Virus record (IMG/VR): IMGVR_UViG_3300017963_007646
Span: 1 to 36,997 of that record
Reading direction: 5' to 3' (one strand)
DNA length: 36,997 nucleotides
Source of the DNA: a virus
Numbering within the stretch: the stretch's first letter is position 1; every line of letters starts with the position of its first letter. Below are positions 1 to 36,997 of this stretch, in pieces. The position numbers and the translations under genes are program-made. The notes under the pieces were generated by a model. The model ran no database searches. It was not told the DNA's origin and saw nothing but the letters and a program-made list of their open reading frames with translations.

Positions 1-816
1 ATGTGGTGGACTGGCATCACCGATCCCGTAGAGATCGCCGTCAGGCTCACAAGGCTCTTGATCGAACGATATATCGGATCCATCCTCACGACCGGCCGAT
101 CGCGCAAGACCGCCGCGAATCATGTCGCTGCGATCAATGTATTCTGCCGGTGGCTGGCGGCCGTAGGACTGATCGGTGACAATCCCTCCGCAGGCATCCA
201 CATTGCCGCCGGCGATGTTGCAGTCCCACGCTACCTTGAACCTGATGAGATCGTTCGTGTCATGGAGATTGCCCGGTCGACCGGCACCTGGCCCGAGGTC
301 GCCCTAGCACTTGCCACGGGCCTTCGGCTCGGCGAACTTATACGGCTCCAGTGGACTGACGTCCACACCGAGGGCCGCTGGCTGCTCGTGCGGCAGAGCA
401 AATCGCATCGGCCGCGAACGGTACCCCTGAGCGTTGCGGCGCTAGATGCCTTGGCCGTCCAGTGGCAAAAGTCGGGGAACCTTAGCTACGTCTTTCCCGC
501 CCGCCGTACCTATCGGGGAGGCTGGAAATATATCGACGCGGCCCGCCATTCCTCGTGGTGGCTTCGGGCGATGAGGCCGGTCCAAGATGCGATCCCGAAG
601 TTCCGCCAATCCGCCGGCACGGGCCGGGCATGGCACTTATTCCGCCACACCTTCGCCTCCCGGCTTGCACAAGCGGGCGTGAGCCTGTACAAAATCGCTC
701 AATGGATGGGGCACTCGGATATTCGAACAACTCAGATTTACGCCCACCTTCAGGCGGGCTTCGATCCGGACATCGAGGCAGGCGCCACGGGCCTTACCAA
801 GGAGCCCATGCTATGA
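1..816 (+). CDS. int: Tyrosine recombinase / phage integrase
   Basis: Site-specific recombinase of the tyrosine family, expected to integrate and excise the element through a 3'-phosphotyrosyl intermediate. The C-terminal catalytic domain is complete: Arg109 in ATGLRLGEL, Lys134 in QSKSHRPR, His212 and Arg215 in HLFRHTF, His238 in MGHSD and nucleophile Tyr247 in TQIYAHL. The N-terminal SAM-like core-binding domain (about residues 10-65) is short. The reading frame begins exactly at the window edge, so a longer N-terminus upstream cannot be excluded. It is the only recombinase in the window and lies opposite to all the phage structural genes, as is usual at a prophage end. Its TGA overlaps the next ATG (ATGA). 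No flanking tRNA or att repeat is visible. Confidence 0.95.
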   Translation: MWWTGITDPVEIAVRLTRLLIERYIGSILTTGRSRKTAANHVAAINVFCRWLAAVGLIGDNPSAGIHIAAGDVAVPRYLEPDEIVRVMEIARSTGTWPEVALALATGLRLGELIRLQWTDVHTEGRWLLVRQSKSHRPRTVPLSVAALDALAVQWQKSGNLSYVFPARRTYRGGWKYIDAARHSSWWLRAMRPVQDAIPKFRQSAGTGRAWHLFRHTFASRLAQAGVSLYKIAQWMGHSDIRTTQIYAHLQAGFDPDIEAGATGLTKEPML

Positions 817-1409
817 TCCACCACGAATGCACGAATTGCGGCGAACCGCTCGTTTCCGAGCGATCGTCGTTTGGTCTTCTGGTCAGATGTCCCGCCTGCA
901 AGACCCACCTCCGCGCCGTGCCACCCGGCGTCGACGGCGATGACTATGCCGCCGTCCTCGCCGAGCGCCGATGGTCCCGGACACGCAGCCAGTACCGATG
1001 GTCGGTCGCCCTGCTTGTCGTCCTGGGCCTGGGTGCGACGGTCTTCCTGATATGGAGATTCGCTTATCTGCCTGCCCATGAGATGAACATGGCCAGGCGA
1101 GTATGGGCCGCCGAAGCCGAGGCGAAAGCCCGCCAGCACCTGGCCGTTCACGGCGACGCCGATGGCGCATGGAGCGCCGCAAAAGGCTATGTCACTCAGC
1201 GTCTGATCTCTCCCGGCAGCGTCCGATTTCCCTGGCCGGAAAGTCTGGATCAAGTAGCCGTCGAAACTTCCACCGGCCGCTGGCGCGTCGTCGGCTGGGT
1301 CGATTCGCAGAATCGCTTCGGCGCGGTCATCCGCAGCAATTTCACATGCCAATTGCAGTATGACACCGGAAAGTGGCGATTGATCTCGCTGGAGATGGCG
1401 GAACGTTAA
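813..1409 (+). CDS. Membrane-anchored zinc-ribbon protein coupled to the integrase
   Basis: A 198-residue protein whose ATG overlaps the integrase stop, so the two are translationally coupled. Residues 6-29 form a CxxC...CxxC zinc ribbon (Cys6, Cys9, Cys26, Cys29) resembling MJ0042-type or rubredoxin-like ribbons. A single transmembrane helix covers about residues 63-84. The C-terminal part (about 110-198) is a soluble domain ending in paired beta strands (WRVVGWVDSQNRFGAVI) that would lie across the membrane. The fold of that domain is not recognised by eye. Coupling to the integrase suggests either a moron exposed in the envelope or a host-derived gene carried with the integrase. The function is unknown. 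Confidence 0.8.
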   Translation: MIHHECTNCGEPLVSERSSFGLLVRCPACKTHLRAVPPGVDGDDYAAVLAERRWSRTRSQYRWSVALLVVLGLGATVFLIWRFAYLPAHEMNMARRVWAAEAEAKARQHLAVHGDADGAWSAAKGYVTQRLISPGSVRFPWPESLDQVAVETSTGRWRVVGWVDSQNRFGAVIRSNFTCQLQYDTGKWRLISLEMAER

Positions 1410-1519
1410 TGGCGCTTCGGCAAAGGTCGGGTCTGATCGCGTTCCTCGCCGCTATCGGGCTGCCGATCATGCCTGCCCCCCCGGCCTGCTTGCCGCATAC
1501 CGGCAGGTCCGGTAGATAG
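1409..1519 (+). CDS. Possible 36-residue hydrophobic peptide
   Basis: ATG overlaps the preceding TAA (TAATG), giving a 36-codon frame with a hydrophobic stretch (LIAFLAAIGLPIM) after a basic start (MALRQR). The last ten codons lie inside a copy of the dispersed CTGCC/GGCAG repeat, so the frame may be the stump of a longer gene. No independent ribosome binding site is visible. This is a tentative call resting only on the overlap and the hydrophobic core. Confidence 0.2.
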   Translation: MALRQRSGLIAFLAAIGLPIMPAPPACLPHTGRSGR

Positions 1520-1544
1520 GCGGGCTGTCGCCAGGTCGTGCCAA

Positions 1545-1568
1545 TAACCGGCGGGGCGGTTACTTTTT
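1545..1568 (+). terminator. Rho-independent terminator of the integrase transcript
   Basis: TAACCG (1545-1550) and CGGTTA (1557-1562) form a 6-bp stem with a GCGGGG loop, followed by C and five Ts (1564-1568). It sits between the + strand integrase transcript and the converging - strand late transcript and includes the stop codon of the gene ending at 1560. Confidence 0.6.
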
Positions 1569-2414
1569 CTCGAACTGGCAGCCCTGCCCCTCCAGCGTCG
1601 CCTCCCAGCAGAATAATTTCCCCTCGCCCGTGGCATTGTTAAGACTCATGGAGGCAATCGTCCCGGTAACGGCCAGCTTGTCGCCCGGCGAGTAGTTCGG
1701 CCGCACATCGGCGAAAGCGCGGATGTGGATGACCTGTTTTCGCGTCTCGCTTAGAATTGGGCCCGGATAGATGATGCTGGAATTCGCCCCGGTGCCTCGC
1801 TGGCCCGGGCCGCGCTTGACCACAATCCTGTCGCTCTGGTATTCCATTTCGACCACGTATACCGTCTGCGGTTCACCCGCATCGCCCCTGGGTGGCGTTA
1901 TCACCTCGCTGCCGACGCAGATCACCTTGCCGGTCAGCTGAAATCCGTTTCCAGCGATGATCCCCAGGCCCGCCGTCTGCCGCCCCCGTCCCTGCGAAGC
2001 GACCTTTCGGACGAATGCATCGAGCTCCTTCACCCCATAACACGTCACGGGCGCCGCCGTCTCGGCGCTTTCGGCGCCTTCAGGGCCTTCGCCGTCCTGC
2101 GTGCCCTCCTCCGGCGTGGGGTCATTCGCGGCCTCATCCTGCTCATCGCCGCCGACGACTTCGACGCTGTCGCCCAGCTCCATCATCGGCTCGTCGGGCC
2201 CGCCGCCGCTCTCGGCCGCCGAAAGCTTGCCCTCGAGGTCCTCGATCTGCCGCTCGAGCTCGGCGATTCTGTCGTCCCGCTGCCTGATTGTCGCCTCCAG
2301 CAGCTTCACCTTGGCTTCGAGCTGCCGGATTTGTTCTTTCTCGCCGTCGGCGGCCGCGGGCCGGCAAAGCACCCCCATGGCGCATATGGCGATTGCGATC
2401 ATTGCATTCTTCAC
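1560..2414 (-). CDS. Secreted coiled-coil protein, candidate moron
   Basis: A 284-residue protein starting at GTG 2414, chosen because AAGGAG lies six bases upstream. The first 23 residues (MKNAMIAIAICAMGVLCRPAAADG) form a good Sec signal peptide. Residues about 24-62 are a strong heptad coiled coil (EKEQIRQLEAKVKLLEATI...). An acidic, Glu/Asp/Pro-rich linker follows (about 65-110). The C-terminal region (about 115-284) is beta-rich with repeated Gly turns (FQLTGKVICVGSEV, LAVTGTIASMSL), which could be OB-like, but no family was recognised. It is the last gene of the - strand series. A candidate promoter sits just upstream, so it may be expressed in the lysogen. The signal peptide places it in the periplasm or outside the cell, which is unusual for a virion part. 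Confidence 0.75.
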   Translation of the reverse strand: MKNAMIAIAICAMGVLCRPAAADGEKEQIRQLEAKVKLLEATIRQRDDRIAELERQIEDLEGKLSAAESGGGPDEPMMELGDSVEVVGGDEQDEAANDPTPEEGTQDGEGPEGAESAETAAPVTCYGVKELDAFVRKVASQGRGRQTAGLGIIAGNGFQLTGKVICVGSEVITPPRGDAGEPQTVYVVEMEYQSDRIVVKRGPGQRGTGANSSIIYPGPILSETRKQVIHIRAFADVRPNYSPGDKLAVTGTIASMSLNNATGEGKLFCWEATLEGQGCQFEKK

Positions 2415-2478
2415 GGCATGCTCCTTCCCATTTAATTTCCCGAATTGCGCCACCCACGACCCCGAGGTCGGCGATATT

Positions 2479-2506
2479 ATTCTACCACGCCGCCGGCGGC
2501 GTGCAA
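2479..2506 (-). promoter_or_regulatory. Candidate sigma70-like promoter with palindromic spacer
   Basis: On the - strand, TTGCAC (2506-2501) and TAGAAT (2484-2479) are separated by 16 nt. The -10 matches the consensus at five of six positions; the -35 is weak. An 18-bp perfect palindrome, CACGCCGCCGGCGGCGTG (2486-2503), fills the spacer and could be an operator or a hairpin ending the tail transcript. The GTG at 2414 follows about 60 nt downstream of the -10. Confidence 0.4.
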
Positions 2507-2521
2507 CGAAATTGCGGCCCC

Positions 2522-3400
2522 TCACCGGCGCCGCGCCCAGTTCGGCCGGTTCAATTTCTTGCCATAGGTCTGCCGCATCTCCTCGCGAAGCTCGGATTGC
2601 GGCCCGCCGGGCTCTTCTGTCATGCGGATGTCCCACGCCTCCAGCTCCTCCAGCGGCGTCATGTGCCGCAGAGGGAAATATTCCAGCGGATACCATTTGG
2701 CATGCGGATAATCGATGATCTCCCCGTCGATCCGCTCGTCCACCATCGGCGCGGCCTGGCGGCGCGGCATGCCGTAGACCGGGACCTTGATCGTCTTGGG
2801 AATGTAGCACAGCAGCGACCCCTCGCACCATATCCGATTGCAGTGAAGGTCTGCCGGCAGCTCGGTGATGTCGGTGTGTTCGATGTGCAGATCGCCCCAC
2901 CCGAGCCACAGCCCGGCTGGTAGCTTTGCCATCTTCCGGCAGCCGTACAGGTCCAGCCGGCCGTTGATGTTCATGTCGTCGCGCAATCGCTCGAGCTGGG
3001 AATATTGCAGGTACAGGTTGTGCCGCACCCGCATACGCGGGATCGTCGCCTCTGGCCAGCGGTCAAGGCGCAGTTCCTGGCTGACTGGTATCTCCTCCAT
3101 TGCCAGCCGCCGCCGCAGCTCTCGGTCGAGTTGATCCGCCGCTTCTGCCAGCATGTCCGGATACTGGCGTATCCATCCGCTCTGTTGGTCGGTAACGCGC
3201 AACTCATAAGTCTCTGGCGTGAAATAGTCCAGCCCCCTCCGCGTGGAGTAGTTGACCGCCGCCAGCATATCGATGTCGCTCTGGCCGGGCCTGGGCGTGC
3301 GGAGCCTAAAAGCGCGCTCGATCTTCGAATGCATACTAGAGTCTTCGAGATACCAGACCCTGCCATCCCTGGTAATCATGGCGGCGATATCGCGTCCCAT
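2522..3400 (-). CDS. Distal tail-module protein with leucine-rich-like repeats
   Basis: A 292-residue protein starting in a TGATG overlap with the upstream gene; AGAGGG is a suitable ribosome binding site. The middle part (about residues 150-215) has short leucine-rich-like units: LDLYGCRKMAKLPAGL, then LHIEHTDITELPADL, then a third strand. These resemble the solenoids found in some phage accessory and effector proteins. The N-terminal half is rich in charged helices and the C-terminus is basic (KLNRPNWARRR). It is the last gene of the tail module before the putative moron, so a fibre-associated, baseplate or host-interaction role is possible. The function is not assigned. Confidence 0.75.
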   Translation of the reverse strand: MGRDIAAMITRDGRVWYLEDSSMHSKIERAFRLRTPRPGQSDIDMLAAVNYSTRRGLDYFTPETYELRVTDQQSGWIRQYPDMLAEAADQLDRELRRRLAMEEIPVSQELRLDRWPEATIPRMRVRHNLYLQYSQLERLRDDMNINGRLDLYGCRKMAKLPAGLWLGWGDLHIEHTDITELPADLHCNRIWCEGSLLCYIPKTIKVPVYGMPRRQAAPMVDERIDGEIIDYPHAKWYPLEYFPLRHMTPLEELEAWDIRMTEEPGGPQSELREEMRQTYGKKLNRPNWARRR

Positions 3401-4428
3401 CAGTTAACCCTCTTTCGCGGTGCGAGGTACAGCGTCTCTTTGTCGCTCCCATCCTCAAGCTCGTCGTACATTTCCATCATCCCCTCGGCGCTGTCGGCGA
3501 TGGTGCCAGGGTCGTGGGGGCGTGGCAATATCTCCCAGCCCGCCGCTGACGGCGAGGGGTGGGTCGCGTTGGTGCCGCTGGTGGCTAGGTAGACCTGGCG
3601 GTAGTCCGGCAGGTTATAAGCAACGCCGGCGTCATCCACGCTCGTGCTCTGCCTCCGCGGCGCCGACCCGCCGCTGCGGCCGTCGCAGTAGTACCACCCC
3701 CGCCAGTCGGCGGTCGAATCGTCCTTAAAGTCCAGCGAGTCGATCGGCCGATCGTAGAACCCGTCGCCGTCGATCCAGTACTTCCCCCCCTGCTGCCGGC
3801 ACGGCACGATGTCGCCCGCGCGGACGTTGCCGCCGATTCCCGGCAGCCACACCTGGCAGTACTGGTCGGCCGTCGTGCTGTCCAGCGTCTCGGGCGGGGT
3901 GCCTATGAGTGTTCCATCCTCCAGGCAAGGCCAGCCATAGAAATGCGACATAACCTCCGGGTCGTAGTTCGGAGGCCCCCCTGCCGGGCAATAGATCACC
4001 GCGCAGTCATCGCTCCTTGCCGACGGCGGGAATGCCTTGACCCACCTCTTTATCTCCGGCACGGCGATCAGCGTCACCCACTCCCCATTGCTGTGCACCT
4101 TCCAGCCGGGCACGATGTCGGCCGGCCGCCCGTCGGTCCGCCCGCTACAGTCAAAGCCGATGACGTCCAAGTCGTATTCCGGGTCGTCCGTGTCGGCGAC
4201 CTCCGCCAGTTCGCCGGCCTCATCGTCCCATGCCAGTTTGCGGAGGGTATACTCTTCGGTGTCGGGATCGTACTCCTTGATCTTATACCACAGCTTCTTG
4301 TAGACCGGCCGGCGGCCGCTGCCGCGCTTGCCGCCCGGCGGGCCAGACCCGCCTCCCTCGATCTTCCTGACGGCACGGGCGATCCGCCGCGCCGCCCGGC
4401 CAGAGAATTGGTATGCCTCGTCGCTCAC
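3400..4428 (-). CDS. Putative tail fibre / collar-domain protein
   Basis: A 342-residue protein from GTG 4428 (GTGA overlap with the previous stop). Near residues 235-300, RGWYYCDGRSGG followed by NLPDYRQVYL resembles the phage tail-collar pattern (GWxxCDG, then a pDlRgrF-like strand), which is known in receptor-binding tail proteins. The N-terminus is basic and Gly-rich; the middle contains several Trp/Cys/Gly-rich beta segments. It lies downstream of the tape measure in the distal tail cluster, where fibres and receptor-binding proteins usually lie. The collar assignment rests on motif resemblance only. Confidence 0.75.
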   Translation of the reverse strand: MSDEAYQFSGRAARRIARAVRKIEGGGSGPPGGKRGSGRRPVYKKLWYKIKEYDPDTEEYTLRKLAWDDEAGELAEVADTDDPEYDLDVIGFDCSGRTDGRPADIVPGWKVHSNGEWVTLIAVPEIKRWVKAFPPSARSDDCAVIYCPAGGPPNYDPEVMSHFYGWPCLEDGTLIGTPPETLDSTTADQYCQVWLPGIGGNVRAGDIVPCRQQGGKYWIDGDGFYDRPIDSLDFKDDSTADWRGWYYCDGRSGGSAPRRQSTSVDDAGVAYNLPDYRQVYLATSGTNATHPSPSAAGWEILPRPHDPGTIADSAEGMMEMYDELEDGSDKETLYLAPRKRVN

Positions 4429-5261
4429 GGACCAAGTCCCAGCGCCGCCCAGCTTACGTCGGCGTACTCCCTGAAGTACAACCAGTGCGGCGGATCGCCC
4501 AGCGGGATCCTCGTGCCATCGGCGGCCAGCAGAACCAGCTCCCCATTGGGCGTCAGCTGCACGTTCCCGTCGGCATCCTTGTACTTGACGCCCTGATCAA
4601 GTATGCATCGCCACCATGCCTTTTCGTCCGGCACGTCGGCAGGGGTGTTCATTCGGAACTGCACCTCGTAACGCGCCCGCCAGTACGCCACGGCCGCATA
4701 GACGCTACGGGCCTTGATCTTGCCCATCTTCGCTCGCCCGACCGCTGCCCCGTAGAACACCTCGGCGCAGATCGTATCCTGATACGTCAATTTCGTCGTT
4801 GGGCTGAACGACGCCTGATTGCGCTCGATGATCAGCACCGGGTCGGAAATATCTCTCATCAAGGGCGGGTCGAACGGCTCGCCCATGGAATTGACGACCT
4901 CTTCGCCGTCGATGTCCATGTCATACAGCACGCTGTATTCGCCGTCGTCCCATGAGATATCTGCCGGCTCGCTGAGGGGATCCTCTTCCTGCGGAAAGGT
5001 CACAAGCCCGCCAGTGACATAGACGATCTTCACGTCCCAGAGCGTCGGCCCCCGCCGGTTTATCTGCGGCACCCCGCTGTAGAAGTTCGCCGCATCCGGA
5101 TGCGCCGTTCCCGGCGCCGGCAGCGCGGCGGCCACGACGATCTGTCCATCCGCCGGGTCGTCAGTGATCACGGTGCACGCTCGCGTCATCCGGTAGGCGG
5201 ACTCGTCGCCGCTGTACTCCACGCCCGTGTAGCCGTATCTCACCTCGACGACCGCCATCAT
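4425..5261 (-). CDS. Distal tail protein, unrecognised
   Basis: A 278-residue protein. It can start at ATG 5261 or, with better spacing from GGAGG, at the directly following ATG 5258. The sequence is beta-rich and acidic, with no transmembrane helix or obvious catalytic motif. A region YWRARYEVQFRMNT followed by an exposed C-terminal stretch listing loops and strands (LLAADGTRIPLGDPPHWLYF) is typical of virion proteins that stack on the tail tip. It overlaps both neighbours by a few bases and is therefore probably made with them. It could be a distal-tail or hub-like component. The function is inferred from position only. Confidence 0.75.
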   Translation of the reverse strand: MMAVVEVRYGYTGVEYSGDESAYRMTRACTVITDDPADGQIVVAAALPAPGTAHPDAANFYSGVPQINRRGPTLWDVKIVYVTGGLVTFPQEEDPLSEPADISWDDGEYSVLYDMDIDGEEVVNSMGEPFDPPLMRDISDPVLIIERNQASFSPTTKLTYQDTICAEVFYGAAVGRAKMGKIKARSVYAAVAYWRARYEVQFRMNTPADVPDEKAWWRCILDQGVKYKDADGNVQLTPNGELVLLAADGTRIPLGDPPHWLYFREYADVSWAALGLGP

Positions 5262-5740
5262 TCCCCCTCCCCGCAGGGGGCCGGCGCATCTTCGCTATCG
5301 GTCTGCTGCGGCCTCGGCCCATACCCCACACGGACGTTGTAGAAATTGCTTCTGCGGGCTATGAGAACCCTGCCGTTCGCGCGGAGGCCGACGGAAAAGA
5401 TCATCGGTTCCTTCGCCACAAGTGATGCATCCAGCGGGTGTGGCTCACCCGGCTTTGGGATCGCCACCGGCCCCTCGGCTTCTACAATTCTTTTAGCCTT
5501 TCTCTTGGCCTTCTTGCCGCCTGTAGCCTTTCTCTTGGCCTTCTTGCCGCCTGCATCATCGTTGACCCCGCAAAGCGGATTGCCGCCATCCCAACTCGCC
5601 TCGGCAACGATAGTGAGGTCGTCGCCCTCGATCGGCCTGTCCAGCACCACCGAAAACGTCCGCTGCACCGCGCCCGGGCGGTCGCAGCCCAGCCCCTCGG
5701 CCACGCTGAGCACCTTCGATTGTCTCTTCGGCTCGTCCAT
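5258..5740 (-). CDS. Small tail-module protein with Lys-rich tandem repeat
   Basis: A 160-residue protein. The start at ATG 5740 is chosen over the longer frame because GAGG lies just upstream and the longer version would run far into the tape measure gene. The middle holds two copies of a ten-residue unit GGKKAKRKAT/K, encoded by an exact 30-bp tandem duplication apart from the last base. This gives a strongly basic, probably disordered tract. Flanking regions are beta-like (FSVVLDRPIEGDDLTIVAEA; MIFSVGLRANGRVLIARRSNFY). It begins seven bases after the tape measure stop and overlaps the next gene. A tail-tip role is inferred from position. Confidence 0.7.
   Translation of the reverse strand: MDEPKRQSKVLSVAEGLGCDRPGAVQRTFSVVLDRPIEGDDLTIVAEASWDGGNPLCGVNDDAGGKKAKRKATGGKKAKRKAKRIVEAEGPVAIPKPGEPHPLDASLVAKEPMIFSVGLRANGRVLIARRSNFYNVRVGYGPRPQQTDSEDAPAPCGEGE
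5495..5554. repeat. 30-bp tandem duplication
   Basis: Two adjacent 30-bp copies (5495-5524 and 5525-5554) differ only at the last base. They keep the reading frame and duplicate a Lys-rich decapeptide in the tail gene ending at 5258. Confidence 0.9.
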
Positions 5741-5747
5741 TTCGACC

Positions 5748-7748
5748 TCAGAAATCCGCCACAAGAACCTTTGTTCGGAGCCGTTCCGGCAGCTCGCGTA
5801 TCGCCTCCAGCGTTTTCTCGCTCGTACGGGCGCTCCGATCAGTGTTCTTGGCCACATCCTTCAGCCTCTTCTCGCTCTCGGCCATCGGGTTGTAATGCCC
5901 GGGCGCCCGCGTCATGAATCCGCGGTCGACCGCCGCTATCGAGACCGGCCCGGGCGGCTGGAAATCCTGCCGCGCCTTCTTTTCCAGATACCCGTATTTC
6001 TCGGCGATCAGTCCCCGCTCGATCTCGTTTCTGGCCGCGGCCAGTTCCTGTTCCCGCGCCGCCCGCAGAAGCGCCAGTTCGCGGTCGAGCCCCGTCTTTG
6101 TCGTCTCGATCCACAGCCGCAGGTTCTCATCGGCCAGCTGCTTTTCCCGGCTCATCCGTTCGGCGTCGGCCGCCCGCCAGCGGGCGTCTTCGGCGGCCTG
6201 CTGGGCCTTGGCCGGGCCCATGTACCCCGCCCGCCGGGCCTTCTCTATCCGGTCCAGTTCCTCGCGGAGCCGCTGGGCCGGGGTCTTCAGGCCCTCAATG
6301 GTCTGTTCGGCGAAGGCCTTCAATTCCTTCTGGCGGCTCTCGATAGCCGCTGCAAGTTCGGCGAACTTCATCTTGGCGATGTCCACGCCCGAGCTGATCC
6401 CCTCCGCGAGCATCCTTCCCAGTTTCAACACGCCCTTGCCGAGCATCTGTCCCTCGACGTCCGTTCGCGCCAGTATGCCGATGTCGCGCTGGAGCGTCCG
6501 GATCTCCTCATCGACCATCTCGATATTGCGGACGGTCGTCCCGAAGCCGATGTCCTGGCCTTCGCGTCCTGCCTTCTGTAATTCCGCCCTGAACTCTTTC
6601 AGGAAATCCAGCCGTTCCCGAAGCCTTGCCGCCTCCTGGCCTCCCATCTCCATGCCGCCGATCCGCAGGAAATCCCGCTGGTACTGCTGCCCCAGATCGA
6701 CGCGTCTCTCCAACTGAAACTTCTTGACCATCTCCTGCCAGTCTGCCGCCTCCTTCAGCTGCTTCTTAGCCCCCTCGCTCATCGGCGTCGGCACGCCCTT
6801 GTCCTGCATGATCTTGTATTGCAAATATCCCCCGGCGCCCAGAGCTGCCGCGCCGGCGGCGATTCCGCCCGCCGCCGCGGCAGCGCTGCCGCCGATGGCG
6901 ACCAGCGCCTTTGCGGCCTTGGTCAATCCCCATACCTCGGCGGTGAGTATCGCCACAGTCTCGATACTCTGCCTGTTGCCGTAAACCCACTTGGCGTTCT
7001 CGCCCAGCCAGCTGCCGATCGCCCTTACATTGGCCTCCACCTCCCTGCGGTGCTCCCTGAGGTAATCCGTCGCCATCGCCACGGTTGGTATGAATGCCTT
7101 GCCAAGCTCTTCCCGGATGTCGCCGACCATATTGGTGAACTGGGCGAGCTTTCCCGTCGCCGTTTCGGCCTCTGCCGTCGCCAGCGAGAAGCTTTCCGCC
7201 CCAATCTCCAGCAGCCTGTTAAACTTCTCCTGCGGCGTCAGCGTCGCGTCCAGCTTGATGCCGTAGCGGGTGAGTTGCGCCGTGTCGCCGGCGGCAGCCC
7301 TGGCCACCAGCAGCATTGCCGTATTGAGGTCTTTTCCGATCCGCCTCGAGAGCCCGATCGCCGCATATGTCGCCTTCTTCAGCCCCTCGCCCTCAAGCCT
7401 GCCCAGGCTCGCCAGCAGCTTCATTCCCGTCAGTACCGCCTCGTCGCCTATGATGGTCACATCCTGTATATCCGCTGCGAGTTTCTCCATCTCCGGCAGT
7501 TGTGCCCGCGCCCCGAGTAGCTCCAGCGCCGCCCCGAGGTTATTGACGGCCTGCTCCTGCACGCCCCACGCCGCCAGTCCCCGTGAAATCTCCCTCTGGA
7601 TGGCGTATATGCCGATCCCCCCGATCGCCAGGTTCCGGAGGCTCAATATCCTCTTGCCCAGCCCGGCCAGTCCCTTCTGGGCGGCCGCGAAGCCCTGCCC
7701 CGTGCGGTTCTGCGCCGCGATCACAATTTCGAGGGAGCGTTTTGCCAT
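5748..7748 (-). CDS. Tail tape measure protein
   Basis: A 666-residue helical protein with the hallmarks of a tape measure. It has an N-terminal MAKRSLEIVIAAQNRTGQGF segment, long Ala/Leu/Glu/Arg-rich helices, a hydrophobic Gly/Ala stretch (about residues 295-320) that could cross or insert into the membrane at DNA ejection, and extended coiled-coil helices from about 330 to 600. It directly follows the chaperone pair, as in lambda (G, GT, H). By the established proportionality of roughly 0.15 nm per residue, the tail would be near 100 nm. It is the longest gene of the tail module after the fibre gene. Confidence 0.92.
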   Translation of the reverse strand: MAKRSLEIVIAAQNRTGQGFAAAQKGLAGLGKRILSLRNLAIGGIGIYAIQREISRGLAAWGVQEQAVNNLGAALELLGARAQLPEMEKLAADIQDVTIIGDEAVLTGMKLLASLGRLEGEGLKKATYAAIGLSRRIGKDLNTAMLLVARAAAGDTAQLTRYGIKLDATLTPQEKFNRLLEIGAESFSLATAEAETATGKLAQFTNMVGDIREELGKAFIPTVAMATDYLREHRREVEANVRAIGSWLGENAKWVYGNRQSIETVAILTAEVWGLTKAAKALVAIGGSAAAAAGGIAAGAAALGAGGYLQYKIMQDKGVPTPMSEGAKKQLKEAADWQEMVKKFQLERRVDLGQQYQRDFLRIGGMEMGGQEAARLRERLDFLKEFRAELQKAGREGQDIGFGTTVRNIEMVDEEIRTLQRDIGILARTDVEGQMLGKGVLKLGRMLAEGISSGVDIAKMKFAELAAAIESRQKELKAFAEQTIEGLKTPAQRLREELDRIEKARRAGYMGPAKAQQAAEDARWRAADAERMSREKQLADENLRLWIETTKTGLDRELALLRAAREQELAAARNEIERGLIAEKYGYLEKKARQDFQPPGPVSIAAVDRGFMTRAPGHYNPMAESEKRLKDVAKNTDRSARTSEKTLEAIRELPERLRTKVLVADF

Positions 7749-7762
7749 CTCTTAGGCCCGGC

Positions 7763-8185
7763 TCATCTGCCTGCCGGGTGTCTTCCCTGCCTGCCGGCAG
7801 ACAGGTCGTTCATAATTTCCGCCTCGATCCGCTGCTGTTCGCCCCAGATGAATCCGCAGGCCCGCAGGAACGCCGCCGCCTGGTCCAGCGCCCCCCCGGG
7901 CTCCGGCGCCAGTCCTCTGCGGAACAGTTCGGCGTACTCCAGCAGTTCCCATATATCCGCTCCAATCTCGCGCCTCGGGCAGCCGGTGAGCCTCACTATG
8001 CCGTCATGGCACTTTTCGCACCCGGCCCCGTCGCATGCGGCGCACTGGGTCTCATAAGGCATCGCCGCCGTGGGCGGTGTTACGGTTGCCCGGCCGCTGC
8101 CGGACTGTCCGCCGCCGGCGGAACAGGCGCCGCACTGTCCTTGCTTGCAGATCCGTTCGAAGCCGTATTCGACGGCGAGCCGTAA
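7763..8185 (-). CDS. Frameshift extension of the tail assembly chaperone (GT-like)
   Basis: An open frame in the -1 register relative to the gene starting at 8559. Its frame stays open through the slippery heptamer at 8191-8185 but has no ATG until 8062, and neither that ATG nor the upstream GTG has a convincing ribosome binding site. It is therefore best read as a -1 frameshift extension: 125 residues from the first frame plus 140 from this one, 265 in total. The extension contains Cys pairs (CKQGQCGAC; CAACDGAGCEKC) that form a DnaJ-like zinc centre, then a helical part (ADIWELLEYAELFRRG). Its last 15 residues come from a copy of the dispersed CTGCC/GGCAG repeat. In lambda the equivalent GT product loads the tape measure and tail tube. 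Confidence 0.75.
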   Translation of the reverse strand, partial: LRLAVEYGFERICKQGQCGACSAGGGQSGSGRATVTPPTAAMPYETQCAACDGAGCEKCHDGIVRLTGCPRREIGADIWELLEYAELFRRGLAPEPGGALDQAAAFLRACGFIWGEQQRIEAEIMNDLSAGRQGRHPAGR

Positions 8186-8559
8186 AAATTTACATCGGGC
8201 GCCCACCCCCACGCCCGGTATATCAGTTCCTGCGCCTCATGGTATGTCAGCACCGTGTCGGCCTCGGCCGGGTCGTAGGGGATTTCCCTATCGTCGCGGT
8301 CCCGCAGGTTCCGCCAGCCGGCCAGGACGAACCGCAGGGTCGCGAACGTCTTGTCGATCACGCCGGCGGCCGTATCGGGGTGTTCAATCTCGTCGATCAT
8401 GGCCGCCAGTTTCCGCTGATCGCGGCCCGACAGGCATCGGAAAACGAATATCGGCGCGTCGGCCGGCTGTTCCTTCGTCGGCTTGCCCTGCTCGTCAAGC
8501 GTCCTGTCGCCCCGCAGCACCAGGTCGAACGTGTCATTTGGGCTCAGCGGTATCGGCAT
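8080..8559 (-). CDS. Tail assembly chaperone (G-like)
   Basis: A 159-residue protein from ATG 8559 with GGAG seven bases upstream. It sits between the tail tube gene and the tape measure, where siphoviruses encode the tail assembly chaperone. The N-terminal part (PLSPNDTFDLVLRGDRTLDEQG; FVFRCLSGRDQRKLAAMIDEIE) is a compact alpha/beta domain, followed by helices; the zero-frame tail beyond the slippery site is Ser/Ala/Pro-rich. The slippery heptamer falls after residue 123, so most ribosomes would make this short form and a minority the longer form. Its ATG lies 26 nt inside the previous gene. Confidence 0.78.
   Translation of the reverse strand: MPIPLSPNDTFDLVLRGDRTLDEQGKPTKEQPADAPIFVFRCLSGRDQRKLAAMIDEIEHPDTAAGVIDKTFATLRFVLAGWRNLRDRDDREIPYDPAEADTVLTYHEAQELIYRAWGWAPDVNFYGSPSNTASNGSASKDSAAPVPPAADSPAAAGQP
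8185..8191 (-). promoter_or_regulatory. -1 ribosomal frameshift slippery heptamer A AAT TTT
   Basis: Read on the - strand, the zero-frame codons are GTA AAT TTT TAC, so the site fits X XXY YYZ exactly (AAA TTT T). Slipping back one base puts ribosomes into the open frame ending at 7763. Downstream, ACGG-CTCG-CCGT (8183-8172) and TCGAA...TTCGA (8172-8157) can form small hairpins. The position, between the two overlapping tail-chaperone frames, is the one where lambda-like phages carry this signal. Confidence 0.78.
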
Positions 8560-8866
8560 CTTTCACTCCATCCTTCCTGCCCGTCCAGCAGGCGGGTCTG
8601 TCGTCGGCGTCGTCGGCTCGCGCTTCCTCCCGGTTCCCGGGCGCTGCCGCCCTGCTCCCGGCTTCCACTTCCTCCTCCGGCGGCCTGCCGCCGGCGATCT
8701 CACCCTCGAGGTATCTCTTCCGCCTGGCGGGCGCAAACGTGTTCCACAGGCTCAGTATCTCCCGGTCGCTGGCCCCGTCGAACCCGCCGTGCCGGCTGCG
8801 GACGGCCGCTCGTATGAGTTCGATGTCGCTGCCCGCCGGCGTCGTTCTCTTCCTGCTCTTCGCCAT
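8534..8866 (-). CDS. Small tail-module protein
   Basis: A 110-residue protein from ATG 8866, with AAAGGA seven bases upstream; an upstream ATG at 8890 has no such site. The N-terminus is basic (MAKSRKRTTPAGSD), then a helical segment (DREILSLWNTFAPARRKRYLEGE) and an acidic, low-complexity C-terminus. It lies between the tail tube and the chaperone gene and overlaps the latter by 26 nt. Its basic/acidic layout and position suggest a small assembly factor, but no family was recognised. Confidence 0.65.
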   Translation of the reverse strand: MAKSRKRTTPAGSDIELIRAAVRSRHGGFDGASDREILSLWNTFAPARRKRYLEGEIAGGRPPEEEVEAGSRAAAPGNREEARADDADDRPACWTGRKDGVKDADTAEPK

Positions 8867-8884
8867 CTTGGTTCCTTTCTCGGA

Positions 8885-8941
8885 CCTCAAACCCCTGCCT
8901 GCCCTGCCTACCGGCAGGCAGCCGGGTCAAGGCTCAAGCTG
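8885..8941. repeat. Intergenic copy of CTGCC/GGCAG repeat (copy A)
   Basis: The gap between the tail tube gene and the next gene carries an imperfect palindrome CTGCCTACCGGCAG (8904-8917) preceded by CCTGCCTGCC. The first 36 or so bases closely match the gap at 9904-9940, so the two are copies of one element. Confidence 0.6.
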
Positions 8942-8943
8942 GC

Positions 8944-9864
8944 CTACGGCGTGACCGCCGCGGCGGTGATCGTCAGTTCGTCGTCGCCTTCGTCCATGTT
9001 GCACTGCCCGGACAAATCGTAGCTCGCCTTGGAATCGCGGTCGGCCTGTTGCGGCGCCATCAGTTGCACCTTGGGGGCCGCGATGGTCACGTCCACCGTC
9101 CCGTCCGACAGCAGCAGGCTGAACGCCGACTCGGTCTTGGCGATCCACAGGCCGCGGAAGTCGATGTCCGCCGACGCCTCCACCAGCGGATCCATGCCGA
9201 TGACGTACCGGCGTGCCGCCCCGATGATGTAGTACGCCACGCCCTCGGCGGCGGTGATGTCTTCAAGCGGCTCCACGGGGTTGTTGGGATTGATCGAGAA
9301 GCGGCTGATCCGCGGGGTCTCCCCCCCCAGGTCCAGCGTCGCGCCCTTCGCGAGCACCGGCGGCGACGCCGTCTGCGTCGTCGTCGGCATCTCTTCATCT
9401 TCCAGCTTGGTGTAGATGCCCGTGAACGTGAATTCGACGAACACCTGCTTGCCCCACTCGCCGGCCATCTCGAACGTCCCTGCCGCCCCGTAAAGCTCCT
9501 CGTGCAGCCCGTCGGACCAGACGTCCAGCGTCACGGTGGACTGGTCGTCCACCAGGCTCGTCGGGGCCAGCACGCCCGTATCGAGTTTCATTCCGCATCC
9601 TTGCAGGCACGCCAGCAGCCCCGCATCCAGACCGTCGCTGCCGTTGCTGCGGAGTTCCACGCGGAACGTGCACGTCCCGATCGATGGGCCCCTCTCGGCC
9701 GTCCACGGCCCGCCGAAGCCGACCGCCGGCTCCCGCTGTATCATGTTGTCTTCGGGATTGATCACCGGATCGTAGACCAGCATCTCGGTGGTGGCTTCCA
9801 CCGGCGTGCCCTTTTCGGCCTCCACCAGAACGCGGATAACTTTTCTTCTGCCAAGTTTCGCCAT
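8944..9864 (-). CDS. Major tail protein (tail tube)
   Basis: A 306-residue beta-rich protein from ATG 9864, with GAAGGAG six bases upstream; a longer frame from 9903 lacks this. The opening GRRKVIRVLVEAEKGTPV..LVYDPVINPEDNMIQREP is typical of siphoviral tail tube subunits, which begin with an Ala/Val strand followed by a loop listing residues around a KG or AEKGTP turn. Strand-rich middle sections (STVTLDVWSDGLHEELYGAAGTFEMAGEWGKQVFVEF) and the absence of any sheath gene support a tube protein of a non-contractile tail. It lies immediately after the tail terminator and before the chaperones, as in lambda gene V. Confidence 0.82.
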   Translation of the reverse strand: MAKLGRRKVIRVLVEAEKGTPVEATTEMLVYDPVINPEDNMIQREPAVGFGGPWTAERGPSIGTCTFRVELRSNGSDGLDAGLLACLQGCGMKLDTGVLAPTSLVDDQSTVTLDVWSDGLHEELYGAAGTFEMAGEWGKQVFVEFTFTGIYTKLEDEEMPTTTQTASPPVLAKGATLDLGGETPRISRFSINPNNPVEPLEDITAAEGVAYYIIGAARRYVIGMDPLVEASADIDFRGLWIAKTESAFSLLLSDGTVDVTIAAPKVQLMAPQQADRDSKASYDLSGQCNMDEGDDELTITAAAVTP

Positions 9865-9903
9865 TTCATGCTCCTTCACCCGCCCGTCGGGCGGTTTTCT
9901 CAA

Positions 9904-9945
9904 ACCTCAAGCCTCTGCCTGCCCTGCCCACCGGCCGGTAAGTCA
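9904..9945. repeat. Intergenic copy of CTGCC/GGCAG repeat (copy B)
   Basis: A second copy of the element at 8885-8941: both share a CCTCAA...CTGCCTGCCCTGCC...ACCGGC core and both lie just outside the tail tube gene, one at each end. Confidence 0.55.
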
Positions 9946-9953
9946 GAGCTGCA

Positions 9954-10445
9954 TCATGCCCGATTCACATACGGGTCGTTCTCGCTGACGCGGTAAATCA
10001 CGTCCAGCCATACCGTCAGGCCCTCCGCGCCGCTGGCCGGCTCGGGGTATTCCGTCGCGCCCAGTTCGCTTCGGATCGCCAGTCCGCCGAATGTGCCGTC
10101 GGCCGCCAGCGCCTTGCGGACGTCGGCCTCCAGTATGTTCAGCATCTGGTCCATGGGTTCTGTCGCCCGTTCGGACACTCTCACCACCGCATCGCAGGCC
10201 ACCGGCAGCCGCCAGGCGATGGCCGGCGGGTTGCCGACCAGGTCGTCGTCGGTCTCCCGCTGTTCGGCGTCCTGGATGACGGCAATGCCCTTATCCGCCG
10301 GGGCGAACTTTTCGCCCGTCCGCCGCGGGCGGATGACCTCCACGGCCGCCGTGGCGTACCCGTTGGCGGTCGATATCTTCTCCAGGGCCGCCACGATCGC
10401 CTGTACGATCCGTTCCTTTACGGGATATTGGGGTTCGTCGCTCAT
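9954..10445 (-). CDS. Tail terminator / tail completion protein (gpU-like)
   Basis: A 163-residue protein overlapping the upstream gene by 4 nt (ATGA). Its layout is that of phage tail terminators: an N-terminal helix (VKERIVQAIVAALEKI), central strands, an acidic helix (ATEPMDQMLNILEADVRKAL) and a C-terminal strand ending VWLDVIYRVSENDPY, a signature closing motif of this group. It would cap the tail tube and link to the head. Its position between the minor tail Z-like gene and the tube gene agrees with lambda order Z, U, V. The N-terminus is also compatible with minor tail proteins of the same fold. Confidence 0.78.
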   Translation of the reverse strand: MSDEPQYPVKERIVQAIVAALEKISTANGYATAAVEVIRPRRTGEKFAPADKGIAVIQDAEQRETDDDLVGNPPAIAWRLPVACDAVVRVSERATEPMDQMLNILEADVRKALAADGTFGGLAIRSELGATEYPEPASGAEGLTVWLDVIYRVSENDPYVNRA

Positions 10446-11143
10446 GCGACCGCCTCCGCCACGGCCTCGGCGGCCGCCTCGATGGCCCTGGCCGCAGCCC
10501 GGCTCCTGTGCCGCTCGAGCACCAGCCCCACCTGCGTCTCTACCTCGCCAGCGAGGTCCGTTGCGATCTTCTCATCGAGTACCCGCTGCGACAGCTCGCG
10601 GATGTTCTTGGCCGCCTCCGGTACTGAAGGCCCGTATCGCTCGGCTATCGGCAACCGCGGGCGGACCATGAAGCCCTTGCCCTTCCTTCGGCCTAGCCGT
10701 TTGCTTGTCTTTCTGGCGGCGATCTTGCTCCTCTGAAATTCACCGGACCGCATGAACACACCTCTGTGGCCGCTTGTCATCTGTTGTATAAATGCCCCTT
10801 CCAGCCGTTTCCTTTGGCCTTTTCTGATGGCGTAGGACACACCCCTCTTGAGTTGGCGGGCGCCCCACCGCATCAGCGGAATCCGGCGGCCGGAGATATT
10901 GATCCTCGCCATTAGGTTCGCGTAGTTAGCCTTGTACAGGAACACGTTGCGGTTCCGCACGTCGCGTGTCTTGAGGTTCAATCTGGCCACGATCCGCCGG
11001 ATTATATGCGTCCGTGCCGCCACTCCGACCTTGTTGATCGCCCGCGTCAGCACCTTCGGCACCCCGCGCGGCACTTCCGCCAGCAGCTCGGTGATCTCCG
11101 CCAGCTGCTTCTTGTTGATGACAATCTCCAGTGTCACCGGCAT
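10442..11143 (-). CDS. Minor tail protein Z-like (tail completion)
   Basis: A 233-residue, very basic protein with 40-odd Lys/Arg residues. It begins with a short helix (KKQLAEITELLAEVPRG) and an Ala-rich segment (PKVLTRAINKVGVAARTHIIRRI), both characteristic of the gpZ family. The Arg/Lys/Gly tract (ARKTSKRLGRRKGKGFMVRPRLPIAERYGPSV) contains the family's late signature (R..LPI...GPSV). It starts at ATG 11143, one base after the stop of the fibre gene. gpZ-like proteins act at the head-tail interface and are needed for tail completion. Confidence 0.8.
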   Translation of the reverse strand: MPVTLEIVINKKQLAEITELLAEVPRGVPKVLTRAINKVGVAARTHIIRRIVARLNLKTRDVRNRNVFLYKANYANLMARINISGRRIPLMRWGARQLKRGVSYAIRKGQRKRLEGAFIQQMTSGHRGVFMRSGEFQRSKIAARKTSKRLGRRKGKGFMVRPRLPIAERYGPSVPEAAKNIRELSQRVLDEKIATDLAGEVETQVGLVLERHRSRAAARAIEAAAEAVAEAVA

Positions 11144-11144
11144 G

Positions 11145-13646
11145 TTACACGCTCACCATCGCCTGCGGCATTGTGCCTTTCGTTCGGCCCTGTCGCGCGT
11201 ATTTCCCGGCTCGTAGGTCGCGGCTCAGCGGGTAGTCAATGTCTTGCGGCTCAGCGGCGTCCGCCATCGCCGTGGCGAGCAGACTCAGGAAATTGGCGAT
11301 GCCTTCACCCATGCCGCGCGAGGACTGGTGCGCCGTGCCGTCATAATAATCTCCCGCTAGCCACCGGTCCCAGCCGATGCCCGTGGTGTTGTAGATCGTG
11401 ACGCCGGGGATGTCGTATGTATCCGCCGTTGCAATCCACGTCTCATTGGCGCTCTTGGCCGCCGCATGATCGGCCAGCAGCGGGAATCCGTACCCGCCGG
11501 AACCGAACATGATGATCTCCGCATCGGGATTCGCCGCACTCAGCGCGGCGATCCAGTCCCCGATCCGGGAAACTTCCGTCGCAGTATTGGCCAACACCGC
11601 AACGTCGGCGTTTTCAATCTCGCCCAGCCACCTGGCCAGCGGGCCGTCCGTCGTGCCATTGGGGCCGATCTCGTTGGTCTTATCCAGGAAGCGTGAGTAA
11701 AGGCCCGAACCCGCGCCGGAGTTGACCACTATCCAACCCCATTTGCCTGTTGACCACGCACCGACACCCAGCACCATCACCCCGCGCGTACCGGCCTGGA
11801 CCTCCATTTCCCAGCCTCGCCATTTCACCGTGTCCGTGGCATCGAGCGCCGCATGGTCCACCGTGATTGTCGCTAAGTCCCATGCGCCGAACGCGAATGT
11901 GTCTGTGTCCTTCACCGGCGTGCCGGTGAAATCGTGTTCCAGGGTGAGCGTTGTCTGCCCGGCGGCCTCGGATATGTTCGTGACAACGGCCATGTCCGTT
12001 CCCGCAGCTCCGGCAGGATTCAAGACGCAGACCTGGCCGACGCTGATGGCCAGCCCCGTGCCGTCGAGAACGAGTGAGGCGTTTCCATCGCCGCCGCTCG
12101 GCGTATAGGCCCCGTCGCCCGTAACATAGGCGTGTGTAAGTGTCGCCGCCGTCGCCGTGGAGATCGCGTCGCCGTAGGCCGCAACAATCGTCTCATCGGC
12201 GGTCTGCGATTGGGCGGAATCCCGGACGCTCCTGATCTTGTAGCTGCCGCCGCCGGGGTACTTGAGGATATGGATTGCGCAGCGGATCGGGTCGGTTCGC
12301 AGGAATCCGCCCTGTTCATCGAACAAGAGGCGAAGCGTCTGGCTCTGCTGTATCTCCCGGGCGCTGCCCTGGCCTTGCACGCCGCCGTTTCTGTGGCCTA
12401 GAGAGAAGCGGCAGGTTGAATTGGAATCAGCGGAGACAACGACGCTGCCGGCCGCAGCGCTGAGTTTCATCTGATCATCCCACTTGTACCCCGCAGCGAA
12501 TCGGCCTAAGCCGACAGTCCCAAGGGCCGCATAGGGCGGAAGCTGGAAGCAGTCCGTGCCGATAACGCGATTCCCTAGCTGGCGAGCCAGCCCGCCGCAC
12601 CAGTTCGGGGCATTGCCGTATGGTTCAGGGCCTTCAAAGCACGCACGGCTGTTGCCGCAGATCGTAACCCGCCGCGCCCCGCGTGGCCGGTTCATCGCCA
12701 GTTCTTTGCTTATCGGAAACTCCGCAATGGCATCGGGCGTATGCGTCACGGTGGCGATTGCATCGTCGCCGGTGATGGCGGTTCGGGTGAAGAAGTCCAT
12801 CGAACTCCACGGCGGGTCAAAAGGACTGTCCCAGAACGGCCCTTCGCGCGTGCCGCGGGCGACAGTGACATCGCGGGCTACGAACCACCGCAATAGCCCG
12901 GTGCAGGTCGCATGGTGCGGCCCGCCCGAATCATACACCATCGCCCGCTCTATCACTTCCTTGCCGGGCGCTGGCGGCTCATCGGTCGTGCCCGCCTGAT
13001 CGTTCTTGAAGCCCGGCCTTGTCATCATGCCGCCCGTCGCCCAGAGAACGCCGTCTATGCCTGTCATGTTGCCGGCCACTAGATACAGAGGCGCGGCGGC
13101 GTTGCCCGTCGCCCAGATCGCCGCCATATCAGCGGCGTTGATAATATGATTCCGAATACAGTATAGGCCGTTCCCGCCGATCATCCCGTCCGCAGCGCTG
13201 ATACCCGCACCCAGCGTAACCTTGCTGGGGTACTGCCCGGCTGGCGGCTCGCTTCTTGCGCGGGTCCAACCACTTGACGCTGTTCCTGTCGCGTCGGTCA
13301 CAAACATCTGCACCCCGCCGGCGACGCAGGATATACCGATCAATATGGGATAATTGCTGGTCAATGTCTGCGGCAAAGTCACATTGCTATTAAGAAAATG
13401 ATCCGCGCCACATGTGATTACGCCAAGATCGGTCGCGTGGGAATTGACATAGATAACCTGGTTGGGCGTGCCTGCATCGTCATAGATCGTGAATATCTTT
13501 CGGCCAGTCGCAGCCGGACGGGGCACGACCCAGGTGAGGATGCTCCACGGTGTTTTCCACGAGCCATCGGCATTGACCATCAACTGGCCGACAGTGGAGG
13601 AGATCGCCATCGTAACTGATTGCCTTACTGACTGTAGTCTTAACAT
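11145..13646 (-). CDS. Large tail fibre / spike with lectin-like and SGNH hydrolase-like domains
   Basis: An 833-residue protein starting at 13646, one base after the stop of the upstream gene. The N-terminal ~200 residues look like a concanavalin/LamG-type lectin domain (WSILTWVVPRP...IYDDAGTPNQVIYVN; GISCVAGGVQMFVTDA). An SGNH-type hydrolase fits the rest: block I VTICGNSRACF with Ser333 replacing the usual GDS by GNS, a later strand-helix segment DVAVLANTATEVSRIGDWIAAL, and a C-terminal Asp-His pair (Asp769, His773, DGTAH). The Asp-His spacing is three residues, not the usual two, so activity is uncertain. A carbohydrate-active spike or depolymerase is inferred. Placement between head completion and tail terminator is unusual. 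Confidence 0.8.
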   Translation of the reverse strand: MLRLQSVRQSVTMAISSTVGQLMVNADGSWKTPWSILTWVVPRPAATGRKIFTIYDDAGTPNQVIYVNSHATDLGVITCGADHFLNSNVTLPQTLTSNYPILIGISCVAGGVQMFVTDATGTASSGWTRARSEPPAGQYPSKVTLGAGISAADGMIGGNGLYCIRNHIINAADMAAIWATGNAAAPLYLVAGNMTGIDGVLWATGGMMTRPGFKNDQAGTTDEPPAPGKEVIERAMVYDSGGPHHATCTGLLRWFVARDVTVARGTREGPFWDSPFDPPWSSMDFFTRTAITGDDAIATVTHTPDAIAEFPISKELAMNRPRGARRVTICGNSRACFEGPEPYGNAPNWCGGLARQLGNRVIGTDCFQLPPYAALGTVGLGRFAAGYKWDDQMKLSAAAGSVVVSADSNSTCRFSLGHRNGGVQGQGSAREIQQSQTLRLLFDEQGGFLRTDPIRCAIHILKYPGGGSYKIRSVRDSAQSQTADETIVAAYGDAISTATAATLTHAYVTGDGAYTPSGGDGNASLVLDGTGLAISVGQVCVLNPAGAAGTDMAVVTNISEAAGQTTLTLEHDFTGTPVKDTDTFAFGAWDLATITVDHAALDATDTVKWRGWEMEVQAGTRGVMVLGVGAWSTGKWGWIVVNSGAGSGLYSRFLDKTNEIGPNGTTDGPLARWLGEIENADVAVLANTATEVSRIGDWIAALSAANPDAEIIMFGSGGYGFPLLADHAAAKSANETWIATADTYDIPGVTIYNTTGIGWDRWLAGDYYDGTAHQSSRGMGEGIANFLSLLATAMADAAEPQDIDYPLSRDLRAGKYARQGRTKGTMPQAMVSV

Positions 13647-13647
13647 G

Positions 13648-14010
13648 TTAGTTCACCCAGTTATAGCAAAGGTCATCGCCGGCGGACTTGGCCAGGACGT
13701 GAATCATGTTGCAGTTGCTCACCTGGTAGGCCACTCTATCGCCAGCAGCTAAGGGCGTTCCTTTGCCATCCTCAGCAGCCGCGCCTACCCCGACCCATAA
13801 GCGCCCCGCGTTATCAGGATGGGCGCTGACTATCACTCCCCGACATGCTTGCGCGCTCAAGGTATAGTCCGTATCCGCCGCCGTGCAGTCCTTCGCCAGC
13901 GGCGCGCCGCTCGTATATGGCATGACATCGGGGATCTCCACTAACAGCGCCCCGCTTTCCTCGTCCACCATCATGTCCGCCGCTGCCAGCGGTATTCTCA
14001 TCTTCGCCAT
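13648..14010 (-). CDS. Small beta-sandwich virion protein
   Basis: A 120-residue protein from ATG 14010, with GAGGTG upstream. The C-terminal half (LSAQACRGVIVSAHPDNAGRLWVGV...GDRVAYQVSNCNMIHVLAKSAGDDLCYNWV) has the pattern of a phage beta domain seen in adhesion and decoration proteins, where a recurrent ..vsNlN.iyVl.. strand pair closes the sandwich. It lies immediately upstream of the large fibre gene (one base between them), so it may attach to or trimerise with the fibre. It could also be a head decoration. Family assignment is by resemblance. Confidence 0.7.
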   Translation of the reverse strand: MAKMRIPLAAADMMVDEESGALLVEIPDVMPYTSGAPLAKDCTAADTDYTLSAQACRGVIVSAHPDNAGRLWVGVGAAAEDGKGTPLAAGDRVAYQVSNCNMIHVLAKSAGDDLCYNWVN

Positions 14011-14055
14011 CTCGCACCTCTTCATGCCGGACCCGGCGCCCTGCGCCGCCGGCGG

Positions 14056-14394
14056 CTATTGCAGTTCCAATCTCACCAAATCCGGGTCGCCCGTCTCGGC
14101 CACCCGGTCTATGTTCCGCCACGCCGGCGTCGCCCCCTTGCGCTCGGCGACTTTGATCCTGTCGGTCCCCTTGTCGACCGCCCCCGGCGAACTCACGCCG
14201 ATCGCCGCGTCCTCGTCCACCAGCACTGTCACCGCCAGGCCCGCCGTCGCCCCGTGCATCAGCGGGTCGGGCCCCGAGCGGTCCACTATGGCCGTCAATT
14301 CCGCCTCCCCGCCGTCGTGGCCGTAGATGACCTGCTCGGTCAGCCCGAGTTGTCGCATCTTCGCCATCTGTCGTTTTGCCCTGTCGCCGGCCAT
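14056..14394 (-). CDS. Head-tail joining protein candidate (gpFII-like)
   Basis: A 112-residue acidic/beta protein starting just after the TAG of the upstream gene. A compact pattern (QVIYGHDGGEAELTAIVDRSG; ...VEVLVDEDAAIGVSSPG; TDRIKVAERKGATPAWRNID) resembles small head-tail attachment proteins, such as the lambda FII group, that fit between portal/completion proteins and tail terminator. The position fits: after the head genes and before the tail genes. The link is suggestive, not proven, and other small virion proteins share this length. Confidence 0.5.
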   Translation of the reverse strand: MAGDRAKRQMAKMRQLGLTEQVIYGHDGGEAELTAIVDRSGPDPLMHGATAGLAVTVLVDEDAAIGVSSPGAVDKGTDRIKVAERKGATPAWRNIDRVAETGDPDLVRLELQ

Positions 14395-14673
14395 CTATCC
14401 GCCTATCAGTTTCGCCGCCAGCGCCCCTACACCCCCGCCGACGAGCCCGCTGCCGACCATGAACCCCGCCAGGATGCCCCATCGGATCTTCATCTCTGTG
14501 ATCTTGTCTGCGTTGTCCTGGCTGCGCTTGTCGACGACCTTAATCGGGCAGTTCCGTCGATGCTCGGACAACACTTCCTTCGCGGCGGCGAAGCCGGCTT
14601 CCCTGGCGATCAGCCGGACATATTCCGGAAGCACGACCCGGACCTCGTCTTCATGTTCAGTCTTGTCAGCCAT
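14395..14673 (-). CDS. Small membrane protein, lysis-cassette candidate
   Basis: A 92-residue protein; ATG 14673 is chosen because the longer frame from 14946 has coding features of the neighbour. An acidic/basic amphipathic N-terminal half (DEVRVVLPEYVRLIAREAGFAAAKEVLSEHRR) is followed by a C-terminal transmembrane segment (WGILAGFMVGSGLVGGGVGALAAKLI). This topology is common in phage holins and related membrane proteins. It follows directly on the lipoprotein gene ending at 14706. The ribosome binding site is weak. Confidence 0.55.
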   Translation of the reverse strand: MADKTEHEDEVRVVLPEYVRLIAREAGFAAAKEVLSEHRRNCPIKVVDKRSQDNADKITEMKIRWGILAGFMVGSGLVGGGVGALAAKLIGG

Positions 14674-14705
14674 CGCGTCTGTCTTCTGCCGCCGCGGGCG
14701 GCCGT

Positions 14706-15086
14706 CTATGGGCTGTCGGTCTTGTCGTCGCCTCGCTTGGCCGTTTCCGCGTCGATCCGATCCTGCCAGTTGAACTTGTGGAGCGTCCAGCCGTCGTATC
14801 GCCCCAGCCATACCCAGCCCGCCGGGAGCATCGCGTTGCGCTCTTTGTCGTAGACCGCGACCTGGCCGAACCCGGCAAAGGATTTCGTCAGCAGTAGCGG
14901 CGCGTCCGGATGCGGCTCGATCCGCGGAGCAAACCAGTTTCCACACCCGCCGCAGGAAAGAATCCCGACGATCGCCGCCGCCGCGATCATCGTCAGGACG
15001 ACGCCGCGGATCGCGTCATTTCCGCCGCGGCTGATGTTCGTTCGCCTTTTTCCAGATATCTTCGTCGACCTGCTTGATTGTCTCAT
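14706..15086 (-). CDS. Small lipoprotein, overlapping the upstream gene
   Basis: Up to 126 residues, start uncertain. ATG 15086 has GGGAG six bases upstream and would overlap the previous gene by 71 nt; ATG 14990 would begin directly at the hydrophobic core. The core (LTMIAAAAIVGILSCGG) is a lipoprotein signal with a Cys at about residue 45 or 48. The mature part is about 80 residues, with a Trp/Tyr-rich C-terminal region (PAGWVWLGRYDGWTLHKFNW). A lipoprotein overlapping a small membrane-protein gene recalls Rz/Rz1 spanin pairs, but sequence resemblance to spanins is not evident. Confidence 0.5.
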   Translation of the reverse strand: MRQSSRSTKISGKRRTNISRGGNDAIRGVVLTMIAAAAIVGILSCGGCGNWFAPRIEPHPDAPLLLTKSFAGFGQVAVYDKERNAMLPAGWVWLGRYDGWTLHKFNWQDRIDAETAKRGDDKTDSP

Positions 15087-15207
15087 CGTCCGCTCCCGTC
15101 TGTTTGACTACCTTGTTATCCCGGTATTCCTTGGCGACGGTGCCGATGATCGCCCTGACGATCGCCGCCACAATCGCGCCGAGTTTCGATAGTAACCAGT
15201 TCATCAT
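15016..15207 (-). CDS. Small membrane-associated protein (possible i-spanin or holin-like)
   Basis: A 63-residue protein (62 if the second of two adjacent ATGs is used). The N-terminal hydrophobic helix (WLLSKLGAIVAAIVRAIIGTVA) is followed by a charged helical tail (DNKVVKQTGADDETIKQVDEDIWKKAN). GAAGGG precedes the start. Its 3' end overlaps the lipoprotein gene. One N-terminal membrane helix with a helical soluble tail is the layout of inner-membrane spanins, but 63 residues is short for one. Confidence 0.5.
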   Translation of the reverse strand: MMNWLLSKLGAIVAAIVRAIIGTVAKEYRDNKVVKQTGADDETIKQVDEDIWKKANEHQPRRK

Positions 15208-15231
15208 TCGCCCTTCCCCGCCGCCGGGCCG

Positions 15232-15696
15232 CTACAGGATTCCATTGGCCTCAAGATCCGCGTGAATCACCTGTACGCCCTCGGTCAGCTCCGCGATCGT
15301 CTTGGCGTCCGGGGTCTTGCCGGCGGTCTGTTCATAGACCGCGATTACATATTTCAGCGCCATATCGAGTTTGGAAAGTGATCCGGCCGCCGTGCCGTCG
15401 GGGATTTCTTTCTCGGCTTTCTTGACCGCGGCGATTATCGTCCCTTCGTATTTCTTCCATTCCGGCTTTGCCAGGTATAGCTTGCCGAGTCCGAAGGCCA
15501 GTAGCCCGCCGATCGCAGCGATCGCCGCGGGGCTGTTCGCCGCCTTCCACACGATATCCAGCGTCCCGCCGGACGATTGCCCGTCCGCCGGGGTCTCGCA
15601 GCCTGCCATCGCCAGCATGCCGCACACCGCCGCCACAAACAGCATCACCGCGAAAAAGCCCGCGAGTCTCTTTGTCCCTGCGCCTATGTTCATCAT
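15232..15696 (-). CDS. Lipoprotein with internal transmembrane helix
   Basis: A 154-residue protein from ATG 15696 (AAGGA nine bases upstream; a frame from 15834 is longer but lacks a site). The basic N-terminus precedes a hydrophobic stretch and lipobox MAGC (Cys33), so it is probably a lipoprotein. A second hydrophobic helix (AAIAAIGGLLAFGLGKLYL) lies at about residues 58-76 and suggests the mature part can also insert in the membrane. Residues 80-154 are amphipathic helices. It lies between the decoration gene and the other small membrane genes, forming a four-gene cluster that may be the lysis cassette. The family was not recognised. Confidence 0.65.
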   Translation of the reverse strand: MMNIGAGTKRLAGFFAVMLFVAAVCGMLAMAGCETPADGQSSGGTLDIVWKAANSPAAIAAIGGLLAFGLGKLYLAKPEWKKYEGTIIAAVKKAEKEIPDGTAAGSLSKLDMALKYVIAVYEQTAGKTPDAKTIAELTEGVQVIHADLEANGIL

Positions 15697-15793
15697 CGTT
15701 CGTTTTCCTTCATCTGGCGGCCTTGCCCGTATGGCTGGCCGATAGGTACGAGCGTGTGTTTCTTGCCATCCCTCAGCGGTCTCCCCGGCGGCG

Positions 15794-15814
15794 GGGCGGC
15801 CCATCGGGCCGCCC
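15794..15814. repeat. GC-rich hairpin between decoration and lipoprotein genes
   Basis: GGGCGGCCC (15794-15802) and GGGCCGCCC (15806-15814) form a perfect 9-bp stem with a 3-nt loop. No T-run follows on either strand, so it is more likely an mRNA processing or stability element than an intrinsic terminator. Confidence 0.5.
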
Positions 15815-15853
15815 TCACCGCCTGAGGCGAACACGAAGTCCTACAGGGACAGT

Positions 15854-16966
15854 CTACGGGAAGACAGTCTCGCCGGTGATCGACCCGGCGACGTCGTCCG
15901 TATCGAGTGCTGCAAACGTGCTTCCCGTCAGGCTGTGGCAGAAACCGCAGACGACGACCGTACTGGTCCCGCCCTCGGTGATGCCCTCGTGCAGGACGCC
16001 GCAGTTGAACAGCCGGATATCGGCCGTCACGTTCCCGCCGGCCATGATCCCGCCGTAAAAATTGACCCGGTCGGCGTAGAAACGGTCGCCGCCGTCGGCG
16101 CAATTCAGGTCTACGACGCCTTGGACGTCGCCGTTCCCGCCGTCCCAGTAGATCCGCACAGCGTTACTGGTGTCGCCATGCGTAACGTCGATGCTCAGGT
16201 CGCTCGCCGAGTCGGCCTCGAAACCGACGTCGTTGATGTAGACGTTGAGTTTTTTGGTCATGCCCGTATTGTCGAGCTGGATTCCGTCCTTGCCGGCCTC
16301 GTCGTGGTCGAACTGCATCCCGGAGAGCCACAGCTCGAAAGTACTGGTCTGCACGCCCGGTGCGACCGTCAGTATCCGGTCCTCACCGGCCGCGACGCCG
16401 ATCGTCGTCTTCCACTGCTCGCCGGCGACGCCGATCAGCTTGACGCCGCTGATCAGAGGCCAAGTCATTTCCTCCGCCTCGACATAGTTGCCCGGCAGCA
16501 CGTAAATCGTCTTCCGCGCCGACGTCACAGCAGCCAGGGCCGCCGTAATCGTCGCCAGCGGCGTCAGGAATGAGCCGTCGTTGCTGTCGTCGCCGTTCGG
16601 GCTTACCCACATCGAGCCCGCAACGTCGCCCGGGATTCCGCCGTTCAGCAGCACAGTCGACGTCGTCTGGCCGTTGGTCTTGATCTTGGTGGCCACGCCG
16701 ATCGCCCTGCCGGCCTGCATCGTAGACGTCAGCTTCTTGGTGGAGCTGTTCCAATACAGGGTGGCCCCGGGCGACCATGTATCGGTCGTGGTAGCCGCCA
16801 GCTCGTGCTCGCCGCCGTCGCTCAGTATGCCCCAGGCCAGGCTGGCGATATCGACCGCCGCTATGCCGTAGATGGCCGCCAGTGCCACTACATCTCCGCT
16901 GGCCACTGCCGCGCCGGTGTCGTTGTACCACCGGATGCTCTTGCCTTCGCTTCTAAAGGTTCTCAT
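15854..16966 (-). CDS. Capsid decoration protein (DUF2190) fused to a beta-helix
   Basis: A 370-residue protein from ATG 16966, with GGGAG seven bases upstream. Residues about 1-115 match the DUF2190 capsid-cement pattern (IRWYNDTGAAVASGDVVAL, ..YGIAAVDI.., ..GATLYWNSSTKKLT..) usually found as small proteins next to the major capsid gene, as here. After residue ~115 comes a region characteristic of right-handed parallel beta-helices with a DUF1565-like opening (WVSPNGDDSNDGS...PLATITAAL), then repeated short strands with Asp/Asn/Gly turns to the C-terminus. The extension would project from the capsid surface. The standard family is about 110 residues, so this fusion is long. Confidence 0.75.
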   Translation of the reverse strand: MRTFRSEGKSIRWYNDTGAAVASGDVVALAAIYGIAAVDIASLAWGILSDGGEHELAATTTDTWSPGATLYWNSSTKKLTSTMQAGRAIGVATKIKTNGQTTSTVLLNGGIPGDVAGSMWVSPNGDDSNDGSFLTPLATITAALAAVTSARKTIYVLPGNYVEAEEMTWPLISGVKLIGVAGEQWKTTIGVAAGEDRILTVAPGVQTSTFELWLSGMQFDHDEAGKDGIQLDNTGMTKKLNVYINDVGFEADSASDLSIDVTHGDTSNAVRIYWDGGNGDVQGVVDLNCADGGDRFYADRVNFYGGIMAGGNVTADIRLFNCGVLHEGITEGGTSTVVVCGFCHSLTGSTFAALDTDDVAGSITGETVFP

Positions 16967-17070
16967 TTCAGTTCTCCCGGCCCGCTGGTTTGCCCGGCCG
17001 GGCCTGCCGGGTCCGCCGCATTGGCGGGTCGTCTCGTTCACGCGGACGCGCGGACGCAGTCGTGTTCAAT

Positions 17071-17105
17071 CCTGCCCGCCCGGCATTGCGACCCGGACGG
17101 GCAGG
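17071..17105. repeat. Strong intercistronic hairpin after the capsid gene
   Basis: CCTGCCCGCCCGG (17071-17083) and CCGGACGGGCAGG (17093-17105) form a 13-bp stem with one G-T wobble and a 9-nt loop. It lies 15 nt downstream of the capsid stop codon. No T-run follows on the - strand. Confidence 0.65.
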
Positions 17106-17119
17106 GCTTAAAAGTGCGT

Positions 17120-19549
17120 CTAGCTGCCGGGGTTGTAGTACAGCCCGCGGTAGTTGTCGGCCTTGAAGCCGGCCTTGTGCTCGCAGACGGCCTTCAGGTC
17201 GCCGGTGTTGAAATCCACCTCGCTGCGGATGATCGGCACCTCTTCGCCCTCGAGGAAACCGATCTGGACGCCGCCGCCGGGCCCGTTGGGGTCGGCCGCC
17301 AGGAACCAGCCGTCCGTGATGCTGGCATCGTCGAGATACGGGTTGCCCACGACCTGGGCGAAGTTCCGCAGCGGGTTGGGCACCCTCTGGGTGGCCGCCG
17401 GGTCGAACTCGCTGGCCACCAGGGCCCGCGTCGCATCCTCAAGCGCCACAGGCGTGAGGATCGTCCTGGGCCGCAGGTTCAGGATCGCCGGCCCGTTGTC
17501 GCCGTCCTCGGCCGTCCTCAGGCCCTTCTGGCTCCGCATGGCGGTCTTGGCCGCCGAAAGCGTTGCCACCGATGGGGCCCCGAGGTCGCCGCCGCTGGCC
17601 AGGTTGGCATGTTCTGTCGAGAACAGGGCGTATGTATCGGCCAGTGCCGCGTTGGCCACCAGGATCGCCGTCGAGCCGCGGTCCAGCAGCCTTACAGTCG
17701 CCGAGGCGAAGCCCCGGATCTGCCGGGCGAACACGCCGAACGTGTCGTTCCGCATGGCCTGCATCGTGAACCGCATGCCGCGGCTGAAGTTGTAGACGCG
17801 CATCTGCTCGCGGCCGTCCTTGACGGTGGCATATCGCACGTCCTGTCCCTCTTCGCGGAGCAGCAGGTCCGGGACCTCGCTGACCGTGATAAGGTCCATG
17901 TTGCGGAAGTCCGGCAGCACCACCCGTCCGCACCAGCTCGGCCACACGGCCTCCTGCTCGGCGTCTGCGTACAGCGCGCGGATGGTCTTCCGCATCGCAT
18001 CGCCCAGGATGTACGGGAAGTCGCTGGTCGACATCGCCAGCGCCACCTGCCCGCCGCAGCGGTCGGCCAGCGCCCTGGGGTTCAGCGCCAGTTCGAGGAT
18101 CTGCCCCTCGCCCAGCAGGTTCACGTCGGCCACGCCGGCCTGGCTGAGGAGTATGGTCGCCATCCGCACCATCGACAGGTGCGAATACCTCACGGCCTCG
18201 GCGTGCGGCTCGCGCCTGGTCAGCCCGGTTGCGGTCCGCACGGCCCTGCCGTGGTGGTCCACCTGATAGAGCGGCACGTCCGCCCGCAGGCATATGGCGT
18301 CGCTCATCGCCTCGCGGAGCACGCCGGTCGAGCGGTCCTGCCCGACCTGAATGCTTCCTACGCCGGCCGCCAGCGGCTGCATCGTCTGCGACAGGTCTAC
18401 AAGCCTCTGCGCCTCGGCGATGCTCACGCCGCGTTCGGCAAGGCCCTGCGCCCACGTCTCCGGCAGGTTGTTCGCCTTGGCCAGCGCGATGATCCCGTCT
18501 CGGCGGGTCTTGTCGGCCGCCAGGGCCTCGGCGCTGATCTGCCGCCGCTGCTCGTCGCTGATCTGGCCTGCGGCCGGCGGCTGCTGTCCACCCAGGGCTT
18601 GTCCGGTCCCGGCCGCCAGCCCGGTCTGCCCCTCAGCGGGCGTCTGTCCGCCAGCCGGCGGCGACGTTCCGCCTGCATCCTTGGCGGGATCCTTCTTGCC
18701 GCTCGATGCCAGGGAATCGGCAAACTCCTTCTGGCTGCCCGTTCGGGTCTTCCAGAAGGCGACGGCCTCTTGTTCGGTCGCTCCGGCCTTCAGGCCGATC
18801 GATTCCAGGTACCTTCTAAGTGTCTCGTTCATGGCTGATTCTCCACTATGCTCCGGCCCGCCGGTTTCTCCGCCCGCGCCGTCGCCGGTCTTGTTGGTGT
18901 TGTCATGTCCTTTGCCGGCCAGCAGCCCGCTGGGGTTGCCGCCGGGGTCGCCCACAAAATCCACCGAGGTCACCGCCAGGAGGCGGCCCAGCGGCGGCTG
19001 GTTTTCCTGCACGACGAATTCCCCTCTGATGAAGCGGATGCTGATGCCTATGGCCGCGGGGTCGCGTTTGGCGATCCTCAGCAGATACGTCCCCACTGTC
19101 CCCTGCGGCCCGGCGTTGGCGTATTCGCCGATATGTATGTCACCGCGGACCTGGTTGCCCACGATTCGGGCGTTTCGGCACCGGCCCACCAGGTAGAATA
19201 TCCCGTCTGTCAGCCCGTCCCACGGCCCATCGGCCAGTTCCGGGTGGCTTATCCGGCTCTTAGCGCCGCCGGGTCTGGCGTTGATTGAATCCGCCGCCTG
19301 CTGGAGCATGATGGTGTCGATCTCGAAGGGTTCCCCGATCGCCGGGTACGCCATCCCGGCCGTGAGGATCGCCACGTCCCTGATCGCCCCGCCGCCGAGT
19401 GCCCCACCGCTCTCCTCGACCGTCAGCCCCCCCGTCTCCGCCTGTGCCTGCAGGAGGAATATCTCATTTCTCTCGCGGGTCGCAGTTGCGCCCGCCAGCG
19501 ATTGCTGTCTTCCGTCCGTCTGTCGTTTTCGCCGTCGTCTGTTGCTCAC
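17120..19549 (-). CDS. Fused prohead protease, scaffold and major capsid protein
   Basis: An 809-residue protein from GTG 19549 (GGGAGG six bases upstream; 4-nt overlap with the portal gene). Residues about 30-200 look like a serine prohead protease: His102 in SRISHPE and Ser170 in AIGISIRF are the likely catalytic pair. Residues ~240-400 are helical with a Gly/Pro/Gln-rich stretch, typical of an assembly scaffold. Residues ~420-809 resemble Mu gpT-type major capsid proteins (SDAICLR..., ILELALNPRALADRC..., FSRGMRF...). An internal ATG at 18832 with GGAG eight bases upstream could produce the scaffold-capsid part alone (570 residues). Protease and capsid are usually separate genes in lambda-like phages. 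Confidence 0.88.
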   Translation of the reverse strand: MSNRRRRKRQTDGRQQSLAGATATRERNEIFLLQAQAETGGLTVEESGGALGGGAIRDVAILTAGMAYPAIGEPFEIDTIMLQQAADSINARPGGAKSRISHPELADGPWDGLTDGIFYLVGRCRNARIVGNQVRGDIHIGEYANAGPQGTVGTYLLRIAKRDPAAIGISIRFIRGEFVVQENQPPLGRLLAVTSVDFVGDPGGNPSGLLAGKGHDNTNKTGDGAGGETGGPEHSGESAMNETLRRYLESIGLKAGATEQEAVAFWKTRTGSQKEFADSLASSGKKDPAKDAGGTSPPAGGQTPAEGQTGLAAGTGQALGGQQPPAAGQISDEQRRQISAEALAADKTRRDGIIALAKANNLPETWAQGLAERGVSIAEAQRLVDLSQTMQPLAAGVGSIQVGQDRSTGVLREAMSDAICLRADVPLYQVDHHGRAVRTATGLTRREPHAEAVRYSHLSMVRMATILLSQAGVADVNLLGEGQILELALNPRALADRCGGQVALAMSTSDFPYILGDAMRKTIRALYADAEQEAVWPSWCGRVVLPDFRNMDLITVSEVPDLLLREEGQDVRYATVKDGREQMRVYNFSRGMRFTMQAMRNDTFGVFARQIRGFASATVRLLDRGSTAILVANAALADTYALFSTEHANLASGGDLGAPSVATLSAAKTAMRSQKGLRTAEDGDNGPAILNLRPRTILTPVALEDATRALVASEFDPAATQRVPNPLRNFAQVVGNPYLDDASITDGWFLAADPNGPGGGVQIGFLEGEEVPIIRSEVDFNTGDLKAVCEHKAGFKADNYRGLYYNPGS
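18830..18844 (-). promoter_or_regulatory. Internal ribosome binding site and start in the capsid ORF
   Basis: GGAG (18844-18841) is followed eight bases later by an in-frame ATG (18832-18830). It falls at the boundary between protease and scaffold regions, at the same place in architecture as the nested Nu3 start inside lambda gene C. Confidence 0.55.
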
Positions 19550-21339
19550 CTGCCGCCTCCCGCTGCCGCGCCCGCAAGGTGCCCGCGGTGCGACGACCCA
19601 TTGCCGCCGTCGTCCATGAGGGCCTTCAGTATTGCCTGGCTGGCGTACAGCCCAGCCAGCCCGCCGTTTCCATCCCCGTTGTCGTTGCCGCCATTGCCGT
19701 CGCCGCTGCCGTCGGGCCTCATGCCAGCCTTGGGCCTGTTCGCCGCCCCCGTGCCCATGAATTTATCCACCACGTCGGCCAGTCCGTATTCCTCGGCGAG
19801 ATGGCGGAACTCCTGCCATTCGGCCAGCACGTCCCGGACGTCCTTGCCCTGCTCGTTGTAGTATTCCTGCGGCGAACCCCGCAGGCTCCGGAACCTCATA
19901 TCCCACGCCGCTTGGTCCTTGATCTCGTCGATCGAGTACTTTGGCGGTCCCTGCCAGTTGGTCGTGAGGTATGCCGCCCGCCATCGCGCCTGCTCGTAGA
20001 AGCCCGTCGCCGAGAGTCTCCCCTCTCGGATCGCCAGTTCGACAAACCGCCTTCGGATATTTCGCAGGGCCTTTTGTATGAACAGCAGGTCCTGTATCCA
20101 GTCGATCTCCGCCCATATGTCCAGTTTTGCCTGACGTTGCGATGAGAAGTTCCCATCGGCATACCAGCGGACCACCGTCGCCAGGTCCAGCCCGGTCCCG
20201 GCGGCTATGCCCTTGAGGTGCTCGGCCACAAACGGCGGGTACATCGTGTCCGGCGTCGCCGGCGTGGGAAAGTTTGGCTTCATCCCGGGCTTCAGCACCG
20301 GGAAGACCCCCGGTGTAAGGTTCAATCGGACCACGCCGTCATCTTCGCTGGTCGTCGTCGCCGGCGGCTGGGCCCCGAGCGCCTTGGCCACCGCGCTCGG
20401 CAGTTGTGCCGGCGCCGGGCCCGATTGCTCGATGAAACCCGGGTACGCCGCCCGCGTCCTGGCCTGGAGCATGGTATAGCTCTCATACATCGCGAGCTGC
20501 CGGACCCTGGGCATGACCGGCCGCATCCAGGGCGTCCCCAGCCTCTGGCGGACGCGGTCCTGGCGGTACAGGTGGTTGCATCTTTCGGCCGCCACCCGCT
20601 GGCTCTTGCTGGCATATTCCTCGAGGGGATGGGCCGCGGTGTACAGGTGGTAGGCCAGCGGCTGGTTCTGCGGCCCCACTTCCACCCCGCCCCGGACCGC
20701 CCTGCCGTCGTAGGTCGCTATCAGCGCGTCCCGCTGCTCGTACTCCACTTCCTGCAGTTTCAGCCCCAGCCCGTCGGCCGTCGGGACGTAGTTCTCAACT
20801 ATGAACACCCCGCCGGCGGCGAAAAGCTCGTTCATCCAAAGCCGCTGTTTTTCAGCCAGCGTCTTGGTCTCTTCCGCGTCGCACAGCCGCGGGTCCAGGC
20901 AGTACTCGTTCCATATCGCATCTAGGCTGGCGTTGAAGCTCTTGAGCATCTCTCCGGTGTCGGGGTGCCTTGCCGCCGAGCGGGCCGTGATCCCGCCTCC
21001 CACGACGTATCTGCCGTAGGCCCCCTGGGCGCTGGCGGCGTAGCCGTCGTTGGCGATCATCATCCGGCTTCGGGCCACCATGGTGTCCAGCTCGTACAGT
21101 ATCGCCTGGTCCGCCGAGCTCAGCGACGCCCGCCAGTCGGCCGTCGTCGCGTCCCGCCTGGCCGCGTCGTTATAGATCCCCACGCTCCCCCACTGCCGTC
21201 CGGTGTAGCCCGCCGCGATCCCGCCGGCCAGGCTGCCGATCATCTGGCCCACCAGCCCGCCGGCCCCCGTCAGCGCCCTTGTCGGCGCCGTCAGGATGGC
21301 CCTGGCGGCCCTGGCCGCTTTGTTCGCTTTTGCGCTCAT
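19546..21339 (-). CDS. Portal protein (lambda gpB family)
   Basis: A 597-residue protein. The region after about residue 60 (SVGIYNDAARRDATTADWRASLSSADQAILYELDTMVARSRMMIANDGYAASA) and later QVEYEQRDALI, GGVEVGPQNQPLAYHLY and HLYRQDRVRQRLGTPWMRPV match the phage portal_2 (lambda gpB) group. The stretch VRWYADGNFSSQRQAKLDIWAEI and the C-terminal lid (AAWDMRFRSLRGSPQEYYNEQGKDV) are also typical. It would form the dodecameric vertex ring through which DNA enters. It overlaps gpW by 4 nt and the capsid ORF by 4 nt. The last ~60 residues are Asn/Gly/Asp-rich and probably flexible. Confidence 0.92.
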   Translation of the reverse strand: MSAKANKAARAARAILTAPTRALTGAGGLVGQMIGSLAGGIAAGYTGRQWGSVGIYNDAARRDATTADWRASLSSADQAILYELDTMVARSRMMIANDGYAASAQGAYGRYVVGGGITARSAARHPDTGEMLKSFNASLDAIWNEYCLDPRLCDAEETKTLAEKQRLWMNELFAAGGVFIVENYVPTADGLGLKLQEVEYEQRDALIATYDGRAVRGGVEVGPQNQPLAYHLYTAAHPLEEYASKSQRVAAERCNHLYRQDRVRQRLGTPWMRPVMPRVRQLAMYESYTMLQARTRAAYPGFIEQSGPAPAQLPSAVAKALGAQPPATTTSEDDGVVRLNLTPGVFPVLKPGMKPNFPTPATPDTMYPPFVAEHLKGIAAGTGLDLATVVRWYADGNFSSQRQAKLDIWAEIDWIQDLLFIQKALRNIRRRFVELAIREGRLSATGFYEQARWRAAYLTTNWQGPPKYSIDEIKDQAAWDMRFRSLRGSPQEYYNEQGKDVRDVLAEWQEFRHLAEEYGLADVVDKFMGTGAANRPKAGMRPDGSGDGNGGNDNGDGNGGLAGLYASQAILKALMDDGGNGSSHRGHLAGAAAGGGR

Positions 21340-21602
21340 TGGGGCTCCTGGAATTGCACCACGGGGGCATAGCTGCCGGCGTCGGTTGCCGCGGCGGTAT
21401 CTTCGGCGGCCAGGTCCATGAATGTTCGCAGCGCTGCCCGCAGCTGCCCCATGTCGGCCATCGTGTAGGATCGCCCCGCCACGGTGACTGTTGCCTCGGG
21501 CGAGCTGGCGAGCTCGGCGATGGCGCTGCGGATGAGCTTGACCATCTGGGCGTTTGTATAGTCCGGCAGTGCGTCGATTTCGTCGGGCGTCAGCGGCGTC
21601 AT
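21336..21602 (-). CDS. gpW-like head-tail connector protein
   Basis: An 88-residue protein starting at ATG 21602. Small size, helix-strand-helix layout (NAQMVKLIRSAIAELASSPEATVTVAGRSYTMADMGQLRAALRTFMDL) and position directly before the portal match the lambda W group, which joins head and tail at the completed portal. The family keeps the strand pattern vtvaGrsyt followed by a helix with a Leu-rich face, both present here. Stop and portal start overlap (ATGA). Confidence 0.7.
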   Translation of the reverse strand: MTPLTPDEIDALPDYTNAQMVKLIRSAIAELASSPEATVTVAGRSYTMADMGQLRAALRTFMDLAAEDTAAATDAGSYAPVVQFQEPQ

Positions 21603-21704
21603 TGCATGGTCTGCCTCTGTGACGTTCGTGAGTGTTGCGGCCGTCGAGCGGCCTCTTGCCCCCGCATCTTCCCTTTGTCCCCGCCGTCTACGCTAGGGGG
21701 TCAC

Positions 21705-21719
21705 TGCAACGCCGTTGCA
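21705..21719. repeat. 15-bp palindrome downstream of the ParB-remnant gene
   Basis: TGCAACG-C-CGTTGCA is a perfect 7-bp inverted repeat around one base, in the gap between the gpW-like and ParB-domain genes. It could be a protein binding site. Confidence 0.4.
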
Positions 21720-21726
21720 TGAATTT

Positions 21727-22203
21727 TCAACGGGCTTTTTCCGCCCATCGGCCGCAAGATTCTTCCGCCGGCGGCGTAAGCTCCCGCCAGTCGCACCCTT
21801 CGCCGTGGGCCAATTCCGCCCATCTCCGGCGGATCACGTCCGCATAGCATCCGTCCAATTCCATCACTCGCCCGCAGCGCCCCGTCCGGTTGTCAGCGAT
21901 CGCATAGGCCCGAAGCGCCGACGCCTTAAGGTTGCTCCGTACGGCGGCGATCGTCGACCATCCCAGTCGCCTGGCCGCCGCCAGGACGCCGTTTCCGGCG
22001 ATCGCGAATCCGTCGGCCGACGCGACGATCGGTTTCTGCTGCCCGAACCATCGAAGGCTGGCCTCGATCGCCTCTAGGTTGCGGTCCGGATGGACGCGTG
22101 CGTTTTGTGGATCATCCCTTATCGCCGCGATCGGCACGGCCAGGTCGGCCAGCGCCGGGGCGATGCGGTTCAAGTCCGCCGCGGACCTTCGCCGATTCTT
22201 CAT
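21727..22203 (-). CDS. ParB-domain protein with an internal methyltransferase deletion
   Basis: A 158-residue protein. Residues 20-107 are a ParB/Srx N-terminal domain (VPIAAIRDDPQNARVHPDRNLEAIEASLRWFG, NGVLAAARRLGW, RAYAIADNRT). Directly after ADNRT comes GRCGRVMELDGCYADVIRRRW and then GEGCDWRELTP, which is the C-terminal tail of ParB-DNA methyltransferase fusions. The central methyltransferase domain, with its catalytic DPPY and SAM-binding motifs, is absent. The junction is in frame near residue 107-108. The protein thus looks like an in-frame internal deletion of a ParB-methyltransferase. It may still act as a DNA- or nucleotide-binding domain. Confidence 0.75.
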   Translation of the reverse strand: MKNRRRSAADLNRIAPALADLAVPIAAIRDDPQNARVHPDRNLEAIEASLRWFGQQKPIVASADGFAIAGNGVLAAARRLGWSTIAAVRSNLKASALRAYAIADNRTGRCGRVMELDGCYADVIRRRWAELAHGEGCDWRELTPPAEESCGRWAEKAR

Positions 22204-22363
22204 GGGTGCGATTCATTCCCTGATCGCCCTCGTCCATCCTGCCCGCTGGCAGGTCTTGCGAGCATGCCGGGCGTGTAAAATACCGCGGATCTTCCGCCAA
22301 GAAATCTCCGCGGCGTTGCCGGTCAGCGTGATCGCCGCCGGCCGCGCCTGGCTTCCTGTTCTG

Positions 22364-23053
22364 TTATTTTCCTGGCATCCGCAGCCGCCGTTTGATCTCG
22401 GCCACCACGCGATCGGGATCGTTGCCGACCTTGCCCTCGATGGCCGACATCCACCGATCGTACTCCGCCCGCGGCGTCTGGAACTTCAGGTGCCCGATCA
22501 GAAACAGCACCGTCCGCTCCCCTCTCTTCCGGCCGTCGGCCCCCGCGCCGTCAACCACTCGCCCCCCCGGCTCATCCACCGAATCGATCAGGTCCTGCAG
22601 TTCCTCATCGGTGAATCCCGCCGCCAGGATGTCGTACTCGGCCTCCTCGAGTTCCTGCAGTTGGGCCGCCAGCAGCTCCGCGTCGAACTCACTCAGGTCC
22701 GTCGTCCTGTTGTCGGCGATCGCATACGCCTTCGCGTCGTCGCCGCCAAGTGTGGAAGCTGCCGCGGCGATGTGTTTCCACCCCATCGCCTTGGCCGCCG
22801 CCAGTATCCCGTTGCCCTTGATCACGACCCTGCGGCGTCTACCGGCGATCGGCCGCGTCACGTAGATCACCGGCGCCTGCTGCCCGAACCGCTCCAGGCT
22901 CGCCCGGATGGCATCCATATTCCGCTCACCGTGCAGCCTGGCGTTGCCGTCATCGGCCTCCAGTTCACCGATTTCTATCGCCAGGGATCGCAGGCCCGCG
23001 CTGATATGGGCCAGCTTTTCGCCCTTCGTGTTTGTCCGCTTCGCATCGCTCAT
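22364..23053 (-). CDS. ParB-domain protein with a distinct C-terminal domain
   Basis: A 229-residue protein from ATG 23053, with AAAGGAC six bases upstream. Residues about 20-125 are a ParB/Srx N-terminal domain closely related to the next gene (RASLERFGQQAPVIYV; NGILAAAKAMGWKHIAAAA; KAYAIADNRTTDLSEFD). After an acidic segment (DEELQDLIDSVDEPGG), residues ~165-229 are a compact alpha/beta part (RTVLFLIGHLKFQTPRAEYDRWMSAIE). It lacks methyltransferase motifs. ParB-domain genes near the terminase are known in several phages. A role in packaging or DNA modification is not proven. Confidence 0.78.
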   Translation of the reverse strand: MSDAKRTNTKGEKLAHISAGLRSLAIEIGELEADDGNARLHGERNMDAIRASLERFGQQAPVIYVTRPIAGRRRRVVIKGNGILAAAKAMGWKHIAAAASTLGGDDAKAYAIADNRTTDLSEFDAELLAAQLQELEEAEYDILAAGFTDEELQDLIDSVDEPGGRVVDGAGADGRKRGERTVLFLIGHLKFQTPRAEYDRWMSAIEGKVGNDPDRVVAEIKRRLRMPGK

Positions 23054-23147
23054 CTGTCGTCCTTTCCGGCCCGCCCCAGCGGGCCCTTCCCGCACATCTT
23101 GGTCCGCAGGCCTCCGCCCGGCCGTAGCCGGACATCGGCCAGCCGGA

Positions 23148-23411
23148 TCAAGCCTCGGTCTTTTCCGTAACGATCGGCGTCACCTGGTCGCACCGCCCGC
23201 ATGCCCGGCACTTGATGTACCGCGTTCGTCCCTTCGTTCTTTCTATGTTGTAGACGGTCCATGCCCCCAGCGTCGCGCAGCCGGCGCACCGCTTGCCGGC
23301 CAGAAGCTCACTCAGCGCCGCCCGCTCCAGCCGCCTGCGCCGCTCGCTCTCGAAACCCTTCTTCGGCGCGGCCGATCCGCCCGTCTTTCCTGCATCTATA
23401 TTGGCGTCCAT
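23148..23411 (-). CDS. Small zinc-ribbon protein
   Basis: An 87-residue protein with AAAGGT eight bases before ATG 23411. A basic helix (KKGFESERRRRLERAALSELLAGK) is followed by a zinc ribbon with Cys pairs (CAGC...CRACGRC) around residues 42-72. It sits between TerL and the two ParB-domain genes. Small zinc ribbons in phage packaging modules may bind DNA or contact the terminase, but nothing specific can be said. Confidence 0.72.
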   Translation of the reverse strand: MDANIDAGKTGGSAAPKKGFESERRRRLERAALSELLAGKRCAGCATLGAWTVYNIERTKGRTRYIKCRACGRCDQVTPIVTEKTEA

Positions 23412-23456
23412 TCCAATTACCTTTCTTGCCTATCGTGCCCAAAAAGCGGGCGCTCG

Positions 23457-25673
23457 TTATAACGGTCGCGGCGTCCACGCATCGGCGCCGCCCTCTGCCG
23501 GCGGCTTCTGTGGCCCGCTCGCCCGCGTTAGTTCCTGTCGCTTCCACGCCATCACTTCCTCATCTTCCGCCGGCAGCAGATGCACATTTAGCAGGTATGC
23601 CCCCACAATCTGGTAGGCTTCGCAGTCGCGGTAGTCGTGCCGCACGCCGGCTGCCTTGGCGGTCCACACCTCCGCCTTTGTCCGGGGGTCCACCGTCTTC
23701 TGGACCGCGGCCATCTGGGCGTTATACTCGTCGTCGTTGGGGATGTTCAGCATCCACGCCTCCGCCGCCTTGGCGGTCATATCTCCCTGACCGTCGCTCT
23801 TTTTCACCCCTGCGACTATGAGTTCGCTCAGCAGATCGTTGGCCCTGTGCGTGTCGACCATCAAAGCCCTCAGGTGCCCATAATCGGCCTTTCCCCCCTC
23901 GCTCATCGGATTCTTCATCGGCCAGTACAGGCCCACCCCGCTGCGGTTGGCGCCTTTGATCGCTGTGACGATAGGTTGGCGGGGTATAGCGTATTGATAG
24001 ACCTGCTGGGTCCTCGATGCCTCCATCAGCCTGTCGGCTGTGCCGCCGGAATCTATCAGCGCCCGGGCCACCATAAGCGGCGGAAACTCCCCGCCGTCCA
24101 CCGTCCATTTCGTCGCGAAGATCAGTCTGTCCAGTTCGTCGAACGTGAGCACCTTGCCATGCCAGACCCTCGCCGACCGCATCCCACCTCCCCATGCCCG
24201 TATGACCACGTAAAAGCTGTCCGGCTGCGTGTCGATCGTGGCCGATATAATCCACGTCCACCTCGGCGCCGTGCCTGCCGGCAGGGCGCCCCTTTCGGCG
24301 GTGCACTTGGCGGCGAACACGCTCTCTGCCACACGCTTGGCCCGGAACTCAAACGGCTCGGCAAGCCGATTGGTCACGAAAAAGAACAGCGCCGCCGGGT
24401 CGCCCTGGCCCCTCAGCCACTCCGCCGCCAGGCTCCCCCAGTGCAGCCACATGCAGTTCAGCCCGGAAACGTGGAATCCCACCCGCGTCTCATGCGGCCA
24501 TCGCTCGACGTCCTCGGCGTCCTCGTGGCGCCGTCCCCAGAAGTCCACCACGAACCCCTCCGCCGTCGTCCACATCCCCCGGCGGATCATCGCCGTCTTG
24601 GCGTGATGATATATCCTCCCCTGGCAGTGCTGGCACTGGTACCACACCGCCCGCTCGCGTTCCCCGGCCAGGAGTCCTGCAAGCTCTCGTCGCCCCTCGG
24701 CCTTGCCTAGCCGCTGTCGCCAAGCCTTAAGCCACCGGATTTCCTCCGCCAACCCATCCCGATTGGCCATCCGGATCTCCGACTCCCCCGCCGTGTAATG
24801 GGCCCAGCCGCGCCCCGCCGCACCCTCGGCCGCGGCAATCGCCTCCTCCGTCAGCTCCGCATCCAGCCATCGCACCCGCTGCCATCTCAGCACCTGGTAG
24901 ACCCCGCAATGCGGGCACGGCGCGTGGAAATACAGCTTGACCGACGAGGCCTCGAACAGTTGGCTGATCTTCCCCGCCGTCGTCGTCGGCGTCGACACGT
25001 TTACCTGGAGCCGCTGGTCGCCGTAGCTGGTCAGGCGGACCTCAGTGGCCGCGATGGCGTCGGGCTCCTCGCCGGTCCACGGCTCGAACTTGTCCACCTC
25101 GTCATTGATCACCCGCCTGTAGGGGTTTGAGGCCATCGAGGTGGCCGATCCGCTCCACATCAGCCCCAGGTGGAAACCGTTCAGCAGATCAATCGACTCG
25201 ATCAGCGTGTCTCGGCCCTCCCGGCCGATCAGTTCCCTCAGCACCGGCGTCCTGCGGAACAGCGGCAGCACATCGCTCTTGACGATCTGCCGGCCCTTGC
25301 CGCGGCTTGGCAGTGTCAGCCCCATGGGGTCCGGCTCGCAATGGGCCCAGTACGCCATCAGCGTCCGCATCGCCTCGCTGCCGCCGATCTGGCCGGCCTT
25401 GCGGATGTTGCCCTGCACGATCCCGGGGCGAACCAGTATGTCCATGATTCCCCGCAGGTACGGGGCGTTGTCGTTTCGCCAGGGGCCCTTCCGGCTTCCC
25501 CTCCGCAGCCGCCTCCACCGTTCCGCCCACTCGCTCGGCCTGATCTCTTCCGGCAATTGCCACGCGGTCTGTTCCGCCGCGTCCCACATCGGCTCCTCGG
25601 GGACCGCCGCCTGGCCGCCCAATGCGTCCGGGCCGGCCGGTTTCCGATCAGTTTTCCGTTTTCTTGCCGCCAT
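23457..25673 (-). CDS. terL: Terminase large subunit (lambda gpA family)
   Basis: A 738-residue ATPase/nuclease from ATG 25673; a TTG 18 nt upstream is weaker. Residues ~80-110 (VQGNIRKAGQIGGSEAMRT) carry the P-loop-like region of the gpA group, and residues 188-196 (VINDEVDKF) a Walker B-like segment. Two CxxC pairs (CPHCG near residue 253 and CQHCQG) form the zinc site usual in this family. The nuclease region starts at WTWIISATIDTQPDSFYVVIRAWG, with Asp of the TIDTQ strand as a candidate metal ligand. It packages genome DNA through the portal. Context is correct: TerS directly upstream with a 26-nt overlap. Confidence 0.92.
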   Translation of the reverse strand: MAARKRKTDRKPAGPDALGGQAAVPEEPMWDAAEQTAWQLPEEIRPSEWAERWRRLRRGSRKGPWRNDNAPYLRGIMDILVRPGIVQGNIRKAGQIGGSEAMRTLMAYWAHCEPDPMGLTLPSRGKGRQIVKSDVLPLFRRTPVLRELIGREGRDTLIESIDLLNGFHLGLMWSGSATSMASNPYRRVINDEVDKFEPWTGEEPDAIAATEVRLTSYGDQRLQVNVSTPTTTAGKISQLFEASSVKLYFHAPCPHCGVYQVLRWQRVRWLDAELTEEAIAAAEGAAGRGWAHYTAGESEIRMANRDGLAEEIRWLKAWRQRLGKAEGRRELAGLLAGERERAVWYQCQHCQGRIYHHAKTAMIRRGMWTTAEGFVVDFWGRRHEDAEDVERWPHETRVGFHVSGLNCMWLHWGSLAAEWLRGQGDPAALFFFVTNRLAEPFEFRAKRVAESVFAAKCTAERGALPAGTAPRWTWIISATIDTQPDSFYVVIRAWGGGMRSARVWHGKVLTFDELDRLIFATKWTVDGGEFPPLMVARALIDSGGTADRLMEASRTQQVYQYAIPRQPIVTAIKGANRSGVGLYWPMKNPMSEGGKADYGHLRALMVDTHRANDLLSELIVAGVKKSDGQGDMTAKAAEAWMLNIPNDDEYNAQMAAVQKTVDPRTKAEVWTAKAAGVRHDYRDCEAYQIVGAYLLNVHLLPAEDEEVMAWKRQELTRASGPQKPPAEGGADAWTPRPL

Positions 25674-26157
25674 CCGTGGCAAAGTCCTCAATGATCGCCC
25701 GCAATTGTCTGTTCATGATCGTTTCGATGACCTCGGAGCTTTGGCCGACCATGCTGCTGGCCATCGCCCGGGGCAGTTCCATCAGCCGGGTCTTCACCTC
25801 GTGGATCTGCCGCAGGCGTCTGTGAGTGCAGTCTTTGACGTTATGTAGTTCTCCCGCCTCAATAAGCCTCCGCTGCCGGATGAGCAATGCTCGTTCGATC
25901 GTCGCCTGGAGCTTCGCCCTCGTCAGCGGTCCCATCGGCGCAAATTCGCCCGTGCCCATCTCGGCGGCCCTGGCCTTCTTGCGGTATGCCGCCGCCGGGT
26001 CCGGATTCAGGTGGATCTCCGCCCACGCCTTCACCCTCTCCACATCCCACGATGGCGCCAGCGAAAATGGCCAATCGTCGCGGGCTATCCATTTGCGCAC
26101 CGTCGATTCGGCCCGACCCACCTGGCGGGCCAGAGATCGAATCGTCTTCGCCTGCAT
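25648..26157 (-). CDS. terS: Terminase small subunit (Nu1-like)
   Basis: A 169-residue protein from ATG 26157, with AGGAAG upstream; the frame extends to 26178 without a better start. An N-terminal winged helix-turn-helix (KTIRSLARQVGRAESTVRKWIARDDWPF) would bind cos or pac, as in Nu1-type small subunits. A helical middle and C-terminal region (RAKLQATIERALLIRQRRLIEAGELHNVKDCTHRRLRQIHEVKTRLMEL) would drive assembly and contact TerL. It overlaps TerL, as is common. It lies downstream of a 150-nt non-coding stretch that is richer in A+T than its surroundings. Confidence 0.85.
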   Translation of the reverse strand: MQAKTIRSLARQVGRAESTVRKWIARDDWPFSLAPSWDVERVKAWAEIHLNPDPAAAYRKKARAAEMGTGEFAPMGPLTRAKLQATIERALLIRQRRLIEAGELHNVKDCTHRRLRQIHEVKTRLMELPRAMASSMVGQSSEVIETIMNRQLRAIIEDFATDGGKKTEN

Positions 26158-26311
26158 AGGGCCCTTCCTATTGCCCATCTACCAGTCGCCTCACGGCAAG
26201 CCTGACGCCCGCCGAATGCCTTATCAAACCTGTTCGTTCAACCGTAATCACTTTATCGTCTCGCACTTGCGCCCCTGCGCGACTACTTTTCCAAATCTCA
26301 TTTTCTCTCGA

Positions 26312-27766
26312 CTACCGGGCCTCGCTTTGACCCGCACCCGGGCCCGCCGCGTCGGAGGACCCGAAGCCTCTGGCCATTCTCACAGTTTTCGCCCATGCCG
26401 CCGGACCGACGGCCGCTTCCATGTGCTTGTTGAACCACCATCGCCAGCAGGCGCCCTTGGGTTTTTTTGTCCGCTTGCGGCGGATGGTGGTCGCCTCCTT
26501 GATCGCCCGCCGATGCAGCTCCATAAACTCGACCGGCCCCAGCCCGAGCTTCACCGCCGCCGCCCACGCCACCACGAGCGCCCCGCGTTCCCGCCGCTCG
26601 AACTCCTCCGGCCCCTGGGGCGGACGTGCCTTCCTCCCCTCGATCACAAGGTCCTCTCGCGTCGGATACAGCGCTTGGCCCACATCCCGCACCATCACGT
26701 CGATCGCCTCGACATACGCCGATTCCCCTCCCCCGAACCCCTCGGCCCCCTCGCAGGCCGGCGACGATGCCTCAGGGTCGGCTTCCGTCGGCTCATCCGG
26801 CTCGGCTCCCGGCGGGTGGTGGGTGGGGGCGGCTGGGGCGGCGTCTCCCGCCTGGACCGCCTCTGTGGCGCCTGCCTGCCCGCCCGGGGTCTGATCGCCT
26901 CGCGTCCCGCCGTCTCCCGTGGGGGTGCCGCCTGGTGGTGCGTCTGCGGTCTCCAGTGGCGAGTGCGGGGCTTGCCCGTCTCCCGGCTCCCCGTCTGCCG
27001 GCAGAGGCGCAGCCGGAGCCGGTTGTCTGAAGTCTCCGGTCTGGCCGTTGCCGTGGGCCGTCGGCGGTGGAGGCGCAGCCGGAGCCGCCGGCGGCGTCTG
27101 CCTGTCTCTCGTCTCCTGTCTAACGTCACCCGGCCGCGGTCCGGCCGCCGGCCGGCCGTCGGCCGGACGCCGGCCGGAAACCGGCCGGCCATCGGCCGCC
27201 TCGGTTGGCGGGGCGGCCGGGGTCTCTTCTCCCGCAGCGGCGGGAGCCTCGTCGACCTGCTTTGCTTCGTTAACCTCTTCCCCCGACACATCGGGGGCAT
27301 CGTCGGTCTGTCCGTCCCATACCGGCAGGATCGTCCTGTCGGCCCGGATTGCAGCCTCGATATCCGGCCGTTGGACCCGCTCCAGCAGGCACACGTCGAT
27401 CAGTGCTTTGATGGCCCTCTTTATTGCCGCCACATCGGCCACGCCGATGACCTGGCCGATCTGCGCCGCCGTCGCCGCCCGGTAGTGGTGATTGACCAGC
27501 CAACCCCGCAGGGCCGCGGTACGTCCGAAGCCGTAGTGCCCCAGGATTTCGTCGTAGATGGCCAGGCTCGTCAGCCCGCCCCTGGTGGCCTTGATCGCCT
27601 GCCGTTTCATTTGGTAGCGGATCCCGGCCTCACTGCTGTCGGCGGGCGAGCGGAATTTGCCCCAGCCCAATGGGCTGGACCGCCCTTTGCGGATGGCATC
27701 CTCCGGCAGCATCTGCCACAGGCCCGCGATATACAGCACCGTATCGTGACCGTCGTCTTTCGTCAT
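26312..27766 (-). CDS. Probable replication protein with long disordered linker
   Basis: A 484-residue protein from ATG 27766, with AGGA seven bases upstream. Residues 1-150 look like a winged-helix/HTH domain of phage replication proteins (SPADSSEAGIRYQMKRQAIKATRGGLTSLAIYDEILGHYGF; GQVIGVADVAAIKRAIKALIDVCLLERV). Residues ~150-345 are low complexity, dominated by Pro, Ala, Gly and Asp with repeated PAAGP and GRP units. Residues ~350-484 form a second folded domain, with a basic tail containing the conserved-looking ACWRWWFNKHM. No primase, helicase or Rep motifs were seen. The assignment is inferred from the wHTH and from the place before the terminase. Confidence 0.6.
   Translation of the reverse strand: MTKDDGHDTVLYIAGLWQMLPEDAIRKGRSSPLGWGKFRSPADSSEAGIRYQMKRQAIKATRGGLTSLAIYDEILGHYGFGRTAALRGWLVNHHYRAATAAQIGQVIGVADVAAIKRAIKALIDVCLLERVQRPDIEAAIRADRTILPVWDGQTDDAPDVSGEEVNEAKQVDEAPAAAGEETPAAPPTEAADGRPVSGRRPADGRPAAGPRPGDVRQETRDRQTPPAAPAAPPPPTAHGNGQTGDFRQPAPAAPLPADGEPGDGQAPHSPLETADAPPGGTPTGDGGTRGDQTPGGQAGATEAVQAGDAAPAAPTHHPPGAEPDEPTEADPEASSPACEGAEGFGGGESAYVEAIDVMVRDVGQALYPTREDLVIEGRKARPPQGPEEFERRERGALVVAWAAAVKLGLGPVEFMELHRRAIKEATTIRRKRTKKPKGACWRWWFNKHMEAAVGPAAWAKTVRMARGFGSSDAAGPGAGQSEAR
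27125..27215. repeat. Dense CCGGCC/GGCCGG cluster
   Basis: About 90 bp of the linker-coding DNA consist of overlapping CGGCCGG and CCGGCCGG units, with many self-complementary GGCCGGCC sites. Confidence 0.6.
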
Positions 27767-27877
27767 TCACATATCCTTTTGCCCTGGGGCAGGCGCATTT
27801 GCCTACCGGCCGGACAGGCTGCCGGCGGGGCGTACAGGGCCTCGCCCGCCTGCGACAATCAAGGCATTTTCCCTTGG

Positions 27878-29824
27878 CTACTTCGCGACGGCCTTGGCCA
27901 GCTCGTCGATCCGCTTGGAAACCGCCGCCCGCCGCCAGTCGCCCCGCAGACCGAGCGCCTGGCAGGCCAGCAATGCATCTCGATCCTCGCATTCGGCTAT
28001 CGCCGCGAGCGCATCGGCCTTGCGGCCCTGCACGATCCGGTTGCGAAGATGGTTCGCCGCTTTTTGCCCGTCCGTCTCGCCGCCGGCATCGTCGCCGCTA
28101 CCGGCGCCCATGGCCTTCTTGGCCGCTTTGGCCTTCTTGCCCTTCTTACCTGGCTCGGGCTTCTTCTCCGCCGGCTCCTCAGCGAAATCCTCCTTCTTCG
28201 GCCTCGGCGGGATATCCACTCCCCGCGCCGTCGCGATCGCCTCGGCTGCGTCGACCTCCGCCATCGTGTCGGCGTCCAGCGGGACGTTTTCCGCCCCGCC
28301 GCGGTAATCGATGCCCGGAGCTTCCATCATCACGCACGCCGATTCCCGCCACAGCTCGGCAAGGATCTTCCCGCCGATCTCCGTCTTGCCCTCGGCCAGG
28401 GCGATCCGCATCTCCAGCAGCTCGTCACGCGTCCGCGACCAGTGTGACGGGGATCCCTCAAAGCCGACATAGCGGGCGATGATGGTCTCGACCATTCGCT
28501 TCGGGGCCCCGGCTGCGAACCCCTCCAAATATGCCGCGATCGCCTCGTCCACGGCCTGAAAATACTCCCACATCGCCACGGCGAGCTTCTCGGCGGCGTT
28601 GCGCGGGAACGCCGCCTGAGCCTTCTCAATCTCGCTCTGCCTGATTTTCGATTGACCGGCGTTGCCTGTGCTCTTCTTGCCCCGCCCCTTCTTAACCTTT
28701 TCGACGCAGGCCGGGCATATCGCCCCGCTGTCGGTCGATGTATATCCGCTCACGGCGTCGGCGATGCGGCCGCACGACTGGCACACGTCCAGCCCCGCCT
28801 TCTTGGCCTTGGCCGCGGCGGCGGTGCGTTTCTTTTTGTCCGCCTTGTGTTTGGCGGCCTTGACCTTCTCCCAGGCCTTGCTCTTGGCCTCGTAGCATGG
28901 CCGGTTCGTGCAGTATCCCTTCTTGTCCGATCCCTGCGGGCGGATGCCCGCAAAGAGCATCGGCTGGTCGGCGTAGCTCGCCGTGTTGTCCGGGCAGCCC
29001 TCGCAGCGGCCCCGCCCGGCCGCCGCTTTGAACGGCTCGCCGGTCTCAACCTCGTGCTTCAGCCACCCGCAGGCCGCCAGCCCGCACATCGCCCATGCGA
29101 CCTGCTTTCGCAGCTCGGCCATCGACATTACGTAATCGCGTGGGTCCCCGGCCGCGTGGCCCCAATACTTGACCTCCACCCATCCGGTCTTTTCGCCGCC
29201 CCACCTCAGGTTCGTGGCGGCGCCGGCCAGATCGATCTGCCTCTTGACGTCGCCGACGCGGGCGATCAGTTCCGCCTGGTGCACCGGCAGCCGGCCGCTG
29301 GCCGCCAGCTTCATCACCGGCTCGGCCAGCCGGGTGAGCGACAGGTGCCTTCGGACCGTATCCTCGGATATGTTCGCCTGGTGGGCGATCTGCGCCACGG
29401 ACATCCCCGCCTCGGTGGCCTGCCCGAATACCGCCGCCACCTCCGCGTGGTTCAGGTCCCGCCGCTGGACGTTCTCGGCCAGCCTGGCCCGTGCTTCCCA
29501 CGCGTCATCGACGGACGCATAGAGCTTGGCCTCGACGAAAGTCTCGCCCGCCCGCTTTGCCGCCTCGAGCCGTTGATGCCCGGCAATCAGCCGGAACGCC
29601 CACTTGCTGCCCGCCGGCATCTTGCGGGCGACGATCGGCTGGAGCATCCCCAGCTCGCTGATCGACTCGCCCAGCTCAGCCAGAAACCCCTCGTGCATCT
29701 CCGTCCGCAGGTTGTGCGTCGCGTCGATCTGGTCGATCGGCAGCATGACCAGGTCGGCCCTCTTCGCCCCGGGCCCGCCTTCGGGCCCCGCGGCCGTCAA
29801 CATGTTTGCTTCGCGTTCGCTCAT
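27878..29824 (-). CDS. Large ParB-like protein with HTH and zinc-finger regions
   Basis: A 648-residue ParB/Spo0J/Noc-type protein from ATG 29824 (AGGA eight bases upstream). Residues ~25-125 are the CTP-binding ParB N-terminal domain: PIVARKMPAGSKWAFRLIAGHQRLEAAKRAG and the box ENVQRRDLN (117-125). A helix-turn-helix follows (MSVAQIAHQANISEDTVRRHL), then a Cys-rich middle (CEGC...CPDN; CQSCGRI..; CPACVEK) suggesting zinc, then Lys/Ala-rich helices. It differs from the two short ParB-domain proteins, which lack an HTH. In phages such proteins may segregate genomes, act as regulators or organise replication. No ParA gene is seen. Confidence 0.8.
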   Translation of the reverse strand: MSEREANMLTAAGPEGGPGAKRADLVMLPIDQIDATHNLRTEMHEGFLAELGESISELGMLQPIVARKMPAGSKWAFRLIAGHQRLEAAKRAGETFVEAKLYASVDDAWEARARLAENVQRRDLNHAEVAAVFGQATEAGMSVAQIAHQANISEDTVRRHLSLTRLAEPVMKLAASGRLPVHQAELIARVGDVKRQIDLAGAATNLRWGGEKTGWVEVKYWGHAAGDPRDYVMSMAELRKQVAWAMCGLAACGWLKHEVETGEPFKAAAGRGRCEGCPDNTASYADQPMLFAGIRPQGSDKKGYCTNRPCYEAKSKAWEKVKAAKHKADKKKRTAAAAKAKKAGLDVCQSCGRIADAVSGYTSTDSGAICPACVEKVKKGRGKKSTGNAGQSKIRQSEIEKAQAAFPRNAAEKLAVAMWEYFQAVDEAIAAYLEGFAAGAPKRMVETIIARYVGFEGSPSHWSRTRDELLEMRIALAEGKTEIGGKILAELWRESACVMMEAPGIDYRGGAENVPLDADTMAEVDAAEAIATARGVDIPPRPKKEDFAEEPAEKKPEPGKKGKKAKAAKKAMGAGSGDDAGGETDGQKAANHLRNRIVQGRKADALAAIAECEDRDALLACQALGLRGDWRRAAVSKRIDELAKAVAK

Positions 29825-29890
29825 GGTATTATCCTTTGCTTTGGTTTGCCTGCCCGCGGGCAGACTTTGGGGTTCATTCCCGGGCCCGCC

Positions 29891-30259
29891 TCATTCGTCA
29901 GTCTCTCGCGGGGCCCATTCTTCGGGGGGCCTGCGGCCGGCGCCCTGAGTGATCAATTCGCCGGCGGCGCGGGCGAACTCCCGCCGCGTTTCGTAGAGCC
30001 GGTGTTCCTCCATCGGCGTGATCCGTCCGCAGTTGGAATAGACCTGGAGGACCGCCGCCACAACGTCGGCCATCGCCCCGGCCGCCTCGACCGCCGTCAC
30101 AAGCCGCTGCGCCGCGTCGATCAACAGCCCCTCGTCGACGCGGTACTCGTGCTCGTACTGTCCGGCCCGGCCGTCGACCCGCCGGCGGACCGCGGCGATC
30201 GCCATCGCCGGATCGCTGCCCGGTTCTCCCGTCGAACTCCTCGCATGTTCATCGCTCAT
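29891..30259 (-). CDS. Small helical protein, unrecognised
   Basis: A 122-residue acidic protein preceded by AAAGG with good spacing. It is mostly helical (GLLIDAAQRLVTAVEAAGAMADVVAAVLQVYSNCGRITPMEEHRLYETRREFARAAGELI), with no transmembrane segment. No motif was recognised. It sits between the large ParB gene and a zinc-knuckle protein in the early/accessory cluster. Confidence 0.65.
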   Translation of the reverse strand: MSDEHARSSTGEPGSDPAMAIAAVRRRVDGRAGQYEHEYRVDEGLLIDAAQRLVTAVEAAGAMADVVAAVLQVYSNCGRITPMEEHRLYETRREFARAAGELITQGAGRRPPEEWAPRETDE

Positions 30260-30295
30260 TGTTTTAGCCTTTCTTGCGATTCGCGATCGCCCGCC

Positions 30296-30793
30296 TCAGA
30301 CGGCCTTGCCCGTCGCCGCACCTATGAGGACTTTGGCCGGCAGTATCTTTCCGCCGGGCGTGACATAGATCAGCAGCCCGTTCAGCAGGAAAAGGAACCC
30401 GCCGTCGTGCGGGGCGCATTTCGCCCCAAGAGCCGTCGCCATCTCATAGGCCCCCGCCACCCGCGCGTCGCGTGCGATTTCTTTCTTGCTTGCCGCCCGG
30501 CCGGTGTGGGGCAGCGGCCGATCGTACTGGCCGCGCTCGATGATGATCTCATCGTCGACATTCTCGCCCGCGCCATCCGCCGGCGGCCATTGATCCGTCT
30601 GTTCCCTTTGGCCCCTTTGGCCGTACGCCCCGCGCTTGCCTCTGGCGGAAGGCAGGACGTAGTCCGTATAGATCTTCCGCTCGGCGGGGTCGGCCGAGTG
30701 CGCCCACTTACCGTGCTTAAAACACAGCCCGCGGCTCTGCACCTCTTTTCCGCAGCCCGGCACGCAACACGTCTCATTGGTCGTCTTGCTCAT
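30296..30793 (-). CDS. Small protein with N-terminal zinc knuckle
   Basis: A 165-residue protein from ATG 30793, with AAAGGA upstream. The N-terminus (CCVPGCGKEVQSRGLCFKHGKW) is a Cys/His zinc knuckle common in phage accessory proteins. The middle is basic and Gln/Arg-rich; the C-terminal part (YEMATALGAKCAPHDGGFLFLLNGLLIYVTPGGKIL) is an alpha/beta region. A DNA-binding role is plausible from the zinc motif only. Confidence 0.65.
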   Translation of the reverse strand: MSKTTNETCCVPGCGKEVQSRGLCFKHGKWAHSADPAERKIYTDYVLPSARGKRGAYGQRGQREQTDQWPPADGAGENVDDEIIIERGQYDRPLPHTGRAASKKEIARDARVAGAYEMATALGAKCAPHDGGFLFLLNGLLIYVTPGGKILPAKVLIGAATGKAV

Positions 30794-30831
30794 TGTCGCG
30801 ATTCCTTTCCCGGCGCGCATCGGCGCCGCCG

Positions 30832-31158
30832 TCATTCGTCCGTGAAGTCCGCCAGCGTTTCACCCTGCCCGGCGGCGTCTTCGGCGTCTTGGGCGTCTCC
30901 GGTCTCTGCCGTCGGCTCTGCGCCCGTCTCAATCGCCGCCAGCCCGACGACCTTGCACCCGCCGGCCCGAAGCGTGTTCGCCCACTTTGAGGCCATCTCG
31001 ATACAGTGATTCTTGACAAGCCCTTCGCCGCACGTGGCGATCGTCTGCCCGTTTTCCGGGCACACAAATCGGAATCCCCAAACGTCCCGCCTCGCCCGGC
31101 CGGGCCCCTTTGTTGCGTGCCGAAAAATCTCGATTTTGAGTTGCTTGAATCGCGCCAT
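30832..31158 (-). CDS. Small accessory protein
   Basis: A 108-residue protein with AAAGGG before the ATG. The N-terminal 70 residues (MARFKQLKIEIFRHATKGPGR..VWGFRFVCPENGQTIATCGEGLVKNHCIEMASKWANTL) form a compact alpha/beta domain with three Cys; the tail is acidic and disordered. The function is unknown. Confidence 0.65.
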   Translation of the reverse strand: MARFKQLKIEIFRHATKGPGRARRDVWGFRFVCPENGQTIATCGEGLVKNHCIEMASKWANTLRAGGCKVVGLAAIETGAEPTAETGDAQDAEDAAGQGETLADFTDE

Positions 31159-31203
31159 GGTTTGCCCTTTCAGTTGTGCTCGTTTCGCGTTGCCATTTCC
31201 CGG

Positions 31204-31947
31204 TTATCCGCCCTCCGCTTCGGCGCGCATCCTGTCGACGTATGTCTGCGATATGTCAATCGCAATGCACCGCCGCCCCAGCTTCATCGCCGCCCTGTAC
31301 GTTGTGCCGCTTCCGGCCATCGGGTCGACGACCAGGTCCCCGGGCTTTGTGGATAGCAGTATGCACCGCTCGACGAGCGCCTGGGGGAATTGCGTTGGGT
31401 GCCATCGCCGCCGCTTTTTGAACGTCCCGCACACGCGGGGGAAGTCCCATACATCGTCAGGCACGCGCCCGCGCGGGTCCGCGCGCTTATCGTTGTACTG
31501 CGTCTGCCGGGCCGACGGCTCGCGGATCGCATCCGGATATAGCGGCGCCCCGTCTTGGCGGATCCGGAAGATCGGTCGGTAGCCGTTGCCAAGATCGTTC
31601 TGCCGATACTGGCCGAACGTAAACCGCCAGATAATCTTGCGGACCTCGCAGCGATCCCAGGTTGCCATCATCGGCCAGAGGACCGGCTCGTAGCGGGCGT
31701 TCGGCGTGAAAAAGACGGTGGTCCCGTGGACCGTGGACCTCGACAGCCACCGGCGGAGCGTCGACTCATATTCCGCCGCCGGCAACCTGTCCCGGTAGCC
31801 GTCATATTGCAAGCCGAGATTGTCGGGCGGGTCGAGAAAGATCATCTCCGCGTAGATCTTGTAAAGTGCCAGCATCCCCGGCCCGTCGCCGCAGACGATA
31901 CAGCCCTGCGACTCACCGGCCATGACCGCTGCGATTTCGGCGTTCAT
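31204..31947 (-). CDS. DNA amino-methyltransferase (beta class)
   Basis: A 247-residue SAM-dependent DNA methyltransferase from ATG 31947 (GAGAGG upstream; ATGA overlap with the previous gene). Motif IV, LDPPDN, is at residues 38-43 and motif I, DPMAGSGTT, at 208-216, so the order IV then I marks the beta class (N6-adenine or N4-cytosine). The target-recognition region lies between. Motif IV has Asp (DPPD) where these enzymes usually have an aromatic residue (DPPY/F/W). No cognate restriction enzyme is nearby, so it is an orphan, perhaps protecting phage DNA. It is the only complete methyltransferase in the window. Confidence 0.85.
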   Translation of the reverse strand: MNAEIAAVMAGESQGCIVCGDGPGMLALYKIYAEMIFLDPPDNLGLQYDGYRDRLPAAEYESTLRRWLSRSTVHGTTVFFTPNARYEPVLWPMMATWDRCEVRKIIWRFTFGQYRQNDLGNGYRPIFRIRQDGAPLYPDAIREPSARQTQYNDKRADPRGRVPDDVWDFPRVCGTFKKRRRWHPTQFPQALVERCILLSTKPGDLVVDPMAGSGTTYRAAMKLGRRCIAIDISQTYVDRMRAEAEGG

Positions 31948-32225
31948 TTGGCGGCCTCTCCGGCCGATTCTTTTGCCAAGACACGGCCAGTACCAGCGCA
32001 ACAGCAACAGCGGCCCTGAATTATTAGGCCCGCCAGATTCATAGTTTTGATCCCCATATCGCAGTTAGTACAGTCAGTCCATTCCGGGCCCGTACGAATA
32101 ACGGGGATACCTTGACCTCGATGAATCGCTCGCCATTCCTCATCACTGAGGCTGCCGCTTCTTTCATATTGGCGCGTCCTTTCGTCAGGGGTTTCGCCAC
32201 GGCACTTGCCACCTTCGGTATTCAT
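31944..32225 (-). CDS. Small DnaJ-like zinc-finger protein
   Basis: A 93-residue protein with GGAGGCGG before ATG 32225. A C-terminal CTNCDMGIKTM...GRCCCCAGTGRV carries the paired Cys pattern of DnaJ-type zinc fingers (CxxCxGxG). The N-terminal 40 residues are helical (LSDEEWRAIHRGQGI). It overlaps both neighbours by 4 nt. Such small finger proteins are frequent in phage early regions and may bind DNA or RNA. Confidence 0.68.
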   Translation of the reverse strand: MNTEGGKCRGETPDERTRQYERSGSLSDEEWRAIHRGQGIPVIRTGPEWTDCTNCDMGIKTMNLAGLIIQGRCCCCAGTGRVLAKESAGEAAK

Positions 32226-32707
32226 TTCGCCGCCTCCGCCGGCAGGGCCTCAAGCTGCTTGAGTGTGCCGGGCATCTGCCCCGTGGATAGGGCATGTCGA
32301 ATGTGCGGCAGCGCGTGCTGGTAGATCGTCGCCCCGTCGGCCATCACGATGTACGGCATAAAGGCCTGCTCGAAACTTAAGACCCCATCCTGCACGCCGA
32401 CCAATAGCGCCTTGACCACAAGGCACAGGCTCCGCCATCGGCGGCGGACTTCCCGCTCCCAATCGGCCATCGCCTGCGATTGGCTACGGCGCTTGCCGGA
32501 TATCGGCGTATGCGTAAATACCGGGTCGTTGCGGTCCGGCAATGGGACGGACATTTGGCAATGGATCCGCCTGTACTCGAAGGCGATTTTGGCCTCATTG
32601 CCGTTACTGTAGTATCCAAAGGCGTCGGCGCCGAACCGCCGGAGCTGTCTTTCAATCTCCGCCCGGCTGCGATCCTCGCTGACCTGGGTTTTGTTGGCAT
32701 AGGGCAT
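32222..32707 (-). CDS. Conserved phage protein of the MPYANKT family
   Basis: A 161-residue protein whose start (MPYANKTQVSEDRSRAEIE) and later strands (DAFGYYSNGNEAKIAFEYRRIHCQMSVPLPDRNDP) match a widespread phage and prophage family of unknown function that recurs near early genes. A helical C-terminal half (EVRRRWRSLCLVVKALLVGVQDGVLSFEQAFMPYIVMADG) is also family-typical. The motif is strong enough to name the family, not the activity. Confidence 0.8.
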   Translation of the reverse strand: MPYANKTQVSEDRSRAEIERQLRRFGADAFGYYSNGNEAKIAFEYRRIHCQMSVPLPDRNDPVFTHTPISGKRRSQSQAMADWEREVRRRWRSLCLVVKALLVGVQDGVLSFEQAFMPYIVMADGATIYQHALPHIRHALSTGQMPGTLKQLEALPAEAAK

Positions 32708-32710
32708 TTA

Positions 32711-33319
32711 TCAGTCGCCCTCCCAGTTCTCAGATTCGCCGGCGTCGGGCAGTTCAGCAGCCCCGTCTGAAGCCCTGTCCGATTTTTCCGCGTCGGCCTT
32801 CTCCAGTTTCCGCTCCGTCCAGAACGCCTCGCAGGCGTCGGCGATCCTGTCGACGGCGGCCTTGCCGATACCGCGGATCTTCCGATACCAGAAATCGCCG
32901 TTGACGTTCATCCAATCCGTCAGCTCCCCAAGCGTCGTGATCGGCGTAGAGTTCTCGGCGAGTTTCTTCAGGATCCCCGGCGTCAGCCCCGGCCCCGGCA
33001 GTCGGTCCAGGTCAATCTCGCGCCAGTCGTCATCGTCGTCGTCGACGCCGATAAGCGATAGCACCTTTGTCGGCGCACCGTTCGCAGCCTGGACTGTCGG
33101 CTCGCCGTTTTCATCGAACATGCGGCCCTGCCCGCCCTCGGCGTCGCCGAGGAGGTCATCAAGATACGCCTCCGCCGCACGCAGCGTCTTTCGCAGTTCC
33201 TTTAGGTCCGCCAGGTCATCCGCGCATCGGCGGCGCAGTTCAACCACCCGCTTATGTGCCGCCGTGATCTCCGGCGGGAGCATCTTTGTCTCTGTTTGCG
33301 TTTCTTCGCCTTCGCACAT
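32711..33319 (-). CDS. Coiled-coil protein with helix-hairpin-helix C-terminal domain
   Basis: A 202-residue protein. Residues ~12-60 form a coiled coil (AAHKRVVELRRRCADDLADLKELRKTLRAAEAYL). An Asp-rich linker (DDDDDD) follows. Residues ~110-165 resemble a helix-hairpin-helix fold as in the RNA polymerase alpha C-terminal domain (LTPGILKKLAENSTPITTLGELTDWM..WYRKIRGIGKAAVDRIADAC), with the IRGIGKAAVDRI hairpin. It probably binds DNA or nucleoprotein without sequence specificity. Its role in phage development is unknown. Confidence 0.7.
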   Translation of the reverse strand: MCEGEETQTETKMLPPEITAAHKRVVELRRRCADDLADLKELRKTLRAAEAYLDDLLGDAEGGQGRMFDENGEPTVQAANGAPTKVLSLIGVDDDDDDWREIDLDRLPGPGLTPGILKKLAENSTPITTLGELTDWMNVNGDFWYRKIRGIGKAAVDRIADACEAFWTERKLEKADAEKSDRASDGAAELPDAGESENWEGD

Positions 33320-33354
33320 TGCATTGTCCTTTCACGTCCGTTGTCATGCCGGTT

Positions 33355-33432
33355 AAAAAAATCCCGGCGGGCGCATTCCGTGGCGCCTAGACCCGCAGGC
33401 CGCTCGGTCGTCCATGACCCGCCGGGTTTTTT
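33355..33432. other. Structured element: long inverted repeat with inner hairpins and T-run
   Basis: CCCGGCGGG (33363-33371) and CCCGCCGGG (33418-33426) form a 9-bp outer stem; seven As lie at the left edge and six Ts at the right edge, so either strand would end in a U-run. On the - strand the 46-nt interior can form two more hairpins: GACCG...CGGGTC and GGCGC...GCGCC. This predicts a three-way junction. A 20-codon frame (33353-33415, - strand) starts within and ends in the A/T run. It could be a terminator, attenuator or small structured RNA. Confidence 0.6.
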
Positions 33433-33464
33433 GCCCTTCGCGTCGCCGGCTCTCGCCGCTCGCG

Positions 33465-33719
33465 TCAGTCCTCGGTATCCGCCGGCGTGATGTCGACGAA
33501 GTACGAACGCCCGGGCTGGAATTGTGTCTGCTCGGTATCCGGCATCCTGATTTCCAGATGGCCGCCGGGCCTGCACCTGGGAAATTCCGAGTCCTCCCCG
33601 CCGCACTCGATGACGGTGGAAAACTCGACCGTTCCCTCAACGACGGGCTTGCCCTCCTCGTCGTACCCATCGGCGCATCGCTCGATCCGATCACATTTGA
33701 ATTTTCTTCTCACCTTCAT
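33465..33719 (-). CDS. Small beta-rich protein
   Basis: An 84-residue protein with AAAGGAC before the ATG. Mainly strands (MKVRRKFKCDRIERCADGY; VEGTVEFSTVIE; GGHLEIRMPDTEQ; YFVDITPAD); its three Cys might bind metal. The family was not recognised. It lies between a repeat-rich gap and the structured element. Confidence 0.65.
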   Translation of the reverse strand: MKVRRKFKCDRIERCADGYDEEGKPVVEGTVEFSTVIECGGEDSEFPRCRPGGHLEIRMPDTEQTQFQPGRSYFVDITPADTED

Positions 33720-33751
33720 CTCACGGTCCTTTCTCGCTGCTTCGTCGTTAT

Positions 33752-33796
33752 CCCGGCACTACGCCGGGCTTCGCGTCCGCCTGCCGTACGGCAGGC
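33752..33796. repeat. Hairpin plus 18-bp palindrome between two small genes
   Basis: CCCGGC-ACTAC-GCCGGG (33752-33768) and GCCTGCCGTACGGCAGGC (33779-33796, perfect 18-bp palindrome) lie within one 95-bp gap, followed by a CTTCGTG-type repeat at 33807-33813. The second is a copy of the CTGCC/GGCAG family. Confidence 0.7.
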
Positions 33797-33814
33797 CCTT
33801 TGCGTCCTTCGTGT

Positions 33815-34312
33815 TCACTCGCCGGGCCAATAGACCCGATACCCGTGGCCGAGGAAGTCGTTTCTCCGGCACTCCTGGCGATAGTATTCGTCGGGGCCGA
33901 ACTCTTTTCGCCACAGGGTGCACGCCCACAGAACCGCCGCAATGAACAGTCCCACCGCCGCCAGCGTGATCGCCGCCGGCCCGATCAATAGCGCCGCCAG
34001 GACGCCCGTCGCCGTTCGGCCGGCGGGTCCCAGCTTCGCCCAGCGCCAGCACCAGTAAGTCACGTTTCGTTTTTCTTTCCGCATCGTCATCGCGATCGTC
34101 CTTTCTTCCGGCGCGGCAGAGCCCGCCGGCCATCGCCCGTATCCCGCCGCCCGGATTCGCCGGATCTCCGCTTGGACCTTGGCGAAATACTCGGCCGTGG
34201 TCTGGCCTTTGATCTCGCGCTCCGTCATTCGCCCGTCGATGATCGCCACGGCGAAGCGCGTCAGATATTCGGTCTCGATCTCGCCAATCGTCCTGCTGGG
34301 AATGATTCTCAT
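33815..34312 (-). CDS. Small membrane protein with possible nested start
   Basis: A 165-residue protein from ATG 34312. The N-terminal half (MRIIPSRTIGEIETEYLTRFAVAIIDGRMTEREIKGQTTAEYFAKVQAEIRRI) is soluble and helical. The C-terminal half has a transmembrane segment (GVLAALLIGPAAITLAAVGLFIAAVLW). An internal ATG at 34090 (and 34084) has AAAGGA eight bases upstream, like most genes here, and would give about 91 residues with the membrane segment. A dual product or two genes fused by read-through is possible. Confidence 0.6.
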   Translation of the reverse strand: MRIIPSRTIGEIETEYLTRFAVAIIDGRMTEREIKGQTTAEYFAKVQAEIRRIRAAGYGRWPAGSAAPEERTIAMTMRKEKRNVTYWCWRWAKLGPAGRTATGVLAALLIGPAAITLAAVGLFIAAVLWACTLWRKEFGPDEYYRQECRRNDFLGHGYRVYWPGE

Positions 34313-34329
34313 ATCCCGCTGCTCTCCCT

Positions 34330-35088
34330 CTACCTGTCGCCCGCCCGAACGGCACAATCGCCCGCGACATCCATCATGGCCGGTAGCTCGACAACGATCT
34401 CGTCTGCGTTAAGGTCGACCAATTCGCCGGGCTTTGCTCTTACGGTCCGGAAGGTCTCCGTCTTCTTATTCAGGACACCCACCCATCGCTTCGTCGGCCC
34501 GACCCCGGCGATATCGCCTGCGATCCGAATCACCTTCTCACGTTCGACTGTGTCGATCGGCGCTTGATCGAGCATCGACGCCGGCACATTGCCCGCCGCC
34601 AACTCGACCGCCAGCAGAAAGAGCGAGAGCTGTCGGCTGGTAAACTGCCCCCGTTCGACCGCCTCGACGTGCGCCTGGAGGTGCGCCAAGGGCGCGCTGA
34701 CACCGACGATTTTTCGATTGACTCTCGCCGACTTTTCGATCTTCGCCTTGCGCCGCACTTCCGCCAGCGTTGCCTTTGTCGTATCTGCAAGGCACGCAAT
34801 CCCCAGCACCTTCTCATCCGATTCATCCAGCAGTCGGGCGACCAGGCTCCGAACGGCCGGCGCTGAACGTCGCAGGACCGCGGCAATCTCATCGGGCCTT
34901 TCGCCACGGTCGAGGGCCTCAACCACCATCGAGATCTCACCGATCGTCCATCGTTGATTATTTCCTGACGCATCTCCTCCCCCGCGGGCCTGGGGCTCGA
35001 CCCTAGCATCGCCCCCTGGATCCTTCAGCAAGGCCAATTGTCCGTCATTCTTTTCGCCTTTCGCTTCCTTCGCGTTCGCTTCACTCAT
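34330..35088 (-). CDS. HTH (SANT-like) DNA-binding protein
   Basis: A 252-residue protein from ATG 35088, with AAGGAG seven bases upstream. Residues ~45-85 (RWTIGEISMVVEALDRGERPDEIAAVLRRSAPAVRSLVARL) fit a SANT/Myb-like helix-turn-helix. The rest is mixed helices and strands (RKIVGVSAPLAHLQAHVEAVERGQFTSRQLSLFLLAVELAAG; VREKVIRIAGDIAGVG; ADEIVVELPAMM). It is the best candidate for a phage transcription factor in the window, because no classic repressor/Cro pair was found. Assignment is tentative. Confidence 0.62.
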   Translation of the reverse strand: MSEANAKEAKGEKNDGQLALLKDPGGDARVEPQARGGGDASGNNQRWTIGEISMVVEALDRGERPDEIAAVLRRSAPAVRSLVARLLDESDEKVLGIACLADTTKATLAEVRRKAKIEKSARVNRKIVGVSAPLAHLQAHVEAVERGQFTSRQLSLFLLAVELAAGNVPASMLDQAPIDTVEREKVIRIAGDIAGVGPTKRWVGVLNKKTETFRTVRAKPGELVDLNADEIVVELPAMMDVAGDCAVRAGDR

Positions 35089-35118
35089 TGTGGGCTCCTT
35101 CCCGTCTATTGCCGGCAT

Positions 35119-35709
35119 TCATGATCCCGCTGTTCTCAATGCTTTAACTTCGCGACAGTCCGACCGGGCGGGGCTCTTCATCGTCCGCACGGGCGATGCG
35201 TCGTCGCCCCGCCCGAGGTCGGCTTCCGTCGGGTTGATTCTCCCCGGCCGCTCGACAGCCCCGTACCGCCCTGCAACATAGGGAGTCCGGCATGGCATTC
35301 GCGGACGCGGGTCCAGCCATCCGCCGATGATTTCCATATCCTCATCAAAGGCGACCCCAGCTTCGCAACAGGCCTGTGCGTATCGGAACCCCTGAAACCC
35401 GCGCATGGGGATCGGCCTGATCCACGTCCACGTGTTGGCAGGCATATAGACGTAATATCCGGGCAGCCAGAGCCTGCCCGTCGTATCGCACCGGCGGTGC
35501 GTGGAGCGGTGCTTGACCCGGCTGACCAATGCGTATCCTCGAACGTAGCCGTCCTCGACGTAGTAGACCCGGTCGCCGGCGACTACATTGGGGTTGGCGT
35601 GATCCGGGAACCGCCGAAAGTACTCACCGCCGCCGGCGGCGACGGCGTCTGCCGCCTCTTGTGCCGCCGCCCGCATCTGCGCTTTCGGTGTCGTCACAAT
35701 GATGTCCAT
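35119..35709 (-). CDS. PUA/ASCH-like fold phage protein
   Basis: A 196-residue protein; its stop lies near 35119 and its ATG overlaps the TAA of the next upstream gene (TAATG). Residues ~45-115 (GDRVYYVEDGYVRGYALVSRVKH..; ..YYVYMPANTWTWIRPIPMRGFQGFRYA) match a phage family with a PUA/ASCH-like beta barrel that may bind RNA or modified bases. The C-terminus is long and basic. Function is inferred from fold resemblance only. Confidence 0.55.
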   Translation of the reverse strand: MDIIVTTPKAQMRAAAQEAADAVAAGGGEYFRRFPDHANPNVVAGDRVYYVEDGYVRGYALVSRVKHRSTHRRCDTTGRLWLPGYYVYMPANTWTWIRPIPMRGFQGFRYAQACCEAGVAFDEDMEIIGGWLDPRPRMPCRTPYVAGRYGAVERPGRINPTEADLGRGDDASPVRTMKSPARSDCREVKALRTAGS

Positions 35710-36185
35710 TAGTTTCCGCCTCCGGCGGGCATGTCCGAGGTTTGCGGTGTGTGGTTTGCGGCTCGAGAGGCGATGAACGCCAACATCTCAGAAGAGGTCA
35801 CAGCCAGGCAGTCGAACATCCGGACCATTAGTTCGGGCTCGCCGTCGGACAGGAGAATAACTGTCGGTTTCCCCCGGCCCGCGGCCCATCCCATTTCCAT
35901 CGATGCGCTCCGCCCGAACGGTTGCACCCCGACGAACAGGTCGGCCCACTCCATCGCCTTGAAGTCCTGCCCGTAGGCGTCGACCGCGATCGGATGGCCC
36001 AGGGCGGTGACATATTGTCTTGTGCTCCAGAGTCGATAATCTGGGTCGATCTCTGACCAATGAAAACCGTGATTCCCCTCCCGCGGGTTGCGGAAGTCAT
36101 ACACTTCATGCCCGGCGTGACGCAACTCGCTCACTACCTGGGGTTGCCATACGTTCCGCCAAGATGATGCGATATATATTTTCAC
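35709..36185 (-). CDS. Nucleoside 2-deoxyribosyltransferase-like protein
   Basis: A 158-residue protein from GTG 36185, chosen because GGAGGG lies six bases upstream. The N-terminus MKIYIASSWRN, DFRNP and the block ADLFVGVQPFGRSASMEMGWAAGRGKPTVIL fit the nucleoside deoxyribosyltransferase/Rossmann-like superfamily; Glu97 in SMEMGWA is the likely nucleophile and Asp82 a further conserved residue. Such enzymes exchange bases or hydrolyse N-glycosidic bonds of nucleotides. In a phage it could serve nucleotide salvage or metabolise signalling or NAD-like nucleotides. Confidence 0.72.
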   Translation of the reverse strand: MKIYIASSWRNVWQPQVVSELRHAGHEVYDFRNPREGNHGFHWSEIDPDYRLWSTRQYVTALGHPIAVDAYGQDFKAMEWADLFVGVQPFGRSASMEMGWAAGRGKPTVILLSDGEPELMVRMFDCLAVTSSEMLAFIASRAANHTPQTSDMPAGGGN

Positions 36186-36997
36186 TTCTTGCCCTCCGTG
36201 CTCTCCGTGGTCTTCGTGGTGATCTGTTTTTCGAGAATAGTCACATCCAGCCACCGCACGCCCCATGCCAGGGCCTCGGCGTGTGTGCGGAAAAACACGT
36301 CTAGCCTGTCGCCCTTGATCGCCCCTCCCCTGTCCAGTACCGGCACGGGTCGCCCGTCCGCGTACCCGGGAACCTGGACCATCGCGCCGAAGGCTATGTC
36401 TTTCGGCGCTGCGACGAAGCGCCCGCCGTTTGCCGTGACCGGCTCGCCGCCGGCGGTGATGCCGTCGGCCTGCGACCCGCAGCAGATGGCGCATGGGCAG
36501 TACGCCGTGACTCTCATCCGTCTGACGACAGGGGCGGGATGCGTGCGTTCAAAAAAACCGGCGGCGGGAGGCTCCCGTGGTGCTGCCGCCACGGTTATCG
36601 CCTTGCAACTCGGGTAGGAGGGGCCCCGGTCATCAGCCTGCCGACCTTTCTCAAGGGTCGCGGCGAGCCCGCCGCCGGCTGACCCAATTCCAGAGACTCG
36701 CCAGCTCCCGGCAGGCGAGTCTAGACGATCGACTTCCTCACCCCCCCGGGGGGCCGCGATTGCTCTCGGCCTCCCCGCACCGCCAGCCGTCAGACAGTAC
36801 GGATCCTCAGCCACTGTAGCATTTTTTATCAATTCCCCCGCCTTGGCGGGCCTGATCGCCAGGAGCACGATCACGCCCACCGCCGCGGCCAGCATCGTAG
36901 TCAACACCAACGATCGCGTCCGTTCTCGCCGGTACATATCGTTCAGTTCATTCCATGTCGGCATGGATGGGAGTTTCGACTTCCTAGTCTTGTTCAT
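36182..36997 (-). CDS. 3D-domain cell-wall-active protein
   Basis: A 271-residue protein reaching the window edge, which coincides with its ATG. It has a transmembrane anchor at ~29-48 and a Gly/Ala/Arg-rich linker to ~155. The C-terminal double-psi barrel of the 3D (Asp-Asp-Asp) type starts at MRVTAYCPC and ends VPVLDRGGAIKGDRLDVFF (Asp222, Asp230, Asp233 visible). Such domains occur in MltA-like lytic transglycosylases and stationary-phase wall proteins; here it may degrade peptidoglycan. The last 12 residues derive from a CACGGAG-type repeat. Its stop overlaps the GTG of the next gene. Confidence 0.78.
   Translation of the reverse strand: MNKTRKSKLPSMPTWNELNDMYRRERTRSLVLTTMLAAAVGVIVLLAIRPAKAGELIKNATVAEDPYCLTAGGAGRPRAIAAPRGGEEVDRLDSPAGSWRVSGIGSAGGGLAATLEKGRQADDRGPSYPSCKAITVAAAPREPPAAGFFERTHPAPVVRRMRVTAYCPCAICCGSQADGITAGGEPVTANGGRFVAAPKDIAFGAMVQVPGYADGRPVPVLDRGGAIKGDRLDVFFRTHAEALAWGVRWLDVTILEKQITTKTTESTEGKK

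Follow-up and report, generated by a model that had tools for sequence, protein, structure and literature searches.

The closest described counterpart of the locus reported here is the gpG/gpGT pair of phage lambda, in which a G frame is followed by a longer -1 extension and an X XXY YYZ slippery site lies near the end of G. The lambda heptamer is G GGA AAG. Of the two lambda products, gpG binds the tape measure protein, and gpGT uses its T part to bind the tail shaft subunit (PMC5009743). The heptamer AAAUUUU is on record as a slippery site of plant umbraviruses (PMC4737148) and of invertebrate roniviruses (PMC3169540); no documented case of bacterial or phage use of A AAT TTT was found in the literature searched.

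The stretch analyzed here, referred to as the window, spans 36,997 bases and is a viral contig known from metagenome sequence (IMG/VR record IMGVR_UViG_3300017963_007646). It carries what is very probably, on sequence grounds, a lambda G/GT-type tail assembly chaperone gene whose two products arise by a -1 slip at A AAT TTT (Table 1). Unlike lambda, the window uses a different heptamer, retains approximately 34 zero-frame residues downstream of the shift, and encodes an extension that bears a Cys-rich block and does not resemble a described T domain. The frameshift system is of a known kind; the window represents a variant of it in its Cys-rich extension class and its A AAT TTT heptamer.

Table 1. 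Features of the tail chaperone locus, in window coordinates
Feature	Position	Strand	Basis
Tail tube protein	8944..9903	-	Match to Pfam Phage_tube_2 (E = 4.8e-6), slightly short of the curated threshold
Zero-frame tail assembly chaperone (G-like), 159 aa	8080..8559	-	ORF and family alignment
G-rich GTGGGGGTGGG, anti-SD-complementary, ~10 nt before the heptamer; candidate stimulator of the shift	8202..8212	-	Duplex energy
-1 shift heptamer A AAT TTT	8185..8191 (read 8191 to 8185)	-	Phase checked; six relatives have an in-phase heptamer at the homologous site
-1 frame extension (T-like), 140 aa, Cys-rich	7763..8185	-	Coding switch, alignments, conservation from first post-shift residues
CAACDGAGCEKC block of the extension; with Cys 8149-8147 and CP 7981-7976 probably zinc-binding	8009..8044	-	Cys conservation, profile match
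Tape measure protein, 666 aa, next gene past the extension	5748..7748	-	Position, length; homologue in the same place in L019

Reading frames and slippery heptamer

An earlier note on this DNA had described overlapping zero and -1 frames joined by a programmed frameshift. The overlap is borne out: read on the minus strand, the zero frame begins with an ATG at 8559 and ends at the 8080 stop, and the -1 frame, open from 8236, terminates at 7763. For the zero frame, codon log-odds trained on 18 other window genes lie between +0.2 and +0.7 per codon as far as ∼8204 and turn negative from ∼8183, the point from which the -1 frame is positive except for a weak stretch at ∼8120-8099. The heptamer sits at this switch of coding signal between the frames. 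Its phase, also claimed in the note, proved exact by codon check: the zero-frame codons GTA AAT TTT TAC fit X XXY YYZ, and after a -1 slip the reading continues as TTA CGG CTC (LRLAV...).

A AAT TTT is the sole in-phase XXXYYYZ within the frame overlap. Across 28 window genes, in-phase XXXYYYZ heptamers occur at a background rate of 29 per 9,509 codons and those composed of A and T only at 3 per 9,509, the latter corresponding to ∼0.016 expected per 52-codon overlap. The site differs from the usual phage shift site and is unusual.

Among possible stimulators, GTGGGGGTGGG pairs with the 16S tail at -9.7 kcal/mol, a value equaled or bettered by 5% of random 22-mers and obtained for one site among 18 tested, and therefore to be held lightly. 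It could act as a Shine-Dalgarno-like stimulator through this pairing; an anti-SD-like stretch upstream of the heptamer is not strong in every relative. A search for a stem-loop or pseudoknot downstream of the window heptamer found nothing beyond chance. One relative, L038, has a distinct arrangement at 7290-7302: the zero-frame stop directly follows A AAA AAA and overlaps an ATGATG, and a strong predicted hairpin comes next (-27.5 kcal/mol, with 0 of 200 random stretches as good). Frameshifting and re-initiation may both act there.

Conservation among close relatives

Searches of IMG/VR with single window proteins returned no chaperone, extension, capsid or tail tube relatives, nor did single-protein searches of INPHARED with the extension or chaperone. 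Relatives were reached through the terminase first and alignment searches next. Terminase relatives led to contig IMGVR_UViG_3300009494_000018 (L012, L019, L020), which encodes both chaperone frames and a tail tube 46% identical to that of the window; alignment searches added L021 and L022 and later L034, L035, L038 and others. The family considered here consists of the window and six relatives (L020, L021, L022, L034, L035 and L038), all independent contigs from different metagenomes. Two scans of bacterial and archaeal genomes detected no relatives of the extension, and an attempt at host assignment found no tRNA genes in the window.

All six relatives encode both frames between tail tube and tape measure, as the window does; across the seven members, the pre-shift chaperone has 110 to 125 residues and the -1 extension 114 to 140. 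Every junction carries an in-phase heptamer: A AAT TTT in the window, A AAA AAA in L020, L034, L035 and L038, and A AAA AAC in L021 and L022. By chance, each relative would be expected to have 0.003 to 0.11 XXX(A/T)3Z heptamers within the admissible interval. The earlier note had singled out loss of the heptamer with retention of both frames as evidence against its reading; instead, an in-phase heptamer is retained at the homologous codon in 6/6 close relatives, though in different bases. The ability to shift thus appears to be maintained in the family while the bases of the heptamer change. Where only the -1 frame is read, the third codon position is the most variable in all six pairs compared; in the short frame overlap the pattern of codon-position variation is not clear-cut.

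The beginning of the extension constrains where the shift takes place. The extensions align from their first residues, opening with [LI]R[LIV]AV in 6/7 and MRVAA in L038. In L035, just 6 nt of open -1 frame precede the shift point; in L022 the figure is 12 nt. L020 and L035 contain no ATG, GTG or TTG between the point where the -1 frame opens and ∼100 nt beyond the shift, and the first -1 start codon of L022 lies 84 nt past the shift, inside the conserved part of the extension. Because the frame opens so late in L035 and L022 and starts are absent from L020 and L035, the shift must occur at or beside the heptamer; in L035 and L022, the late opening and lack of a usable start therefore rule out a separate extension gene.

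For the window itself, the earlier remark that the extension lacks a convincing start is fair, since two GTGs (8212 and 8206) precede the shift in the -1 frame and no start codon occurs in the first 100 nt past it; in some relatives the same remark is decisive. A separate overlapping gene, translated from either GTG by internal initiation or coupling and never fused to the chaperone, would draw on these in-frame codons and the G-rich stretch around them, on the ATGATG of L038, which overlaps the zero-frame stop, and on the ATG annotated five codons into the extension of the more distant phage RcZahn. This account is improbable given that the two GTGs are not common to the relatives, that the start codons it needs are missing from L020 and L035 and, ahead of the conserved extension start, from L022, that the heptamer is in phase in all members, and that the first post-shift residues are conserved although they lie upstream of any downstream start.

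Fusion could also come about by transcriptional slippage on a homopolymer run, for which the nine-A runs of L035 and L021 would be suited. However, the window offers only A3T5 and L022 only six A, both short for efficient polymerase slippage, and every site fits the codon phase of tandem tRNA slippage, so that polymerase slippage is less probable still. The reading of a programmed -1 ribosomal frameshift is supported by the coding switch, the phase, the conserved heptamers and the start-less relatives.

Cys-rich extension domain

The extension is defined by the signature CxxCxGxGCxxC ... CP ... GGxxxQ. In window numbering, C13, C48, C51, C56, C59, C69 and P70 are invariant (7/7 sequences), as is the C/C/G/G/C/C pattern of the block. 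The best solved-structure match of the family profile is the DnaJ Zn domain (1exk, E = 0.0011), and it covers the CxxCxGxGCxxC block only. Whereas the DnaJ zinc domain has four CxxCxGxG repeats, the window extension has a single block and no J domain. The "DnaJ-like zinc motif" of the earlier note is thus present as CAACDGAGCEKC, one CxxCxGxGCxxC block, but does not amount to a whole DnaJ zinc domain.

Structurally, prediction for the window extension gave a pLDDT of 41 and was unusable. For the L035 homologue, AlphaFold gave a model of moderate confidence (pLDDT 71) that contains two long helices and, at the Cys block, a hairpin; it has no fold match at E <= 0.001 in the PDB or BFVD, DnaJ included. 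The cysteine pattern suggests that the extension is probably folded around zinc. The window extension has no match in Pfam or PHROGs, and the Cys block of the L035 extension matches phrog_25876, a family of unknown function (E = 0.001). The domain is largely undescribed, with no Pfam or PHROG family covering it convincingly.

A near-perfect palindrome, CTGCCGGCAGGCAG, occurs in the window at 7787-7804, 8904-8921 and 24271-24286 (5 strand-wise matches vs 0.03 expected). Because one copy encodes the C-terminal SAGRQ of the extension, its extra C-terminal residues may derive from an inserted repeat.

Distant phages with a related tail tube

An in-phase heptamer followed by a -1 extension was found in 11/11 more distant phages with a related tail tube. 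The heptamer is A AAA AAC in JP1, P24, RcZahn, S-LBS1, S-CBS1 and ZX4290, G GGA AAC in RS1, RHph_I4 and L338C, G GGA AAA in L042, and A AAA AAG in L043. A frameshift mutation or sequencing error splitting one long gene would account for the two-frame layout as such; this layout recurs, each time with a heptamer, in all seven family contigs, which come from different metagenomes, and in these eleven phages, making such an origin exceedingly improbable.

The distant extensions split into a Cys-poor and a Cys-rich class. The Cys-poor class matches phrog_680 in 4/4 tested (Rhodovulum phage RS1, Synechococcus phages S-LBS1 and S-CBS1, and Vibrio phage ZX4290) and DUF1799 in 3/4 (all but ZX4290). 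These phages share with the window the gene position, a -1 heptamer and a related tail tube, yet their extension domain is different, with no detectable similarity. The Cys-rich class comprises RcZahn, JP1, P24, RHph_I4, L338C and L042. Profile comparison aligns the window family with the Cys-rich class at 94.5% probability over 56 columns and with the DUF1799 class at an hhalign probability of 0.9%, both being pairwise probabilities and not database-wide significances. The window extension is neither lambda T nor of the DUF1799/phrog_680 kind.

Rhodobacter phage RcZahn (gp27/gp28), Rhizobium phages RHph_I4 and L338C, Agrobacterium phage JP1 and Alteromonas phage P24 have the tail tube family in common with the window. 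They carry an in-phase A AAA AAC or G GGA AAC and a Cys-rich extension of the form CxxC...C...CP...G...Q, with the two frames annotated as separate genes. Unlike the window extension, theirs show another N-terminal Cys spacing and no CxxCxGxGCxxC block. In RcZahn (L027, MW677529.1), A AAA AAC lies in phase at 5395-5401, followed by the Cys-rich -1 extension. The genome paper for this phage reports no clear evidence of frameshift sequences there (PMC8601537), and an in-phase site does exist. A weak tblastn match (E 0.9) to the portal gene of a Rhodobacteraceae phage was set aside as chance.

On these comparisons, the window extension belongs to a family whose remote kin occur in phages of Rhodobacter, Rhizobium, Agrobacterium and Alteromonas. 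Its make-up, called unusual in the earlier note, is not unique, having remote kin in phages of Alphaproteobacteria and Alteromonas.

Genomic neighborhood

The gene order of tail tube, chaperone, extension and tape measure is the same in the window and its relatives as in lambda, and the positional analogy with lambda G/GT stands, as a Phage_tube_2 gene and a tape measure gene flank the chaperone. The zero-frame protein of the window matches PHROG tail assembly chaperones weakly (E = 0.02-0.045); that of L035 matches phrog_313 at E = 1.3e-4.

A small gene lies between tail tube and chaperone in the window (8534-8866, minus strand), L019 (7525-7764, minus) and L033 (4823-5035, plus). Its motif RHGGF..ASD.....W is conserved, and the window and L019 proteins are 37.5% identical over 56 aa (E = 3.5e-7). 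It has no Pfam or PHROG name and is missing at that place in L034, L035 and L038.

Five further contigs (L008, L009, L010, L011 and L013) encode terminases 44-62% identical to that of the window, and none of these fragment records has a match to its tail tube or chaperone. Terminase-related contigs without such a match suggest that head and tail modules are exchanged. Elsewhere, the window encodes a ParB-like protein (27878-29824, minus), a DNA methylase (31204-32007, minus) and a phage integrase (1-816, plus), which suggests a temperate or plasmid-like life style.

Proposed mechanism and implications

In the proposed mechanism, most ribosomes would stop at 8080 and yield the 159-aa G protein, whose last ∼34 residues make up a poorly conserved tail of low complexity. 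A minority would slip by -1 at 8191-8185, where tRNA-Asn and tRNA-Phe would re-pair with AAA UUU, and read the -1 frame to 7763, giving a fusion of ∼265 aa. The common G part would coat the tape measure protein, and the Cys-rich extension, probably zinc-folded, would bind tail tube subunits; by analogy with lambda, tape measure coating would fall to the short form and tail tube recruitment to the rare long form. Frameshifting in vivo and its efficiency and ratio are what we infer from sequence, and the tube-recruiting role is what we infer from lambda.

A broader reading, which we offer tentatively and hold to be somewhat doubtful, is that the Cys-rich extensions of the window family, RcZahn, L338C, JP1 and P24 form one ancient, undescribed class of frameshift-delivered zinc domain. 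Such a domain might recruit the tail tube through a DnaJ-like zinc finger and have replaced lambda T or DUF1799 by modular swap behind a related tail tube, being reached in the window via an A AAU UUU site unreported in bacteria.

Frameshifted tail chaperones are common, and the extension that decides the binding partner of the long form is poorly catalogued. Here, a second, Cys-rich extension class trails a related tail tube in phages of several bacterial groups. The window also represents a natural swap at the Y position of the heptamer (AAA to TTT) with function apparently kept, which makes it useful for learning which shift sites bacterial ribosomes accept.
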